Assembly: GCA_030750975.1 (NCBI GenBank)
Contig: JASMHC010000009.1
Span: forward strand, 124,001 to 188,000
Source: Paracoccaceae bacterium
Lineage (GTDB): Bacteria; Pseudomonadota; Alphaproteobacteria; Rhodobacterales; Rhodobacteraceae
DNA: 64,000 nt
Reading direction: 5' to 3'
This document shows positions 1 through 64,000 of the stretch, piece by piece (the stretch's first letter is position 1; every line of letters begins with the position of its first letter). The notes under the pieces are model-generated. The model ran no database searches, was not told the DNA's origin, and worked only from the letters and a program-made list of their open reading frames with translations. Position numbers and translations under genes: made by a program.

Positions 1-526
1 TTTTCGAACCGGTCAGCCTGTAACCGCTGTCGGTTTTTTCCGCGCGGGTTTTCATGCCGCCGGGATCGGAACCGGCATCCGGTTCGGTCAGGCCGAAACA
101 GCCGATCAACGCGCCGGAACACAAGCCGGGCAAGTATTTTTTGCGCTGCTCTTCGCTGCCATAGGCATAGATCGGATAGATCACCAGCGACGACTGCACC
201 GACATCATCGAGCGATATCCGCTGTCGATGCGCTCAATCTCGCGCGCGATCAACCCGTAGGAAACATAGCCGACCCCCAGCCCGCCATATTCCTCGGGGA
301 TCGTGACCCCCAGCAGGCCGGCGGCCCCCATCAGTCTGAACAGATCGGGATCGGCGGTTTCGTTCGCGTAGGCTTTGATCACCCGAGGTTGCAGCACGTC
401 CTGCGCAAACTGGCGGGCCGCGTCGCGCAACATGCGTTCATCCTCGGTCAGTTGGGATTCGAGGCGCAATGCGTCGTCCCAAGAAAAGGTGGACAGGTCG
501 GGGGCATCCTTTGCGCGAAGGGTCAT
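1..526 (-). CDS. gcdH: Glutaryl-CoA dehydrogenase, N-terminal part (runs off the left edge)
   Basis: Only the first 175 or so residues are in the window; the gene continues beyond base 1. The protein starts [16 protein letters not shown] and contains the acyl-CoA dehydrogenase signature [14 protein letters not shown], plus stretches typical of the glutaryl-CoA branch ([19 protein letters not shown]-like, read as [17 protein letters not shown]). Such FAD enzymes oxidise and decarboxylate glutaryl-CoA to crotonyl-CoA in lysine and tryptophan breakdown. The catalytic base lies in the missing C-terminus, so substrate class is inferred from the N-terminus alone. It is divergent from a LysR-family gene, a common arrangement for a pathway gene and its regulator. 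Confidence 0.85.
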
Positions 527-600
527 GGGCGGTCCTTTGGGGCTAAAATATCTGTCTTATGCGGCCATATAGGAATATGAACAGCAAAAAAATCGACTAT

Positions 601-629
601 TTGGAATAAATACATTACAAATTGGAATA
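601..629. promoter_or_regulatory. Direct repeat in the gcdH/LysR divergent promoter region
   Basis: The octamer TTGGAATA occurs at 601-608 and again at 622-629, 21 bp apart or two helical turns, in the AT-rich 104-bp spacer between the divergent gcdH and LysR genes. The second copy ends right before the LysR ATG and overlaps its ribosome-binding region. Helical phasing and position suit an autoregulatory operator, but binding is inferred only. Confidence 0.35.
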
Positions 630-630
630 G

Positions 631-1518
631 ATGAGCCGATCACGTCGACATATCCCGCCAAACGGCTGGCTGATGGCCTTTGAGGCTGTCGCCCGCCTTG
701 GCTCGGTGACGGCCGCCGCGCGGGAACTGGACCTGACCCAGGGGGCGGTCAGCCGACAGCTGAAAAAGCTCGAGGCGCTTTTGGGGGTGGAGCTGTTGCG
801 AAGATCGGGCCGTCAGGTGGTGCCGACACCGCAAGGGGCGCAGTATGCCGAACAGGTGCGTGGGGCGCTGAGCCAGATCAGCAACGCGACCATCGCCTTG
901 CAGGCCAACCCCGAGGGCGGGGCGCTTAATCTGGCGATCCTGCCCGCCTTCGGGGCGCATTGGCTGGCCCCGCGATTGCCCGAGTTTCTGCGCCAGCATC
1001 CGGGGATCACGATGAACATGGCGACGCGGATCGAACCGTTTGATTTCGCCGCCGAGGATTTCCACGGCGCGATCCATCACGGGACAGCGGACTGGCCCAA
1101 TGCCGGGGCGTTGAAACTGTGGGACGAAGAGGTGGTGCCGGTCATGGCGCCCGACCTTTATGAAAAGGGCATGGGGGCTGCGGATATCGCCGCCTTGCCC
1201 CGCATGCAATTGCAGACCCGGCGGTCGGTTTGGGGGCAATGGCTGGCGGCGCACGGGGTTGAGGCGGGCGAAGCGCCGGTCATGGTGGTGGACCAGTTTG
1301 CCACCATGCACAAGGCGGTTCAGGCCGGTTTGGGTGTGGGGCTTATGCCCACCTATCTTGTGGGTGCCGATCTGGCCGAAGGGCGGCTGGTGTCGCTGGC
1401 GGGCACCCAGCCGGTTCATGACGGCGCCTATTATCTGGTGTGGCCCGAGGGTGGTTCGGACTACCCTCCGCTGGTGGCCTTTCGCGAATGGCTGCGCGAT
1501 GAAAGTATCGGCCCTTAA
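631..1518 (+). CDS. LysR-family transcriptional regulator (GcvA/GcdR-like)
   Basis: A 295-residue LysR-type regulator. The winged helix-turn-helix covers about residues 12-71 (FEAVARLGSVTAAARELDLTQGAVSRQLKKLE), followed by a periplasmic-binding-like effector domain from about residue 95 to the end. Length is normal for the family. It is divergent from gcdH, so control of glutaryl-CoA or lysine degradation is a reasonable inference, but the effector cannot be read from the sequence. The ATG at 631 sits just after a TTGGAATA repeat that may be its own binding site. Confidence 0.9.
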   Translation: MSRSRRHIPPNGWLMAFEAVARLGSVTAAARELDLTQGAVSRQLKKLEALLGVELLRRSGRQVVPTPQGAQYAEQVRGALSQISNATIALQANPEGGALNLAILPAFGAHWLAPRLPEFLRQHPGITMNMATRIEPFDFAAEDFHGAIHHGTADWPNAGALKLWDEEVVPVMAPDLYEKGMGAADIAALPRMQLQTRRSVWGQWLAAHGVEAGEAPVMVVDQFATMHKAVQAGLGVGLMPTYLVGADLAEGRLVSLAGTQPVHDGAYYLVWPEGGSDYPPLVAFREWLRDESIGP

Positions 1519-1584
1519 ATCGGCGCACTTGTTGATTGTTGGCCGCGATTGGCCAATATCAGCGTTCAAACGCTGGAGAGACAG

Positions 1585-2559
1585 ATGAACCGTTTCGACG
1601 ATATTCCCGAAAAGGCACTTGGCTGGATACACGCGGGAAAGAACGTGGCCCTGGCGACGGTTGTGCAGACCTGGGGCAGTGCTCCGCGTCGGGTGGGGTC
1701 GATGATGGCGGTGTCCTCGGATGCCGAGATCGAGGGTTCGGTCTCGGGCGGCTGTGTCGAAGGGGCCGTGGCGGCCGAGGCGCTGGACGCGATCAGCGAT
1801 GGCCTGCCCCGGATGCTGGAATACGGGGTGTCGGATGGCGATGCTTTCGCCGTGGGTCTGGCATGCGGCGGAACGATCCGTATCTGGCTGGATCCGGTTT
1901 GCGCAAGCGGGATGGCCGTGCAGGATCTCGAGGTGATCGTTGACAGGCGGCAGGCGCGTGTGGCGGTTGGCTATCAGGTCAACACGGTAACGGGTGGGCG
2001 CGAAGTGATTGAGCCAAACATTTTCCCCGACAGGTTCCGGCTGGACCGGTCGGGGTTGCAAGAGGACGGTGAAACATTTGTGGCTGTCCACAACCCGCCG
2101 CTGCGGATGGTTGTGGTGGGGGCGGTGCATATTGCGCAAGCCTTGGTGCCGATGGCGCGGCTGGTTGGATATGACCCGATTGTCGTTGACCCGCGCGAGG
2201 CTTTCGCAACCCAATCGCGGTTTCCCGGCGAGCGGCTGATCCTTGATTGGCCGGACGAGGCTTTGCAGGCGATCGGGCTGGATGCCCGCACGGCGGTGGT
2301 TCTATTGACCCATGACCCCAAGCTGGACGATCCGGCGATCCATGCGGCGCTGGCTTCGGATGTGTTTTATATCGGTGCGCTGGGATCAGTCCGCACCCAT
2401 GCAAAACGGCGTGAGCGGTTGCGAAAGGGCGGTTTTTCCGACAGCGCCATCGGACGTATTCACGGGCCGGTGGGGCTGGATATCGGGTCAAGCGGGCCGT
2501 CGGAAATTGCCCTGTCGATCCTTGCCGAGGTGACGGCGGTTCTAAGGGCGGCGCAATGA
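1585..2559 (+). CDS. XdhC/CoxI-family molybdenum cofactor maturation protein
   Basis: A 324-residue protein with the N-terminal XdhC_CoxI domain (ATVVQTWGSAPRRVGSMMAV, then SGGCVEGAV and ACGGTIRIWL) and a C-terminal Rossmann-type XdhC_C domain (VVVGAVHIAQAL, YIGALGSVRTHAKRRERL). Family members bind molybdopterin cofactor and help insert its sulfurated form into xanthine dehydrogenase-type enzymes. The ATG at 1585 follows GGAGAG with 5 nt spacing, preferred over an in-frame ATG at 1549 without a binding site. Its stop overlaps the next gene by 4 bp. No molybdoenzyme structural gene is adjacent, so its client is unknown. Confidence 0.88.
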   Translation: MNRFDDIPEKALGWIHAGKNVALATVVQTWGSAPRRVGSMMAVSSDAEIEGSVSGGCVEGAVAAEALDAISDGLPRMLEYGVSDGDAFAVGLACGGTIRIWLDPVCASGMAVQDLEVIVDRRQARVAVGYQVNTVTGGREVIEPNIFPDRFRLDRSGLQEDGETFVAVHNPPLRMVVVGAVHIAQALVPMARLVGYDPIVVDPREAFATQSRFPGERLILDWPDEALQAIGLDARTAVVLLTHDPKLDDPAIHAALASDVFYIGALGSVRTHAKRRERLRKGGFSDSAIGRIHGPVGLDIGSSGPSEIALSILAEVTAVLRAAQ

Positions 2560-3551
2560 AGTTCGGAGCGGTTCCGGTAGAACAGGCGCTGGGGGCGATC
2601 CTTGCCCATTCGGTGCAGTTGACGGGCGGGCGTCTGCGCAAGGGGGCGGTTGTGTCAAAATCGGACCAGTCCGCGCTGATGAACGACGGCGTGACCGAAA
2701 TCGTCGTCGCCCGACTTGAGGCGGATGATCTGGCTGAGAATGACGCGGCAGAGCGGCTGGCCTCGGCCATTGCCGATCCCGGAAAGAAGGGTCTGAGCGC
2801 CACCAATGCCTTTACCGGCCGTGTCAACCTGCGGGCCGAGATTGCCGGGGTGGTGCGGGTGGATGCCGACAGTATCCGGGCGTTCAATTCGGTCAATCCG
2901 ATGATCACCATCGCGACCGTGCCCGATTACCATTTGGCCGATGCGCGCACGATGCTGGCCACGATCAAGATCATCTCGTTCGGGGTTCCCTCAAAGGATG
3001 TCGAAGCCGCGCGGCTGCATCTGGCCGAGGCGATCCGGATACGGCAACCGGTCGTGAGAAACGCAAGTTTGATCGTGACCGAAATCCCCGGCGTGGCATC
3101 CGCCAAAGGGATCGAGGCGATCAAACAGCGGCTTGTGCGTTGGGGTGTTGCGCTGGATCACGTCGTGTTCTGTGCGCACCGGCAGGATGCGTTGGAAGAG
3201 GCATTGGCGGGCGTCTCGTCCGAGCTTGTGTTGATTCTGACCGGTTCGGCCACGTCGGATATCGCCGATGTGGCCCCGGCTTCGGTGGTGGGTGCGGGGG
3301 GGCGGATCGAGCGTTTTGGCATGCCGGTCGATCCCGGCAATCTGCTGTTCCTGGGGGTGATCAACGACGCGCCGGTGATCGGATTGCCCGGATGTGCCCG
3401 CTCACCGGCGCTGAACGGGACCGATTGGGTGCTGGCCCGCGTCGCCTGCGGGGTCGGGGTGTCGGCCAGCGATATCTCGGATATGGGGGTTGGCGGGCTG
3501 CTGAAGGAAATCCCGACACGGCCCCAGCCCCGGTCACGTCACGGCAAATGA
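2556..3551 (+). CDS. Molybdopterin-binding (MoCF_biosynth/MoeA-like domain) protein
   Basis: A 331-residue protein overlapping the XdhC-like gene by ATGA, so translation is probably coupled. The C-terminal half (about 170-310) resembles the MogA/MoeA molybdopterin-binding fold: LILTGSATSDIADVAPASVV, then RFGMPVDPGNLLFLG and VIGLPGCARSPALNG. The N-terminal half is less clear and resembles proteins found beside XdhC in Rhodobacterales. A role in molybdenum cofactor handling with its neighbour is inferred; it lacks the full domain set of MoeA, so it is not called moeA. Confidence 0.82.
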   Translation: MKFGAVPVEQALGAILAHSVQLTGGRLRKGAVVSKSDQSALMNDGVTEIVVARLEADDLAENDAAERLASAIADPGKKGLSATNAFTGRVNLRAEIAGVVRVDADSIRAFNSVNPMITIATVPDYHLADARTMLATIKIISFGVPSKDVEAARLHLAEAIRIRQPVVRNASLIVTEIPGVASAKGIEAIKQRLVRWGVALDHVVFCAHRQDALEEALAGVSSELVLILTGSATSDIADVAPASVVGAGGRIERFGMPVDPGNLLFLGVINDAPVIGLPGCARSPALNGTDWVLARVACGVGVSASDISDMGVGGLLKEIPTRPQPRSRHGK

Positions 3552-3554
3552 AAA

Positions 3555-3575
3555 CGCCGCCCAAAGGGGGCGGCG
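3555..3575 (-). terminator. Intrinsic terminator of infC
   Basis: An 8-bp GC stem (CGCCGCCC at 3555-3562 pairing with GGGCGGCG at 3568-3575) is followed on the minus strand by TTTT. It lies 25 bp after the infC stop. On the plus strand the stem is not followed by a T-run, so it mainly serves infC; it may also act as a barrier between the convergent genes. Confidence 0.75.
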
Positions 3576-3600
3576 CTGTCAAAAAATCGTGGGGCAAAGC

Positions 3601-4146
3601 TTACTTTGGCAGCGGCCCGATCATCATCACCATCTGGCGGCCTTCCATCTTCGGCATGTTTTCAACCTTGCCGATTTCGGTGATATCCGCCGCCACACGT
3701 TCAAGCAATTCGCGCCCCAGATTGGTATGCGCCATTTCGCGGCCACGGAAGCGCAGGGTGACTTTTACCTTGTCGCCCTTTTCAAGGAACTTCACCACGT
3801 TGCGCATTTTGACATCATAGTCATGGGTGTCGGTGTTCGGGCGGAACTTGACCTCTTTAACCTCGATGACCTTCTGCTTCTTGCGGGCCTCGGATTCGCG
3901 TTTTTGCTGTTCATATTTGAACTTGCCGAAATCCATGATCTTGCAAACCGGCGGGTTCGCGTTGGGCGAGATTTCCACAAGGTCCAGTCCGGCATCTTCG
4001 GCCATTTGCATGCCTTTTGCGGGGTGGACAACTCCGACGTTTTCGCCGTCGGCGCCGATCAGGCGGATTTCCGGTGCACGGATACGATCATTGACGCGGG
4101 GTCCGGTATCGCGCTGTGGTGGCGCGTTATGAGGTCTGCGGGCTAT
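3601..4146 (-). CDS. infC: Translation initiation factor IF-3, AUA start codon
   Basis: IF-3 binds the 30S subunit, blocks premature 50S joining and proofreads the initiator codon. The reading frame carries the whole conserved protein: residues 2-10 ARRPHNAPP, then [16 protein letters not shown], the IF3_N domain, [15 protein letters not shown], and the C-terminal domain ending MMIGPLPK. Between the in-frame TAA at 4161-4159 and Met46 there is no ATG, GTG or TTG, yet the conserved N-terminus is all in frame. The only sensible start is ATA at 4146-4144, preceded by AGGAAC at about 7 nt. Non-canonical infC starts (AUU in E. coli) allow IF-3 to repress its own translation; AUA should act the same way. 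Total 181 residues. Confidence 0.95.
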
Positions 4147-4418
4147 GGTTTTGTTCCTTTAATTGTTGAAAAACCTGTGGATGCGCAAAGTAAACGCGCC
4201 AAACGGGCAGCGCAAGGCGCAAAGCTTGGGAAAACAGGCGTTTTCGTGGAAATGTTGCCATGCAGCATTAAGGAATGATTTACATTCCGCGCCAATCGTC
4301 GAAGCGGGCCGGTCAGACGGGCGTAAGGGTATCACCTTGGTTGCCGGAAATATCGATGCAGTGATCAGCGGCGGCGAACGGGAGGGTTCGGGAAACGCCT
4401 GCCGCCGCCGGAAAAGCC

Positions 4419-5102
4419 TTAGGGCTGAGGCCTGTCATGGCCTTTGCTGCGTCGCAGGGCTTTCAGCAATTTCGGTATGTCAGCGGGGCCAAAAACCGAT
4501 CCGTCGGGCGTATCGGAAAGGGCGGTGTCGACCATCACCCAGGCCAGATCATCGGCGGTGGTGCCAATAAACGGCAGCAGGCGGAACGCAAGCTTGCCCA
4601 TGGTGTCGCCAAACCCTTTGTGGTTTTCGGGCCGGGTCGGGACGATCAGACCCGGGCGAAAGGCGATTTTCACCGGAAAACCGCTGGCAAACAGGGCGTT
4701 TTCAGCGCGGCCTTTGGTGTTCAGCGCCTTGTACCAGCTTTTGCCATTGGGTGCCGCGCCGGATGCCGAGAAATGGCAAACCCGGGCGTTCGGGCTGGCC
4801 TTGGCCAGGGCTGCCAATGTTGTTTCAAGATAGGTGACGGTTATGGTCTCATAGGTTGCGGCATCGACCTTGTGGGCATAGGTCGCGATGCAGTGAAACA
4901 GGATGTCCGCCCCCTGCATCGCGGCTTCCAGACCTTCGGATGTGCCAAAGTCGGCAGTTTGAATTTCGGTCAGTTTGGCATGGCTCAGACCGGTGGAGCG
5001 GCGCGAGATTGATGTGACTTTGGTGATGCGGTTGTCGGACAGAAGCGCCCGAAGCACCGAGCCTCCGACCATTCCGGTGCCGCCGGTTAGAACTGCGTGC
5101 AT
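4419..5102 (-). CDS. NAD(P)-binding Rossmann-fold protein (NmrA/SDR-like)
   Basis: A 227-residue atypical short-chain dehydrogenase-like protein. It starts MHAVLTGGTGMVGGSVLRALL, with the GxxGxxG dinucleotide motif at residues 7-13, and keeps LFHCIATYA and VCHFSASGAAPNGKSWY. It resembles NAD(P)H-binding 'HTATIP2/YbjT-like' reductases; substrate is unknown. The ATG at 5102 is preceded by GGGGAA at about 6 nt. An upstream in-frame start at 5162 would add 20 residues not matching the family. A 44-bp palindromic repeat lies about 100 bp upstream. Confidence 0.8.
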   Translation of the reverse strand: MHAVLTGGTGMVGGSVLRALLSDNRITKVTSISRRSTGLSHAKLTEIQTADFGTSEGLEAAMQGADILFHCIATYAHKVDAATYETITVTYLETTLAALAKASPNARVCHFSASGAAPNGKSWYKALNTKGRAENALFASGFPVKIAFRPGLIVPTRPENHKGFGDTMGKLAFRLLPFIGTTADDLAWVMVDTALSDTPDGSVFGPADIPKLLKALRRSKGHDRPQP

Positions 5103-5202
5103 GAGGTTCCCCGTTTGCGCGTTTGCGTCAAGCGAAAGCGTTTCGACAAATTGTTGTTGCACAACAATGTGGCAAAACGCGCGATACTTAAAGGCGTTGC
5201 GG

Positions 5203-5246
5203 GCGTTTCGGACTCAACTTCGCGTCTCAAGTTAATCACGAAACGC
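5203..5246. repeat. 44-bp double-stem palindromic repeat, copy 1
   Basis: Outer arms GCGTTTCG (5203-5210) and CGAAACGC (5239-5246) enclose inner arms CAACTT (5215-5220) and AAGTTA with the loop CGCGTCTC (5221-5228). The same architecture and nearly the same bases recur at 46209-46252, 49229-49271 and 56753-56796. All four copies are intergenic. Confidence 0.85.
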
Positions 5247-5629
5247 TTGACGGACTGGCAGGTGGGTTTCAAGGGGTATCGCCCCACTCAGAGACAATCT
5301 CTGGCAGGGTGGAACGCTTTAGGGTTTGTATGATCCATCTGGAAAAGTGGCGGGCCCGCCTGTTGGCGTAAGTGTCCTCACCAAGCGCAAGGTTTCCCCT
5401 GCACCCTCCGGGTGGTCTGTGGGGGTCTCGGTGGCGTTTTCCGGAGTCTTCCGGAAAATGCACGGAGCCACTTTTTGTCGACGGGAAGGTTTTCTCAATC
5501 AAGGGTTAAGAAAGGGTAGGGTGAGCGTTCGCTGCACAGCACGCCCCGGCCTTTGAGCCGGGGTTTCGACTGGTGCGAGCGGCCCCGGGTCAAGTCCGGG
5601 GCGTGAGTGAGGTTTGGCCTGCGGACGGG
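5247..5629. other. 383-bp spacer without a convincing gene; structured, possible ncRNA
   Basis: No reading frame here has a believable start, codon pattern or recognisable product. The stretch is rich in hairpins: a 9-bp perfect stem TTTTCCGGA/TCCGGAAAA with extension at 5434-5461, a CACCC/GGGTG hairpin near 5403-5414, and two GC-rich palindromes, CCCCGGC/GCCGGGG at 5544-5563 and CCCCGG/CCGGGG at 5583-5601. The first part may be a small RNA; I could not match it to 6S, SRP, tmRNA or RNase P RNA. The two GC palindromes lie beyond the 3' end of fpr. Confidence 0.4.
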
Positions 5630-6490
5630 TTAATCCAAAAACGCTTTCTCAACCACATAGGTTTTCGGATCGCTGTTCGCGCCTTCCTCAAGCCCGTAGC
5701 CTTCCAGCATCTCCTTGATTTCAAGGTTGAAGGCCAGATTGCCGCAAACCATCGCCCGGTCTTCTTGCGCGTTGATGGGCGACACGCCGAGATCTTCGAA
5801 GGCTTCGCCCGAGCGCATCAGATCAGTGATGCGTCCCATTTTCCGGCTCGGTTCGCGGGTGGTGGTAGGGTAGTATTTGATCTTCTTCCAAAAGCCTTCG
5901 CCGATCACTTCGTTCAAAAGCTCATCGTCTTTCAGCGCGTCGATCAGATCCCGGCCATAGGTCAGCTCGCCAACCTCGCGGCAGGTATGGGTGATGATGA
6001 CCTCGTCATAATCCTCGTATGTCTGCGGTTCGCGCAGCAGCGAGGCGAAAGGCGCAAAGCCGGTGCCGGTGGCAAAGAACCAGATGCGTTTTCCGGGCAG
6101 CAGGGCGTCATGCACCAGGGTGCCAACCGGTTTGGGGCGCAGGATCACCTCGTCCCCCGGCTGGATGTGCTGGAGCTTTGAGGTAAGCGGGCCGTCCTGT
6201 ACCTTGATCGAGTAGAACTCAAGCTCTTCGTCCCATGAAGGGGATGCGATGGAATAGGCCCGCAGCAATGGCTTTTGCTTGCCGGTGTCCGGGTGCGGAT
6301 CACCCATCAAACCGATCATCACAAACTCGCCCGAGCGGAAACGCAGGCTGGCGGGGCGGGTGCACTTAAACGAAAACAGCCGGTCGGTATAGTGCTTTAC
6401 TTCGGTCACGGTTTGCGCGTCGGGCAATGCCGGTGCTTTCGGGACGGGGGTCGCTTGGGCTTGGGTCACAGGGGTTTGCTCGGTCATCAT
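5630..6490 (-). CDS. fpr: Ferredoxin--NADP reductase
   Basis: A 286-residue FAD-dependent ferredoxin/flavodoxin-NADP reductase. The FAD-binding barrel spans about residues 25-130 (RFRSGEFVMIGL, RAYSIASPSWDE) and the NADP domain about 135-286 (FATGTGFAPFASLL, the C-terminal KTYVVEKAFLD). It probably supplies or balances electrons for the cys operon directly upstream, since sulfite reduction needs six electrons. It reads from tandem ATGATG at 6490. A hairpin followed by five T residues lies directly before this start (see separate entry), so its expression may be partly uncoupled from the cys genes. Confidence 0.93.
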   Translation of the reverse strand: MMTEQTPVTQAQATPVPKAPALPDAQTVTEVKHYTDRLFSFKCTRPASLRFRSGEFVMIGLMGDPHPDTGKQKPLLRAYSIASPSWDEELEFYSIKVQDGPLTSKLQHIQPGDEVILRPKPVGTLVHDALLPGKRIWFFATGTGFAPFASLLREPQTYEDYDEVIITHTCREVGELTYGRDLIDALKDDELLNEVIGEGFWKKIKYYPTTTREPSRKMGRITDLMRSGEAFEDLGVSPINAQEDRAMVCGNLAFNLEIKEMLEGYGLEEGANSDPKTYVVEKAFLD

Positions 6491-6512
6491 AAAAACAGGG
6501 GCCGTGGCCCCT
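6488..6512 (-). terminator. Terminator-like hairpin immediately before the fpr start codon
   Basis: On the minus strand a stem AGGGGCC/GGCCCCT (6512-6497, loop of two bases) is followed by GTTTTT and then the fpr ATG. This is the layout of an intrinsic terminator at the end of the cys operon, but it occupies the fpr leader and leaves no ordinary ribosome binding site. It could act as terminator, attenuator or RNA-processing signal. Confidence 0.55.
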
Positions 6513-6587
6513 CACCTATTCGTCTGGGATGGGGAGTTAAAGGGGTATTCTGATTGCGTCTTTGATATATCGCAAATTCTGGATGTA

Positions 6588-6995
6588 TCAGCCCCGAAGG
6601 CGGGACTGATAATCATGCGATTGCCAACGGGCGCGGAACAGCCATTGATCAACGGGCTGGCGGGCGGCCAGATCCGTGCTGATTTCCACTTCGTCAAAGC
6701 CGCAGCGGCGGGCCATGGCGTATTGATCTGCGATCACATGGCCACGTGCGCGCAGCCGTCCGCGATACCCCATCAGCCGCAATTGGCGGGCGATGGTAAA
6801 GCCGCGGCCATCCGCGAAGCTTGGGAAATCCACGCGGATGATGCCCACGCCGTCCAGCTGTCCGGCAAGGCTGGCCGGATCGATGTCAGATGGCACATCC
6901 AGCGCGACCACATCATTTGCGGCTTCGCCCAACCGGGTGAAACCGTGCGTCCAGTCATCGGCTGCAAAGCCGCTATCGGTTACGATCACGCTCAT
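6588..6995 (-). CDS. DUF934 protein of the sulfate assimilation operon
   Basis: A 135-residue cytosolic protein of the DUF934 family, recognised by FPSFADGRGFTIARQLR and RGHVIADQYAMARRCGFDEVE. The family nearly always lies beside cysH and cysI in proteobacteria and is presumed to serve the oxidoreductase steps of assimilatory sulfate reduction; its biochemical role is not established. It overlaps cysH by the ATGA motif (6992-6995), which implies translational coupling. Confidence 0.88.
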   Translation of the reverse strand: MSVIVTDSGFAADDWTHGFTRLGEAANDVVALDVPSDIDPASLAGQLDGVGIIRVDFPSFADGRGFTIARQLRLMGYRGRLRARGHVIADQYAMARRCGFDEVEISTDLAARQPVDQWLFRARWQSHDYQSRLRG

Positions 6996-7738
6996 GATGC
7001 AAATCCGTTCTGCTGCAATTTTCCGTTGTCAAAGTGAATGCCACATTCGGTTTTCTGCTGACCCTGCCAGCGGCCCGACCGCGGGTCGCTTCCATCGGTC
7101 ACGGCATTGGTGCAAGGGGCGCAGCCGATCGACGGATAGCCCTTTTCGACCATCGGGTGCTTGGGCAGATCGTTGTCGCTCATGTAGGTGCGAATATCCT
7201 GCGGCGTCCAGTGGGCCAGCGGATTGATCTTGATCCGGCCCGTGCCGGTTTCGGCCTCGAAAAATGCAAGCTTGGCCCGTGTGCCCGACTGAAACCGTTT
7301 GCGGCCGGTGATCCAGCCGTCAAACCCGTCCAGAGCGGCATGCAGGGGCCGCGCCTTGCGCAGAGCGCAGCAGGCCTCGACATCGGTCTTGTGCAGCGTG
7401 CCATGCGGATCCCGCGCCGCGACTTCGTGTTCGTCGGGGCGAATGATGCGGACATTCCACAAGCCGAGATGTTCGGTCAGGTCCGCCTGATACTTCATCG
7501 TCTCGTAAAACAGCATCTGGGTGTCGATGAACAACACCGGCGTGCCCTTGTCGATTTGGGCAAGCATGTGCAGCAGCACCACCGATTCGGCCCCAAAGCT
7601 CGAGACCAGCGCCAACCGGCCGGTCAGCGGTGTTTCCAGCGCACCGGCAAGAACTTCTGCCGCCGATTTGTCGCTGTAGTTGCTGTTCAGATCGGCCACT
7701 CGGTCCGACAATTGATGGGCAAGAAGATCACGCGGCAT
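6992..7738 (-). CDS. cysH: Phosphoadenylyl/adenylyl-sulfate reductase (thioredoxin-dependent)
   Basis: A 248-residue CysH. The PP-loop-like site is SSFGAESVV at 46-54. Four cysteines for a [4Fe-4S] cluster are present: CC at 123-124 and C206/C209 in GCAPCT. The catalytic cysteine is C232 in the C-terminal ECGIH. The Fe-S ligand set marks the bacterial assimilatory type that prefers adenylyl sulfate (APS) over PAPS. It makes sulfite for cysI, whose 3' end it overlaps by 11 bp. Confidence 0.95.
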   Translation of the reverse strand: MPRDLLAHQLSDRVADLNSNYSDKSAAEVLAGALETPLTGRLALVSSFGAESVVLLHMLAQIDKGTPVLFIDTQMLFYETMKYQADLTEHLGLWNVRIIRPDEHEVAARDPHGTLHKTDVEACCALRKARPLHAALDGFDGWITGRKRFQSGTRAKLAFFEAETGTGRIKINPLAHWTPQDIRTYMSDNDLPKHPMVEKGYPSIGCAPCTNAVTDGSDPRSGRWQGQQKTECGIHFDNGKLQQNGFAS

Positions 7739-9392
7739 TGGCTTTGGTCTCCGGGTAAAGGGCAGCCTTGAAAGGTGCGGCGCCGAGGCGGCGATAGGTT
7801 TCTAGAAAGGTTTCGCCAGAGGTTTCACGCAAGGTAAGATAGGCGGCGATCAGGCGTTCAAGCGCGGGAAGGATTTCCTCGTATGAGAAACCCGGCCCGA
7901 CCCGAGAACCGATCTCGGCGGTTTCCGTGGCGTCGCCGCCCAGGGTGATCTGATAGTTTTCAACCCCGGCCCGATCCAGACCCAGAATGCCGATATGACC
8001 GACATGGTGATGGCCGCAGGCGTTGATGCAGCCCGAGATCTTGATCTTCAGCTCACCAATGTCATTTTCCAGCTTCAACTCGTCAAAACGGGTGGCGATC
8101 TGCTGGGCAATCGGGATCGAGCGGGCGGTGGCCAGCGCACAGTAATCCATGCCGGGGCAGGCGATGATGTCGCTGACCAGCCCGATATTTGCCGTCGCCA
8201 GGCCGGCCTTTTTCAGCTCGGCATGAATTTGCGGCAGATCGGCCATATGGACATGGGGCAGGATCACGTTCTGCTCGTGGCTGACGCGCAGTTCGTCATA
8301 GCCAAAGCGCTTGGCCAGCGAGGCCATAACCCGCATCTGGTCCGAGGTCGCATCCCCCGGCGTTTGTCCATGGGCTTTCAGGCTGATCGAGACGATGGTA
8401 TGGCCCTCGGCCATGTGCGGTGTCAGGTTCGTATCCGCCCACGAGCGGAACACCGGATCATTGCGATAGGCGATGTCATAGGCGTCCACATCGCGCGAAG
8501 CAAACTCGGGTGCCGCGAATTGATCCTCGATATCGGCCAGAAGGGCCTGATCCACACCCGAATAGGTCGGGCGCAGCTTTTCAAACCGTGCTTCCACCTG
8601 TTCGCGGATCGTGTCGATTCCCAGCTCGTGCACGGTGATCTTGATGCGGGCCTTGTACTTGTTGTCCCGACGTCCGATCTGGTTCCATGTGCTGACGGTG
8701 GCCTCGAGATAGGCCAGCAGGTCCGCGCGGGGCAGGAAATCCCGCAACACCTTGCCGATCATCGGCGTGCGGCCCAGACCGCCGCCGACAACCACCTCAA
8801 AGCCTTCTTCGCCGTCGCGTTCGACAATGCGCAGGCCAATGTCATGCGCTTTGGTCACGGCGCGGTCACTGGCGGCTCCGGTGATGGCGATCTTGAACTT
8901 GCGCGGCATGAACTGAAATTCCGGATGGTCGGTCGACCATTGGCGGATCAATTCAGCCACCGGGCGCGGATCGGCGATTTCATCGGCTGCGGCACCGGCG
9001 AAATGGTCGGCGGTCACGTTGCGGATGCAGTTGCCGCTGGTCTGGATCGCATGCATTTGCACGTCGGCCAGCGCGTCCAGAATATCCGGCACGTCGCGCA
9101 GTTTCGGCCAGTTGAACTGGATGTTCTGGCGGGTGGTGAAATGGCCATAGCCCTTGTCCCAGCGGTCGGCGATGTCTGCCAGCTTGGTCATCTGACGGCT
9201 GTTCAGCGTTCCATAGGGCACGGCCACCCGCAGCATATAGGCATGCAGTTGCAGATAGAGACCGTTCATCAGGCGCAGCGGCTTGAATTCGTCTTCGGTC
9301 AAAGCGCCGGAAATGCGGCGCTCGACCTGCCCGCGAAACTGGGCGTTACGCTCGGCCACGAAATCGGCGTCGAAATCGCTGTACTTATACAT
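7728..9392 (-). CDS. cysI: Assimilatory nitrite/sulfite reductase, sulfite reductase hemoprotein
   Basis: A 554-residue siroheme/[4Fe-4S] enzyme that reduces sulfite to sulfide with six electrons. Two ferredoxin-like half-domains and two siroheme domains are present. Ligand cysteines are seen in CPGMDYC and SGCINACGHHHVGHIG near the C-terminus. The start MYKYSDFDADFV at 9392 overlaps the upstream DUF2849 gene by 8 bp and matches family N-termini. Location with cysH and DUF934 argues for sulfite rather than nitrite. The siroheme synthase gene cysG, often first in this operon, is not in the window. Confidence 0.93.
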   Translation of the reverse strand: MYKYSDFDADFVAERNAQFRGQVERRISGALTEDEFKPLRLMNGLYLQLHAYMLRVAVPYGTLNSRQMTKLADIADRWDKGYGHFTTRQNIQFNWPKLRDVPDILDALADVQMHAIQTSGNCIRNVTADHFAGAAADEIADPRPVAELIRQWSTDHPEFQFMPRKFKIAITGAASDRAVTKAHDIGLRIVERDGEEGFEVVVGGGLGRTPMIGKVLRDFLPRADLLAYLEATVSTWNQIGRRDNKYKARIKITVHELGIDTIREQVEARFEKLRPTYSGVDQALLADIEDQFAAPEFASRDVDAYDIAYRNDPVFRSWADTNLTPHMAEGHTIVSISLKAHGQTPGDATSDQMRVMASLAKRFGYDELRVSHEQNVILPHVHMADLPQIHAELKKAGLATANIGLVSDIIACPGMDYCALATARSIPIAQQIATRFDELKLENDIGELKIKISGCINACGHHHVGHIGILGLDRAGVENYQITLGGDATETAEIGSRVGPGFSYEEILPALERLIAAYLTLRETSGETFLETYRRLGAAPFKAALYPETKANAA

Positions 9393-9693
9393 AGGCCCGG
9401 CCTTCCTGCTTGCCATGCGCATAGTTCGAAGGGCCACGGCGGCGGAAATCTTCGCGGAAATGGGTGGGTTCAGGACCGTTTGGTCCCGGGGCTGCATCGG
9501 CCAGATAGGCGCCTACGGCTTCCGACGGACGGCGCTGAGCGTCCAGCAGGCGCAGCTGGGCGTGGGCCTCGTCGGTGATCAGCTCGGCCATGTGCATGTC
9601 GCGGGTCCACATGTCGCGGTCGGTCAGATAGATCACATCACCCTCGATCAGGGCATTTGCAGTGACGACTTTCGGCGTGAACTGACGGGCCAT
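9385..9693 (-). CDS. DUF2849 protein, first gene of the cys operon
   Basis: A 102-residue protein starting MARQFTPKVVTANALIEGDVIYL, with the DUF2849 pattern. Its only known association is with alphaproteobacterial sulfite reductase operons; the function is unknown. The ATG at 9693 follows a good GGAGAG site. It appears to head the operon 9693 to about 6500 and is divergent from the Lrp-family gene. Confidence 0.87.
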   Translation of the reverse strand: MARQFTPKVVTANALIEGDVIYLTDRDMWTRDMHMAELITDEAHAQLRLLDAQRRPSEAVGAYLADAAPGPNGPEPTHFREDFRRRGPSNYAHGKQEGRAYV

Positions 9694-9781
9694 TGGACTC
9701 TCCTGAAATGGCTGTTGGTGAATTGGTTGCCCTTAATATAGAAAATAGTTCTGGTTATTGGCTATATCTGCGGCTAAATAA

Positions 9782-9794
9782 GGAACATTGTTCC
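9782..9794. promoter_or_regulatory. Palindromic operator candidate in the cys/Lrp divergent region
   Basis: A perfect 13-bp palindrome GGAACATTGTTCC lies in the 151-bp AT-rich spacer between the cys operon and the divergent Lrp/AsnC gene, 50 bp before the latter's ATG. Lrp-family proteins bind short inverted repeats of this size, and autoregulation is typical. The link is inferred. Confidence 0.45.
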
Positions 9795-9844
9795 AAATCC
9801 TTTCGAATTCAGAACGGGATTGCCAAACAGACAAGGATATAGGG

Positions 9845-10306
9845 ATGACAGCCCGCATAGATGACACCGACAGGAAAATCCTTGCAGAGCTTCAACGCGA
9901 TGCGGGCCAGTCACTGGACGAGATTGCCAGGAAAATCGGGTCATCCAAGACGCCGGTATGGAATCGCATTCGCAAACTGCGCGACTCGGGCGTTATCCGG
10001 CAAAGCACGGTTTTGCTTGATCCGGAATCGCTTGGGTTTGACGCCTGCTTTTTCGTTCTGATCCGCACCAGCGAACACGAGGCCGACTGGCAGGCCAAGT
10101 TTCTGAAGGCGCTGCGTGACCGGCCCGAGGTGCTCGAGGCGCACCGGCTGGCCGGTGACATCGACTATATCCTGAAGGTTCAGGTGGAAAACGCCCGCGC
10201 TTATGACCGGTTTTATCAGGCTTTGATATCCGAGGTGAAGGTCCACAACGTAACGGCGCTTTTGTCGATGGAAGAGATCAAATCAACGACGATGCTGCCG
10301 ATTTGA
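9845..10306 (+). CDS. Lrp/AsnC-family transcriptional regulator, likely regulator of the cys operon
   Basis: A 153-residue Lrp/AsnC protein: helix-turn-helix at about residues 5-60 (IDDTDRKILAELQRDAGQSL and DEIARKIGSSKTPVWNRIR), then the RAM/AsnC ligand domain (VLEAHRLAGDIDYILKV). The ATG at 9845 follows AAGGA at 7 nt. Divergence from the sulfite reductase operon and a palindrome in the spacer suggest it controls sulfur assimilation in response to a sulfur metabolite, as for CysB functionally; this is inference. Confidence 0.9.
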   Translation: MTARIDDTDRKILAELQRDAGQSLDEIARKIGSSKTPVWNRIRKLRDSGVIRQSTVLLDPESLGFDACFFVLIRTSEHEADWQAKFLKALRDRPEVLEAHRLAGDIDYILKVQVENARAYDRFYQALISEVKVHNVTALLSMEEIKSTTMLPI

Positions 10307-10320
10307 AACGCCCACACCCT

Positions 10321-11505
10321 TTAGCCCTTGCTGACCATCAACCGTTCAAGCCCGTGGAAATGATAAAGATTGGCATATTGCGGATCCTCTGCCAGCCTTA
10401 GATCGGGCAGGCGTTCGAACAGTACGCGCAAGGCAATCTGTAGTTCCAGCCGCGCCAATGGCGCACCGACGCAGAAATGCAGGCCGCCTCCGAATGCCGA
10501 GTTGGCTTTGATCGGGCGGGTTGGGTCGAACACGGATGGCGCATCCCATTCGCCCGGATCACGGCCCGCGGCGGCCAGCATCAGGGCAACCTGATCCCCA
10601 CGCTTGAACCTGTGACCGGCCATGGTGATGTCCTCGTAGGCGTAGCGGGTGAAAACGTGCAATGGCGGGTCATAGCGCAGGATTTCCTCGACCGTGCCTT
10701 CAATGGCGTCCGGCGTGGTCCAGCCGGGGTCGGCGCCGTGGTCCAGCAGGGTTTTCACACCGTTGCCCAAGGTGTGAACCGTTGCCTCGTGCCCGGCGTT
10801 CAGCAGCAGGATGCAGGTGGTGATCATCTCGTCGGTAGACAGCTTCTGACCGTCTTCCTCGGCCGCGATCAGCTCGGTCAGCAGATCGTCGGCGGGCTGG
10901 GCGCGGCGGGTTTCGATATAGCCGCGCATGAAGTCGGTGAACTCGGTCGCGGCCTTGGCGGCGGCCTGTTCGATCTTTGCTGTGCGGCGGGCCTGATACA
11001 TCGCGACCATATCGTTTGACCAGCTTAGCAACTGGTTCGACATCTCCACCGGAACGCCCAGCAGCCAGCAGATCACGGCGACGGGAATCGGTTGGGCATA
11101 GGATCTGATCAGATCAAACGGGCGGTCGGGGAAACCGTCGATCAGCTGGTGGGACAATGCCTCGATCTCGGGTCCCAGCGCGTTGATACGGCGGCTTGTA
11201 AACGCCTGTAAAACAAGGCGTCTTAGGCGTTTGTGCTTTGGGCCTTCAAGCTCGAGCATCGAATGCGCTTCGAGCTTGTAGAAGGGTTCAAGATGCGGTG
11301 GAACCGGCTTGGCCAGTTCGGCGGGAATCTCGCGCCCGAAGCGCCGGTCGCGCAGGATGGCCTGCACGGTGCTGGCGGGAAACACGGCGACCATATCGTA
11401 GTCGTCCCACAAAACCAGCCTGCCTGCCTGACGGCAGGTTTCATAGAACGGATAGGGGTTCTGAACGAATTCGGGATCGGTCGGAGATTGGGACAGGCGC
11501 TGCAT
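10321..11505 (-). CDS. Cytochrome P450
   Basis: A 394-residue soluble bacterial P450. The I-helix oxygen-activation motif is LLNAGHEATVHTLGNGV, the K-helix ExxR is EEILRYDPPL, and the heme-cysteine loop is FGGGLHFCVGAPLARLE. Length is normal for CYP1xx-class enzymes that use separate ferredoxin partners. The substrate is unknown, and no ferredoxin gene is adjacent. The start is uncertain: ATG at 11505 or an in-frame TTG at 11535, neither with a clear ribosome binding site. It is convergent with the Lrp gene, only 14 bp apart. Confidence 0.92.
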   Translation of the reverse strand: MQRLSQSPTDPEFVQNPYPFYETCRQAGRLVLWDDYDMVAVFPASTVQAILRDRRFGREIPAELAKPVPPHLEPFYKLEAHSMLELEGPKHKRLRRLVLQAFTSRRINALGPEIEALSHQLIDGFPDRPFDLIRSYAQPIPVAVICWLLGVPVEMSNQLLSWSNDMVAMYQARRTAKIEQAAAKAATEFTDFMRGYIETRRAQPADDLLTELIAAEEDGQKLSTDEMITTCILLLNAGHEATVHTLGNGVKTLLDHGADPGWTTPDAIEGTVEEILRYDPPLHVFTRYAYEDITMAGHRFKRGDQVALMLAAAGRDPGEWDAPSVFDPTRPIKANSAFGGGLHFCVGAPLARLELQIALRVLFERLPDLRLAEDPQYANLYHFHGLERLMVSKG

Positions 11506-11547
11506 GGGACAGTCTTGATCCAGACCTTGCGGCAAATCAATAGCGGG

Positions 11548-12303
11548 TCATACGCCGGTTGCCGAGGCTTCCAGCGCGTTGACGATCGCAGAAAAATCCG
11601 CCGCTTTCAGACTGGCCCCTCCGACCAGGGCACCATCGACATTGTTCAGGGCAAAAATCTCAGAAGCGTTGTCGGGTTTGACCGAACCGCCGTAAAGAAT
11701 GCGCATCCCGTGGGCCTCGGCGGTTTCGTGATGCGCGGCAAGAAAACCGCGGATGAAGGAATGGGTTTGGGTAATTTCATCCAGACTTGGGATCTTGCCG
11801 GTGCCGATGGCCCAAACGGGTTCATAGGCGATCACCGTGTTCGCAGCCAGCGCGCCATCCGGGACCGAGCCTTCCAGTTGTTTGCCAAGAACTTGATTTG
11901 TCACACCTTTTTCGCGCTCTTCCAGCGTCTCTCCGATGCAGATGACAGCGACCAGCCCGGACGCCCACGCGGCCAGAACCTTGTCGTGGACCTGTTGATC
12001 AGTCTCGCCATGATCGGTGCGGCGTTCGGAATGGCCGAGGATCACATGGGTTGCGCCGGCGTCTTTCAGCATGTCGGCGGAAATGTCGCCGGTATGGGCG
12101 CCCGAGGTGTTGGCGTGGCAGTCCTGACCGCCGATTCGGATCGGGCCTGCGGCGTCTGCGGCCTTGGAAACAAGAGTTGCGGGGGGGCAGATCAGGATTT
12201 CAACCGAAGGATCCGGATGATTTGCAGCAAGGGTTTCAAGCTGCGCCAGCGAGGCCGAAACCCCGTTCATTTTCCAATTGCCTGCTGCCAGTTTACCGGG
12301 CAT
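11548..12303 (-). CDS. tpiA: Triosephosphate isomerase
   Basis: A 251-residue TIM-barrel enzyme interconverting dihydroxyacetone phosphate and glyceraldehyde-3-phosphate. The substrate-binding lysine is in AGNWKMNG at the N-terminus, the electrophilic histidine in VILGHSERR, and the catalytic glutamate and flexible loop in [12 protein letters not shown]. The phosphate-binding [10 protein letters not shown] and [10 protein letters not shown] are present. It stands alone and is followed by the P450 gene after 42 bp. Confidence 0.97.
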
Positions 12304-12396
12304 GTGCGCCTCCTGTTGTTGGTTGCGCCCACGATGGCAATTCGACCGGCAAGGTCAAGGTCTTCAGTGGTCGCAAGCCGGTAAAACGGCAGGCGA

Positions 12397-12774
12397 TCAG
12401 CCTTTCTGCTCGGCCTGAAGCTGTTCTATGTCTTTGAATTTGATGGATTCTCCGCAACCGCAAGCGTCCGTGACATTGGGGTTGCGAAATTTGAAGCCGC
12501 TTTCCAGAAGCGAGACCTCATAGTCGATTTCGGTGCCGAACAGGAACATCTGTGCCATCGGGGCGATCATCACGACGGCGCCGTCCTGTTTGACGATTTC
12601 GTCATTGGGATCGGTTTGGGCGACATAGTCCATGGTGTATTCCATACCCGCGCAGCCGCCCTTTTTGACGCCGATGCGAAGGCCGGAATGGCCTTCCCTG
12701 TCCATCAGCTTCTTGATCTGGGCCGATGCTGACGGGGTCATGGTGACCGCTTGTTTGCCTGGAATTCCGAACAT
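12397..12774 (-). CDS. HesB/IscA-type iron-sulfur cluster insertion protein
   Basis: A 125-residue A-type Fe-S carrier. The three conserved cysteines are seen in GGCAGMEY and in the C-terminal ACGCGES. It accepts assembled clusters from the SUF machinery and delivers them to apoproteins. In alphaproteobacteria this SufA/ErpA-like protein often ends the suf operon, and here it follows a SufT-like gene by 22 bp, but sufBCDSE themselves are absent. Assignment to SufA versus ErpA is open. Confidence 0.92.
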   Translation of the reverse strand: MFGIPGKQAVTMTPSASAQIKKLMDREGHSGLRIGVKKGGCAGMEYTMDYVAQTDPNDEIVKQDGAVVMIAPMAQMFLFGTEIDYEVSLLESGFKFRNPNVTDACGCGESIKFKDIEQLQAEQKG

Positions 12775-12796
12775 TTTATGTCCTGTTTACAGTGGC

Positions 12797-13159
12797 TTAC
12801 ATAAAGCCCAGCTCAAGCCGGGCTTCGTCGCTCATCATGTCCATGCCCCAGGGCGGTTCCCATGTCAGCTGGACATTGACGCTTTTTACACCGCCCAGCG
12901 GTTCGACCGCATCGACGATCCATCCGGGCATGTCACCGGCCACGGGGCAGCCCGGCGCGGTGAGGGTCATGATGATTGATACATCATTTTCCTCATTGAT
13001 TTCAACGGTATATATCAGACCAAGGTCATAGATATTGACCGGGATTTCAGGGTCAAAGACCGTGCGGCAGGCCTCGATCACCTGATCGAATAGGGGGTGA
13101 TCAGTTGTGGAGGGCACGATCAGTGGTGCACCTTCGACGGGATCGGTGGCTTGGCTCAT
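12797..13159 (-). CDS. sufT: SUF-associated Fe-S assembly protein (MIP18/DUF59, SufT-like)
   Basis: A 120-residue DUF59 protein with the family core DPEIPVNIYDLGLIY and the MTLTAPGCPVAGDMP loop, whose cysteine is conserved. Members help mature Fe-S proteins together with SufBCD. It is followed at 22 bp by an A-type carrier gene, so the two form a short Fe-S maturation operon detached from the main suf cluster. Confidence 0.88.
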   Translation of the reverse strand: MSQATDPVEGAPLIVPSTTDHPLFDQVIEACRTVFDPEIPVNIYDLGLIYTVEINEENDVSIIMTLTAPGCPVAGDMPGWIVDAVEPLGGVKSVNVQLTWEPPWGMDMMSDEARLELGFM

Positions 13160-13356
13160 GGGTCGTCCTGTTCATTTCCTGAGTGATTATATAGGGAACT
13201 CCGCATGCATCGTCCAGAGGCGACGCGAATGATGACATTTGTAAAATTTGTACATTGAAACAGTACAAATGCCCCGGGGGGGTCGGTTTTGCTGCGAGAC
13301 GCTGTTTGACGTAGGGGGTATCCTTGCCGGAGACGGCGTATGATCCGGTTGGGGCG

Positions 13357-13393
13357 GATGCCTCCGGCGGGGATATTTGTTGTCAAAAGATGC
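13357..13393. repeat. Dispersed 'CTCCGGCGGG...TATTT' repeat, copy 1
   Basis: The sequence GATGCCTCCGGCGGGGATAT followed by TTGTTGTCAAAAGATG resembles 31021-31060 and, in inverted form, 31183-31216 and 59231-59262. All copies are intergenic. This short motif seems to be a family-specific dispersed repeat; its role is unknown. It lies 63 bp before tgt. Confidence 0.5.
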
Positions 13394-13455
13394 AGTGGAT
13401 TGCGCATGGGCCGAGGCCGGAGTATGCGGGGGGCTGTTTTAAGAACGGGGCGGAT

Positions 13456-14583
13456 ATGCAGCGGTTTTCCTTTGAGCTGAAAGCGACGGATGGACAGGCA
13501 CGAACGGGGGTGATTTCAACCCCGAAGGGGGATATTCGCACGCCGGCCTTCATGCCGGTTGGAACGGCGGCGACGGTGAAGGCGATGATGCCGGAAAGCG
13601 TGGCGGCGACTGGCGCGGATATTTTGCTGGGCAATACCTATCACCTGATGCTGCGCCCGACGGCCGAGCGGATCGACCGATTGGGCGGGCTGCACAAGTT
13701 CATGAATTGGGACAAGCCGATCCTGACCGATAGCGGCGGGTTTCAGGTGATGTCACTGGCGGCGTTGCGCAAGCTGACCGAGGACGGAGTGACCTTCAAA
13801 TCGCATATCGACGGATCCAGGCATGTGCTGACGCCGGAGCGCTCGATGGAGATCCAGCGGTTGCTGGGAAGCGATATCGTCATGTGCTTTGACGAATGTC
13901 CGGCCTTGCCCGCGTCGGATGAAGATGTGGCCCGATCGATGCGTCTGTCGATGCGCTGGGCCAAGCGGTCGCGCGAGGCGTTCGGCGACCGGCCGGGCTA
14001 TGCCCTGTTCGGCATTCAGCAAGGCGGGGTGACAGAAGACCTGCGGGCCGAGAGCGCACAAGCTTTGCGCGAGATCGGCTTCGAAGGGTATGCGATTGGC
14101 GGTCTGGCGGTCGGCGAGGGGCAGGACGCGATGTTTGGCGTTCTGGATTATGCGCCGGCGCAATTGCCCAGGGACAAGCCGCGCTATCTGATGGGGGTCG
14201 GCAAGCCTGACGATATCGTCGGTGCGGTCAAGCGCGGTGTTGATATGATGGATTGCGTGTTGCCGTCACGCTCGGGGCGGACGGGGCAGGCATTTACCCG
14301 CCATGGGGTGGTGAATATCAAGAATGCCCGCCATCAGGATGATCCGCGCCCGCTGGACGAAAATTGCGCCTGTCCGGCGTGCCGGAATTATTCGCGGGCC
14401 TATCTGCATCATGTGTTCCGGTCTCAGGAAATGATCAGCGGCATGCTGCTGACATGGCACAATCTGCAATATTATCAGGATATCATGGACGGCATGCGGC
14501 AGGCCATTGCCGCGGGCACGTTCGCTGAATGGGAAAAGGCGTTCCATGAGGGCCGCGCCGAAGGGGATATTGCGCCCTTGTGA
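13456..14583 (+). CDS. tgt: Queuine (guanine) tRNA-ribosyltransferase
   Basis: A 375-residue TGT that exchanges G34 of GUN-anticodon tRNAs (Asp, Asn, His, Tyr) for preQ1 as part of queuosine synthesis. The catalytic region [13 protein letters not shown] is present, as are [12 protein letters not shown] and [16 protein letters not shown]. The zinc ligands are in [18 protein letters not shown]. The start [13 protein letters not shown] at 13456 fits the family; an in-frame ATG at 13324 would add 44 non-homologous residues. queG, the last enzyme of the pathway, is also in the window at 61.4-62.4 kb, and both tRNA-Asp genes here encode substrates. Confidence 0.96.
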
Positions 14584-14645
14584 ATGTGATTGCCTTGGGC
14601 GGGGGCAGTGCACTAGCCTTTGGGGCGGGCAGAGAGCGGGCGGTT

Positions 14646-15920
14646 ATGGATAGCCATCATTCAAATCTGTGGCAGGCGAGTTGCCGCGAGGATTTCCGAA
14701 GCGCAGCGCTTGAGGGGGCTGCCGAGGTCGATCTCGTGGTGATTGGTGGCGGCTATACCGGCCTTTCGGCGGCCCTGACCGCGGCAGAAGGCGGGGCGCG
14801 CGTGGTGCTGCTGGAGGGCGAGCGTATCGGGCACGGAGGCTCGGGCCGCAATGTGGGGCTGTGCAATGCGGGGCTTTGGCTGCCGCCGGAAGAAATCACC
14901 AAGCGGCTGGGCAAGCAGCAGGGCGGGCGGTTGTCGCAGAGCCTGGGGGCGGCGCCTGATATGGTATACGGCCTGATCGAAAAACACGGGATCGATTGCG
15001 AGCCGGTACGCAATGGCACGCTGCATTGTGCCCATTCCGCTGCCGGTAAGCGCGATTTGGAAGACCGGCACCGTCAGCTGCGCGCGATCGGGGCACCGGT
15101 TGAGTTGCTGGACGCGACGGCGGCGCGGGCGCGGGTTGGCTCGGGCCGCGTGAAGGGGGCGCTTTTTGATCCTCGGGCGGGGACGATCCAGCCTTTGGCC
15201 TTCGCAAAGGGATTGGCGCGGGCGGCGGTTGCCGCGGGGGCGCGGGTTTTTGAACAGACGCCGGCTTTGTCGGTCGGCTGGGAAAACGGCAAATGGGAGG
15301 TGGCAACGCCCGAGGGCACGGTGTTTGCGAAATCGCTGATACAGGCGACCAATGCCTATGGGCGGCGCGACAGTTGGGTGCATTCGCCGCGAATGGTGGC
15401 GGTAAGCTATTTTCAGGCGGCGACGGTGCCGCTGTCTGAGGCGCAGCGCGGAGGCATATTGCCTGGGGGCGAGGGCTGTTGGGACACGGCGCAGGTGATG
15501 TCGTCGTGGCGGCTGGATCAGGCCGGACGGCTGGTGATCGGCGGCATGGGGCAGTTGGACCATCTGGCCAGCCGTGCCCATGCGAACTGGGTTCGGCGGA
15601 AAATGTTGCGGATGTTCCCCGCTTTAAGGGGGGTCGCCTTCGACTATTTGTGGCACGGGCGGATCGGGTTGTCGCAGATATACCTGCCGCAAATCCTGCG
15701 GATCGGGCCGGGCGGGCTGTCTTGTTTCGGGTTTTCCGGCCGCGGGATCGGGCCGGGGACGGTGTTCGGGCAGGCGATGGCGCAAGCGATCCTTGAGGAT
15801 AGTGAGCGGCCTTTGCCGGTAACGCCGGTGGACCGGCAGGATTTCCCGTGGCGGCGCAGCAAAACGGTGTTTTACGAAGCGGGTGCCACGCTGACACATT
15901 TGCTCAGGGATCGGGTTTAG
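14646..15920 (+). CDS. FAD-dependent amino-acid/amine oxidoreductase (DAO family)
   Basis: A 424-residue flavoprotein with the N-terminal ADP-binding motif VDLVVIGGGYTGLSAALTAA and the second motif SGRNVGLCNAGLWLPPEEI. The C-terminal GLSCFGFSGRGIGPGTVFGQ completes the FAD site. This pattern is that of DadA/OrdL-like enzymes (D-amino acid, sarcosine or gamma-glutamylputrescine oxidation). The substrate cannot be told. The chosen ATG fits family N-termini, though an in-frame GTG at 14580 overlaps the tgt stop codon and would allow coupled translation. Confidence 0.85.
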   Translation: MDSHHSNLWQASCREDFRSAALEGAAEVDLVVIGGGYTGLSAALTAAEGGARVVLLEGERIGHGGSGRNVGLCNAGLWLPPEEITKRLGKQQGGRLSQSLGAAPDMVYGLIEKHGIDCEPVRNGTLHCAHSAAGKRDLEDRHRQLRAIGAPVELLDATAARARVGSGRVKGALFDPRAGTIQPLAFAKGLARAAVAAGARVFEQTPALSVGWENGKWEVATPEGTVFAKSLIQATNAYGRRDSWVHSPRMVAVSYFQAATVPLSEAQRGGILPGGEGCWDTAQVMSSWRLDQAGRLVIGGMGQLDHLASRAHANWVRRKMLRMFPALRGVAFDYLWHGRIGLSQIYLPQILRIGPGGLSCFGFSGRGIGPGTVFGQAMAQAILEDSERPLPVTPVDRQDFPWRRSKTVFYEAGATLTHLLRDRV

Positions 15921-15963
15921 GCGGGTTTTCGGTTAAAAGACCTGCACGTGAGCCGATTTGGGA

Positions 15964-16431
15964 TCACTCGACCTGAATATACACTTGGGTCCGCAGGTTT
16001 TCGGGGGGTGTTGAGGAGGGATCGTTCAGGTAGATTTCCCAGCAGGGACCGCCCCATTGCAGGCCTTCCGCCTCGATATGTTGCATCATTGCGCCATAGG
16101 TGTTGCGCAGAGTGTCATAGGGGCCGGTATGCAAAGCGGTGAGCACTTTGCCTTCCGGGGTGTTGCCCGCCTTGATCGGGTCATGGCCCTTGTCCAGGTC
16201 CTCGGGCGATATTTCGAAGCCGACATGGAAATCCATCTGGCCGTTCTCCATCCTGGTGTAAAGCACCAGGGCCGAGCCTGCGGGCGGCACGCCATTGCCC
16301 TGCATATGGGCATAGACCTGTCGCAGGCCCGAGCCGATCGCCTCTGAGATGTCGTCCGGGTTCATTCCGGTGCTGCGCTCGGTGAAAAGGTAGGGTTGGG
16401 CTTCGACAGTGGTCAAAGATATGTCTGACAT
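15964..16431 (-). CDS. GyrI-like small-molecule binding domain protein
   Basis: A 155-residue protein made of a single GyrI-like/AraC-effector-binding (SHS2) domain, without a DNA-binding part. Recognisable pieces are VYAHMQGNGVPPAGSALVLYTR, read as the ligand-pocket strand, and KVLTALHTGPYDTLRNTYG and EIYLNDPSSTPPENLRTQVY. Such stand-alone domains bind or sequester hydrophobic cations or toxins; here the ligand is unknown. It is convergent with the FAD oxidoreductase gene (43 bp apart). Confidence 0.8.
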   Translation of the reverse strand: MSDISLTTVEAQPYLFTERSTGMNPDDISEAIGSGLRQVYAHMQGNGVPPAGSALVLYTRMENGQMDFHVGFEISPEDLDKGHDPIKAGNTPEGKVLTALHTGPYDTLRNTYGAMMQHIEAEGLQWGGPCWEIYLNDPSSTPPENLRTQVYIQVE

Positions 16432-16521
16432 AAGGATTTTCCTGCGATGATGGGTTGCAAGAAGGCTATCCGCCTGATCAGGTGGCGTGCAACAGGTTAA
16501 ACCGGTCAGGCAGGTCGTCAG

Positions 16522-17760
16522 GTGGTCACGGAGTTAAGGCGCAGTTCGTTCGTGCGCGTCCCCGAGGGGGCGGCTGCGGCATTGCGCGCGAAGTTTCGTG
16601 TGCCCGAAGGCGAGAAGCTGCGGCTGTGTTACCTGTCGATTGCCGATGACGCGGCGCGGGTGCAGCAGAATTGGGCTGCGGGGCGGCAGGATCCGCTGGC
16701 CATCAAGCAGGCCCATGCGGCGATGTTTTTCGAGGCGGTGGAAAAGCTTGAGGCCGAGGGGCTGATGCTGTCGCGTTTTGATACGGCGCCGGTTGCGGGG
16801 CATCCGGTGCGGATCGCGCAGGTTGGCGCGTTTCCGGATCGGGCGGACAAGCCGGCGATGCGGCGCAAGCTGGTCGAGGTTGAGCGCGAGATTGACCTTT
16901 TCGATCCCCACGCGATTATTCTGGCGCAAAGCCTGCCGGTCTGGACGGTGCCGCAATTTGCCCGCAAATACCCGGCATTGTTGTTTTTGGGGTCGCTGCA
17001 ATGGCCTTTGCCATGGGACAGCAACCCGTCGTTGAAAGAGCGGCTGCGGCTGGGATTGCGAAAAATGCGCGGACGGCGGGAATTGCGCCATGTCCGCGGG
17101 ATCGTTTCGGGATCGAAGGCCGGGTTAGCGCAGGTTCAGGGGCTGATCGCGCGGGATTTGCCGTCGGCATGGGATATGCCGCAGTTCACCGGCGACTATC
17201 TGTACCGTGCACGGACGCAAGCCCGAAAGCTGATCTATTGCGGGCCGCTTTTGGCGTCGAACGATGTGTTTGTCCTGTTGAATATCGTCCGAAAGCTTGG
17301 CCGCGAGGTGCCCGGACTGGAGCTTGCCTTTGTCGGCCATGGTGCAGATGCCGGGCGTCTGGCGAAGGCTGCGGGGGATCTGCCCAATGTGCGGGTCGAA
17401 CCGGATGCCAGCCACGCGCTGTTTCGCGAGTTGATGACACAGGCGGATCTGTGCATTGCCAGTTTCGGGCGCATGTCCCAACACGGGGCGCTCGATATGC
17501 TTTATGCCGCCGGATTATGCGGTGTGCCCGCGCTTGTCAGCTCGGGCCTGCCTATCCAGCCCTATCAGCAATCCAGCGTTCTGACGGTCGAGGCGTCGGA
17601 TCATGCCGCGCTTGAGACGGGCTTGCGCCGTCTTGTTCTGGACGATCAGGAATTTGTGAAGCTGACGGCGGATTTGCCCCCTGATCGGGCCAGACATTAC
17701 GATGAAAAAAACTCGTTCGGGACGGGTTTGGTGCGTGTTTTGCAGAAAATGAACGTCTAA
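16522..17760 (+). CDS. GT-B-like glycosyltransferase family protein
   Basis: A 412-residue protein with a Rossmann-like C-terminal half typical of GT-B glycosyltransferases: KLIYCGPLLASNDVFVLLNI, LELAFVGHGADAGRL, and MSQHGALDMLYAAGLCGVPA, which resembles a nucleotide-sugar binding helix. The N-terminal half is diverged. There is no signal peptide, so it likely acts in the cytosol on envelope or capsule precursors. It uses a GTG start at 16522. No other polysaccharide genes are nearby, so the product is unknown. Confidence 0.6.
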   Translation: MVTELRRSSFVRVPEGAAAALRAKFRVPEGEKLRLCYLSIADDAARVQQNWAAGRQDPLAIKQAHAAMFFEAVEKLEAEGLMLSRFDTAPVAGHPVRIAQVGAFPDRADKPAMRRKLVEVEREIDLFDPHAIILAQSLPVWTVPQFARKYPALLFLGSLQWPLPWDSNPSLKERLRLGLRKMRGRRELRHVRGIVSGSKAGLAQVQGLIARDLPSAWDMPQFTGDYLYRARTQARKLIYCGPLLASNDVFVLLNIVRKLGREVPGLELAFVGHGADAGRLAKAAGDLPNVRVEPDASHALFRELMTQADLCIASFGRMSQHGALDMLYAAGLCGVPALVSSGLPIQPYQQSSVLTVEASDHAALETGLRRLVLDDQEFVKLTADLPPDRARHYDEKNSFGTGLVRVLQKMNV

Positions 17761-17876
17761 ATCCGCATTTTGGCCGTTTTTCACCGTCATTATGCAAAAA
17801 CAGACCAAAACACCGTAAAAGGCCGCTTGTACCCCGTACATTTGGCTGTCAGGGTGTTTTTTGAATTTAAGTCCGG

Positions 17877-17905
17877 CTTGAACTTGGGGCACCCGCGCCC
17901 CATTT
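17877..17905 (+). promoter_or_regulatory. RpoH (sigma-32)-type heat-shock promoter of lon
   Basis: CTTGAA at 17877-17882 and CCCCATTT at 17898-17905, separated by 15 bp, match the sigma-32 consensus CTTGAA-N13-15-CCCCATNT almost perfectly. They lie about 80 bp before the lon ATG, and Lon is a classic heat-shock gene. Confidence 0.8.
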
Positions 17906-17982
17906 CTTAAGTCCTGAGTAGGAGACGATTTGCGCTGCCGCTGACGGGGCCTGATCGTCTTGCCAATAAACAAGGAAACCCA

Positions 17983-20385
17983 ATGCAAGAAGCTTTCAAC
18001 GCATCCTATCCGGTCCTGCCTTTGCGCGACATCGTGGTGTTCCCGCATATGATCGTGCCGCTTTTCGTCGGACGAGAGAAATCGGTCAAGGCTCTGGAAG
18101 AGGTGATGCAGGACGACAAACAAATCCTGCTGACCAGCCAGATTGATCCCGGTGAGGATGATCCGAACGAAGACGGAATTTACCGCGTCGGCGTGCTGGC
18201 CAACGTGCTGCAACTGTTGAAATTGCCCGATGGCACCGTCAAGGTGCTGGTCGAAGGGCAGGGACGTGTGGAAATCACCCATTTCATCCCGAACGACGAT
18301 TATTTCGAAGCAGGCGTGCGCGAATTGCACGAGGTCGCAGGCGATCTTGCGTCAACCGAAGCGATGTTCAACTCGGTCGCAGATGAGTTCGAGCGTTATG
18401 CGAAGGTGAAAAAGAATGTCCCCGAAGAGGCGCTGGCCTCGGTCGCTGAAGCGCAGGAGCCGGACAAGCTGGCTGATCTGATTGCCGGTCATCTGGGCAT
18501 CGAAGTGGCCCAGAAGCAGGAATTGCTTGAAACCCTGACGGTCAGCGAGCGGCTTGAGAAGGTCTATGGCCTGATGCAGGGCGAGATGAGCGTGTTGCAG
18601 GTCGAGAAAAAGATCAAGACCCGTGTGAAATCACAGATGGAGCGCACGCAGCGCGAATATTATCTGAATGAGCAGATGAAGGCCATTCAGAAGGAACTTG
18701 GCGACGGCGAAGAGGGCGCGAATGAGATCGCGGAACTTGAAGCCAAGATCGCTGAAACCAAGCTTTCGAAAGAGGCCAAGGAAAAGGTCGATGCCGAGCT
18801 GAAAAAGCTGAAGTCGATGTCGCCGATGTCGGCGGAGGCCACGGTTGTGCGCAACTATCTGGATTGGATGCTGTCGATCCCGTGGGGGGTGAAATCCCGC
18901 GTGAAGAAGGATCTGAATCGTGCGCAGTCCGTGCTGGATGCGGATCATTATGGTCTGGACAAGGTCAAGGAACGCATCGTCGAATACCTTGCTGTTCAGC
19001 AGCGTTCGAAAAAGCTGAAAGGCCCGATCATGTGTCTGGTTGGTCCTCCGGGTGTGGGGAAAACCAGCCTTGGCAAATCTGTCGCCAAAGCGACGGGGCG
19101 CGAGTTTATTCGCATCTCATTGGGTGGGGTGCGCGACGAAAGCGAAATTCGCGGACACCGCCGGACCTATATCGGTTCGATGCCCGGCAAGATCATTCAG
19201 GCACTGAAAAAGGCGAAAACCACCAATCCGCTGATCTTGCTCGACGAGATCGACAAGATGGGGCAGGATTTCCGTGGCGATCCGGCTTCGGCGATGCTTG
19301 AGGTGCTTGATCCCGAGCAGAACAACACCTTTGTCGATCACTATCTTGAGGTGGAATACGACCTGTCGAACGTGATGTTCCTGACGACCTCGAACAGCTA
19401 TAACATGCCCGGGCCATTGCTCGACCGGATGGAGATCATTCCGCTGGCGGGCTATACCGAGGATGAAAAGCTTGAAATCGCCAAGCGGCATCTGCTGACC
19501 AAGCAGGTGAAGAACCACGGTTTGAAAGACAAGGAATTCTCGGTCGGGGATGATGCCATCCAAGAGATCATCCGCCGCTATACCCGCGAGGCCGGCGTGC
19601 GGAACCTTGAGCGCGAGCTGGGCAAGCTGGCGCGGAAGGCCGTGACCAAGATCGTCAAGAAAGAGGCCGAGACTGTTGCCGTGACGGCGGACAATATCGA
19701 CGACTTCCTTGGTGTGAAGAAGTTCCGTTTCGGCCTGACCGAAGAAAAAGATCAGGTCGGTGTTGTAACCGGATTGGCCTATACCTCGGTTGGCGGTGAT
19801 CTGTTGCATATCGAGGCGCTGAAACTGCCCGGTAAGGGGCGGATGAAGACCACCGGTAAGCTTGGCGACGTGATGAAGGAATCGATTGATGCGGCTTCGT
19901 CCTATGTCCGGTCGATCAGTCCCGAGATCGGGGTGAAACCACCGAAGTTCGACAAGATGGACATCCACGTGCACGTCCCGGACGGGGCGACGCCCAAGGA
20001 CGGGCCGTCGGCGGGTTTGGCGATGGTCACGGCGATTGTTTCGGTTCTGACGGGCATTCCGGTGCGCAAGGATCTGGCCATGACGGGCGAGGTGACTTTG
20101 CGCGGCAACGCCTCGGCTATTGGTGGTTTGAAAGAGAAACTGCTGGCAGCACTTCGGGGCGGAGTGAAAACCGTGCTGATCCCCGAGGAGAATGAAAAAG
20201 ACCTCGCCGATATTCCTGACAACGTGAAGGAAGGGCTGGAGATCATTCCGGTGACGCATGTGTCGGAAGTGCTGAAATATGCGCTGACGGAAGTGCCGGA
20301 AGCGATTGAATGGGATGAAGCGGCGGAAGAGGCTGCGGCTTTGGCGAAGGCTGAGGCGGGCGAGGCGAAGCCGCTGGCGCATTGA
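17983..20385 (+). CDS. lon: ATP-dependent Lon protease
   Basis: An 800-residue cytosolic AAA+ serine protease that degrades misfolded and regulatory proteins. The N-terminal LON substrate domain ([20 protein letters not shown]) is followed by a coiled-coil region, the AAA+ module with Walker A GPPGVGKT at 354-361 and Walker [11 protein letters not shown] near 416-425, and the protease domain with catalytic Ser676 ([10 protein letters not shown]) and Lys719. Length is normal. It is monocistronic, with an RpoH-type promoter upstream and a terminator at 20425-20455. Confidence 0.98.
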
Positions 20386-20391
20386 TCGGGT

Positions 20392-20416
20392 GATGGGTGC
20401 GGAGCACCCATCCTAC
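20392..20416 (+). repeat. REP-like palindrome after lon
   Basis: GATGGGTGC and GCACCCATC (20392-20400 and 20404-20412) flank a 3-bp loop and are followed by CTAC. It shares the GGTGC core and CTAC tail with the elements next to the RAYT gene, but the stem is a variant. Confidence 0.55.
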
Positions 20417-20422
20417 GAATGA

Positions 20423-20456
20423 GGGGCGCGTGGGCGAAAGCTTGCGCGCCTTTTTA
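20423..20456 (+). terminator. Intrinsic terminator of lon
   Basis: Stem GGCGCG (20425-20430) with CGCGCC (20445-20450), plus an inner GC-GAAA-GC hairpin, is followed by TTTTT. It lies about 40 bp after the lon stop codon. Confidence 0.75.
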
Positions 20457-20558
20457 TGTCCCGAACTTGATCCGGGATCTCTGCTGCAAAGAGGCCCCGA
20501 CTCAGAGGCCGGGGAGCGTTGGGCTATTCACCCCGCGCGGAATCAAGGCGTAGCCGCC

Positions 20559-20692
20559 GTGCGAGCGCCGACCCGCCCCGATGGGGCGGCGCTTTTCCGA
20601 TCTCACGATAAAACAATCGTTCAGCGGTTTGGAGAGATAAAGTGCCCCACGAGAGCCATGCGATGCCACCCCGCGGGTCGGCGCTCGCGCAC
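20559..20692. repeat. MITE-like element with long inverted ends
   Basis: The end GTGCGAGCGCCGACCCGC (20559-20576) returns inverted, with a 2-bp insertion, at 20673-20692, separated by 96 bp. The interior has a CCGCCCC/GGGGCGG hairpin and no gene. A non-coding element of about 134 bp with terminal inverted repeats resembles a MITE, but no target-site duplication could be shown. Confidence 0.5.
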
Positions 20693-20720
20693 CTTTTCGT
20701 ATACCGTAAATGTGGGTATT

Positions 20721-20744
20721 GATGGGGCAGCCCTCCATCCTACG
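20721..20744 (+). repeat. REP-like palindrome before the histidine phosphatase gene
   Basis: GATGG and CCATC arms enclose GGCAGCCCT and are followed by CTAC. It is an imperfect relative of the palindrome after lon (20392-20416). Confidence 0.4.
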
Positions 20745-20753
20745 AGTCGCCCA

Positions 20754-21323
20754 TTGCCCCCACCCCTCATCATTTTTCGCCACGGTCAAACCGAATGGAA
20801 CCGAGAGGGGATATTTCAGGGGCGGTTGGATTCTCCGTTGACCGCAATGGGGCGGCAACAGGCCGAGGGTTTGACAGCGTTAATCGCGCCTCTGCTTGGG
20901 GATCAGAGTTGGTCTGCCTTCACCTCACCCACGGGACGGTCCAAGACAACCGCGAATTTGGCGTTGGGGCCTTTGGGCATTGAGGCTTCTCAGGATGACC
21001 GGTTGGTCGAGGTCGATGTGGGTGATTGGTCAGGTCTGACAGCAGCGGAAATGATGGAAACCGCTGGCGTGGATGTGCCTGACAATCCGTTCCTAAGGAA
21101 CTACCACGCGCCAAATGGCGAATCTTTCGATGCCATGTGTTCCAGGGTGCAAAGCTTTCTGAGCGATCTGACAGGCCCAACCATCATTTCCACCCATGGA
21201 ATCACTTCGCGTGTTCTTCGCGGCCTCGTCCTTGGCTTGGATCAGGAAGGGATGCGGACAATCGAAGGCGGGCAGGGCTGCGTATTACTGATCAAGGACG
21301 GAAAACAGCAACGATTTGGATAG
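20754..21323 (+). CDS. Histidine phosphatase family protein (phosphoglycerate mutase-like)
   Basis: A protein of about 189 residues with the catalytic RHG motif near its N-terminus (IIFRHGQTEWN), GDWSGLTAAEM, and the second histidine in ISTHGITSRVLRG. Such enzymes dephosphorylate sugar phosphates or similar metabolites by a phosphohistidine intermediate; the substrate is unknown. The start is uncertain. The conserved fold begins almost at once after a TTG at 20754, and a GTG at 20712 is an alternative. No strong ribosome binding site is visible because repeats fill the upstream DNA. Confidence 0.8.
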   Translation: MPPPLIIFRHGQTEWNREGIFQGRLDSPLTAMGRQQAEGLTALIAPLLGDQSWSAFTSPTGRSKTTANLALGPLGIEASQDDRLVEVDVGDWSGLTAAEMMETAGVDVPDNPFLRNYHAPNGESFDAMCSRVQSFLSDLTGPTIISTHGITSRVLRGLVLGLDQEGMRTIEGGQGCVLLIKDGKQQRFG

Positions 21324-21329
21324 GATTAA

Positions 21330-21350
21330 TGGGTTGAAAACCCACCCTAC
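21330..21350 (+). repeat. REP-like palindrome after the histidine phosphatase gene
   Basis: TGGGTT and AACCCA around a GAA loop, followed by CCCTAC. It is a short variant sharing the CCTAC tail of the window's REP-like family. Confidence 0.4.
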
Positions 21351-21393
21351 GGTGCCGCGCCAATCTTTCCTGACAAAAATCGCCAAAGTCCGC

Positions 21394-21422
21394 TTGACGG
21401 GTCTTCGCGCTCAGAATATGAC
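21394..21422 (+). promoter_or_regulatory. Sigma-70-type promoter candidate for the tRNA-Asp pair
   Basis: TTGACG (21394-21399) and TATGAC (21417-21422) are 17 bp apart, 34 bp before the first tRNA-Asp gene. Confidence 0.45.
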
Positions 21423-21455
21423 ACGCCTCACGCTTGGATTTTCCAGCGGCAGTGA

Positions 21456-21532
21456 GCGGTTGTAGCTCAGTTGGTTAGAGTACCGGCCTGTCACGCCGGG
21501 GGTCGCGGGTTCGAGCCCCGTCAACCGCGCCA
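21456..21532 (+). tRNA. tRNA-Asp (GTC), copy 1
   Basis: A 77-nt cloverleaf: acceptor GCGGTTG pairs with CAACCGC; D-arm GCTCAGTTGGTTAGAGT; anticodon loop CCTGTCACG with anticodon GTC at 21490-21492; T-arm GCGGGTTCGAGCCCCGT; discriminator G and encoded CCA. It is identical to the second copy 31 bp downstream. Confidence 0.97.
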
Positions 21533-21563
21533 CCACTGCCCCGAAACGTCCAGCTGAAGATGC

Positions 21564-21640
21564 GCGGTTGTAGCTCAGTTGGTTAGAGTACCGGCCTGTC
21601 ACGCCGGGGGTCGCGGGTTCGAGCCCCGTCAACCGCGCCA
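21564..21640 (+). tRNA. tRNA-Asp (GTC), copy 2
   Basis: The same 77-nt sequence as the first copy, including encoded CCA at the 3' end. It is followed at once by TTTTTCTTCC, a likely termination site. The two tRNAs are probably processed from one transcript. Their anticodon is a substrate for the tgt and queG products encoded in this window. Confidence 0.97.
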
Positions 21641-21695
21641 TTTTTCTTCCCTCGGAACACTTGCAAAAAGCTGAATATTACTATTTGGTGCGGGC

Positions 21696-21923
21696 ATGAA
21701 AATCCTCGATTCCCTGTCCTATCAGCTTCTGATCATTGCGGCGCTTTTTCTGGGTCTGGCCCCGTTCACACCCGAGCCGCATCTTTGGGAAAAGCTGAAA
21801 ATGCTGTCTGGTGGCATGCTGACCGAGACAATCGACATATTTGACCTGTTAATGCACGGTGCGCCTGTCTTGCTATTGCTGCTGAAAATCCTTCGAGACG
21901 CGGCAAAAGGCGAAAACGCCTGA
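21696..21923 (+). CDS. Small conserved membrane protein, function unknown
   Basis: A 75-residue protein with two hydrophobic segments: LLIIAALFLGLAPF near the N-terminus and APVLLLLLKILR near the C-terminus. It starts MKILDSLSYQLLII. Similar short proteins are common in Rhodobacterales and are sometimes mislabelled as RND transporter. No catalytic motif is visible. It stands alone between the tRNAs and the HU-like gene, and is likely an inner membrane protein. Confidence 0.7.
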   Translation: MKILDSLSYQLLIIAALFLGLAPFTPEPHLWEKLKMLSGGMLTETIDIFDLLMHGAPVLLLLLKILRDAAKGENA

Positions 21924-22014
21924 AGTTTTTCACAAAATTTTCCCGACGATGTAGCTTAATGTTGACGGATTTGTTAACGTCACCACATCATATGCTGTCA
22001 TCGGGGAAAAATTT

Positions 22015-22395
22015 GTGAGTAAGACGGTTCTGGGCGAAGTTCGCCGTAAGATTGCCAGTAAAGCCACCGCGGCCCCTCCTTCGCCAAGGGTCACAGTTGT
22101 GACCGAAGTGGAACCTAATGTTACGGAGCCGGAAATGAAAAAGGTCGAACTGGTCAACCTGATCGTTGAGCGAACAGGGATGAAGAAAAAAGACGTGAAG
22201 CCCGTCGTTGAAGCCACGTTAGAGGTGTTGGGGGAAGCGATCTCGAACGGGCAGGAACTGAACCTTCAACCTTTCGGCCGGATCAAGGTGAACAACACCA
22301 AGGATCTTGCCAATGCCCAGGTGCATTCGGTGCGCATCCGCCAGTCAAAGGCCAGCCGCTCAAATGACGACGAATTTATCGACGCGGCTGAATAA
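22015..22395 (+). CDS. HU/IHF-family DNA-binding protein with N-terminal extension
   Basis: A 126-residue protein. From about residue 40 it follows the HU/IHF fold: [40 protein letters not shown], and FGRIKVNN in place of the usual GFGTF arm base. The first 40 residues are a basic, proline-rich extension not found in HU. It uses a GTG start at 22015. A nucleoid or regulatory DNA-bending role is likely. It ends at a strong terminator. Confidence 0.8.
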
Positions 22396-22412
22396 GTCTT
22401 TCATATCAGGTC

Positions 22413-22449
22413 AAAAAACGCCGCTGCGAAGAATCGGAGCGGCGTTTTT
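22413..22449 (+). terminator. Intrinsic terminator of the HU-like gene
   Basis: AACGCCGCT (22417-22425) pairs with AGCGGCGTT (22438-22446) and runs into TTT, 17 bp after the stop codon. AAAAAA precedes the stem, so it may also work for the convergent small membrane protein gene. Confidence 0.85.
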
Positions 22450-22473
22450 CGTTCGGGAGAGGCTGGATTTGTC

Positions 22474-22686
22474 TCAGGCGGCGCTTAGATCCGACGCTGT
22501 TAGCGGGCGGCGCTTTTGGAAGATGTCGATGCTTTTCAGCACCCATAGCAGAAGCGCGGGCGCGGCAAGCGAAACTGCCAGATAGGTCAGGCCTGCCTGA
22601 GCGAAAGTGGCATCGGTCGCAAGAAAGCGCACAAGGGCGGTCAGAAAGCCCAGCATCGACGCGGGAAGGATCATCAGGGGTGCCAT
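22474..22686 (-). CDS. Small membrane protein, function unknown
   Basis: A 70-residue protein ([20 protein letters not shown]) with two hydrophobic segments at about 3-20 and 30-48 and a polar tail [13 protein letters not shown]. The ATG at 22686 follows GAGG at about 6 nt. It lies on the strand opposite to the ribosomal genes, between the HU-like gene and rplO. No family is recognised. Confidence 0.55.
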
Positions 22687-22937
22687 GGGTGCCTCGTTCT
22701 TGTTCTGCTGTCCGAGATTTGCAGAACAATGAGGCGAAATTATGGAATCGGCGGATTTCGTCAGGTCGGGGTTATTCGTGCCAGCGGCACCGGCGGGGTC
22801 CAAAGTCAGGCTTGATCCGCCCGTGTTCACCGTCTATACGCGCCCGGTGGCGAAACGCGCCGCAGAATCAAAAACCAAGAAACGCCGTGGCTGGCCCTTT
22901 TCGCTTCATGGGTCACATCCGGCAAAGGAGAAGCGAT

Positions 22938-23411
22938 ATGAAACTGAATGAACTTCGCGACAATCCGGGCGCAACCAAAGCGCGCACCCGCGTCGGCCGT
23001 GGTCCCGGTTCGGGCAAAGGCAAGATGGGTGGCCGTGGTATCAAAGGCCAGAAATCGCGTTCTGGTGTTGCCATCAACGGATATGAAGGCGGTCAGATGC
23101 CTTTGTACCAGCGTCTTCCCAAGCGTGGCTTCAGCAAGCCGAACCGCAAGAAATTCGCTGTTGTCAATCTGGGCATCCTGCAAAAATTCATCGACGCCAA
23201 GAAAATCGACATCAAATCGACGATCACCGAAGATGTGCTGGTTGAAAGCGGTCTGGTCCGTCGCAAACTGGACGGTATTCGCGTTATGGCGAAGGGTGAG
23301 TTGACCTCGAAAATCGATCTTCAGGTAACAGGCGCATCGAAAGCAGCCGTGGCAGAAGTCGAAAAGGCCGGTGGCTCACTATCGGTCACTTCGGCGCAGG
23401 CGCCTGAATAA
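22938..23411 (+). CDS. rplO: 50S ribosomal protein L15
   Basis: A 157-residue L15 with the glycine/arginine-rich N-terminus ([20 protein letters not shown]) and the conserved [13 protein letters not shown]. The ATG at 22938 follows AAGGAG at 7 nt. In most bacteria L15 follows rpsE and rpmD in the spc operon. Here it is first in its cluster, preceded by non-ribosomal genes, so the spc operon is split upstream of it. Confidence 0.97.
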
Positions 23412-23460
23412 GGAGTTGTAGGAGGCGCATGCGCCGCTTACATAGCCTTAGAGTTTTCCA

Positions 23461-23506
23461 AAAACGCCGCCTGAGCCGGGAAACCGCTTGAGGCGGCGTT
23501 TGTTTT
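23461..23506 (+). terminator. Strong terminator-like hairpin between rplO and secY
   Basis: AAACGCCGCCT (23462-23472) pairs with AGGCGGCGTTT (23491-23501) over 11 bp and is followed by GTTTT. It lies between two genes expected to be co-transcribed, so it may attenuate secY expression or tune the ratio of ribosomal protein to translocase. Confidence 0.65.
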
Positions 23507-23519
23507 AGAGAGACCCGCA

Positions 23520-24887
23520 ATGGTATCTGCAGCAGAGCAAATGGCCGCGAACACCAGCTGGGCCGCCCTTTCCAAGGCGACCGATCTGCGTAATCGCATT
23601 TTCTTCACCCTCGGACTTTTGATTGTCTATCGTCTTGGCACCTATATCCCGGTGCCGGGGATCGACGGGCAGGCGCTGAAAGACTTTATGGATTCCGCCT
23701 CGGCGGGGATCGGCGGCATCCTGAACATGTTCACCGGCGGTGCGATCAGCCGGATGGGAATTTTTGCGCTGGGTATCATGCCGTATATCTCGGCCTCGAT
23801 CATCGTTCAGCTGCTGACCTCGATGGTGCCGGCGCTTGAGCAGCTCAAGAAAGAGGGCGAGCAGGGGCGCAAGAAAATCAACCAGTACACCCGGTACGGG
23901 ACGGTCCTTTTGGCGGTTTTCCAGGGCTGGGCACTTGCGGCAAGCCTTGAGGCCGGTGATCTGGCAACCGATCCGGGGCTGTTTTTCCGGATTTCCTGTG
24001 TTGTGACCCTGGTCGGCGGCACAATGTTCCTGATGTGGCTGGGTGAACAGATCACCAATCGCGGTATCGGCAACGGAATTTCGCTGATCATCTTTGTCGG
24101 GATCATCGCGGAAATTCCGGCAGCTTTGGCGCAGTTCCTGTCGCAGGGCCGTTCGGGCGCCATCAGCCCTGCGGTGATCATCGGTGTGATCGTCATGGTC
24201 GTTGTCACCATCGGTTTCGTGGTGTTCATGGAACGGGCGCTTCGCAAGATCCACATCCAGTATCCGCGTCGTCAGGTCGGTATGAAAATCTATGACGGCC
24301 AGTCCAGCCACCTGCCGGTTAAGGTCAACCCGTCGGGCGTTATCCCGGTGATCTTTGCCAGCTCGTTGCTGCTGTTGCCGACCACGTTGGCGACATTCTC
24401 GGGCGGGAATACCGGCCCTGTGATGTCAACCATTCTGGCCTATTTCGGCCCGGGCCAGCCGTTGTATCTGCTGTTCTTCGCCGGCATGATCATCTTTTTC
24501 GCGTATTTCTATACGTTCAACGTGTCGTTCAAGCCGGATGATGTGGCCGACAACCTGAAAAACCAGAACGGTTTCGTACCGGGTGTGCGCCCCGGCAAGA
24601 AAACCGCCGAGTATCTGGAATATGTCGTCAACCGCGTGCTGGTCGTCGGATCGCTATATCTGGCGCTGATCAGCTTGCTGCCGGAAATCACCCGCAGCCA
24701 GCTGTCCATTCCGTTCTATTTCGGCGGAACATCGGTGCTGATTATCGTGTCGGTCACAATGGACACCATCCAACAGGTTCAGAGCCATCTTCTGGCGCAC
24801 CAGTATGAGGGCCTGATCGAGAAATCACAGCTGCGCGGTCGTTCCGGCGGCAAGAAACGTGGCAAGCGTAATACAGGACGTCGTTAA
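23520..24887 (+). CDS. secY: Preprotein translocase subunit SecY
   Basis: A 455-residue, ten-helix channel subunit of the Sec translocon in the inner membrane. Conserved pieces are RIFFTLGLLIVYRLGTYIPV, MGIFALGIMPYISASIIVQL and the cytoplasmic loop VNRVLVVGSLYLAL region. A basic C-terminus (GGKKRGKRNTGRR) follows. It is followed by adk after 3 bp. A terminator-like hairpin separates it from rplO. Confidence 0.97.
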   Translation: MVSAAEQMAANTSWAALSKATDLRNRIFFTLGLLIVYRLGTYIPVPGIDGQALKDFMDSASAGIGGILNMFTGGAISRMGIFALGIMPYISASIIVQLLTSMVPALEQLKKEGEQGRKKINQYTRYGTVLLAVFQGWALAASLEAGDLATDPGLFFRISCVVTLVGGTMFLMWLGEQITNRGIGNGISLIIFVGIIAEIPAALAQFLSQGRSGAISPAVIIGVIVMVVVTIGFVVFMERALRKIHIQYPRRQVGMKIYDGQSSHLPVKVNPSGVIPVIFASSLLLLPTTLATFSGGNTGPVMSTILAYFGPGQPLYLLFFAGMIIFFAYFYTFNVSFKPDDVADNLKNQNGFVPGVRPGKKTAEYLEYVVNRVLVVGSLYLALISLLPEITRSQLSIPFYFGGTSVLIIVSVTMDTIQQVQSHLLAHQYEGLIEKSQLRGRSGGKKRGKRNTGRR

Positions 24888-24890
24888 TCC

Positions 24891-25469
24891 ATGAATATCA
24901 TCCTTCTCGGCCCCCCGGGCGCAGGCAAAGGCACCCAGGCGGGATTTCTTGTGGAAGATCGAGATATGATCCAGCTTTCGACCGGCGACATGCTGCGCGA
25001 AGCCAAGGACAGTGGCACCGAGATGGGCAAGCTGGTTGCGGGTGTCATGGCCCGGGGCGAGCTTGTGACCGATGAGATCGTGATCGGCCTGATCCGCGAG
25101 AAGCTGCAGGGCGACAAAAAGGGTGGTTTCATTTTTGACGGCTTCCCCCGCACGCTTGCGCAGGCGGACGCATTGGGTGAGCTGCTGGAAGACTGCGGCG
25201 AGACGCTGGATGCGGTGATTGAGCTTGAGGTCAATGACGAGGTTCTGGTGGACCGCATCGTAGGCCGCGCGGCGGAAACAGCGGCGGCAGGCAAGCCGGT
25301 ACGCGCGGACGACAATGAGGAAAGCCTGAAAATCCGCCTGATGGCCTATTACAAACAGACCTCGCCGCTGATCGGGTATTACCACGCCAAGGGCATGCTG
25401 CAAGGCGTTGACGGGCTGGACGAGATGCCAGCGGTCAGGGCGGATATTGCAGCGATCCTTGATAAGTAA
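24891..25469 (+). CDS. adk: Adenylate kinase (short form)
   Basis: A 192-residue enzyme converting AMP and ATP to two ADP. The P-loop is [12 protein letters not shown] at 5-16, the AMP site STGDMLRE, and [11 protein letters not shown] follows. The LID is short (no four-cysteine zinc loop), as in the short-type adenylate kinases. The gene is 3 bp after secY. Confidence 0.97.
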
Positions 25470-25665
25470 AGGAAAGGTCTTGACCCTAAAGGAAATTCCC
25501 CTTAGCGAGACCTCTCATTCAAGAATCAGTTGATCGAGTCGGGTCGCACCCGTCAAGAACAACGACCACCTCGATCAGTTGTGGCCCGTTGGCGTGATGC
25601 CCCGGGCCTCAGTTGTGAAAAAAGGTTCTGGAGCTACGGAACCGCAACGAAAAGGAAAGTGACAC

Positions 25666-26034
25666 GTGGCACGTATCGCCGGCGTTAACATCCCGACCCA
25701 TAAACGGGTCCCGATCGCCCTGACTTATATCACCGGAATTGGCCATGCTTCGGCCAAGGAAATCTGCGAAAGCGTCAACATCGACGCCGCTCGTCGTGTA
25801 AACGAACTGAGCGACGCAGAGGTTCTGGCCATCCGCGAACATATCGACGCGAATTACACCGTTGAAGGTGATTTGCGCCGTGAAGTGACCATGAACATCA
25901 AGCGCCTGATGGACCTTGGCTGCTATCGTGGTCTGCGCCACCGCCGTAACCTGCCGGTTCGCGGTCAGCGTACCCATACCAACGCTCGCACCCGTAAGGG
26001 CCCTGCGAAGCCAATCGCTGGCAAGAAGAAGTAA
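25666..26034 (+). CDS. rpsM: 30S ribosomal protein S13
   Basis: A 122-residue S13 ([21 protein letters not shown]-terminal [20 protein letters not shown]). It starts at GTG 25666, preceded by AAAGGAAAG at a proper distance. The 196-bp spacer after adk has no gene and could hold a promoter or leader for the alpha operon. rpmJ, often found between secY and rpsM, is absent. Confidence 0.97.
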
Positions 26035-26049
26035 GGGGAGCATAGGACA

Positions 26050-26442
26050 ATGGCACGTGATACCCGCCGTGGCGGCAAGAAAAAGGTCTCAAAGAACATC
26101 GCAACCGGTGTTGCGCATGTGAACTCGACCTTCAACAACACCAAAATCCTGATCTCTGACGTTCAGGGCAACGCAATCTCGTGGTCGTCGGCTGGCACCA
26201 TGGGCTTCAAAGGCTCGCGCAAGTCGACCCCTTATGCCGCTCAGATGGCTGCGGAAGACGCCGGCAAGAAAGCTCAGGAACACGGCATGAAGACCCTTGA
26301 GGTCGAAGTTCAGGGTCCGGGTTCGGGCCGCGAATCGGCCTTGCGCGCTCTGGCTGCGATTGGTTTCAACATCACCTCGATCCGTGATGTAACCCCGATT
26401 GCGCATAACGGCTGCCGCCCGCCAAAGCGCCGCCGCGTTTAA
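26050..26442 (+). CDS. rpsK: 30S ribosomal protein S11
   Basis: A 130-residue S11 with [20 protein letters not shown], the conserved [14 protein letters not shown] and the C-terminal PPKRRRV. It lies 15 bp after rpsM. After its stop a GGGGC/GCCCC hairpin near 26459-26484 precedes rpoA. Confidence 0.97.
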
Positions 26443-26551
26443 TCAGATTTTTCTCGATGGGGCTGTGTTTTCACGCGGCCCCATTCCGTCATTTTAACCT
26501 CGGGCGTCTTTGGCCTTTGGACATGGGGCAAAGACAAGAATGGAGGGACGT

Positions 26552-27568
26552 ATGATCCACAAGAATTGGGCAGAACTTATCAAGCCAACCCAACTGGACG
26601 TTAAGCCGGGCCACGACCCGTCGCGTCAGGCAACAATCGTAGCAGAGCCTCTTGAGCGCGGCTTTGGTCTGACCATGGGCAACGCGCTGCGCCGCGTTCT
26701 GATGTCGTCGCTTCAGGGCGCCGCGATCACCAGCGTTCAGATCGACAACGTCCTGCACGAGTTTTCGAGCGTTGACGGTGTGCGCGAAGATGTCACCGAC
26801 ATCATCCTGAACCTCAAGGGTGTTGCGGTTCGCATGGAAGTCGAAGGACCAAAGCGCGTTTCGATCTCGGCCAAAGGCCCGGGCATCGTCACCGCAGGTG
26901 ACATCGCGGAATCGGCAGGGATCGAAATCCTGAACCGTGACCACGTGATCTGCCATCTGGACGATGGGGCAGACCTTTACATGGAACTGACCGTCAACAC
27001 CGGCAAAGGCTATGTTGCCGCCGACAAGAACCGCCCCGAAGATGCGCCGATCGGTCTGATCCCGATTGATGCGATCTATTCGCCGGTCAAAAAGGTGTCC
27101 TATGACGTGCAACCAACCCGTGAAGGGCAGGTTCTGGATTATGACAAGCTGACCATGAAGGTTGAAACCGACGGTTCGGTCACGCCGGATGATGCGGTTG
27201 CTTTCGCGGCGCGTATCCTTCAGGACCAGCTTTCGATCTTCGTCAACTTCGACGAACCGGAAGCCGCTGGCCGTCAGGACGAGGACGATGGTCTGGAATT
27301 CAACCCGCTGCTTCTGAAGAAAGTGGACGAGCTGGAATTGTCTGTTCGTTCGGCCAACTGCCTGAAGAACGACAACATCGTTTACATTGGCGATCTGATC
27401 CAGAAAACCGAAGCCGAGATGCTGCGCACTCCGAACTTCGGCCGCAAGTCGTTGAACGAAATCAAGGAAGTGCTGTCGGGCATGGGTCTGCACCTTGGTA
27501 TGGATGTCGAGGATTGGCCGCCGGACAACATCGAAGATCTGGCGAAGAAATTCGAAGACCAGTTTTAG
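26552..27568 (+). CDS. rpoA: DNA-directed RNA polymerase subunit alpha
   Basis: A 338-residue alpha subunit. The N-terminal assembly domain ([20 protein letters not shown]) and the C-terminal domain with helix-hairpin-helix ([20 protein letters not shown]) are intact. The ATG at 26552 follows GGAGG at 5 nt. Its TAG stop overlaps a REP-like inverted pair that fills the spacer before rplQ. Confidence 0.98.
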
Positions 27569-27621
27569 GTGCGTGTGAACACGCACCCTACCACGCCGTA
27601 GGGTGCGTGATTTCACGCACC
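27568..27621. repeat. Inverted pair of REP-like palindromes between rpoA and rplQ
   Basis: Palindrome 1: GGTGCGTGT (27568-27576) with ACACGCACC (27579-27587), then CTAC. Palindrome 2, inverted: GTAG, then GGTGCGTGA (27602-27610) with TCACGCACC (27613-27621). The first overlaps the last base of the rpoA stop codon. The layout is a BIME-like pair, the same core as around the RAYT gene at 55.7-56.1 kb. Confidence 0.8.
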
Positions 27622-27734
27622 ATCCAACAAATGCCCGGACTGCCGGGGTAAATCAGGGCAATCGCGCCCCAAGGAGAGCCAGAGACACGCATCGCTGGCC
27701 AGACAAAGCAAAACGAAGACCTAGGAGATAAGAT

Positions 27735-28163
27735 ATGCGTCACGCAAAAGGTTACCGCCGCCTGAACCGCACCCACGAGCACCGCAAAGCGCTGCTTTCA
27801 AACATGGCCGGTTCGCTGATCGAGCACGAGCAGATCAAAACCACCCTGCCAAAAGCAAAAGAGCTGAAGCGCGTCATGGACAAGCTGATCACTCTGGGCA
27901 AGCGTGGCGATCTGCATGCCCGCCGTCAGGCCGCTGCACAGCTGAAAGAAGACAAGGACGTCGCCAAGCTGTTCGAAATTCTCGGCCCGCGCTATGCCGA
28001 GCGTCAGGGTGGCTATACCCGCGTTCTAAAAGCAGGTTTCCGTTACGGTGACATGGCCCCGATGGCCATCATCGAACTGGTCGACCGCGACGTGGACGCC
28101 AAGGGCGCGGCTGATAAAGCCCGCGTCGCAGCCGAAGAAGAAGCGGCACTCGCAGAAGAATAA
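27735..28163 (+). CDS. rplQ: 50S ribosomal protein L17
   Basis: A 142-residue L17 ([20 protein letters not shown]), with an alanine/glutamate-rich C-terminal tail. It is the last gene of the alpha operon; the spacer to rpoA is 166 bp and holds a REP-like pair. A strong terminator follows. Confidence 0.97.
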
Positions 28164-28194
28164 CCGCCGGTCCAACCGGAGGGGAGGAGAGAAG

Positions 28195-28226
28195 GCCCTG
28201 CCGTTCGCGGCAGGGCCTTTTTTGTT
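28195..28226 (+). terminator. Intrinsic terminator of the ribosomal operon after rplQ
   Basis: GGCCCTGCC (28195-28203) pairs with GGCAGGGCC (28210-28218) with a GTTCGC loop and is followed by a run of T residues. Confidence 0.92.
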
Positions 28227-28335
28227 TCTTCATAAACTGGGGTTTAACCCGCCAAAATAAACCCCATTCAGATAGACACCCGGCCCCAAGCCCCGGCAAA
28301 TACCCTGCGAACAAAGTTATTCAGTGGGTATATTC

Positions 28336-29661
28336 ATGCGTTTTACAGGCATCTTTCTTATCGCTCTGGCCTTGGGCCTGCCCTTCATCTGGTTCCCGTC
28401 GGTTGGTGCGGGGAAAGACCAGATCGCGCTTTTTAGCCAATACATGGGCATTACGGCGCTGATCGCGATGAGCATCGCCCAACTGATCGCCACCCGTGCG
28501 TTCTTTGTTGAATGGATCTTCGGTGGCCTTGATCGCAGCTATATCGTGCACAAATGGCTCGGGATCGGGGCGATGGTTGCCTTGCTGATCCACAATACGA
28601 TAGATGCCGAGATGCCACGGCGGGGCCGGCAGAACGTATTTGAGGATTTGGCCGAGGCTTTGGGCGAACTCAGCCTTTACGGGCTGATAACTCTTGTCGT
28701 CATTTCGGTCGCGACCTTTATCCCCTATCGTCTGTGGAAATGGACCCATCGGTTGATGGGCGGGTTCTTTCTGGTCGGTGTTCTGCACTATCTGATTATT
28801 CTGAAACCTTTTTCAAACGGCGATCCGCTGGGCCTTTACACAACGACGATAAGCGCCTTCGGCCTGCTTGCCTTTGTCTGGCGCCTGCTGCCTTCCAGAA
28901 TGCGGCTTTCGTTTTCTTACAAGGTTGCCAGTATCGAAACCTCGGGCAGTGCCATATCCGTGTCCTTCGTGCCAATGGGGCGGAAGTTAAGGCATCAGGC
29001 CGGTCAATTCGCCTTTGTCAGTTTTGCCGGTCAGGAACCCCACGCTTTCACCATCTCGAGCGCCCCGCGCGAGGATGGCCGAATTCGGATGAGCATTGCG
29101 GCCCGCGGCGATTATACGCGGGGGTTGGGCAGGAAAATCACGGTTGGTATGAAAGCGCGTTTTGAAGGGCCTTATGGCCATTTTACCCGGTACAAACCCG
29201 CGAAACCTCAGATCTGGATTGCGGCGGGTGTTGGGATCACCCCGTTCCTGGCCAGGGCACAGGCGCTGCCCGCTGATGATGCACCGGTCCATCTGGTCTA
29301 TACTGTGCGCAACCGCGCCGATGCTGTGCATCTTAACGAACTAAGCGCACTGGCGAAGGCCAAGCCAAATTTGAAGCTGCATCTCCATGTCAGCTCGGAC
29401 CGGGGTCGGCTTCACGCCGCGCAGATCATTGACCAAACCGGGGCCGATCCGAAAGACGTTGTCATATCGTTCTGCGGACCACAGGTGATGCGCGAAAGCC
29501 TGAAACGCGGTTTCGGCAAGCTTGGGATCAGAGGCCGGAAATTCCGCTCTGAGGAATTCGAAATCCGAACCGGGATTGGTGTGCGAAGGCTGGCAGACTA
29601 TGTGCTTGAACGTGGACAGCCCATACTTGCCGGATTTGCCGGGCGCCGCCCTGCCAATTGA
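28336..29661 (+). CDS. Ferric reductase-like transmembrane flavoprotein
   Basis: A 441-residue membrane protein. Several transmembrane helices occupy the first 190 residues and contain heme-ligand-type histidines (VHKWLGIGAMVALLIHNTI, HRLMGGFFLVGVLHY). An FAD-binding domain (RHQAGQFAFVSFAG, HAFTISSAPRED) and NAD-binding domain (WIAAGVGITPFLARAQAL, VISFCGPQVMRESL) follow. The layout matches the ferric reductase/NADPH-oxidase superfamily, which moves electrons across the membrane. The acceptor is unknown. ATG 28336 was chosen over GTG 28324. Confidence 0.88.
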   Translation: MRFTGIFLIALALGLPFIWFPSVGAGKDQIALFSQYMGITALIAMSIAQLIATRAFFVEWIFGGLDRSYIVHKWLGIGAMVALLIHNTIDAEMPRRGRQNVFEDLAEALGELSLYGLITLVVISVATFIPYRLWKWTHRLMGGFFLVGVLHYLIILKPFSNGDPLGLYTTTISAFGLLAFVWRLLPSRMRLSFSYKVASIETSGSAISVSFVPMGRKLRHQAGQFAFVSFAGQEPHAFTISSAPREDGRIRMSIAARGDYTRGLGRKITVGMKARFEGPYGHFTRYKPAKPQIWIAAGVGITPFLARAQALPADDAPVHLVYTVRNRADAVHLNELSALAKAKPNLKLHLHVSSDRGRLHAAQIIDQTGADPKDVVISFCGPQVMRESLKRGFGKLGIRGRKFRSEEFEIRTGIGVRRLADYVLERGQPILAGFAGRRPAN

Positions 29662-29712
29662 TCCGGCGTGACCTGTCTTTCGGTTGGGTCGTAAAAGGTT
29701 TAGGTTTTGTTC

Positions 29713-31017
29713 ATGGCCGATCTGTTCGACACACCACCACTGGAAGACACCGCCCCGCGCCCGCTCGCCGATCGCTTGCGGCCGCGCAAACTGTCGGATG
29801 TGATAGGGCAGGAACAGGTGCTCGGGCCAGAGGCGCCTTTGGGGGTGATGCTGGCCTCGGGGTCGCTTGGGTCGCTGATTTTCTGGGGGCCGCCCGGGGT
29901 GGGAAAAACCACCATCGCACGGTTGCTGGCGGATGAAACCGATCTGTATTTCGTCCAGATCAGCGCGATTTTTACCGGTGTGCCAGAGCTGCGCAAGGTG
30001 TTCGAGGCCGCCAAACATCGTCGCGCCAACGGCCAGGGGACCTTGCTGTTTGTGGACGAAATCCACCGCTTCAACAAAGCCCAACAGGACGGTTTCCTGC
30101 CGCATATGGAGGACGGCACGATCCTGCTGGTCGGCGCGACCACCGAAAACCCTTCGTTCGAATTGAACGCGGCATTGCTTAGCCGCTCGCAGGTGCTGGT
30201 GCTGGATCGGCTTGATCTGGCGCATCTGGAACTGATGGCACAAAGGGCCGAACAGGAGTTGAACAAAAGCCTGCCTTTGGACGGGCCTGCCCGCGAGGCC
30301 CTTCTGGAAATGGCCGATGGCGACGGGCGGGCGCTGCTGAACCTGATCGAGCAGGTCGTGGCCTGGAAGGTTGACGGCAAGCTTGACACCAACGCACTGA
30401 CCACGCGGCTGATGCGCCGAGCGGCGAATTACGACAAGTCCGGCGATGCGCATTACAATCTGATATCCGCGCTGCATAAGTCGGTGCGCGGCTCTGATCC
30501 GGACGCGGCGCTTTATTGGTTTGCCCGCATGCTGGAAGGCGGAGAAGACCCGCGCTTTCTGGCCCGCCGCATCACCCGCATGGCGGTCGAGGATATCGGC
30601 CTTGCGGACCCCAACGCGCAAACGCAATGTCTGCATGCATGGGAAACCTATGAACGGCTCGGCAGCCCCGAAGGCGAGTTGGCGCTGGCTCAGGCGGTGA
30701 TCTATCTGGCGCTCGCCCCGAAATCCAATGCGACCTATGTGGCCTATAAGGCGGCCCGCAATTCGGCCCGTAAAACCGGCTCCGAACCACCGCCCAAACA
30801 TATCCTTAACGCGCCCACGTCGCTGATGAAAGATCAGGGATATGGCGACGGTTACGCCTATGACCACGATGCCGAAGACGGGTTTTCGGGGCAGAACTAT
30901 TTTCCCGACGGCATGAAACATCCGGTTCTTTACCAGCCGGTTGAGCGTGGTTTCGAGAGAGAGCTGAAAAAGCGGCTCGACTATTTCGCGAAGTTGCGGG
31001 CCAAACGCCAAACCTAA
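29713..31017 (+). CDS. rarA: Replication-associated recombination protein A (AAA+ ATPase)
   Basis: A 434-residue clamp-loader-like AAA+ ATPase (RarA/MgsA) acting at stalled replication forks. Walker A is [13 protein letters not shown], Walker B LLFVDEIHRFNKAQQD, sensor region GATTENPSFELNAALLSR; the C-terminal MgsA domain includes AYDHDAEDGFSGQNYFP. The first ATG is 29713; an in-frame TTG lies 6 bp earlier. Confidence 0.95.
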   Translation: MADLFDTPPLEDTAPRPLADRLRPRKLSDVIGQEQVLGPEAPLGVMLASGSLGSLIFWGPPGVGKTTIARLLADETDLYFVQISAIFTGVPELRKVFEAAKHRRANGQGTLLFVDEIHRFNKAQQDGFLPHMEDGTILLVGATTENPSFELNAALLSRSQVLVLDRLDLAHLELMAQRAEQELNKSLPLDGPAREALLEMADGDGRALLNLIEQVVAWKVDGKLDTNALTTRLMRRAANYDKSGDAHYNLISALHKSVRGSDPDAALYWFARMLEGGEDPRFLARRITRMAVEDIGLADPNAQTQCLHAWETYERLGSPEGELALAQAVIYLALAPKSNATYVAYKAARNSARKTGSEPPPKHILNAPTSLMKDQGYGDGYAYDHDAEDGFSGQNYFPDGMKHPVLYQPVERGFERELKKRLDYFAKLRAKRQT

Positions 31018-31020
31018 GCG

Positions 31021-31060
31021 TGGGACGCCTCCGGCGGGAGTATTTCGGGCAAGATGAAGA
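31021..31060. repeat. Dispersed 'CTCCGGCGGG...TATTT' repeat, copy 2
   Basis: GACGCCTCCGGCGGGAGTAT then TTCGGGCAAGATGAAGATG. It is nearly the inverse of 31183-31216, so the two flank a 120-bp spacer. Related copies lie at 13357-13393 and 59231-59262. Confidence 0.55.
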
Positions 31061-31182
31061 TGCGGGTAAAGCAAAAGGTCCACCCCGCCCGGAAGAACCG
31101 AAGCGGGGCTTCACCTTGCGCGTCCATCGGCTCTCCAGCCTGTAACGCAAAGCCATCATGTCCGCTTTTGGTTACCAAATCC

Positions 31183-31270
31183 TTTTCATCTTGCCAAAAA
31201 TACTCTGGGGGTGAATTGAGCCGCAGGCTCAAGAGGGGGTGAAACCCCCTGGCCTGCGCCGCGGCTTGAC
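31183..31270. repeat. Inverted repeat copy and hairpin cluster upstream of crcB
   Basis: CTTTTCATCTTGCCAAAAAT (from 31182) and ACTCTGGGGG are the inverse of the 31021 repeat. Three adjacent hairpins follow: GAGCC/GGCTC, GGGGG/CCCCC and GGCTTG/AAGCC, within 31217-31278. No gene or known riboswitch (crcB fluoride motif) was recognised in this stretch. Confidence 0.45.
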
Positions 31271-31300
31271 AAGCCGTGGCCACACTGAAACAGAACCCCC

Positions 31301-31672
31301 ATGATGACCTCGCTTCTGTCCATAGCCCTTGGCGGTGCGCTTGGCGCATCGGCCCGTTACCTGACCGGTCTTGCCGCGCTCAGATTGTTCGGCGCGGGCT
31401 TTCCCTGGGGCACGCTTACCGTAAATGTGCTCGGGTCGTTCCTGATGGGTCTTCTTTTCGTATTGCTGGGGCAGGGCGGACGGTTTTCTCCGCTGCTGAT
31501 GACCGGCCTGCTTGGCGGGTTCACCACTTTTTCGGCCTTTTCGCTTGATGCTGTCGCACTTTACGACAAAGGGGCGGTCGGGCTGGCCGGGATTTATGTT
31601 CTTGCCTCGGTGATCCTGTCGATCACGGCGCTGATCGCCGGTATCGCCCTCGCCCGGAGTTTCGCCGCATGA
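31301..31672 (+). CDS. crcB: Fluoride efflux channel CrcB/Fluc
   Basis: A 123-residue, four-helix membrane protein that forms a dual-topology fluoride channel. The hallmark GALGASARYL, GTLTVNVLGSFLMG and GLLGGFTTFSAFSLD (fluoride-pore TFSTFS-like motif) are all present. It overlaps the next gene by ATGA. I could not find the fluoride riboswitch fold upstream. Confidence 0.95.
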   Translation: MMTSLLSIALGGALGASARYLTGLAALRLFGAGFPWGTLTVNVLGSFLMGLLFVLLGQGGRFSPLLMTGLLGGFTTFSAFSLDAVALYDKGAVGLAGIYVLASVILSITALIAGIALARSFAA

Positions 31673-32709
31673 GCCGTGTTCAAACCATTACCGTCGGTCC
31701 CGGCGACAGCGATCAGCGGCTGGACCGCTGGCTCAAGCGGATGTTTCCGCATGTCCCACAGGGCCGGATTGAAAAGATGTGCCGCAAGGGTGAACTGCGC
31801 GTCGATGGCGGACGGGTGAAGGCCTCAACCCGGTTGCAGACCGGCCAAAGCGTGCGCATCCCGCCACTGCCGGAACCCGGCCAGATCGAGGCCAAACCCA
31901 AGCCAAAGATTAACGAGGCCGATGCGCGGCTGATGCGCGATATGGTGATTTATCAGGATGACCATATCATTGCGCTGAACAAGCCTGCGGGCTTGCCGAC
32001 GCAAGGCGGCAGCAAGCAGACGCGCCATATCGACGGGCTAAGCGAAGCGCTGCAATATGATTTCGCAGAAAAGCCCCGATTGATCCACCGGCTGGACAAG
32101 GACACATCCGGCGTGCTGTTGCTGGCCCGCACACGCGAAGCGGCGCAGAAACTGACCGCAGCGATCCGCCACAAGGAAACCCGCAAGATTTACTGGGCGC
32201 TGGTGGCCGGAGTGCCGACCCCCTATCTGGGTGAAATCCGCTATGGTCTGGTCAAGGCGGCAGGTCACGGAAAGCATGGCGAAGGCGAAAAGATGATCGC
32301 CATTCATCCCCGTGATGTCGATCACACCGACGGGGCCAAACGCGCCCATACGCTTTATGCGACGCTTTACCGTGTCGCCAGCCGCGCCGCCTGGGTGGCG
32401 ATGGAGCCGATCACCGGCCGGACCCACCAGTTGCGCGCGCATATGGCCGAGATAGGTCATCCGATAATCGGCGACGGGAAATATGGCGGCTCGGGACAGG
32501 AAAACCTTGGCGATGGCTGGGGCGCTCAGATGGGCGGAGAGATTTCAAAAAAGCTTCACCTGCATTCCCGTTCGATGACGGTGATGCATCCCTTTACCAG
32601 AAAACCGCTGACCGTGACCGCGCCCTTGCCCGATCACATGGCTCGCAGCTGGGAAACCTTTGGCTGGACCGAGGATCTGGCCGCGGACGACCCGTTTGAG
32701 GCGCTTTAG
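31669..32709 (+). CDS. RluC/RluD-family ribosomal large subunit pseudouridine synthase
   Basis: A 346-residue enzyme with an N-terminal S4 RNA-binding domain (RLDRWLKRMFPHVPQGRIEK) and the catalytic domain with LIHRLDKDTSGVLLLARTRE, whose aspartate is the nucleophile. TGRTHQLRAHM closes the active site. The domain set is that of RluC-type enzymes acting on 23S rRNA; the exact positions modified cannot be read. It overlaps crcB by 4 bp and abuts the HAD gene. Confidence 0.92.
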   Translation: MSRVQTITVGPGDSDQRLDRWLKRMFPHVPQGRIEKMCRKGELRVDGGRVKASTRLQTGQSVRIPPLPEPGQIEAKPKPKINEADARLMRDMVIYQDDHIIALNKPAGLPTQGGSKQTRHIDGLSEALQYDFAEKPRLIHRLDKDTSGVLLLARTREAAQKLTAAIRHKETRKIYWALVAGVPTPYLGEIRYGLVKAAGHGKHGEGEKMIAIHPRDVDHTDGAKRAHTLYATLYRVASRAAWVAMEPITGRTHQLRAHMAEIGHPIIGDGKYGGSGQENLGDGWGAQMGGEISKKLHLHSRSMTVMHPFTRKPLTVTAPLPDHMARSWETFGWTEDLAADDPFEAL

Positions 32710-33393
32710 ATGACACGCACCTTAAGGCTGGTCATGTTCGATATGGACGGCACCTTGATCGACAGTCAGGATTTCATTTACGAGGCCATGCGACGGGCCT
32801 TTGTGCAGATGGGTTTGCCCGAACTCGGTCGTCAGCAGGTGTTGTCGATTGTCGGGCTGTCGCTGGACAAGGCCATTGCCGCTTTGATGCCGCAGCTGAC
32901 CGGGAAAGATGTTCACGAGGCCGCGGAACTATACAAGCAGTGCTTCATTTCCTTACGCGCCGAAAAAGGCGGCGAAGGGGCCGCGCCGCTTTATGACGGC
33001 GTTCGGGAAACGCTTGAATCCATGGCGCGGGATGATTTTCTGCTGATGGGGGTTGCAACAGGCAAAGCGCGGCGTGGCCTGGACCATGCATATGACAGCC
33101 ACAAGATTGGCCATTATTTTGTCACCCATCAAACGGCGGATCATCACCCGTCCAAACCACATCCTTCGATGCTGGAAACCGCGCTGCGTGAAACCGGGGT
33201 TGAGGCGTCGAATGCGGTGATGATCGGTGATACGCAATTCGACATGGAAATGGCAAAGGCCGCGGGATATCACGCAATTGCTGTTGATTGGGGATATCAC
33301 CCGATTGAACGGCTGGGTGCGGCGGATGCGATGCTTAGCAGAATGTCCGATTTGCCGGACTATCTGAATACGCTGTGGGGGAATGAAGCATGA
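32710..33393 (+). CDS. HAD-superfamily hydrolase (phosphoglycolate-phosphatase-like)
   Basis: A 227-residue HAD-IA protein. The nucleophile motif is LVMFDMDGTLIDSQD, motif II is a threonine in MGVATGKARRGL, and MIGDTQFDMEMAKAAG holds motif IV. It likely dephosphorylates a small metabolite. It starts directly after the pseudouridine synthase stop and overlaps the ATP12 gene by ATGA. Confidence 0.9.
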   Translation: MTRTLRLVMFDMDGTLIDSQDFIYEAMRRAFVQMGLPELGRQQVLSIVGLSLDKAIAALMPQLTGKDVHEAAELYKQCFISLRAEKGGEGAAPLYDGVRETLESMARDDFLLMGVATGKARRGLDHAYDSHKIGHYFVTHQTADHHPSKPHPSMLETALRETGVEASNAVMIGDTQFDMEMAKAAGYHAIAVDWGYHPIERLGAADAMLSRMSDLPDYLNTLWGNEA

Positions 33394-34097
33394 GCGGTTG
33401 GGCAGCCAAGAAATTCTGGACCAAAGCGACCGCCGCGCCGGTTAAGGGCGGCTTTACGGTTCAGCTTGATGGCCGGTCGGTCCGCACACCGGCCAAGGCA
33501 CCGCTGGTCGTTCCGACTATGGCAATGGCGGAAGCAATCGCGGCCGAATGGGATGCGCAGGAAGATCAGGTTGATCCCGCAACGATGCCTGTAACCCGTT
33601 CGGCCAATGCGGCCATCGACAAGGTGGCGCATCAGTTTGACGAAGTGGCGGACATGATTGCCGATTATGGCGATGCTGACCTGCTTTGCTATCGGGCCGA
33701 CAGCCCGATGGAACTGGCTGCGCGTCAGGCCGAGGCCTGGGATCCCCTGCTTGACTGGGCCGACAAAAAACTGGGCGCACGGCTGGCACCGCGTTCAGGC
33801 GTTCTGCACGCGCCGCAAGACCCCCGCGCCATTGCCGCTTTGCGGACCAAGGTGCATTCCCTGACGCCATTTCAGCTGACGGCCTTCCACGACCTCGTGG
33901 GAATCTCCGGCTCATTGGTCATCGGTTTTGCCGACACGGCAGGTTACGCGACTGCTGATTCTTTGTTTGATTTGTCGCGAATCGATGAAAATTGGCAGAT
34001 CGAACATTGGGGTGAAGACGACGAAGCTACTGAAATTGCCGAAAAAAAGCGCGCGGAATTTCTGCATGCGCATAATTTTTACTTGCTTTGTAAATAA
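33390..34097 (+). CDS. ATP12-family F1-ATPase assembly chaperone
   Basis: A 235-residue protein of the ATP12 family, which binds the alpha subunit during assembly of F1 ATPase in mitochondria and alphaproteobacteria. The typical N-terminus WAAKKFWTKATAAPVKGGFT and VQLDGRSVRTPAKAPLVVPT are seen, as is WDPLLDWADKKLGARL. It is coupled to the HAD gene by a 4-bp overlap. Confidence 0.92.
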   Translation: MSGWAAKKFWTKATAAPVKGGFTVQLDGRSVRTPAKAPLVVPTMAMAEAIAAEWDAQEDQVDPATMPVTRSANAAIDKVAHQFDEVADMIADYGDADLLCYRADSPMELAARQAEAWDPLLDWADKKLGARLAPRSGVLHAPQDPRAIAALRTKVHSLTPFQLTAFHDLVGISGSLVIGFADTAGYATADSLFDLSRIDENWQIEHWGEDDEATEIAEKKRAEFLHAHNFYLLCK

Positions 34098-34243
34098 AGC
34101 GGAGAGCGTTTTGCCGCCTTTCAGCTTGACCAAGGGTAAGCTTGGCAAGTTTCCTTTAGTGGACCCTCTTGACGGGTAGGTCCGAATAGGACCAAACTCG
34201 CTCTACTGAGAGGGGAGATCTCTGACAGTACTCTTAACGACCG

Positions 34244-34261
34244 CCCCAAAGCGCTTTGGGG
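34244..34261. promoter_or_regulatory. Perfect 18-bp palindrome upstream of bztA
   Basis: CCCCAAAGCGCTTTGGGG is perfectly symmetric and lies 52 bp before bztA. It could be a dimer-bound operator or, in RNA, a tight hairpin in the leader. A following short T-rich run (TTTACC) is too weak for a normal terminator. Confidence 0.5.
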
Positions 34262-34313
34262 TTTACCATGGCTTTTTGCAGTGCAAGGGGCCGATCAATA
34301 GGATGAGGTAAAA

Positions 34314-35330
34314 ATGAAAAAATCTGTTCTACTAGGCACATTGACAGTTGCAGGCCTTGCGGCCGGTGCGGCTGCCGCCGGCACGCTGGATGACGTGAAG
34401 GCGCGCGGCGTGCTGAACTGTGGTGTGACCACCGGTCTTGTGGGCTTTGCGGCCCCGGACGCAAATGGCGAATGGCAGGGCTTTGACGTTGCGGTTTGTC
34501 GCGCGGTTGCAGCAGCTGTTCTGGGTGACGGCAATGCCGTCGAATTCGTTCCAACCACTGGTAAGACACGCTTCACCGCTCTTGCTTCGGGCGAGATCGA
34601 CATGCTGGCGCGTAACACCACCTGGACCTTCAGCCGTGACGTTGACCTGAAGTTCGAATTCACCGGTGTCAACTACTATGACGGTCAGGGCTTCATGGTT
34701 CCGGCGGATCTGGGCGTAAGCTCGGCGCTTGAACTGGACGGTGCAACCGTCTGTATCCAGACCGGCACCACGACCGAGCTGAACCTGGCCGACTATTTCG
34801 CTGCCAACGGCATGAGCTACGAGCCGGTTCCGATCGAAACCAACGCGGAAGCACAGCCGCTGTATCTGGAAGGTGCTTGTGACGTTTACACCACCGACCG
34901 TTCGGGCCTGCTGGCAACCCGTGCCGCGTTCGAAAACCCGGGCGACCACGTTGTTCTGCCCGAGATCGTCTCGAAAGAGCCGCTCGGTCCGCTTGTACGC
35001 CACGGCGACAACGACTGGGGTGACATTGTCCGCTGGACTTTGAACGCTCTGATCACTGCGGAAGAAGTCGGCGTGACTTCGGAGAACCTTGACACCATCG
35101 CCGGTGAAACCAAGAACGCGGAAATCAAGCGCCTGCTGGGTACCGAAGGTACGCTGGGTGAAATGCTTGGTCTTGACGCCGAATGGGCCAAGCGCGCAAT
35201 CGCGGTTGGTGGTAACTATGGCGAAATCTTCGACGCCAATATCGGCCCTGACACCGCGATTGGTGCCGAGCGCGGATACAACGCGCAGTGGGTAGACGGC
35301 GGTCTGCTGTACTCGCCTCCGTTCCGCTAA
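34314..35330 (+). CDS. bztA: Amino acid ABC transporter, periplasmic binding protein
   Basis: A 338-residue solute-binding protein with a signal peptide (KKSVLLGTLTVAGLAAGAAA). The family-3 SBP core follows: TLDDVKARGVLNCGVTTGL, FTALASGEIDMLARNTTWT, and LGTEGTLGEMLGLDAEWAKR. Together with bztBCD it resembles the glutamate/glutamine/aspartate/asparagine uptake system of Rhodobacter capsulatus. An AAAGGGGCG/CGCCCCTTT stem after its stop may let bztA be made in excess. Confidence 0.95.
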   Translation: MKKSVLLGTLTVAGLAAGAAAAGTLDDVKARGVLNCGVTTGLVGFAAPDANGEWQGFDVAVCRAVAAAVLGDGNAVEFVPTTGKTRFTALASGEIDMLARNTTWTFSRDVDLKFEFTGVNYYDGQGFMVPADLGVSSALELDGATVCIQTGTTTELNLADYFAANGMSYEPVPIETNAEAQPLYLEGACDVYTTDRSGLLATRAAFENPGDHVVLPEIVSKEPLGPLVRHGDNDWGDIVRWTLNALITAEEVGVTSENLDTIAGETKNAEIKRLLGTEGTLGEMLGLDAEWAKRAIAVGGNYGEIFDANIGPDTAIGAERGYNAQWVDGGLLYSPPFR

Positions 35331-35342
35331 GAACGACTAATG

Positions 35343-35370
35343 AAAGGGGCGTGCTAGTCGCGCCCCTTTT
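35343..35370 (+). terminator. Hairpin between bztA and bztB
   Basis: AAAGGGGCG (35343-35351) pairs with CGCCCCTTT (35361-35369), followed by TCACTTTTC. It has the form of a leaky intrinsic terminator, or of a 3' stabilising stem for the binding-protein message. Confidence 0.65.
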
Positions 35371-35460
35371 CACTTTTCTTATAATCAGAAACTCCGTCCT
35401 GGCGATGACCGGACCAAACCGGCACCCAGCAAATCGGCGGATCACGACAGGGGAAATCAA

Positions 35461-36690
35461 ATGGCGACGATGTCCGACGCACCCTCGGAGTCGTTCCGGT
35501 TATCGATGCTTCTTAACGACAAGCGATACCGGGCTTATACGTTCCAGTTCATCGCGCTCTTGCTGCTTATCGGTTTTTTCTCATATCTTGGCGTAAACCT
35601 TGTGAGAAACCTTCAGGCGGCCGGGCTTAATATTTCATTCGGATTTCTTGGCGATCCGGCTGGTTACGACATCAACCAGCGTTTGATCGAATACTCAAAG
35701 GACAGCACCCATTGGCGCGCGTCCGTTGTTGGTGTTCTCAACACTTTGCTGGTCGCGGTTGTCGGCTGTTTCTTCGCGACGATCATCGGTGTGGTCGTCG
35801 GCGTGCTTCGCCTTTCCAATAACTGGATCGTCTCGCGGCTGATGTCGGTCTATGTCGAGATTTTCCGCAACGTGCCTGTGCTGATCTGGATCCTGATCAT
35901 CATGGCCATTTTCATCGCCGTTCTTCCGCAGCCACGCGATTTCCGCGGGGCCAATGCAGAAGCGTCGATGTTCCTTGATCTGTTCGCCTTCACCGGGCGC
36001 GGATTTTACATGCCGAAACCCTATTTCGCAGCCGAATGGGCGGCGGGGGCCACCGGTTGGCTGATTGTCATCGCCTTGCTTATTCTGGGCTTCATCGGGT
36101 CGCGCATGATCGCCGGTAACGCGACGAAAATCCAAGAGGCAACCGGCAACCGCCCCACCACATGGTACTGGACCTTGGGCATCTGGTTCGGCCCTCTGAT
36201 TATTGCGTTCTTCGTGATGGGCCTCAGCTGGGACGTTCCGGCGCTTAAGGGCTTCAACTTTCAGGGCGGCATCTATGCGCGGAACTCGTTCATCGCGCTG
36301 ACCTTCGCATTGTCGATCTACACCGCGGCCTTTATCGCGGAAAACGTGCGGGCCGGTATCCTGTCGGTCAGCAAGGGCCAGTCCGAGGCGGCGGCGTCGC
36401 TGGGTCTTCGCCCGAACCGGATCATGAACCTTGTGATCCTGCCGCAGGCGCTGCGGGTGATTATCCCGCCGCTGATTTCGCATTTCCTGAACCTGACCAA
36501 GAACTCGTCTCTGGCGATTGCGGTCGGTTACATGGACCTGACCGGCACCCTGGGCGGCATCACGCTGAACCAGACCGGCCGCGCGATTGAATCCGTCCTG
36601 TTGTTGATGGCCTTCTACCTGACGATCTCGCTTTCGATTTCGGCAATCATGAATGTCTACAACAAAAGCATTTCCCTGAAGGAGCGGTGA
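35461..36690 (+). CDS. bztB: Amino acid ABC transporter permease
   Basis: A 409-residue inner membrane permease with a longer N-terminal part than HisQM-type proteins, as is usual for BztB/AapQ. The permease signature EAAASLGLRPNRIMNLVILP is the cytoplasmic coupling helix contacting BztD. It is followed after 1 bp by bztC. It likely forms the channel heterodimer with BztC. Confidence 0.95.
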   Translation: MATMSDAPSESFRLSMLLNDKRYRAYTFQFIALLLLIGFFSYLGVNLVRNLQAAGLNISFGFLGDPAGYDINQRLIEYSKDSTHWRASVVGVLNTLLVAVVGCFFATIIGVVVGVLRLSNNWIVSRLMSVYVEIFRNVPVLIWILIIMAIFIAVLPQPRDFRGANAEASMFLDLFAFTGRGFYMPKPYFAAEWAAGATGWLIVIALLILGFIGSRMIAGNATKIQEATGNRPTTWYWTLGIWFGPLIIAFFVMGLSWDVPALKGFNFQGGIYARNSFIALTFALSIYTAAFIAENVRAGILSVSKGQSEAAASLGLRPNRIMNLVILPQALRVIIPPLISHFLNLTKNSSLAIAVGYMDLTGTLGGITLNQTGRAIESVLLLMAFYLTISLSISAIMNVYNKSISLKER

Positions 36691-36691
36691 T

Positions 36692-37981
36692 ATGAGCAAC
36701 TCTGATAACATCGTCTTCGTCCGCACCGAAATGCTGCCCGAGCTTCCGCCTCCGGCAACCGAAACCGGTGTGATCAAATGGCTGCGCGAGAACCTGTTTT
36801 CGTCCGTGACCAATTCGATCCTGACGCTGATTTCGCTTTACATCATCTACCAGCTGCTTTCGGGCTTCCTGCCCTGGCTGTTTGGTGGTGTCTGGACGAC
36901 ATCTTCGCTTAAGGAATGCCGCGAGGTTCTGGATGGCGCCACGGGTGGCTGTTTCTCGGTTCTGACCGAACGCTGGAACCAATTGCTGTTCGGCTTCAAA
37001 TATCCGCCGGACCAGTATTGGCGCATTGCTCTGGCCTTTGTGCTTTTGCTGATTGCAATCGCCCCGGTGCTGTTTCAGAAACTGCCGCGCAAGCTGATGT
37101 ACTTCACCGGCCTTTTCCCGTTCATCGGCTTCTGGCTGATCTGGGGGGGCACCCTTATGACCCCGATTGTCATTCTGGTGGGCATTATCGCAGGTTACAT
37201 CGCCTTCACCCGGCTGGAACATAACAGCTTTGCCATGGGCGCCGCGGGCGGCATCCTGACCGCTGCGGTCATCATCTGGCTTGGGGGCTTCGTTACAGGC
37301 TCGATGAGCGGCTTTCTGGCGCTCGAGCAGGTGCCGTCGCGCGACCTTGGCGGGTTCATGCTGAACCTGATCCTTGGGGTGGTTTGTGTGTCCCTGTCGC
37401 TGCCAATCGGCATCGCGCTGGCCCTTGGCCGGCAATCGGACATGCTGATCATCAAATGGATCTGCGTGGTTTTCATCGAGTTCATCCGCGGTGTGCCGCT
37501 GATCACCCTGCTTTTCGTGGCAAACGTGGTTCTGGCCTATTTCCTGCCGCCGGGCACCAACTTTGACCTGATCCTGCGCGTGATCATCATGATCACGATG
37601 TTCAGCTCGGCCTATATCGCCGAGGTGATCCGGGGTGGCCTCGCCGCCCTTCCGAAGGGTCAGTATGAAGCAGCGGACAGCCTTGGACTGGACTATGCAC
37701 AGTCGATGCAGCTGATCATTCTGCCGCAGGCGCTGAAAATCTCGATCCCGGGTATCGTGAACGTGGCGGTGGGTCTGTTCAAGGACACCACGCTGGTTTC
37801 GGTCATTTCCATGTTCGATCTTGTCGGCATGATCCGTGGCCCGATCCTTGCCTCGACCGAATGGAACGGCGTCTATTGGGAGCTTTGGGGCTTTGCCGTC
37901 CTGCTGTTCTTCGTCGTCTGCTACTCGATCTCGAAATACTCACAATGGTTGGAGCAGCAGCTCCGTACCGATCATCGTTAA
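36692..37981 (+). CDS. bztC: Amino acid ABC transporter permease
   Basis: A 429-residue permease with multiple transmembrane helices and the coupling motif YEAADSLGLDYAQSMQLIILPQ. Like BztB it has a long loop region between its early helices. The AAGGAG site overlaps the end of bztB, which suggests balanced translation. Confidence 0.95.
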   Translation: MSNSDNIVFVRTEMLPELPPPATETGVIKWLRENLFSSVTNSILTLISLYIIYQLLSGFLPWLFGGVWTTSSLKECREVLDGATGGCFSVLTERWNQLLFGFKYPPDQYWRIALAFVLLLIAIAPVLFQKLPRKLMYFTGLFPFIGFWLIWGGTLMTPIVILVGIIAGYIAFTRLEHNSFAMGAAGGILTAAVIIWLGGFVTGSMSGFLALEQVPSRDLGGFMLNLILGVVCVSLSLPIGIALALGRQSDMLIIKWICVVFIEFIRGVPLITLLFVANVVLAYFLPPGTNFDLILRVIIMITMFSSAYIAEVIRGGLAALPKGQYEAADSLGLDYAQSMQLIILPQALKISIPGIVNVAVGLFKDTTLVSVISMFDLVGMIRGPILASTEWNGVYWELWGFAVLLFFVVCYSISKYSQWLEQQLRTDHR

Positions 37982-37996
37982 GAAAGGCTTGGACCA

Positions 37997-38767
37997 ATGA
38001 ACGAACAAGCTCAGCAAATGGCTGTCTCGGACGAGGTGGCAATCCAAATCGAAAACATGAACAAGTGGTACGGAGCCTTCCACGTGCTGCGTGACATCGA
38101 CCTGACCGTCTATCGCGGCGAACGGATCGTGGTTGCGGGGCCGTCGGGTTCGGGAAAATCGACCCTGATCCGCTGCATCAACGCGCTGGAAGAGCATCAG
38201 CAAGGGTCGATCACGGTTGATGGCACCTTGTTGTCTTCGGACATCAAGAACATCGATACGATCCGGTCCGAGGTTGGTATGGTGTTCCAGCACTTCAACC
38301 TGTTCCCGCATCTGACCATTCTGGAAAACTGCACGCTCGCCCCGATCTGGGTTCGCAAGATCCCGAAGAAAGAGGCGGAAGAAACCGCGATGCACTTCCT
38401 TGAGAAGGTCAAAATCCCCGAGCAGGCCAACAAGTACCCAGGCCAGCTTTCGGGTGGTCAGCAGCAGCGTGTGGCGATTGCCCGTTCGCTTTGCATGCGC
38501 CCGCGCATCATGCTGTTCGACGAACCGACATCGGCGCTTGACCCCGAGATGATCAAGGAAGTTCTCGACACCATGGTCGAGCTGGCCGAAGAAGGCATGA
38601 CGATGATCTGCGTGACCCACGAAATGGGCTTTGCCCGTCAGGTCGCCAACCGCGTGATCTTCATGGACGCGGGCCAGATCGTGGAACAGAACGAACCGGA
38701 AGAGTTCTTTAACAACCCGCAGAACGAGCGGACGAAGCTGTTCCTCAGCCAGATTCTGGGGCACTGA
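37997..38767 (+). CDS. bztD: Amino acid ABC transporter ATP-binding protein
   Basis: A 256-residue ABC ATPase: Walker [14 protein letters not shown]-loop [11 protein letters not shown], signature [15 protein letters not shown], Walker [15 protein letters not shown] and switch H in [11 protein letters not shown]. It energises the BztBC channel. A terminator follows 30 bp after the stop. Confidence 0.96.
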
Positions 38768-38794
38768 TCCCGTTCTGGTAAAATGTTTTGAAGG

Positions 38795-38822
38795 GGGGCG
38801 CGTCCGGCACGCGCCCTTTTTC
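38795..38822 (+). terminator. Intrinsic terminator of the bzt operon
   Basis: GGGCGCGT (38796-38803) pairs with ACGCGCCC (38809-38816) around CCGGC and is followed by TTTTT. Confidence 0.9.
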
Positions 38823-38825
38823 GTT

Positions 38826-39944
38826 TCAGCGGGTCGCGCGATGCGCGGTCAGCGGCAGGATGGCCAGAAACACCGCCAGCAAAAGAAACGCCGCCGCAAG
38901 GCTGGTTCGATCGGCAAGCAGCCCGATTAGCGCAGGCCCCATCAGGATCCCTGCATAGCCAACCACGCTGATCGCGGCGATGGCCAGCTCAGGTGGCATC
39001 ACCTTTTGGCCGCCTGCAAGGCTGAACAACACCGGCACGATGTTCGACGCGCCAAGGCCAACCAGCGCAAAGCCCAGCATGGCCCCGGCCTGACCGGGTG
39101 CCAAAACGATCAGCAGAATTCCGGCGGCGGTGGTCAGGCCTCCGTAGAAGATCACCCGGAATGCACCCATATAGCGGGTGATCCGGTCCCCGTTCAGGCG
39201 GGCAACGACCATTGCAATCGAAAAGACGATAAACCCGATACCCGCCCCTTCGGTTTGGGCCAGATTGCGGTCGATCAGCAAAAGCGCGCCCCAATCCAGC
39301 ATCGCCCCTTCGGTCAGAAACATGATGCCGGTCAGCAGCGACAACAGCAGAACCACACCTTTCGGGCGCACGATGGGTTCCGGTTTGCCCGCCCTTGCCC
39401 GCATCAGATGCGGGGCAGTGACCAACATGATGGTAAATGACACGACGCTTACGAAAAAACCGGCGAATACAGGCGATAGCCCCAGGCTTAGAAATCCCGT
39501 GACTATGGCCGCCCCGGCAAGGGCGCCGATGCTGAACAGCGCGTGAAAGCCCGACATAAGCGGGCGGTCCTCGATCTCTTCAACCTTGGCGCCGTGAATA
39601 TTCATCGAAACGTCCAGCGCCCCCAGCGTGGTGCCTGTCAGCAACAGCAAACCGGCCAGAACCCACGGGCTGTTGGTCATCATCAAAAAGGGAATGACGG
39701 CCGAGATTCCGAACCCTCCGAAAAGGATGACGGGTCGGGCACCAATACGTGCGGCCAGCACCCCAGTGATCGGCATGGACAGAACCGATCCGATGCCGAT
39801 GAACAGTAAAAGCAGGCCAAGCTGAGCCTCGTCCGCGCCGACATTCTGTTTTGCATAAGGCACCAGAGGCGCCCAGCAGCTGAACGCAAAACCGGCTACG
39901 AAGAAGGCCGCATAGGTGGCGAAACGGGCTTTGCTCACGATCAA
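38826..39944 (-). CDS. MFS transporter (YbjJ-like), putative efflux
   Basis: A 372-residue membrane protein with about twelve helices of the major facilitator superfamily. Recognisable parts are FFVAGFAFSCWAPLVPYAKQ at the N-terminus and RPLMSGFHALFSIGALAGAA in the middle, which fits the YbjJ/FucP-like branch. The cargo is unknown. It overlaps the SixA-like gene by 4 bp and is last in a four-gene run. Confidence 0.87.
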   Translation of the reverse strand: MIVSKARFATYAAFFVAGFAFSCWAPLVPYAKQNVGADEAQLGLLLLFIGIGSVLSMPITGVLAARIGARPVILFGGFGISAVIPFLMMTNSPWVLAGLLLLTGTTLGALDVSMNIHGAKVEEIEDRPLMSGFHALFSIGALAGAAIVTGFLSLGLSPVFAGFFVSVVSFTIMLVTAPHLMRARAGKPEPIVRPKGVVLLLSLLTGIMFLTEGAMLDWGALLLIDRNLAQTEGAGIGFIVFSIAMVVARLNGDRITRYMGAFRVIFYGGLTTAAGILLIVLAPGQAGAMLGFALVGLGASNIVPVLFSLAGGQKVMPPELAIAAISVVGYAGILMGPALIGLLADRTSLAAAFLLLAVFLAILPLTAHRATR

Positions 39945-40429
39945 CTCAGGTCACGCGGTACGGCGAAGTCTGCCACGGTTCCGGTCGCTTGCTGCACGTC
40001 TTCCCAATCGTCAATGTCGAAATCGATGACCGTCGTCGCCCCGGTCGGGTAATCCGAGAATCGCCCATGCTCGGGCGGCTTGGCCACCATCTGGGCCGCG
40101 AAAAAGGCGATTCCCGGATTATGCCCGATCATCAACACGCATTCGCCGGTGGCCTTTTTCAAAACAGCAAGCAGCATCGCCGCATCGGCCAGATACATCT
40201 CGTGCAGGTAGGTGGCTTTGACGCCAAGATCCAGACGGAACAGCGTCTCTTGCGTGCGTTCAGCCGAGGAACACAGAACCTGATCGGGCTTGTAATCATT
40301 CAGCCCCATCCAGCTTTTCAGCATATAGGCCGATTGCCGCCCGCGTTTGTTCAACGGGCGCTCGTGATCGTCCAGATTGTGGGACCAGTCGGATTTGGCG
40401 TGGCGCATCAGGATCAGGCGTTTTGTCAT
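39941..40429 (-). CDS. SixA-like histidine phosphatase
   Basis: A 162-residue phosphohistidine-type phosphatase: LILMRHAKSDW carries the catalytic RHG-like RHA motif, PLNKRGRQSA follows, and the second histidine lies in VLMIGHNPGIAFF. SixA proteins dephosphorylate histidine-phosphotransfer domains in two-component or PTS systems. The ATG at 40429 overlaps the preceding gene by ATGA. The substrate is unknown. Confidence 0.88.
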   Translation of the reverse strand: MTKRLILMRHAKSDWSHNLDDHERPLNKRGRQSAYMLKSWMGLNDYKPDQVLCSSAERTQETLFRLDLGVKATYLHEMYLADAAMLLAVLKKATGECVLMIGHNPGIAFFAAQMVAKPPEHGRFSDYPTGATTVIDFDIDDWEDVQQATGTVADFAVPRDLS

Positions 40430-41049
40430 TTCGGGTGGAATGCCTTCATGTGAAATTCGGATTGCTCGGGCAACCTGCCATAGCTTTGACTGACCGGGCA
40501 AGCCATCCTGACCTTGCAGCCCCGATAGCAATCTGCCCCGGCGTCTGTTTCGATATGGGATTTGCAGGCCGCCACATCATAGTTTCCCGCCGTCAGGGCC
40601 ATGGCAGGGCAGGCCGAAATGCACGGCCCCATGCAATAGCTGCACGGGCTGCGAGGCGGGGCTTTGGGGATATCGATATGTCCGCCTAGCCGAAGCGCAC
40701 CGCGGAAGGAAACAAACAGCCCCGCCCTGTCATGGACCAGCAGATTGACTGGCGAAGACCAGCACCGCCCGGTGGCAAGCGCCCACGCGATGAATGGTGG
40801 GTAGGGCGGTCCGTCCGACGGGAAAACCGCGCGACCCTCGAACGCCCTGGCCAGCCCGCCGATCACCCGCTTCGACCAGCGGTCCAGCGGGTCGGGTTGC
40901 CCATCCGCGTATTCCTGCGACGCGGTGAAAATTGCCCAAAACGCCGGTTCATCCGGGCCAAGCAATACAACCGTGTCGGCGCCCTCGTGCAAGGCGCCCA
41001 GAACCGTCAGCCCCTCGGCCCGTGCGGCGGCATCGAGATCAGCGATCAT
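40426..41049 (-). CDS. Ferredoxin-like [4Fe-4S] protein
   Basis: A 207-residue protein. The last 70 residues hold a cluster-binding region, SPCSYCMGPCISACPAMAL, then ADCYRGCKVRMACPVSQ: enough cysteines for one or two [4Fe-4S] centres. The upstream part resembles the QueG N-terminal fold weakly but lacks its cobalamin-binding features. The start is taken as ATG 41049 because it forms the same ATGA overlap seen between its neighbours; a TTG at 41079 is possible. Role unknown; probably electron transfer. Confidence 0.78.
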   Translation of the reverse strand: MIADLDAAARAEGLTVLGALHEGADTVVLLGPDEPAFWAIFTASQEYADGQPDPLDRWSKRVIGGLARAFEGRAVFPSDGPPYPPFIAWALATGRCWSSPVNLLVHDRAGLFVSFRGALRLGGHIDIPKAPPRSPCSYCMGPCISACPAMALTAGNYDVAACKSHIETDAGADCYRGCKVRMACPVSQSYGRLPEQSEFHMKAFHPK

Positions 41050-41840
41050 TTCCGGCGGAAAGGAAGCAGCAGTGACCAACCCAGTTTTGACGGGCGATCA
41101 TCCTGCCATTGCAGGCCAATTGTCATGTTTTCATGCCCCTTTTCCGGCTGCGCGATATAGGTGCCGAAGATACGATCCCAGATCGACAGCGCAAAGCCGT
41201 AATTGCTGTCATGTTCGTGCCGGCGCACCGAATGATGCACGCGGTGCATATCGGGTGTCACCAGCACCATGCGCAATACCCTGTCCAGCCCCAGGGGCAG
41301 TTTCAGATTGGCATGGTTGAACATCGCCGTACCGTTCAGCAGGATTTCGAATACGATGATCGCCACGGCGGAAGGTCCGACCGCATAGACCAGCCCGATC
41401 TTCAGCAACATGGAAAAGGCGATTTCGACCGGATGGAACCGGATGGCCGTTGTCACGTCGATATCGCGGTCCGCGTGATGCATCCGGTGAAAGCGCCACA
41501 GCAGCGGCACTTTATGAGTGACCAGATGTTGCAGCCAGATTGCGAAGTCAAAGAACAACACGGCCAGAACAAACTCAAACCCCGCTGGCCAGTCACGCCG
41601 GTTGAAGAGCCCCCAGCCATTGGCCGCCGCATCCAGCGCAGCCCCCACGGCCAGCAAAGGCAGCGCCATGGCCAGAAGCTGTAATGTGCCGGTGTTAAGA
41701 AAGCTGATGACCCAATTTGTCAGCCAGCGTGTGCGGCGGGTCTGGGTGCGGCCGCGCCTGGGCTGCGCCGCCTCGGCCACGGCAAGGATAACGAAAAGCC
41801 CGATAAAGACAGAAAGGCGGATCAGCGCTTCATTTTCCAT
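41046..41840 (-). CDS. Sterol desaturase/fatty acid hydroxylase family protein
   Basis: A 264-residue membrane protein with the eight-histidine di-iron pattern of the superfamily: FDFAIWLQHLVTHKVPLLWR, then FHRMHHADRDIDVTTAIRFH, HANLKLPLGLDRVLR, and HRVHHSVRRHEHDSNYGFAL. Such enzymes hydroxylate or desaturate lipids. It begins a run of four genes joined by 4-bp overlaps (this, ferredoxin-like, SixA-like, MFS), and the ferredoxin-like gene could supply electrons. Confidence 0.88.
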   Translation of the reverse strand: MENEALIRLSVFIGLFVILAVAEAAQPRRGRTQTRRTRWLTNWVISFLNTGTLQLLAMALPLLAVGAALDAAANGWGLFNRRDWPAGFEFVLAVLFFDFAIWLQHLVTHKVPLLWRFHRMHHADRDIDVTTAIRFHPVEIAFSMLLKIGLVYAVGPSAVAIIVFEILLNGTAMFNHANLKLPLGLDRVLRMVLVTPDMHRVHHSVRRHEHDSNYGFALSIWDRIFGTYIAQPEKGHENMTIGLQWQDDRPSKLGWSLLLPFRRK

Positions 41841-41876
41841 TTTCGGAACCTATCCCCCTGGCCTGCGACGCAACCC

Positions 41877-42740
41877 TTAGGTCAGCCGGATCAGCGACCC
41901 CGCGCCATGCTCGGTATAAAGTTCAAGCAAGCAGGCATTCGGTGCCCGCCCGTCTAGAATAACCACCGCCCGCACGCCCTGTTCCAAAGCATGCAGCGCG
42001 GTTTCGGTTTTGGGGATCATACCGCCTGCAATCGTGCCCTCGTCGGTCATGTCACGAATTTGCTGGGCGGTCATCTCGGTCAGAACCTCTCCGCCCTTGT
42101 TTTTCACCCCCGACACATCGGTCAGCAACAACAAACGGTCGGCGCTCAGCGCCCCGGCTATGGCCCCGGCCATCGTGTCACCGTTGATGTTGAAGGTCTC
42201 GCCCTCGCGCCCCGCGCCCAACGGGGCGATCACCGGAATGGTGTTGCTTTCAAACAACGTGTGCAAAATCGCCGGATCAACCCGGTTTGGCGACCCGACA
42301 AAGCCCAGATCGGGGTTTGTCTGGTCACAAACCACCAGATTGGCATCCTTGCCCGAAAGGCCCACCGCCTTGCCACCCTGGGCATTGATCGCCTGGACGA
42401 TCCGCTTGTTGACCGTGCCCGACAGCACCATTTCAACCACTTCAACGGTGGCCTGATCGGTGACACGTTTGCCGTTCACGAATTCCGACCGGATATCCAG
42501 CTTGTCAAGCATCGCGTTGATCATCGGACCGCCGCCATGCACGATCACCGGATTGACGCCAACCATCTGCATCAGCACCACGTCGCGGGCAAACATCTCC
42601 ATCCCTTCATCGCTGCCCATCGCATGGCCACCCAGCTTGATCACGACAATCGAGTTGTCATAACGCTGGAGATAGGGAAGGGCCTCGGACAGGGTCCGGG
42701 CGGTGGCGATCCAATCGCGGTTCATGTTTTGCTTCTTCAT
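41877..42740 (-). CDS. argB: Acetylglutamate kinase
   Basis: A 287-residue N-acetylglutamate kinase, second step of arginine synthesis. The amino-acid kinase fold is shown by [31 protein letters not shown], and [20 protein letters not shown]. The N-terminal extension seen here fits the hexameric, arginine-inhibited type. The ATG at 42740 follows GAGGA at about 5 nt. It ends a gene string that starts with yidC. Confidence 0.96.
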
Positions 42741-42797
42741 TTAGGTCCTCGGGCTTCGAAGACTTATCGGAAATGCGCGGCCTTAGTGCAAGGGGAC

Positions 42798-43448
42798 TCA
42801 GACAAGCGTCGCGATGATCGCGCGCAAGGTGGGGATGCCCCAGCCTTTTTCCGACGATGTGACAATCATTTCGGGATAGGCCGCAGGATGCCTGGCCAGC
42901 GCCTGCCGCACCTGATCAAAGATCCGGTCGCGATCCTTGTCCTTGACCTTGTCGGCCTTGGTCATCACCACCTGAAAGGTGACGGCGCTTTGGTCCAGCA
43001 GGGTCATGATCTCGTCATCGACCTGTTTGACCCCGTGACGGGAATCCACCAGCACGAACACCCGACGCAAGGATTGCCGCCCCGACAGGTATTGCTTCAG
43101 CAGTTTCTGCCATTTCGCCACCACGGCCACCGGCGCATTGGCAAAGCCATAGCCCGGCAAATCGACCAGATAATGGCTGTCGCCTGCGGTGAAAAAGTTG
43201 ATTTCCTGCGTCCGCCCCGGCGTGTTTGACGCCCGTGCCAGACCTTTCCGGCCGGTCAGCGCGTTGATCAGGCTCGACTTGCCGACATTCGACCGCCCGG
43301 CAAAGCAAACCTCCATCCGGTCGGCAGGGGGCAAGCCGCTCATTGCGACGACACCTTTCAGGAATTCGGTCTCACCGGCGAAAAGCAACCGGCCCTTTTC
43401 GGCGGTCAGATCGTCAGGTTCTTCGGCCATCGGGAATGCCAGCTGCAT
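42798..43448 (-). CDS. engB: Ribosome biogenesis GTP-binding protein EngB/YsxC
   Basis: A 216-residue GTPase: G1 FAGRSNVGKSSLINAL, G3 LVDLPGYGFANAP, G4 VVMTKADKVKDKDR and G5 TSSEKGWGI. EngB is needed for 50S assembly and cell division in many bacteria. Its ATG shares one base with the MOSC gene's stop (TAATG), so they are coupled. Confidence 0.95.
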   Translation of the reverse strand: MQLAFPMAEEPDDLTAEKGRLLFAGETEFLKGVVAMSGLPPADRMEVCFAGRSNVGKSSLINALTGRKGLARASNTPGRTQEINFFTAGDSHYLVDLPGYGFANAPVAVVAKWQKLLKQYLSGRQSLRRVFVLVDSRHGVKQVDDEIMTLLDQSAVTFQVVMTKADKVKDKDRDRIFDQVRQALARHPAAYPEMIVTSSEKGWGIPTLRAIIATLV

Positions 43449-44206
43449 TACAAAAACACCTCGATCTCGGCGTCTTGCTTAAGCCAGCCACCTTTCTGCA
43501 CCACCAGATACACGCCGCAATCGGTATGCCCGAACCCGTCGCGCAGGCCCGCCAGGGTGTTGGCATCTTTCTCGCCGGTTTCCGGGTTTGCCATCGTCGC
43601 GTTGCAGCGGGCAATCCGTTCGCGCACTTCAAGCTCGACCTCGCCGATACGAAGGAATTTGCCGATCCAGTCGTTCTCTTCCCAGGGTGCAAGCCCCTCG
43701 ACCAGCAGGTTTCCGCGCCAGCGCAGCGGAGACAGGCTCTGGCCCATCTGTTGTTCCAGCGCCCGATGCGAGGCCATGTTGATCAGCGAAATCGAACCGT
43801 AATCGGTGTCGGTCATCTCCCTGTCGCCCCGAACCAGACGCGCGGGAAGATAGCGCCCACCGTTTGAGATCGGCATCACCCACTGGATGAATTTGTTCGC
43901 ATCGTCATGGTCGTCGGGATCAATCGTCAGATCGGGCCTGTCGGGATGCGACAGGGTGATGCTGCGATAGGCCGGATCGGTGAAGCAGCTGACCGCCTGC
44001 AATCGCGGCGATTTCGAGCCGATAGAAAACTCGTTACAGGGCTGCCAGCGCGGGCGGTCCACGTCAAAGCACGACCGTTCATGCGCCACCGCCCAGCGGC
44101 GATCCCAGGGCAATCCCTTGCCCATGGTCACTTCGGCCTGATCAATACGCTCGCGGCTGTGCGACTTGATCGGGTGCCGCCATATTTCGGCGACACGCCC
44201 GGTCAT
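43448..44206 (-). CDS. MOSC domain protein
   Basis: A 252-residue MOSC-domain protein (MTGRVAEIWRHPIKSHSRER; N-terminal beta-barrel; MASHRALEQQMGQSLSPLRW and RGNLLVEGLAPWEENDWIGK in the MOSC core). Members are thought to bind sulfur and transfer it, by analogy with Moco sulfurase C-termini, using a conserved cysteine, here seen in RIARCNATMANPETGEKD. Constant neighbour of yidC and engB in Rhodobacterales. It overlaps yidC by ATGA. Confidence 0.88.
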   Translation of the reverse strand: MTGRVAEIWRHPIKSHSRERIDQAEVTMGKGLPWDRRWAVAHERSCFDVDRPRWQPCNEFSIGSKSPRLQAVSCFTDPAYRSITLSHPDRPDLTIDPDDHDDANKFIQWVMPISNGGRYLPARLVRGDREMTDTDYGSISLINMASHRALEQQMGQSLSPLRWRGNLLVEGLAPWEENDWIGKFLRIGEVELEVRERIARCNATMANPETGEKDANTLAGLRDGFGHTDCGVYLVVQKGGWLKQDAEIEVFL

Positions 44207-46038
44207 TTGCCCTCGGCCTTCGGTTTTCGTTTGAAGCTGTCGCGGATGTTGCCAAACACGTCGGGCTTATAGCCATGACTGCGCATGATCAGGTATTGCT
44301 GGGTGAAGGTGATCACGTTGTTGGCAATCCAATAGATCACCAGACCGCTGGCAAAGCTGCCCAGCATGAACATGAAAACCCAAGGCATCCAGGCAAAGAT
44401 CATTTGCTGGGTCGGATCGGTTGGCTGCGGGTTCAGCTTTTGTTGAAGCCACATCGAAATGCCCAGCAGGATCGGCAGCACACCAAGGCTGATGATGAAC
44501 AGGAACGATTCGGGCGAAGGGGTTTCGTTGGGCAACAGGCCGAACAGGTTCAGGATCGAGGTCGGATCCGGCGCCGACAAATCCTTGATCCAACCGATCC
44601 AGGGGGCGTGACGCAATTCCAGCGTGACGAAGATCACCTTGTAGAGCGAGAAGAAGATCGGGATCTGCAACAGGATCGGCAGACAGCCCGAGGCCGGATT
44701 GACCTTTTCCTTCTTGTAAAGCTCCATCGTGGCTTGCTGCATTTTCTGACGGTCGTCGCCGAATTTTTCCTTCAGCTCGGCCATCTGGGGCTGCAACTCA
44801 CGCATTTTCGCCATCGACGAATAGGACCGGTAGGCCAGCGGGAACAGCACCGCCTTGATCAGAAGGGTCAGGGCGATAATCGCCCAGCCCATCGACCCGG
44901 CGATTCCCATGCCGGCCAGTGTGACGTTCAGCCAGTGAAGGACCGCGAAGATCGGCTTGGTCAGGAAGAAGAACCAGCCCCAGTCGATACTGTCGAGAAA
45001 TCCGTCAATTCCCGCCCGCTCATAGTTGCGGATGGCTTCCCATTCCTTGGCACCGGCAAACAACTGGCTGGTGATCTCGACCGATTGGCCCTCGGCCAAT
45101 GTGACCGGCAGGCCGACCGCCTCGGTCTGGTAGATGTCATAGGTTTCGAAATATTTCGCGACCGAGCGGAACCCCTGCGCCTGATCGGGGATCAGCGTGG
45201 TCATCCAGAAGTGATCGGTAAAACCGATCCAGCCCTTTTCGGCCACTTCGATACGATCGGCCGTGGTGCCTTCCCGCTCATCAAAAGCGAAATCGGTCAT
45301 CTTGTCGTATTTCTCTTCCTGCAATTCGCCGTCCGACATGCGGACAAGGCCTTCGTGCAAGATGAAAAAGCTTTTCAGGTCGGCAGGCTCGCCATGGCGG
45401 CGGATCAGGCCATAGGGCCGCAACGAGATTTCTGCGCCATTATTCTGGATCGACTGGGTGATGGTGAACAGATAGTTTTCGTCCACTTCGATGGTGCGGT
45501 TGAAAATCTGGCCCACGCCATTGTCCCAGGCCAGCGTGACCGGGGTGGTCTCGGTCAGAACGTCGTTGCCGACGACCTGCCAGGCGGTGTCCGGGCCGGG
45601 CACCGCATCGGCGCTGATCCCGGCGGTGGCGGCCCAGCCGTGCAGTGCGTAATACGCGCCATCGGTGCCTTGCGGCGACAGGAAGGTCACGATGTCCGCG
45701 TCTTCGTCCAGGGTTTCGCGATAGTCTTTCAGACGCAGATCATCGATGCGTCCGCCGGTCAGCGAGATTGAGCCTTCAAGCCGCGCTGTCTCGATCGCGA
45801 TGCGCGGGGTTTCCACGACCGGCGTATCGGCGACGGCTGGTGTACCGGCAGGTTGCGCCGGATCTGCCGTCGGCAGGGCGATTGCGCCGGTTTCGGCACT
45901 CGCGACGGATTGTTCCACCGCTGCGGCGTTTGGATCGGTTGCGGGATCTTCCGGCGGCGGGAACAACACGAACCAAATGAGAATGACCACAAAGCTAAGC
46001 GCTGTTGCGAGAATGAGATTTCTGTTCTGATCGTCCAT
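44203..46038 (-). CDS. yidC: Membrane protein insertase YidC
   Basis: A 611-residue insertase. The N-terminal signal-anchor is RNLILATALSFVVILIWFVL, then a periplasmic beta-sandwich domain, and the C-terminal five-helix insertase (WAIIALTLLIKAVLFPLAYR, with the conserved KMRELQPQMAELKEKFGDD helix). The start MDDQNRNLILATA at 46038 fits the family and follows AGGTGGCGG; an ATG 27 bp upstream is possible. rpmH and rnpA, which normally precede yidC, are not upstream here: instead there is a 44-bp repeat and the EAL gene. Confidence 0.96.
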   Translation of the reverse strand: MDDQNRNLILATALSFVVILIWFVLFPPPEDPATDPNAAAVEQSVASAETGAIALPTADPAQPAGTPAVADTPVVETPRIAIETARLEGSISLTGGRIDDLRLKDYRETLDEDADIVTFLSPQGTDGAYYALHGWAATAGISADAVPGPDTAWQVVGNDVLTETTPVTLAWDNGVGQIFNRTIEVDENYLFTITQSIQNNGAEISLRPYGLIRRHGEPADLKSFFILHEGLVRMSDGELQEEKYDKMTDFAFDEREGTTADRIEVAEKGWIGFTDHFWMTTLIPDQAQGFRSVAKYFETYDIYQTEAVGLPVTLAEGQSVEITSQLFAGAKEWEAIRNYERAGIDGFLDSIDWGWFFFLTKPIFAVLHWLNVTLAGMGIAGSMGWAIIALTLLIKAVLFPLAYRSYSSMAKMRELQPQMAELKEKFGDDRQKMQQATMELYKKEKVNPASGCLPILLQIPIFFSLYKVIFVTLELRHAPWIGWIKDLSAPDPTSILNLFGLLPNETPSPESFLFIISLGVLPILLGISMWLQQKLNPQPTDPTQQMIFAWMPWVFMFMLGSFASGLVIYWIANNVITFTQQYLIMRSHGYKPDVFGNIRDSFKRKPKAEGK

Positions 46039-46208
46039 CGGGACCGCCACCTGATCTTGTTTCATGGTGGTTCAACAGATCACGGGTGGAAAGGTCAAGC
46101 GGTTTTCCCGATTCTCATGGTCTTTGCGCCCTTTTGCCTAAGGCACTGCGCCATATTGTTGAAACAGTGGCACCGTGGCGAAACGCGCGAATCCTGTTGC
46201 TATCCTGC

Positions 46209-46252
46209 GCGTTTCAAAATCAACTTCGCGTCTCGGGGCGAATTTGAAACGC
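46209..46252. repeat. 44-bp double-stem palindromic repeat, copy 2
   Basis: GCGTTTCAAAATCAACTTCG then CGTCTC and a diverged second half closing in TTTGAAACGC. It lies one base past the stop codon of the EAL gene and upstream of yidC. It shares the arms and loop with 5203-5246; the inner right arm (GGCGAA) has changed. Confidence 0.8.
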
Positions 46253-46253
46253 T

Positions 46254-47756
46254 TTAGCCGGTTTTCCGGCCGATTTGCGGTGTTTTTGCCAGTTTTGCGC
46301 GATACTGCGCCATCCATTCACCGGTTTTTTCAAGCGGTAAGGGGCGCGATACGGCATAGCCCTGAATATGGGTGCAGCCCAGAAGCGATGCCTGGCTATA
46401 TTCCCCCACCGTCTCGACCCCTTCGGCGATGGTTTCCAAATTCAGCCGTTCGGCCATGGTCAGAATCGCCTCGACCATGCGTTGCTGTTCCTTGTCTTCG
46501 TTCAAATGGGTGATGAACGACCTGTCGATCTTCAGCCGGTTGATCGCCAGCCGCCGGATTGCGGTGATCGAGGTTTGACCGGTGCCGAAATCATCCAGAT
46601 CAATCAGACAGCCCATTTGCGACAGGGCAGACAGGTTGCGTGTCACCACATCGCTTATCCCCGGCGCCACCACGTTTTCCAGGATTTCGATCACCAGACG
46701 TTCGGCCGGAACGTCGAACCGTTCCAATGACCAGCGGATCCGGTCGGGCAGGTTGGGATCGGCCAGTTCTGCCTGTGACAGGTTGATGCTGACCTTCGGA
46801 ACATCCCCCGTCGTGTTGTCCCAGGTGTTCAGCGCATGCAGCGCTTCGTGCAGCATCACCTCGGCCAGGCGGGGCAGCAGCCCGGCCTGTTCGATGACCG
46901 GCAGAAAATCCGAAGGCGGCAGCATGCCGCGTTCGGGATGTTCCCAGCGGGCCAAGGCTTCAAACCCCGTGATCGCGCCGGTATCCGACGACACCTGCGG
47001 CTGGAACCAGGCCCGCACCTGCCCCTGTTCCAGCGCAAGCTCAACCTCGTCGGCGATGCGGCTGCGCGACAATTGCCGCGATTTCATCGCCTCGGTAAAG
47101 GCGCGGATCGTGCCGCTGCCCTGGGCGATAGCTTCGGCCAGTGCCGCCTGCGCCGCATCCAGCAGGCTGGCCCCCGTTGCCTCGGGGCTTTTCGAGGTCA
47201 GGCAAAAACCGCAACAGGCATTCAGGTAAAGCGTGGTTTCATCCAGCTTATAGGGGGCTTCAATCGCGCCTTGCAGACGCCCCGACAGGGTGATCCCCAT
47301 TTCCAGATCGCAGCGGGCCGAGGGCGATAGCGCAACGGCAAACCGGTTATCCGCGATGCGAAATATCTGATCATCACCGCGCAGCACCGACATCATTCGC
47401 GAAGGCATGTCCGACAGGATCCGGTCCATCGACGCGGCGCCGTATCGATTGGTCAGGTGTTCCACCCCGTCGATGGCCAGCACGAAACAGGCCGATTTGC
47501 GCCCGCTGCCGGTACAATCGGTCTGAATGCGCGTCAGCCGCGCCGTTGCATCCTGCAGCGGTGTGGTCGTGTCCTTGCCCGCCTTATGGGACTGCATGGC
47601 CAAAAGCATCATCAGCGGCGCGGACAGGGCCGCGGTGATCAGGGCCACCTCACCCCCCAGCCAGAAAGCGGCCAGGGTGATGGCCGGAACAAAGGCCGTG
47701 GCATGCGGGCCGCTGAAAAGCTGCCGGTTGACGCGGATCAGGGAAGACAGGGCCAT
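46254..47756 (-). CDS. EAL-domain c-di-GMP phosphodiesterase with degenerate GGDEF
   Basis: A 500-residue protein with two hydrophobic segments near the N-terminus (residues about 20-55), a degenerate GGDEF domain, and an EAL domain. The signature GGDEF loop is replaced by ADNRF at about 135-139, so it cannot be an active cyclase. The EAL part keeps the catalytic set: FEALARWEHPERGMLPPSDF (EAL at about 266), EILENVV, LIDLDDFGTGQTS, LKIDRSFI, and AEGVETVGE. The likely role is membrane-anchored c-di-GMP breakdown. ATG 47756 follows GAGG at 5 nt. Confidence 0.92.
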   Translation of the reverse strand: MALSSLIRVNRQLFSGPHATAFVPAITLAAFWLGGEVALITAALSAPLMMLLAMQSHKAGKDTTTPLQDATARLTRIQTDCTGSGRKSACFVLAIDGVEHLTNRYGAASMDRILSDMPSRMMSVLRGDDQIFRIADNRFAVALSPSARCDLEMGITLSGRLQGAIEAPYKLDETTLYLNACCGFCLTSKSPEATGASLLDAAQAALAEAIAQGSGTIRAFTEAMKSRQLSRSRIADEVELALEQGQVRAWFQPQVSSDTGAITGFEALARWEHPERGMLPPSDFLPVIEQAGLLPRLAEVMLHEALHALNTWDNTTGDVPKVSINLSQAELADPNLPDRIRWSLERFDVPAERLVIEILENVVAPGISDVVTRNLSALSQMGCLIDLDDFGTGQTSITAIRRLAINRLKIDRSFITHLNEDKEQQRMVEAILTMAERLNLETIAEGVETVGEYSQASLLGCTHIQGYAVSRPLPLEKTGEWMAQYRAKLAKTPQIGRKTG

Positions 47757-47815
47757 GCGCACCTCAAAGACCAAAGATTCTGGTCCAGCATAGGCGCAAG
47801 CCTGTAAGCAATAGA

Positions 47816-48676
47816 TTAACGCAGATCAGGAATATCCGCGGGTGGTTTCACATCGCCCAGCGCCAGCCCCGCGAAGTCAAACAGCTTGGGGTCCAGCATA
47901 TGCGAGGGCCGGATATTCGTCAGCGCACGGAACATAACCTGACGCCGCCCGGGGGAATTCTTTTCCCACGCATCAAGAATTTGCTTCACCTGTTGGCGCT
48001 GCAAACCATCCTGAGATCCGCAAAGATCACACGGAATGATCGGATAGTTCATCGCCCGCGCAAATTTTTCGCAATCGTCCTCGGCCACATGGGCCAAAGG
48101 CCGATAGACGAACAGATCCCCCTCTTCATTCACCAGCTTCGGCGGCATTGTCGCCAGACGCCCGCCATGGAACAGGTTCATGAAAAACGTCTCAAGGATA
48201 TCATCGCGGTGATGCCCCAGCACCACGGCGGAACAGCCCTCTTCCCGCGCGATTCGGTAAAGGTTCCCCCGCCGCAAGCGCGAGCACAACGCGCAATAGG
48301 TTCGCCCCGCAGGCACCTTGTCTTTGACCACCGAATAGGTGTCCTGATACTCGATCCGGTGCGGCACCTTCATCTTTTCCAGAAATTCAGGCAGCACGGT
48401 TGCCGGGAAATTCGGTTGTCCCTGATCCAGATTGCAGGCGAGGATCTCAACCGGCAGCATCCCGCGCCACTGAAGCTCGTGCAGCACGGCCAGCAGGGTA
48501 TAGCTGTCCTTGCCACCTGACAGGCAGACCAGCCACTTCGCACCGCGCTCGACCATGCCATATTGCTCGATCGCCTCGCGCGTCTGCCGCACAATGCGTT
48601 TGCGCAGTTTCTTGAACTCGGTCGTCGAAGGCGCGCCGTGGAACAATGGGTGGATATCGTCGGGATCATCAAGCAT
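47816..48676 (-). CDS. ttcA: tRNA 2-thiocytidine biosynthesis protein TtcA
   Basis: A 286-residue PP-loop ATPase that thiolates cytidine 32 in tRNA. The PP-loop is [15 protein letters not shown], cluster-binding cysteines are in [17 protein letters not shown] and [19 protein letters not shown], consistent with the [4Fe-4S]-dependent TtcA family. It stands alone on the minus strand. Confidence 0.94.
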
Positions 48677-48790
48677 GGCGCGGCTATAAGGGGCAGGGGT
48701 CTTCGGGGCAAGTATCTAGATTTTGGTCCGTCCAAACTGCGAAAAAGTTTCTACCAATAGCTCTGAAACTTAACGGAGTCGTCAGAAATC

Positions 48791-49129
48791 ATGATCAAAT
48801 TGTCCACCATCTTCGCAATCGCCGCCCTCGGGCTGGCAACCTCGGCACAAGCCCAAGAGGACATCGTCAAACAATATTGCGACCGGCTTGGGGAACTGGC
48901 GGCAACGGCCATGACCCTTCGGATGGAAGGACAGGAACTGGCCGAGGTTTCCGCCTTTGTGCGCGAAGAATTCGCCGAGGATGAAGTCCCCGAAGAGCTG
49001 TTGAACAGCATCACCGAAATCGCGTTCCTTCTGCCCCCCATGCCCGCGGGCGAGACACGCGATATGTTTATCCAGGAATACAGCGGAATCGTTGAGGCAT
49101 CCTGCCTTGAGGATGCCCAAAGAAACTAA
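48791..49129 (+). CDS. Small secreted protein, function unknown
   Basis: A 112-residue protein with a signal peptide (IKLSTIFAIAALGLATSAQA, cleavage likely after AQA). The mature part is mainly helical and acidic, with two cysteines (YCDRLGELA and EASCLEDAQRN) that could form one disulfide. No domain is recognised. It stands alone with a decent start at 48791. Confidence 0.7.
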   Translation: MIKLSTIFAIAALGLATSAQAQEDIVKQYCDRLGELAATAMTLRMEGQELAEVSAFVREEFAEDEVPEELLNSITEIAFLLPPMPAGETRDMFIQEYSGIVEASCLEDAQRN

Positions 49130-49228
49130 GGCACCCGCACCTGAACCAGGCGCCCCCGGGCGGGGCGCGCATCAGGCCGCGCAGGCCGGTTCGCCATGCT
49201 TGCCCTGTGAAACCTGTTGATGTTGTGC

Positions 49229-49271
49229 CCGTTTCGGGATCAACTTGGGCCTCAAGTTAACCTCGAAACGC
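49229..49271. repeat. 44-bp double-stem palindromic repeat, copy 3
   Basis: CCGTTTCGGGATCAACTT (49229-49246), loop GGGCCTC, then AAGTTAACCTCGAAACGC (49254-49271). Both stems are kept; the loop differs by a few bases from the other copies. It lies 37 bp upstream of the DUF454 gene. Confidence 0.85.
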
Positions 49272-49308
49272 TTCAGGCAGGCCCTGACCGCACGGCTAAG
49301 AAATCCGC

Positions 49309-49686
49309 ATGACGCAGCGCCCGGCATCCGTCTTAAGGCCGCTCTGGCTTGCCCTTGGGCTTCTCTCGGTCGCCATCGGGGTGATCGGGATATTCCTGCC
49401 GATCCTGCCGACAACCCCGCTGATGATCCTTGCGGCGTTTTTCTTCGCCCGCAGCTCAAAACGGCTTGAGGCGAAGCTGCTTGACCATCCTGTCTTCGGA
49501 CCCGTCATTCTGGATTGGCGCAGGAACCAGACCATCGCCCCGCGTATCAAGATTATCGCGGTCGGTCTGATGGGGATTACCCTGATCAGCGCATGGATAC
49601 TCGGGGTCGGTCCCCTTGTCCTGACCATGCAGGCGCTGTTTCTCGGTGCCGTGTCCGCCTTTATTCTGACACGGCCAAATCAGTGA
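49309..49686 (+). CDS. DUF454/YbaN-family inner membrane protein
   Basis: A 125-residue protein with at least three hydrophobic segments: LWLALGLLSVAIGVIGIFLP, TPLMILAAFFFARSSK and the C-terminal pair around MGITLISAWILGVGPLVLTM. The motif FLPILPTTPLMIL and FFFARSS is typical of DUF454 (E. coli YbaN). The function is unknown. A 44-bp repeat lies upstream, within its probable promoter region. Confidence 0.87.
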   Translation: MTQRPASVLRPLWLALGLLSVAIGVIGIFLPILPTTPLMILAAFFFARSSKRLEAKLLDHPVFGPVILDWRRNQTIAPRIKIIAVGLMGITLISAWILGVGPLVLTMQALFLGAVSAFILTRPNQ

Positions 49687-49731
49687 AACCTACCGGCAAT
49701 CACGTGCGACGCTGGCTTTTAACGCAACGCT

Positions 49732-50832
49732 TCACACAGCCGCCACGTTCTTGACGCCCGGCAAGGCCCGCCGGTCAAAGCTGACCGACTTGATCAAGGC
49801 AAACACCAGCCCGCCCTCGGCCAACCCCAGCTGGGCCACAGCCGCCCGGGTGATCCGCGCCTGCACATGGGCTGGTCCCAGATCAATCAACACTTCGGCA
49901 AAGGCGGTCCCTTCCTCGGGCATCAGCTTGATCACCCGCCCCTCGTGGATGTTCCGGGTGCTGATCCCCTCGGGGCGCTTGACCGCAAGGGTCACATCCC
50001 GTGCCCGCACACGCAAACGCACCGAAAAGCCCACCGGCACATCCATGAACGGCATTTCGAATGGCACCCCGCCGACATCGACACAGGTCAGCAGCATCGC
50101 CCTGTCATGGCTGGCGACACGGCCCTCCAGAATCGTTCCCGCCTCAAACCGTCCGGCCAGCCCCTGCATTTCGGGCTGTTCCAGCATCTCGGCCACGGGG
50201 CCAACGCCGATCAGACGGCCCTCTTTCATCGTCACCACATGATCGGCCACCTGAGCCACCTCGTCCAGCGCATGGGTGACATAGATCACCGGCACCCCGA
50301 AGCGTTTGGGCAGATCGGCGATCAGCGGCAGAATGCCCGCCTTTGCCCGATGATCCAGCGCCGCCAAAGGTTCGTCCATCAGCATCAACCGCGGCTGGCT
50401 TAGAAGACTGCGGGCAATCGACACCCGCTGGCGTTCGCCGCCCGACAGATCCTGCACCGCGCGATGCATCAGACCCGACAGCCCAAGCGCCCCGACCACC
50501 GCATCGCGCGTAATGCCGTTATCGCGCTTGGCACGTTTTTCGGCAAAGCCCAGATTGCCCGCCACATCCAGATGGGGAAACAGCCGCGCCTCCTGAAACA
50601 CGTAACCGATCTGCCGCCGATGCGCGGGGACGAAACCGGCCCCCTGCCAGACATCCCCGTCGCACGAAACCGATCCCCCGGCGCCTGGTTCGTGCCCGGC
50701 AATGACCCGCAGCAGCGATGATTTTCCACAACCCGACGGCCCGAACAACGCGGTCACGCCCCCGGCCGAAAACCTGTGCCGCACCTTGACCGAAAACCGG
50801 TCGCGCGGCAGGGAAATGTCCAGCGCCAGCAT
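49732..50832 (-). CDS. modC: Molybdate ABC transporter ATP-binding protein
   Basis: A 366-residue ATPase: Walker A FGPSGCGKSSLLR, signature LSGGERQRVSIARSLL, Walker B LMLMDEPLAALDHR, and the switch histidine in IYVTHALDEVA. The C-terminal TOBE/molbindin domain is present, so molybdate may inhibit transport. It follows modB by 1 bp. Confidence 0.95.
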   Translation of the reverse strand: MLALDISLPRDRFSVKVRHRFSAGGVTALFGPSGCGKSSLLRVIAGHEPGAGGSVSCDGDVWQGAGFVPAHRRQIGYVFQEARLFPHLDVAGNLGFAEKRAKRDNGITRDAVVGALGLSGLMHRAVQDLSGGERQRVSIARSLLSQPRLMLMDEPLAALDHRAKAGILPLIADLPKRFGVPVIYVTHALDEVAQVADHVVTMKEGRLIGVGPVAEMLEQPEMQGLAGRFEAGTILEGRVASHDRAMLLTCVDVGGVPFEMPFMDVPVGFSVRLRVRARDVTLAVKRPEGISTRNIHEGRVIKLMPEEGTAFAEVLIDLGPAHVQARITRAAVAQLGLAEGGLVFALIKSVSFDRRALPGVKNVAAV

Positions 50833-50833
50833 C

Positions 50834-51508
50834 TTAAATCACCTTGACCGGAAACCGGCGGTTCACCGTGAAAACCAGCAACAGAACCGCAAAGGAAAAG
50901 CCCAAAAGCACCGCGCTTAGCCAATGGGCCTGAGCGTAATCCAGCGTTTCCACATGTTCGTAAATCGCGATCGAGATCACCCGCGTCTGGCCCGGAATAT
51001 TGCCGCCCACCATAAGAACGACCCCGAATTCCCCCAGCGTATGGGCAAAACTTAAAACCAGCCCGGTGATATAGCCGCGCAGGGCCAGCGGCGTGACAAC
51101 CGTGAAAAACCGGTCCAGTGGCGCCGCCCCGAGCGATGCCGCCGCTTCCAGCGGTCCCCGACCCAAAGCTTCAAACGATGATTGCAGCGGCTGCACCATG
51201 AAAGGCAGCGAATAAAGCACCGAGGCCACCACCAGCCCGGTAAAGCTGAAGGTCAGGCTGGTGCCGGTCAGCTTTAAGAAAAATCCCCCGAACCCGCCGG
51301 ACGGAGAAAACAGGATCAGCAGGTAAAACCCCAAAACCGTTGGCGGCAGCACAAGCGGCAGGGCGGTGATCGCCTCGACCACCGGCTTCAGCCGCCGTCG
51401 GGTCATCGCCAGCCACCAGGCCAACGGCGTGCCCAGCAGCAACAGCACCAACGTGGTCACAAAGGCCAGCCGCAGGCTAAGCCATAACGGGGCCAGATCA
51501 ATGGTCAT
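50834..51508 (-). CDS. modB: Molybdate ABC transporter permease
   Basis: A 224-residue, five- or six-helix permease. The family hallmark HTLGEFGVVLMVGGNIPGQT and RVISIAIYEHVETLDYAQA, together with the coupling region AAASLGAAPLDRFFTVVTPL, are intact. It overlaps modA by ATGA (51505-51508). Confidence 0.95.
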   Translation of the reverse strand: MTIDLAPLWLSLRLAFVTTLVLLLLGTPLAWWLAMTRRRLKPVVEAITALPLVLPPTVLGFYLLILFSPSGGFGGFFLKLTGTSLTFSFTGLVVASVLYSLPFMVQPLQSSFEALGRGPLEAAASLGAAPLDRFFTVVTPLALRGYITGLVLSFAHTLGEFGVVLMVGGNIPGQTRVISIAIYEHVETLDYAQAHWLSAVLLGFSFAVLLLVFTVNRRFPVKVI

Positions 51509-52230
51509 TCGCTTGGGTCCGGGCGGTCATATCCAAAGCTCTCAGTCACCGCCAAGGCGGTCTCCGAGGCAAGATAGGCCAGAAACCCCTCAGCCGCCAG
51601 ATCGCCTTTGCCACGGTCAAGCAGCACCGCATCCTGCCGGATCGGGGCATGCAAACCGTCGGGGATCACCGTGTAAGAACCGTCGCCCTCTTGCGCCTGC
51701 GACAGCGCCACCAGCCCGCCTTGCACAGCGCCCAAGGCCACCATGGCATACGCCTGACCGACATTCTGGCCCCGCACGGGCGACAGGCCGTCCCACAATC
51801 CCACCGCCTCAAGCGCCTGTTGCGCGGCGCGGCCGTAAGGGGCCAGTTCGGGGTTGGCGATGGCGATCCGACCGGTGCGGCGGATGGCCTCTTGCCAGAC
51901 GTCATCTGGGTCCACCCCCGGGGCAAGAAATGCCAGCCGCCCGATGGCATAAGTCACCGGTTCACCCGACAGCCCCTGCTCAGCCAGCAGGGCCGGACGC
52001 TCTTGATCGGCGGCAAGGAACAGATCATAGGGTGCCCCGTGCAGGATTTGCGCATAATGCTGGCCGGTTGATCCGCCCGCGATCTGGATTTCCAAACCGG
52101 TTTCCGCTGTGAACGCCTCGGCCAGAACCTTGGCCGGTTTCAGAAAATTCGACGCCACCGCCACCAAAGCCTGCTCGGCCCGCAGGGGCAGGGTGCCGAC
52201 AAGAAACACGAAAAGGGCCAGGCGGATCAT
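51505..52230 (-). CDS. modA: Molybdate ABC transporter, periplasmic binding protein
   Basis: A 241-residue binding protein with a signal peptide (MIRLALFVFLVGTLPLRAEQ). The binding-site pieces are ALVAVASNFLKPAK, GGSTGQHYAQILHGAPYDLF and LFLAADQERP. It could bind molybdate or tungstate. The start is taken at ATG 52230 because the signal peptide begins there; ATG 52242 in frame is also possible. No modE or Moco riboswitch was seen, so regulation is unknown. Confidence 0.93.
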   Translation of the reverse strand: MIRLALFVFLVGTLPLRAEQALVAVASNFLKPAKVLAEAFTAETGLEIQIAGGSTGQHYAQILHGAPYDLFLAADQERPALLAEQGLSGEPVTYAIGRLAFLAPGVDPDDVWQEAIRRTGRIAIANPELAPYGRAAQQALEAVGLWDGLSPVRGQNVGQAYAMVALGAVQGGLVALSQAQEGDGSYTVIPDGLHAPIRQDAVLLDRGKGDLAAEGFLAYLASETALAVTESFGYDRPDPSE

Positions 52231-52252
52231 GGGCGCGTGCATTCCAAAGGCG

Positions 52253-52939
52253 TCAGGCTTGCCGCGCCCCCCGCACCTCTTCGAAAGCGCCAAAAATCAA
52301 AGCGACGTAAAGCGACATAAAGATCATCTCGCCGCCGTCTTCGATCACACCGCTCAATTCGGTGATGGCCCAGCCCTGACTGGCCCCCGCGATCAGATTG
52401 TGCAGGATATCAAACGGCACCCCGCTTAGAAACATGCCGCCGATCGCGACGATCACCAGCAAGACCGTCCTGCGCAGCATCGCGCCCGAGGTCAGCCAGC
52501 AAAACGCCAGCGCCGCGAGCACACCCAGCCCCAACAGCGCAAAGCCGAACAGCTCGCCGGTTGAAGCGGCATCCAGACCAAATATCCCCGGAACCTCCAT
52601 GCGGACAAATTCTTCGCCGACGGATTCATGAAACTGCCCCGCATCATCCATGAACAGAAACGCCGAAGCCGCCGCCAGTCCCAGAAACCCGCGCTGGCGC
52701 GACAGTGCGAACCCCAACACGGAAAAGACGAACGCAAAGGACCATTTGCCAAAGCCAAAGGATTCCGGCAGCGCCGTATCGCTATAGATCGTCAGCCGCC
52801 CATAGGCGATCTCGGCCAGGCGGCTTTCGCCCGACTGAAGAAACGCGCTGGCCAGAAGATGCGCACCGATAAACGCGGCATCGATTGCCAGCAAAGTGAA
52901 GACCAGCGTCTTCGCCATTTGGTTGGGAAGTATTGGCAT
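52253..52939 (-). CDS. Multi-pass membrane protein upstream of modA, function unknown
   Basis: A 228-residue protein with about six hydrophobic segments, starting MPILPNQMAKTLVFTLLAID. A patch of acidic and histidine residues, FLFMDDAGQFHESVGEEFVR, lies in a middle loop, and a second, VPFDILHNLIAGASQGW, near the C-terminus. No family is recognised. The ATG at 52939 follows GAGGA at about 8 nt. It ends 22 bp before modA and is probably co-transcribed with it. Confidence 0.7.
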   Translation of the reverse strand: MPILPNQMAKTLVFTLLAIDAAFIGAHLLASAFLQSGESRLAEIAYGRLTIYSDTALPESFGFGKWSFAFVFSVLGFALSRQRGFLGLAAASAFLFMDDAGQFHESVGEEFVRMEVPGIFGLDAASTGELFGFALLGLGVLAALAFCWLTSGAMLRRTVLLVIVAIGGMFLSGVPFDILHNLIAGASQGWAITELSGVIEDGGEMIFMSLYVALIFGAFEEVRGARQA

Positions 52940-53180
52940 GACCCGTTTCCTCGTTTGTATGACACGATACTGCCCGCAGGACTCGGTCATGGCAACCTCC
53001 CGTGGCACGACGCGCGAAATCACGCTTTTGCCGGTTAAGACTGCAATTTCCCCAAAGCCCAAATCGCGCGGCTAGCAGCCCCGGGGCCGCCCCGCCCCCA
53101 TGGGGTGGCGAACGCGGGTACCCCATGAAACCACCCAACCCCGCTTGACCAATCCGCATTTCCCGCGCATACGGCGCTGC

Positions 53181-54980
53181 ATGACCGATCTATCCAAAAT
53201 CCGCAATTTCTCTATCGTTGCCCATATCGACCACGGCAAGTCGACCCTTGCCGACCGGCTTATCCAGATGACCGGCACCGTGGCCGAGCGGGACATGAAA
53301 CAACAGCTTCTCGACAGCATGGATATCGAACGCGAACGTGGCATCACCATCAAGGCCAACTCGGTGCGGATCGAATACCCCGCCAAGGATGGGGAAACCT
53401 ATATCCTCAACCTTATCGACACCCCCGGTCACGTCGATTTCGCCTATGAGGTCTCGCGCTCGATGAAGGCGGTCGAAGGTTCGTTGCTGGTGGTGGACGC
53501 CACCCAGGGGGTTGAGGCCCAGACCCTCGCCAATGTCTATCAGGCCATCGACGCGGATCACGAGATTGTTCCGGTTCTGAACAAGATCGACCTGCCCGCC
53601 GCCGAACCCGAGCGCGTGGCCGAGCAGATCGAAGACGTCATCGGCATCGACGCAAGCGACGCCGTGGAAATCTCGGCCAAAACCGGCATCGGCATCCCCG
53701 ATGTGCTAGAGGCCATCGTCACCCGTCTGCCATCGCCCGAGGGCAACCGCGACGCGCCGCTCAAGGCGATGCTGGTGGACAGCTGGTACGATCCCTATCT
53801 GGGCGTCGTCGTGATGATCCGCGTCATGGATGGCGTGATCAAAAAGGGCGACCGCATCAAGATGATGCAAACCGGCGCCGTCTATCCTGTCGACCGTCTG
53901 GCCGTTCTCAAACCCGAGATGCAGAACATCGCCGAACTTGGCCCGGGCGAAATCGGCGTCCTGACCGCAAGCATCAAACAGGTCCGCGACACCCGCGTCG
54001 GCGACACCATCACCCATGACAAGAAGGGCTGCGAAACTGCGCTGCCGGGCTTCAAACCCGCCCAGCCGGTGGTTTTCTGCGGCCTTTTCCCCGTCGACTC
54101 GGCCGAATTCGAAGACTTGCGCGACGCCATCGAAAAGCTCGCCCTGAACGACGCCTCGTTCAGTTATGAAATGGAAACCTCAGCCGCACTTGGCTTTGGC
54201 TTCCGCTGCGGCTTCCTCGGGCTTCTCCACCTTGAGGTGATCCGCGACCGGCTTGAGCGTGAATATGGCATCGAACTGATCACCACCGCACCGTCGGTAA
54301 TCTACCATATCTATATGAAAGACGGCTCGATGTTCGAGCTGCACAACCCCGCCGACATGCCCGACCTCAGCAAGGTCGACCACCTTGAAGAACCGCGCAT
54401 CAAGGCCACCATCATGGTGCCCGATGAATATCTGGGCGACGTGCTGAAACTGTGCCAGGACCGACGCGGTATCCAGCTTGACCTGACCTATGCCGGCACC
54501 CGCGCAATGGTTGTTTATGACCTCCCCTTGAATGAAGTTGTGTTCGATTTCTACGATAGGCTCAAAAGTGTTACCAAAGGGTATGCGTCGTTTGATTATC
54601 AGATGATCGGCTATTCCGAGGACCAACTGGTGAAAATGTCGATCCTTGTGAATGACGAACCGGTGGATGCGCTTTCGACCATGGTCCACCGCGCCCGCGC
54701 CGAAATGCGCGGCCGCGCGATGGTTGAAAAACTCAAAACCCTGATCCCCCGCCACATGTTCAAAATCCCGATCCAGGCTGCGATCGGTGGCAAGGTCATC
54801 GCCCGCGAAACCCTATCGGCCATGCGCAAAGACGTGACGGCCAAATGCTACGGCGGCGACGCCACCCGCAAACGCAAACTGCTGGACAAGCAGAAAGCGG
54901 GCAAGAAAAAGATGCGCCAGTTCGGGAAAGTGGATATCCCGCAGGAAGCGTTTATCTCTGCGTTGAAGATGGATGATTAA
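53181..54980 (+). CDS. lepA: Elongation factor 4 (back-translocating GTPase)
   Basis: A 599-residue translational GTPase. G1 is [13 protein letters not shown], the G3 motif DTPGHVDF, G4 [15 protein letters not shown]. The C-terminal LepA-specific domain ends with [20 protein letters not shown]. The ATG at 53181 gives the exact family N-terminus [20 protein letters not shown]; an in-frame ATG at 53100 would add 27 residues. It is divergent from the membrane protein gene. Confidence 0.98.
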
Positions 54981-54992
54981 AGCCCCGTAGTT

Positions 54993-55020
54993 GGTTGGTG
55001 CGTGCTCGCACGCACCAACC
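54993..55020. repeat. REP-like palindrome after lepA (perfect 13-bp stem)
   Basis: GGTTGGTGCGTGC (54993-55005) pairs perfectly with GCACGCACCAACC (55008-55020) around a TC loop; GTAG precedes it at 54987-54990. It shares the GGTGCGTG core with the rpoA/rplQ pair and the elements at the RAYT gene. Confidence 0.8.
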
Positions 55021-55038
55021 AACCATCCCCCCACTATC

Positions 55039-55062
55039 GGTGCGTGAAATCACGTACCCTAC
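55039..55062 (+). repeat. REP-like palindrome before the DUF4160 gene
   Basis: GGTGCGTGA with TCACGTACC around AA, then CTAC. It forms the other half of an inverted pair with the palindrome at 54993-55020, and matches the copies at 27598-27621 and 56172-56195. Confidence 0.8.
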
Positions 55063-55119
55063 ACCGCTGGCATTTGAGTGTTAACACTCACCTAACCTGA
55101 CCCATCTACCCTCGGCCTC

Positions 55120-55362
55120 ATGCCGACGGTCTTCACCCAAAACGGGTTCCGCTTTTTCTTCTATTCAAATGAGGGCTATCCCCGCGAGCCCATCCATATT
55201 CATGTCCGCAAGGGCGGGGCGGAAGCCAAAATCTGGCTCTACCCGAAACCTTCCATCGCTCGAAATTCAGGCTTTGATGGAAAAACCCTGCGTTTCCTGC
55301 TAAACCTTACCCAAGAGAAATCCGATGAGATCACCTATGTCTGGCACTCCTATTTCGGCTAA
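55120..55362 (+). CDS. DUF4160 protein (putative toxin-antitoxin component)
   Basis: An 80-residue protein with the DUF4160 pattern NGFRFFFYSNEGYPREPIHI and HVRKGGAEAKIWLYP. DUF4160 and DUF2442 genes form a conserved pair suggested to be a toxin-antitoxin module. It overlaps the DUF2442 gene by 38 bp in another frame. It sits between two REP-like pairs near a RAYT gene. Confidence 0.85.
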   Translation: MPTVFTQNGFRFFFYSNEGYPREPIHIHVRKGGAEAKIWLYPKPSIARNSGFDGKTLRFLLNLTQEKSDEITYVWHSYFG

Positions 55363-55594
55363 GGCCGTCCGCTTCGACGACACCCGCATGTGGGTCACGC
55401 TCTCTGACGGGCGCGAAATCGGCGTGCCGCTGTCATGGTTTCCACGCTTGCAGGTCGCCAGTCCGCAAGCCCGCAAACAGGTTGAAATCAGCCCCTTCGG
55501 TCTTCACTGGCCCGATCTTGACGAAGACATCTCCATCGAAGGTCTTCTTGCAGGTCGCGGAGACCAAAGCAGCTTTGGTGGTGAAGCCGCGTAG
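55325..55594 (+). CDS. DUF2442 protein (partner of DUF4160)
   Basis: An 89-residue protein with the DUF2442 core KAVRFDDTRMWVTLSDGREI, GVPLSWFPRLQVASPQ and HWPDLDEDISIEGLLAG. It overlaps DUF4160 by 38 bp, so expression is tightly coupled. The true start may be a downstream codon (for example MSGTPISAKA), which would shorten the overlap. The TAG stop lies inside a REP-like palindrome. Confidence 0.85.
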   Translation: MRSPMSGTPISAKAVRFDDTRMWVTLSDGREIGVPLSWFPRLQVASPQARKQVEISPFGLHWPDLDEDISIEGLLAGRGDQSSFGGEAA

Positions 55595-55612
55595 GGCGGG
55601 GTTCACCCCGCC
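55591..55612. repeat. REP-like palindrome over the DUF2442 stop codon
   Basis: GTAG followed by GGCGGGGT and ACCCCGCC arms (loop TC). The TAG at 55592-55594 is the DUF2442 stop codon. The stem is a G-rich variant of the family; the GTAG/CTAC end is shared. Confidence 0.6.
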
Positions 55613-55633
55613 TTATATCGCGATGGCAAATAT

Positions 55634-55655
55634 GGCGGGGTAAACCCGGCCCTAC
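55634..55655. repeat. REP-like palindrome overlapping the RAYT 3' end
   Basis: GGCGGGGT and ACCCGGCC arms then CTAC, the inverted partner of 55591-55612. Its last bases overlap the stop codon of the RAYT gene at 55652. Confidence 0.65.
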
Positions 55656-56143
55656 ATCCCCAAATCCATACCTGCCTCAAACCTTGCATCCCAATGCACC
55701 GACGAATGCGGCCAATCCTCTGGTCGCACCGCCAATCCGTGTTTCACCGGGTTCATCCAACAGTATCGCAAATGCGCCGCGAAATCGGCCTCGTCGCGGA
55801 TGTGATGCTCCCAAAACCGGCGCTGCCAAATCCCGCGCTCATGGCGGGCAATGTGGCTCGGGCGTAGTTGCCCTTTCGGAAGCTCGCGTGAGGATCTCGA
55901 TTTGATCAACCGCCATCTCGTTCCAAATTCACGGTCGCCCTCAGGCATTTGCCAAATGCAGTGTATGTGATCGGGTAAAACAACCCATGCTTCAATCCCG
56001 AAGGGGCGTTCGGTTCGGGTGGTTTTCACGGCGTGCCGCAGTAAGTCAACATGACGCACAAGTAAATCGCCTTGGCGATCCGCGATAGCAACCGTGAAGA
56101 ATATCAATGCGCCGGAGGTTTTGGGGCGACGATAGTTTGGCAT
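55652..56143 (-). CDS. REP-associated tyrosine transposase (RAYT, Y1/HUH family)
   Basis: A 163-residue single-domain Y1-type transposase related to IS200/IS605 TnpA. The HUH motif is H59-I-H61 in VVLPDHIHCIWQMP, the conserved GIWQRRFWEHHIRDE covers 104-118, and the catalytic tyrosine is Y127 in RYCWMNPVKHGL. RAYTs move or shape short palindromic REP sequences and are not self-mobilised as ordinary insertion sequences. Here it is bracketed by REP-like pairs, as expected. All three catalytic residues are kept. Confidence 0.92.
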   Translation of the reverse strand: MPNYRRPKTSGALIFFTVAIADRQGDLLVRHVDLLRHAVKTTRTERPFGIEAWVVLPDHIHCIWQMPEGDREFGTRWRLIKSRSSRELPKGQLRPSHIARHERGIWQRRFWEHHIRDEADFAAHLRYCWMNPVKHGLAVRPEDWPHSSVHWDARFEAGMDLGM

Positions 56144-56171
56144 GTTTAGACAATGCCGGACAATGGTTAAT

Positions 56172-56195
56172 GGTGCGTGAAATCACGCAGTCTAC
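56172..56195 (+). repeat. REP-like palindrome upstream of the RAYT gene
   Basis: GGTGCGTGA and TCACGCAGT arms, then CTAC. It lies 28 bp before the RAYT start and forms an inverted pair with 56224-56247. Confidence 0.8.
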
Positions 56196-56223
56196 AACGC
56201 GGTCGTCTACAATCGATCGAACC

Positions 56224-56247
56224 GTAGGGTGCGTTCGCGCACGCACC
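56224..56247 (-). repeat. REP-like palindrome, inverted, before the rhodanese gene
   Basis: GTAG then GGTGCGTTC and CGCACGCACC arms. It is the inverted partner of 56172-56195, and close to the copy at 27598-27621. Confidence 0.8.
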
Positions 56248-56251
56248 GCCC

Positions 56252-56719
56252 CTAGGTCGATCTCTGCCCTTCTGCCACCGCCGGCGAAATCAACCCGTCC
56301 GCCTCGTCCCCGTCCAACACGGCCCCATCAGCCCCAACCAGCTCCTGATCCGCGTCGTTCCAGCCCTTCACCCCCAGCTTAACCGATCGCACGTCCGCGA
56401 ACCCGATCACCTGCATCACCTCGCAGGCCAAAGCCGACCGGTTGCCCGAGCGGCAGATAACCACCACAGGCCGATCCCGCGCCTCAACCAGCTCTGGCTC
56501 GGTCTCGGCATAGTCCCACTCGGCCGCGCTTTCCAAAATTCCGCGCGGCACATTCAGCGAACCCGCAATCCGCGCCCGCGCATATTCGTCACGTTCGCGA
56601 ATATCCAAAAGCAGCGTTGAGGGGTTGGCCGCGATAAACTCCGGCACATCCCACGGCATGATCTCGGTGATCCGCTCGGCGGCCTCGGCGGCCAGTTGGC
56701 GATAGGTTTTGCGCGGCAT
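56252..56719 (-). CDS. Rhodanese-like domain protein
   Basis: A 155-residue single-domain sulfurtransferase-like protein: LLLDIRERDEYARARIAGSL and the active-site loop VVICRSGNRSALACEVMQ, whose cysteine would carry the persulfide. There is no signal peptide. The donor and acceptor are unknown. A 44-bp palindrome (56753-56796) lies just upstream and a REP-like pair just downstream. Confidence 0.9.
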   Translation of the reverse strand: MPRKTYRQLAAEAAERITEIMPWDVPEFIAANPSTLLLDIRERDEYARARIAGSLNVPRGILESAAEWDYAETEPELVEARDRPVVVICRSGNRSALACEVMQVIGFADVRSVKLGVKGWNDADQELVGADGAVLDGDEADGLISPAVAEGQRST

Positions 56720-56752
56720 GGGTTCTCTTTGGTGGTCACATTCGGAAATAAT

Positions 56753-56796
56753 GCGTTTCGAGATTAACTTGAGACGCGAAGTTGATTTGAAAACGC
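56753..56796. repeat. 44-bp double-stem palindromic repeat, copy 4 (opposite orientation)
   Basis: GCGTTTCGAGATTAACTT, loop GAGACGCG, AAGTTGATTTGAAAACGC. The loop GAGACGCG is the reverse complement of CGCGTCTC in copy 1, so this copy is inverted. It lies between the rhodanese and Phd-like genes. Confidence 0.85.
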
Positions 56797-56825
56797 CTTA
56801 GGCATTTGTTCCGCGCCACTCAAGA

Positions 56826-57140
56826 TCAATCCGCCGGTCCACCCCCGGAATCGTCATTCTGGATCTGCCACAGCAGCATCTCGGCGCTGTCCTCATCGCC
56901 ATTCTTCACGGCCTTCCAGCGCTGGTAAAGCCGTTCCAGCCGCCGCCGTTCCTCGGCCAGCGACCGCCCCTCGAAATCCTCGAGCTGCTGGCACTGGAAC
57001 ATCGGCACCACCGCGCATACCAGCTTGCCATGTTTCGATATCCAGACCCGTCCACCCTGATGGCGGACCCATTCGGTCTGACGTGTGGCGTCGCGCCGGA
57101 ACTCGGTCAGCGAGACGATGCGGTATTCTGACATAGACAT
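56826..57140 (-). CDS. Phd/YefM-like antitoxin-domain protein, no toxin partner seen
   Basis: A 104-residue protein. The first half (EYRIVSLTEFRRDATRQTEW and GGRVWISKHGKLVCAVVPM) resembles the Phd/YefM DNA-binding and dimerisation fold. The C-terminal part, RRRLERLYQRWKAVKNGD and a charged tail, is unlike known toxin-binding tails. No RelE, Doc or similar toxin gene is adjacent. It may be an orphan regulator. The start is uncertain (57140 or 57134). Confidence 0.6.
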   Translation of the reverse strand: MSMSEYRIVSLTEFRRDATRQTEWVRHQGGRVWISKHGKLVCAVVPMFQCQQLEDFEGRSLAEERRRLERLYQRWKAVKNGDEDSAEMLLWQIQNDDSGGGPAD

Positions 57141-57244
57141 GGGCAGCAGTCTGTCCGCCACAGGTTAACGCAATCTGACCCTACCGGACGGCGGGGATCG
57201 GCATTTGTAGCGTTTCGACGTACAAATTTGGCAAATGTCATCAA

Positions 57245-58162
57245 CTACGATTGCGTCGAAACCGGCTCTTGCCCGTCGCGCCGTGCCCCGATCCGCTGCT
57301 CGCGCCAGATGATCAGAACACCCGACAGGATCACCAGTGCGGCACCCGCCAGCATGGTCATCGTGGGGATTTCAGCGAAAAACACATATCCGGCGACCAT
57401 GGAAAACAGGATCGAGGCATAGTCGAACGGCGCCAGAACCGACGCATCCGCATGACGGAATGCCGAAGTTACCAAAAGCTGCGCCACCCCTCCGACAAAG
57501 CCGGAAGCGATCATGTAAATCAATATCTTAGGATCCGGCATCACCCAGCCAAAAGGCGCGGTCAGCAAGCCGCCGACACTGACGGTGATGGCAAAATAAA
57601 ACACGATGGCCGAGGTTGCCTCGGTCCTGATCATCCGCCGCACATGGATCTGCACCAACGCCCGCAGGCTTGCCGCCAGCAGCGCCGCCCCGACGCCGAT
57701 CATCGCCAGCCGGTCCGCCTCGCCCCCGCCCAGACTTATTCTTGGCCAGATCACAATCAGCACCCCGGCCAACCCCATCACCACCATGGACCAGCGGAAA
57801 ATCCTGACCGTTTCCCCAAGCATCAGCACGGCGAGGATCAGCACCAGGATCGGCGTGACAAACCCGACCAGCGTGGCCTCGGGCAGGGCCAGATATCCCA
57901 ATGCGACAAAGGTCAGACCCATGGCCGACCCGCCGATCAAACCGCGCCAGATATGCAGCATCGGCTGGCGGGTGCGCAACCCGGTGGCCAGTTCTTTGCG
58001 CAAAGTCAGCCAGATCAGGATCACTGGCAGCGAAAAGAAAGCGCGGAAAAACACGGCCTGTCCGGCGGGCACCTCGGCCACCGCCGCTTTGACAAGCGAG
58101 GCCATGATCGTGAACAGTGCCAAGGCGCTGATTTTAAGAAGAATTCCGCGGGCGGGAGACAT
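57245..58162 (-). CDS. EamA/DMT-family transporter
   Basis: A 305-residue membrane protein with ten predicted helices in two EamA repeats. The first repeat holds ALFTIMASLVKAAVAEVPAG and the second ASGFVGGVAQLLVTSAFRHA with LAPFDYASILFSMVAGYVFF. Such transporters export metabolites such as amino acids. The cargo is unknown. Confidence 0.9.
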   Translation of the reverse strand: MSPARGILLKISALALFTIMASLVKAAVAEVPAGQAVFFRAFFSLPVILIWLTLRKELATGLRTRQPMLHIWRGLIGGSAMGLTFVALGYLALPEATLVGFVTPILVLILAVLMLGETVRIFRWSMVVMGLAGVLIVIWPRISLGGGEADRLAMIGVGAALLAASLRALVQIHVRRMIRTEATSAIVFYFAITVSVGGLLTAPFGWVMPDPKILIYMIASGFVGGVAQLLVTSAFRHADASVLAPFDYASILFSMVAGYVFFAEIPTMTMLAGAALVILSGVLIIWREQRIGARRDGQEPVSTQS

Positions 58163-58241
58163 GGAGCACCTTTCAGGGCGACGCGCCCAAATTCGCCCAG
58201 CGATGCGGAAAGGTCAACCAGATACTAAATCTGTTAATGGT

Positions 58242-58730
58242 TTACAGCACCCAATCGTCCCGCGGAAAATGGCAGGTATAGCCATTCGGGATGCGCTCAA
58301 GGTAATCCTGATGCTCCGGCTCGGCCTCCCAGAACGCACCGGCCGGTTCCACCTCTGTCACCACCTTGCCCGGCCACTTGCCCGAAGCCTCGACATCCGC
58401 GATGGTCCGCAATGCCTCGTCCCGCTGGTCCTCAGAGCACCAATAGATGGCCGAGCGATAGCTTAGCCCCAGATCATTGCCCTGCCGGTTCAAGGTCGTC
58501 GGATCGTGGATCTGGAAAAACACCTCAAGCAGCTTGCGAAAGCTCAGCTGCGCAGGGTCGAAAACAATCTCGATCCCCTCCGCATGGGTTCCGTGATCGC
58601 GATAGGTCGCATTGGCCACGTCGCCGCCGGTGTAGCCCACGCGGGTCCGCAGCACGCCGGGCAATTTGCGGATCAAATCCTGCATGCCCCAAAAACAGCC
58701 CCCCGCAAGAACCGCGCGTTCTTCCGCCAT
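58242..58730 (-). CDS. msrA: Peptide-methionine (S)-S-oxide reductase
   Basis: A 162-residue MsrA with the catalytic [17 protein letters not shown] near the N-terminus, [20 protein letters not shown] and [17 protein letters not shown]. It repairs the S form of methionine sulfoxide. The ATG at 58730 shares one base with the msrB stop (TGATG), so the two Msr proteins are translated together. Confidence 0.95.
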
Positions 58731-59176
58731 CACAGATCCTCCACCTGGTCCAGATAGTCGCCATAACCTTCGGCCGCCATGTCGTCGCGATGGACGAACC
58801 GCAGCGAGGCCGAGTTGATGCAATACCGCAAGCCGCCACGATCTGCCGGTCCGTCGGGAAAGACATGCCCCAAATGGCTGTCCCCGTGCAAGCTGCGCAC
58901 CTCGGTTCGCACCATCCCGTGCGAGGTATCCTTGCGTTCGGTCACATGCGCCGCCTCAATCGGTTTGGTGAAACTCGGCCAGCCGCAACCGCTTTCAAAC
59001 TTGTCGGATGACGCAAAAAGCGGCTCGCCCGAAACGATATCGACATAAATCCCCGGGTCCTTGTTGCCGTTCAGCAGGCCGGTCCAGGGCCGCTCGGTGC
59101 CGCTTTCCTGTGTCACGTGATACTGGATCGGATCGAGCGCTGCGATGGCGTCGGGTGATTTGCTGTATTTCGTCAT
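58730..59176 (-). CDS. msrB: Peptide-methionine (R)-S-oxide reductase
   Basis: A 148-residue MsrB acting on the R form of methionine sulfoxide. It contains [35 protein letters not shown] and the catalytic [16 protein letters not shown]. The zinc-binding CxxC pairs of some MsrBs are not seen, so it is the zinc-free type. The start [20 protein letters not shown] at 59176 fits the family. It precedes and overlaps msrA by one base. Confidence 0.95.
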
Positions 59177-59230
59177 CAATGCCTCCGTTCCCCCAATGAT
59201 GGGGCATTCGCCCCAAAAAACCAGCCCCTG

Positions 59231-59262
59231 CTTTTCATCTTGCCAAAAAATCTCTGGCCAGG
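59231..59262. repeat. Dispersed repeat, inverted copy (after 'CTTTTCATCTTGCC')
   Basis: CTTTTCATCTTGCCAAAAAA followed by TCTCTGGCC matches 31182-31216. It lies between msrB and the hydantoinase-like gene, close to a GATGCGCC/GGCGC hairpin. Confidence 0.5.
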
Positions 59263-59310
59263 GCAGTGCTCCAGGCAACCACGATGCGCCGCAGGCGCAG
59301 CGCAAGCCCG

Positions 59311-61317
59311 TCACCCATCGGCAATCCTTGGCCGGCCCGAGGCCTGCACCGTCACAAAGGCCTCGATAAACACATCCTTGCCTTCAACCGTCGCCCGGCG
59401 CAGGTCGCGTTCGATATGCACCTGAATATCCCCGGCCCCCGAAGCTTCTGCCGCCGAAACAGCGTCGCCACGCAAGGCATCCTCAAGCCGGGCCATCGCC
59501 CGTTCCAGATCGCTGAAATCCTCGTTTCCGGCCTCAAGATGCACGCGGTACGCCCCCTCGGACGGCGACGAGACCGAGCCAGACCGCCGCATGGTCACGC
59601 GCCCCACCACTGCGCCAATGGCATTCGCCACTCCGGTATGTTCCGGCAGCACCATCCGGCACCCCAGCAAGTCGCCCACCGCCGGATAGTAGCTGGGGGC
59701 CGAGGCCCCCAGACCGATCACATCCACCGCAAGCCCGGTTTCAACCCGCACCAATTCGCGATGCCCCCGCAGCCCGCGTTGCATCAAAACATGTCGCGCC
59801 AATGCGGTCTCATCGCCTTCAAGCCCGTGTTCCTCCTCGGCCAGGGCGCATTCCAACAGCGCCAATCCGGTCTGATGTGTCAACTGGTCGACTATCATCT
59901 GCGCCATATGGACAGCATCAGTTGACAGCCGCTCGCCCGCACCGGTGCGCCGCCGCCCGAACAGGATCAGCGCCTTTTCAGCCGCCTCGCGATCCCAGCT
60001 GTCCAACCGGTTCAGCACATGGCTGGCGTCCGAAGGCGTCAACCCCGCCACCTGCACCAGCCCCCGTTCGACCAGACGCCGCAGCGACTGGACATCCAGC
60101 CGGGTGCGGAACAGCCGGTCAAGCGGCATCACGGTGTCACCGATCCGCGAAAGCAGCGCCGCGTCGCGCTCGGCCAGACCGTCCTGCGCCACGCCGGGCA
60201 CGGCCCGCACAAAGCGCCCGTCATGCTCGCCAATCAGTTCCGATCGCATCTGCCGGTCCAATGCCTCGTGCACCACAACCGGCGCTTCCACGGCCATCAG
60301 GCTGACCGGCATCAGTCGGCGCGGACCCAGCGTGATGCCACCCGTCAGTCCGGAGGCGATAAAATGCACCTCGCTGTCGCCCCCCAGCCCCGTGGTGCGC
60401 ATCGCCACGGCTTCCACCATTGTCCGGTATTGGCCCACACGGGCACCCGCCGGATCAATCGCAGGCCGGCCGCCGCGCAGCACTGCCACATCCGTCGTTG
60501 TCCCGCCAATGTCCGAGACCAGCGCCGCCTCTGCCCCGGTCAGCCATCTTGCGCCGACAATTGACGCCGCCGGGCCGCTGAGGATCGTTTCGATCGGACG
60601 CTCCCGCGCCATGTCCGAAGATATCAGCGCCCCGTCACCGCGCACCACCATCAGGGGCGCGTGGATGCGCAACGCCTCAAGCTTGCCCTTGGCTTGCGCA
60701 ATCAGCCGGTCGATCATCCCGATCAGCCGCGCATTCAACACCGCCGTCAGCGCCCGTTTCGGCCCGTTCAGCTTGGCCGACAATTGATGCGACTGGCTGA
60801 CCGGCTTGCCGGTCTTCGCGGCCAGCCGCTCGGCCACGGCCAGTTCATGCGCCGGATTGCGGGTCGCGAACACCCCCGCCACCGCATAGGCCGAGACCTG
60901 ACCCCCGTCCCCCTCAAGCCAGCTATCCAGAGCCGCCATATCCAACGCCGCCGCTTCACCGCCTGCATGATCATGCCCGCCAGCCATCACCAGCGCCGGA
61001 TCGCCCTTCAACGCCTCAAGCAGGCTGTGCGCTTGCAGGTCTTTTTGGGAAAAGCCGATATAGACCAGCCCCACGCGCCCGCCCTGACCTTCCACAAGGG
61101 CATTCGTGGCCAAGGTGGTCGACAGCGATGCCAGCGATATCTCGGACGGGTCAACACCGCTTTGCGCCAGCACCTCTTCAACCGCACCGCCGATGCCAAT
61201 CGCCAGATCACGCCGCGTGGTCAATGACTTGGCCGAAGCAATCACATCCCGCTCATCGCGGATCAGCACCGCGTCGGTATAGGTCCCGCCGGTATCGACA
61301 CCCAGCAAAAGGCTCAT
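59311..61317 (-). CDS. Hydantoinase/oxoprolinase family protein (HyuA-like subunit)
   Basis: A 668-residue protein starting [18 protein letters not shown], with the acetate/sugar-kinase-like ATP site typical of hydantoinase/oxoprolinase A subunits. [14 protein letters not shown] and [20 protein letters not shown] form the second half of the site. Such proteins hydrolyse cyclic imides or 5-oxoproline with ATP, usually with a HyuB partner, which is not adjacent here. The substrate is unknown. Confidence 0.87.
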
Positions 61318-61365
61318 GGGGTTCTCCTGTTCGTTCGCACAGCATGACTAGCGGGGCAGGGCGGC

Positions 61366-62415
61366 TCAATCCAGCCCGTTTGCGACCTCTGACAGCTGTT
61401 CCACCGCCCATTGCGCCGCGTCAGCAACCGTTGGATCGGGGTCTTCCAGAAGCCCCTTTGCAACCTCGCTCAGCCGCGCCGAACCCGAATTGCCCATTGC
61501 ATACAGCACATTGCGCACGAATCGGTCCCGTCCGATCCGCTTGATGGGCGAGCCTGAAAACCGCGCCCGAAACGCCGCGTCATCCAGCCCGGCAAGCTGG
61601 GCAAGATCGGGGGCCACATTGCCAGCACGCGCTGCATATTTCATCTCGCGTGCTTCAACCGCGAACTTGTTCCAAGGGCAGGCCGCCAGACAATCGTCAC
61701 AGCCGTATATCCGGTTCCCCATCATCGCCCGCAACTCGGGCGCGACCGGCCCGTGATGTTCAATCGTCAGATAGGAGATGCAGCGCCGCGCGTCGATCCG
61801 GTAAGGCGCCGGAAACGCACCGGTCGGACAGGCATCCAGACAGGACCGGCACGAGCCGCAATGATCCGCCTCGGGCCTGTCCGCCGGCAAGTCCAGCGTG
61901 GTGAACACCGACCCGATGAAAAACCAGCTGCCCAGGTCACGCGACACAAGGTTCGTATGCTTGCCCTGCCACCCAAGGCCCGCCGCCATACCCAACGGCT
62001 TTTCGGGCACCGGTGCGGTATCCACAAACACCTTCACCTCGCCGCCCGCCTCGGCAATCAGCCACCGCGCCAGCCGTTTAAGCTTTTTCTTCACCACATC
62101 GTGGTAATCCCGCCCCCGAGCATACACCGAAACGGCCCCGGCCTCGGGCTGGCCAACCACCGCCATCGGGTCGCAATCCGGTCCGTAATTTTCTGCCAGC
62201 ATGATGACCGATCGGGCCTCGGGCCAAAGGTGATGCGGCGCACCGCGCCAATGCATCCGCTCGGCCATCCAGTCCATCTGCCCGTGAAAACCCGCATCAA
62301 CGAAAGCCGCCAGCCGCTCGGGCATCTCGGGCACATCCCAGGGCCGGCAGACGCGCACAAGATCAAACCCGATCCCGTGTGCCTCATCGACCAACCGTGC
62401 CTTCAAATCAGCCAA
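61366..62415 (-). CDS. queG: Epoxyqueuosine reductase QueG
   Basis: A 349-residue cobalamin-dependent iron-sulfur enzyme that reduces epoxyqueuosine to queuosine. The [4Fe-4S] motifs are [20 protein letters not shown] and [16 protein letters not shown]; the catalytic aspartate region [20 protein letters not shown] is seen, and a short HEAT-like tail ends the protein. It complements tgt (13.5-14.6 kb), so both ends of the queuosine path are in the window. Confidence 0.96.
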
Positions 62416-62512
62416 GCGCAGCCTTTCATTTAGTCAACAACCGCCCCCACGGGGCAAGAGCAGCCATTCCTGTCCGCGCCACTGGCCCAAGTGACCAACA
62501 GACGCCGCTTTC

Positions 62513-63178
62513 TCAAAAATCCAGATCCGCATAATGGCGCGGCGGCGGAAACCCTGAAACATGATCAGCCAGCAGTGACCGGAAGGCGGGCCGCGATTTT
62601 ATCTTGGCGTACCAGTCCTTGACCGCCGCCGAGCGGTTCCAGTCGACATCCGAGATATAGTCCAACGCCGATAAATGCGCAGCGGCTGTGAAATCCGCCA
62701 ATGTCATCTGGTCCCCGGCCAGCCAACTGCGGTTTTCCAGCAGGAAGGTCATGTAATCGAGGTGGAACTTGATGTGCTTGCCACCCGCCTTGATGTTCTG
62801 ACTGTCGGGATAGCCTTTTCCCATCGTTTTCTTGACCACCCGCTCGTACAGCAGGTTCTCGGTCACTTCGCGATGGAATTTATCGTCAAACCAGCCCACC
62901 AACCGCCGCACTTCGAACCTCCGTTCAGCCGTGCGCGGCAAAAGCGCCGGTTCGGGGTGGATGTCCTCAAGATATTCGCAGATCGCCGCCGAATCCGAAA
63001 ACGTCTTGCTGCCCATTTTCAGAACCGGCACCTTGCCCGCCGGATTGCGGCGCAGGAAATCGGCGTCTTTCAACCAATAGCGTTCCTCGACCAATTCAAC
63101 TTCGATCTTCTTTTCGGCCAGAACCAACCGGACCTTTCGACAAAAAGGAGATAAAGGCATATGGAAAAGACGGTTCAT
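62513..63178 (-). CDS. Glutathione S-transferase-fold protein, possibly FzlA
   Basis: A 221-residue GST-like protein. The N-terminal thioredoxin-like domain (RLFHMPLSPFCRKVRLVLAE and RNPAGKVPVLKMGSKTFSDS) is followed by an all-helical domain. The pattern fits a conserved alphaproteobacterial GST-like subfamily that includes the cell-division protein FzlA, which binds FtsZ, but ordinary GST function is not excluded. It lies beside mtgA, a peptidoglycan enzyme, which would suit a division role. The ATG at 63178 was preferred to TTG at 63184. Confidence 0.75.
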   Translation of the reverse strand: MNRLFHMPLSPFCRKVRLVLAEKKIEVELVEERYWLKDADFLRRNPAGKVPVLKMGSKTFSDSAAICEYLEDIHPEPALLPRTAERRFEVRRLVGWFDDKFHREVTENLLYERVVKKTMGKGYPDSQNIKAGGKHIKFHLDYMTFLLENRSWLAGDQMTLADFTAAAHLSALDYISDVDWNRSAAVKDWYAKIKSRPAFRSLLADHVSGFPPPRHYADLDF

Positions 63179-63231
63179 GGCCAACCCGGTTTACTGATCT
63201 GTTTCACCAATGCACCGCGACGCGGCGATAA

Positions 63232-63951
63232 TCAATCCTCGAAACAGGCTGCGCGCCCACTTGCTTCCAGACTGGCCGCCCCGATTGAGATATCCGTGGC
63301 CCGGTCTTTCAGAAACTGCGTCGGCGCGGCGGCCGAACGCGCCTTGGGATTTGGCAAAACCGCCGCCAGCAAGGCCCCTTGCGCCAATGTCAACCGGGCG
63401 GCGCTGGTGCCGAAATTCTTCCTTGCCGCTGCTTCGATGCCAAACACACCCTCACCGAATTCCGCCACGTTCAGGTAAACCTCAAGGATACGGGCCTTCG
63501 GCCAAAGCAGTTCGACAAAGGGCGTGATCACCGCCTCGGCGGCTTTGCGCTCCCACCGGCTGGCTGGCCAAAGATAGACATTCTTCACCACCTGCTGCGA
63601 AATGGTCGAGGCCCCGCGCTCGGCCCCACCGGCCACGGCCTTGCGGATTTCGCCCATGTCAAAACCCCAATGCAGGCAGAAATTGGCATCCTCTGCCGCG
63701 ACAACCGCACGCGCCATGTCAGGCGACACATCGCTCAAAGCCACCCAGCTTTGGGAAATCTGCCCCAGACGGCGCTTTTCAGTAAAGGTCAGATAAGTCA
63801 GTGGAGGATCGACAAAACGATAGATCGCAACCGCCAGCACCACCACGGCCAGCAGGGCCAGCATCGCCCGCCCCAACCAGACCAAAGCGGCCCGGCGCAA
63901 CCGCACCAGCCACCCCCGTATTCCCGTCCGTTTCCGGCTTTTCTTTGCCAC
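63232..63951 (-). CDS. mtgA: Monofunctional biosynthetic peptidoglycan transglycosylase
   Basis: A 239-residue GT51 enzyme with one N-terminal membrane helix (RAALVWLGRAMLALLAVVVL). Catalytic motifs are VVAAEDANFCLHWGFDM (first glutamate), GGAERGASTISQQVVKNVYL and KARILEVYLNVAEFGEGVFG. It polymerises lipid II into glycan strands without a transpeptidase domain. The start is GTG 63951, chosen because GAGG lies 6 nt upstream; TTG 63972 has none. Confidence 0.95.
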   Translation of the reverse strand: MAKKSRKRTGIRGWLVRLRRAALVWLGRAMLALLAVVVLAVAIYRFVDPPLTYLTFTEKRRLGQISQSWVALSDVSPDMARAVVAAEDANFCLHWGFDMGEIRKAVAGGAERGASTISQQVVKNVYLWPASRWERKAAEAVITPFVELLWPKARILEVYLNVAEFGEGVFGIEAAARKNFGTSAARLTLAQGALLAAVLPNPKARSAAAPTQFLKDRATDISIGAASLEASGRAACFED

Positions 63952-64000
63952 TGCCCACCTCTTTGCCGCCAAACTACCACGACCGCGAACCCGAATGCCA

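Follow-up and report, generated by a model that had tools for sequence, protein, structure and literature searches.

A RAYT locus of a Paracoccaceae bacterium in which the transposase stop codon lies inside the adjoining REP hairpin

The association of RAYT (TnpAREP) transposases with REP palindromes has been described repeatedly. As far as the accessible parts of the pertinent papers go, GTAG-bearing REP ends often supply a TAG stop to flanking open reading frames and REPs also occur inside genes (PMC3733652), REPs lie close to or directly downstream of rayt stop codons and their number mostly tracks the presence of a RAYT (PMC2817692), and TnpAREP cuts single-stranded REP at CT, with the GTAG being of importance (PMC8266576). 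The same portions of text describe in-frame REPs inside the tnpAREP genes of TnpAY1 subclass 2.4, generally between the HuH and the Y, an arrangement that this subclass often shows and that is said to occur in no other (PMC6006769), and the stalling of ribosomes in E. coli by REPs no more than 15 nt away from a stop codon (as cited in PMC12306157). In this partial view of the literature, REP-stop overlaps, REPs just past rayt stops and REPs within tnpAREP genes are all already in print; a search of the open-licence literature found no title on RAYTs of Rhodobacterales. The locus described here is a RAYT of known kind, REPtron loci being already well known, and its notable detail is the stop codon inside the adjoining repeat.

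The window, i.e., the whole stretch of 64,000 nucleotides that was analyzed, is G000:C9:124001-188000, part of a genome (G000) of 3.19 Mb in 22 contigs. Its features are collected in Table 1. In a profile search the RAYT-A protein matched NF047646 with 186.9 bits against a cut-off of 80, and phmmer matched its residues 1-153 to 4er8 (TnpArep; E=1e-37), the sole PDB sequence match at E<=1, which makes E. coli TnpAREP its solved homologue by sequence. Both histidines of the HUH motif (H59 and H61) were invariant in an alignment of 10 RAYTs, and Y127 was at least 90% conserved. The Y1/HUH transposase with these three residues that the preliminary description had recognized is thus confirmed. The nearest named RAYTs, among the best 80 of 558 confirmed, belong to Marivita (74%) and Cribrihabitans (71%), which suggests that the genome is of the Rhodobacterales. 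Inside the RAYT-A gene no REP was found, and a defence library gave no match for the RAYT, the DUF4160/DUF2442 pair or a PhdYefM-like gene.

Table 1. Genes and REP hairpins of the window, with positions counted from its first nucleotide.
Feature	Position	Strand	Basis or remark
lepA	53100-54980	+	
Core-A REP GTAGTTGGTTGGTGCGTGCTCGCACGCACCAACCAAC, divergent	54987-55023	+	directly after the lepA stop; palindrome and hairpin scans
Core-A REP GTAGGGTACGTGATTTCACGCACC	55039-55062	-	one stem mismatch; core-A pattern
DUF4160/DUF2442 pair	55120-55362 and 55325-55594	+	
Partner REP GTAGGGCGGGGTTCACCCCGCC	55591-55612	+	supplies the TAG stop of the convergent DUF2442 gene
3' REP of RAYT-A GTAGGGCCGGGTTTACCCCGCC	55634-55655	-	one stem mismatch; its TAG is the RAYT-A stop
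RAYT-A / TnpAREP gene, 163 aa	55652-56143	-	HUH H59/H61, Y127; TAG stop inside REP head 55634-55655
Degenerate core-A REP GTAGACTGCGTGATTTCACGCACC	56172-56195	-	upstream of RAYT-A; core-A pattern
Core-A REP GTAGGGTGCGTTCGCGCACGCACC	56224-56247	+	upstream of RAYT-A; core-A pattern
Rhodanese gene	56252-56719	-	
Dispersed core-A REP	27568-27591	-	core-A pattern
Dispersed core-A REP	27598-27621	+	inverted partner of 27568-27591; core-A pattern
Core-B REP GTAGGATGGGTGCTCCGCACCCATC	20392-20416	-	exact; type flanking the second RAYT, not RAYT-A

Inverted GTAG-headed REPs are present on both sides of RAYT-A and form the pairs 54987-55023/55039-55062, 55591-55612/55634-55655 and 56172-56195/56224-56247. 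The core-A search pattern (GGTGCGTG-4-CACGCACC, at most 3 mismatches) matched the window 6 times against 0.59 expected, a number reached in 0 of 100 shuffles, while a core-free scan for GTAG hairpins returned 8 against a shuffled mean of 0.65 and a maximum of 3 (40 shuffles). Four of the six hairpins near RAYT-A were detected by the strict scan; 55634-55655 and 55039-55062 were missed because of a stem mismatch, and the former was recovered by pattern searches. All three inverted pairs reported in the preliminary description are therefore present, and the recurrence of the core that it noted at 27568-27621 also holds, both palindromes there being core-A REPs. The palindromes at 55591-55655, which it had listed together with the other pairs, have a different core (GGCGGGG). 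Its supposed variants fared unevenly: 20392-20416 is an exact REP of another family, core B, and the strict scan passed over the imperfect palindromes at 20721-20744 and 21330-21350.

Core A (GTAGGGTGCGTG) brackets the RAYT-A locus. A count of the palindrome over the whole genome, which had been proposed as a check, gave 21 GTAG-headed head matches to this core at no more than one mismatch and 0 matches to the reversed control pattern; from the match table we count 20 palindromes, distributed over 16 places. The core of the 55591-55655 pair (GTAGGGCGGGG) occurs nowhere else in the genome at no more than one mismatch, and with up to three mismatches the pair was matched at four other places, where the cores differ. 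Core B (GTAGGATGGGTG) has 13 head matches (reversed control, 0), and its REPs flank a second RAYT (RAYT-B, G000:C13:116822-117259) that is 53% identical to RAYT-A over the typed part. In place of the one wider REP network first suggested, the genome thus holds two RAYTs, each with its own REP core, together with a GGCGGGG pair that is unique to this locus. Core A is presumably the cognate REP of RAYT-A, an assignment short of certainty because the pair overlapping the 3' end of the gene is not of core A and is itself unique at no more than one mismatch.

Contigs C7, C8 and C17 of G000 hold three core-A REPs at a distance of 160-168 bases from the contig end, and one of them (L004) directly precedes a gene start that we take to be that of EF-Tu. 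At the RAYT-B locus (L068, G000:C13:114500-120000) the frame reads on through a REP into the C-terminal residues ...VGWVVPTH.... In a genome of the same genus (L069, G001:C83), the RAYT at about 4629-5194 is broken up into two open frames, and a REP-like palindrome holds the stop codon of the first; judged by eye, this RAYT has the same neighbouring gene as RAYT-B.

The 3' end of RAYT-A reads ...ATG TAG, its stop codon coinciding with the last three letters of the GTAG head of 55634-55655; on the opposite strand, the partner head at 55591 gives the stop codon of DUF2442. The arrangement was counted in 80 named RAYT loci, each read in frame from the match start (80/80), a sample biased to close kin because the best 80 of 558 confirmed loci were chosen. 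TAG ended 41 of these RAYTs and was part of GTAG in 39, and a strict REP hairpin began there in 25. Other open frames of at least 250 codons at the same loci, which are unverified genes and of which several adjoin the RAYT's own 3' REPs, showed GTAG in 28 of 241 cases (p=3e-11 for the contrast with RAYTs) and a REP head at the stop in 10 of 241 (p=8e-10). Sense REP heads located between -3 and +250 of the RAYT stop were sharply fixed, with 25 of 34 at exactly -1 and at most one at any other offset; upstream sense heads were spread from -132 to -39, with at most three per offset. Among the rows of the RAYT tree discussed below, the overlap was seen with 13 different 8-base cores. A single REP unit stops both the RAYT and a convergent open frame in the window, in L139 (a double-footed palindrome), and in L165 and L202 (inverted pairs).

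REPs elsewhere in G000 showed little or no excess of stop-codon overlap over non-REP GTAGs, with 11/37 versus 17/88 for frames of at least 60 codons and 4/35 versus 9/88 (p=1) for frames of at least 100 codons when the RAYT and DUF2442 REPs were set aside. In the 80 loci, REPs besides the one at the RAYT stop were weakly enriched at stops of frames of at least 100 codons (24/143 versus 99/956, p=0.03), the same comparison giving p=0.10 at 60 or more codons and p=0.06 at 150 or more. Since a stop codon in the GTAG foot makes the hairpin begin right at translation termination, RAYT might limit itself through ribosome stalling, and the overlap would then be re-formed as core and enzyme change together. 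A speculative and in our judgment rather improbable proposal makes the 3' REP integral to the working of the gene in Rhodobacterales, so that a RAYT self-limits its expression and carries its own master REP while core and enzyme co-change. The fixed position of the REP at the RAYT stop provides a handle on the origin of REPs from IS200-like right ends versus autoregulation.

This fixed position indeed resembles the right end of an insertion sequence. Along with the Y1 kinship and weak matches of RAYT-A to PF01797 (17.9 bits) and NF033573 (15.6 bits), it would fit a mobile IS200/IS605-type element with hairpin ends, whose terminal repeats or remnants would be the REPs. However, both matches fall under the cut-offs of these models (23 and 55 bits, respectively), REPs are dispersed without the gene, those upstream of the RAYTs have no single fixed offset, and the identity of RAYT-A and RAYT-B is too low for recent copies. 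We consider a mobile element very unlikely, and RAYT-A is probably not mobile. A search of G000 with PF01797 returned nothing at E<=0.001.

Phylogenetic analysis of 106 RAYTs (162 columns) produced a weakly resolved tree, with 53 of 103 inner branches open; 9 of 39 loci (eight lost in parsing, and L054 in the wrong frame) and four near-duplicates were left out. Over the 33 rows with a stop overlap, the REP core required 14 changes for 13 classes (floor 12, several of them singletons), compared to a mean of 21.9 and a minimum of 19 in 200 shuffles, which indicates a tendency of the core to go with the RAYT lineage. The overlap itself, for which the window RAYT was scored as 'no overlap' because the strict detector misses its 3' REP, required 25 changes (shuffled mean 28.1, minimum 22). 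This lack of clear clustering implies that the overlap was often gained and lost, or that the tree is too weak, and led us to reject the idea of a single frozen ancestral state. REPs inside the gene are clustered on the tree, requiring 12 changes versus 26.4 in shuffles, with the 30 of 106 rows being a loose count, in which REPs read through at the C terminus (RAYT-B, for example) are included.

In-frame REPs are found inside the RAYT genes of 15 of the 80 named loci, and in 10 of the 61 named loci that were parsed the internal REP lies between the HUH and the W-rich motif before the Tyr. In-frame internal REPs with differing cores were noted in L042, L046, L051-L054, L059-L062, L073, L076, L077 and 15 of L132-L211.

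The relationship between REPs and RAYTs was surveyed in 147 genomes (G000 included). NF047646 matched in 45 of them at E<=0.001, and in 35 of these above the cut-off; counts cover three cores (A, B and GGCGGGG), and the statistics ignore kinship. Five or more core-A matches were present in 6/45 genomes with a RAYT match versus 1/102 without one (p=0.003). Core B occurred at least once in 4/45 versus 0/102 (p=0.008) and at least five times in 2/45 versus 0/102 (p=0.09). The corresponding figures for GGCGGGG were 17/45 versus 10/102 (p=0.0001) and 4/45 versus 3/102 (p=0.20). At least five matches to any of the three cores were found in 9/45 versus 4/102 genomes (p=0.003), in 9/35 versus 4/55 within the family (p=0.028), and in 9/35 versus 4/112 (p=0.0003) when only RAYTs over the cut-off were considered. 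Some palindromes match on both strands; with GGCGGGG counted once, G064 and G070 drop under five and the any-core comparison becomes 8/45 versus 3/102 (p=0.004). Core matches without a detectable RAYT were found in G004 (23; one contig), G035 (12), G068 (8) and G064 (5). A search of these four genomes with RAYT-A at E<=1 gave no match in two of them, and only weak ones in G004 and G068 (E of 0.026 and 0.17), where they fall within frames some 1000 codons long. The expectation that the palindrome depends on a RAYT in relatives was consequently upheld in part: core A is commoner where a RAYT is present, while four genomes without a detectable RAYT hold 5-23 matches and GGCGGGG at five or more shows no clear difference. 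REP populations can therefore outlive or lack a RAYT.

These four relatives also lend some weight to an alternative that takes the palindromes for transcription terminators or for host hairpins of another sort gathering between genes, the RAYT being incidental, as does the fact that several palindromes directly follow gene ends and could form RNA hairpins. Against it, the hairpins are headed by GTAG, their cores are specific to families, core B is confined to 4 of the 147 genomes, all of them RAYT-bearing, and the core fits the RAYT tree better than any of the 200 shuffles. We give this alternative only a slim chance.

Genes surrounding RAYT-A were examined in the other loci. A lepA gene about 0.04-1.8 kb away from the RAYT and convergent with it was present in 13 (flanks of 1.5-2 kb, in which other genes may intervene), of which 10 are among the 80 named loci (L132, L138, L140, L144, L145, L152, L155, L157, L161 and L188) and three in relatives (L038, L040 and L044); in L136, lepA is on the other side of the RAYT. 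On the RAYT tree this linkage required 12 changes, compared to a mean of 13.4 in shuffles, of which 59 of 500 were as low, and it was rejected as proof of vertical descent. The rhodanese gene was discarded as a synteny anchor, its relatives being only about 25-40% identical, so that no empty site could be demonstrated. A separate observation concerns L138 (Maritimibacter sp.), in which the lepA frame seemingly ends in the TAG of a REP head at about 3150-3156.

The DUF4160/DUF2442 pair has a core-A REP on one side and the RAYT's 3' REP pair on the other, and DUF2442 ends in GTAGGGCGGGG in G000, G021 and G059 (degenerate hairpin), as could be expected of cargo moved by the RAYT within a REP-bounded cassette. 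However, none of the other RAYT loci examined gave a match to DUF4160/DUF2442 (tblastn at 1e-3, flanks of 1.5-2 kb). DUF2442 relatives occur in 22 of 147 genomes, and in 5 of 19 other loci DUF2442 is near lepA, in sequence that as far as retrieved contains no RAYT; it runs in the same direction as lepA in G021, G038, G073 and G081 and in the opposite one in G051. On these grounds the pair is probably a neighbour of lepA in its own right and not RAYT cargo; its earlier inclusion in the REP unit is not supported, and a cassette of this kind appears most improbable.

The explanation we favor, with a probability of roughly 0.88, is a REPtron composed of a non-mobile Y1/HUH transposase and the GTAG-headed REP hairpins that it would handle. 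The early reading of the locus as a REPtron or BIME with GTAG as the head tetranucleotide is in this respect backed by protein family, solved homologue and genome counts. By analogy with characterized TnpAREP enzymes, RAYT-A would bind a REP folded in single-stranded DNA, such as the lagging-strand template, read its GTAG foot and hairpin, and nick a nearby CT through Tyr127. Rejoining of the strands would then copy or move REPs or REP pairs, amplifying them, while the rayt gene stays put. Two such units would operate in G000 with separate cores, A at this locus and B on contig 13.

As a counted alphaproteobacterial case, the locus adds a small genome whose two RAYTs each have a core of their own, a core type that tracks the RAYT tree, REP populations in genomes without a detectable RAYT, and a REP position sharply fixed at the RAYT stop codon. 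With E. coli TnpAREP (4er8), the Stenotrophomonas and Marinomonas REPtrons and NF047646 it has in common the family, the HUH motif and Tyr, inverted flanking GTAG REPs, dispersed REP copies and separate cores for separate RAYTs. Unlike these known REPtrons, the REP population of G000 is small (21 and 13 head matches), and the 3' REP of RAYT-A provides the stop codon and has a core unlike that of the other flanking REPs. Some related RAYTs resemble TnpAY1 subclass 2.4, as portrayed in the accessible part of PMC6006769, in carrying in-frame internal REPs, whereas RAYT-A has none. Finally, the accessible text of PMC3733652 and PMC2817692 describes the same overlap of REP head and stop codon and the same closeness of REPs to rayt ends. 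With the fixed position at the RAYT stop, our counts carry these published points further: beyond what that text contains, RAYT genes are counted here, and a spike is found at one offset with 13 different cores.
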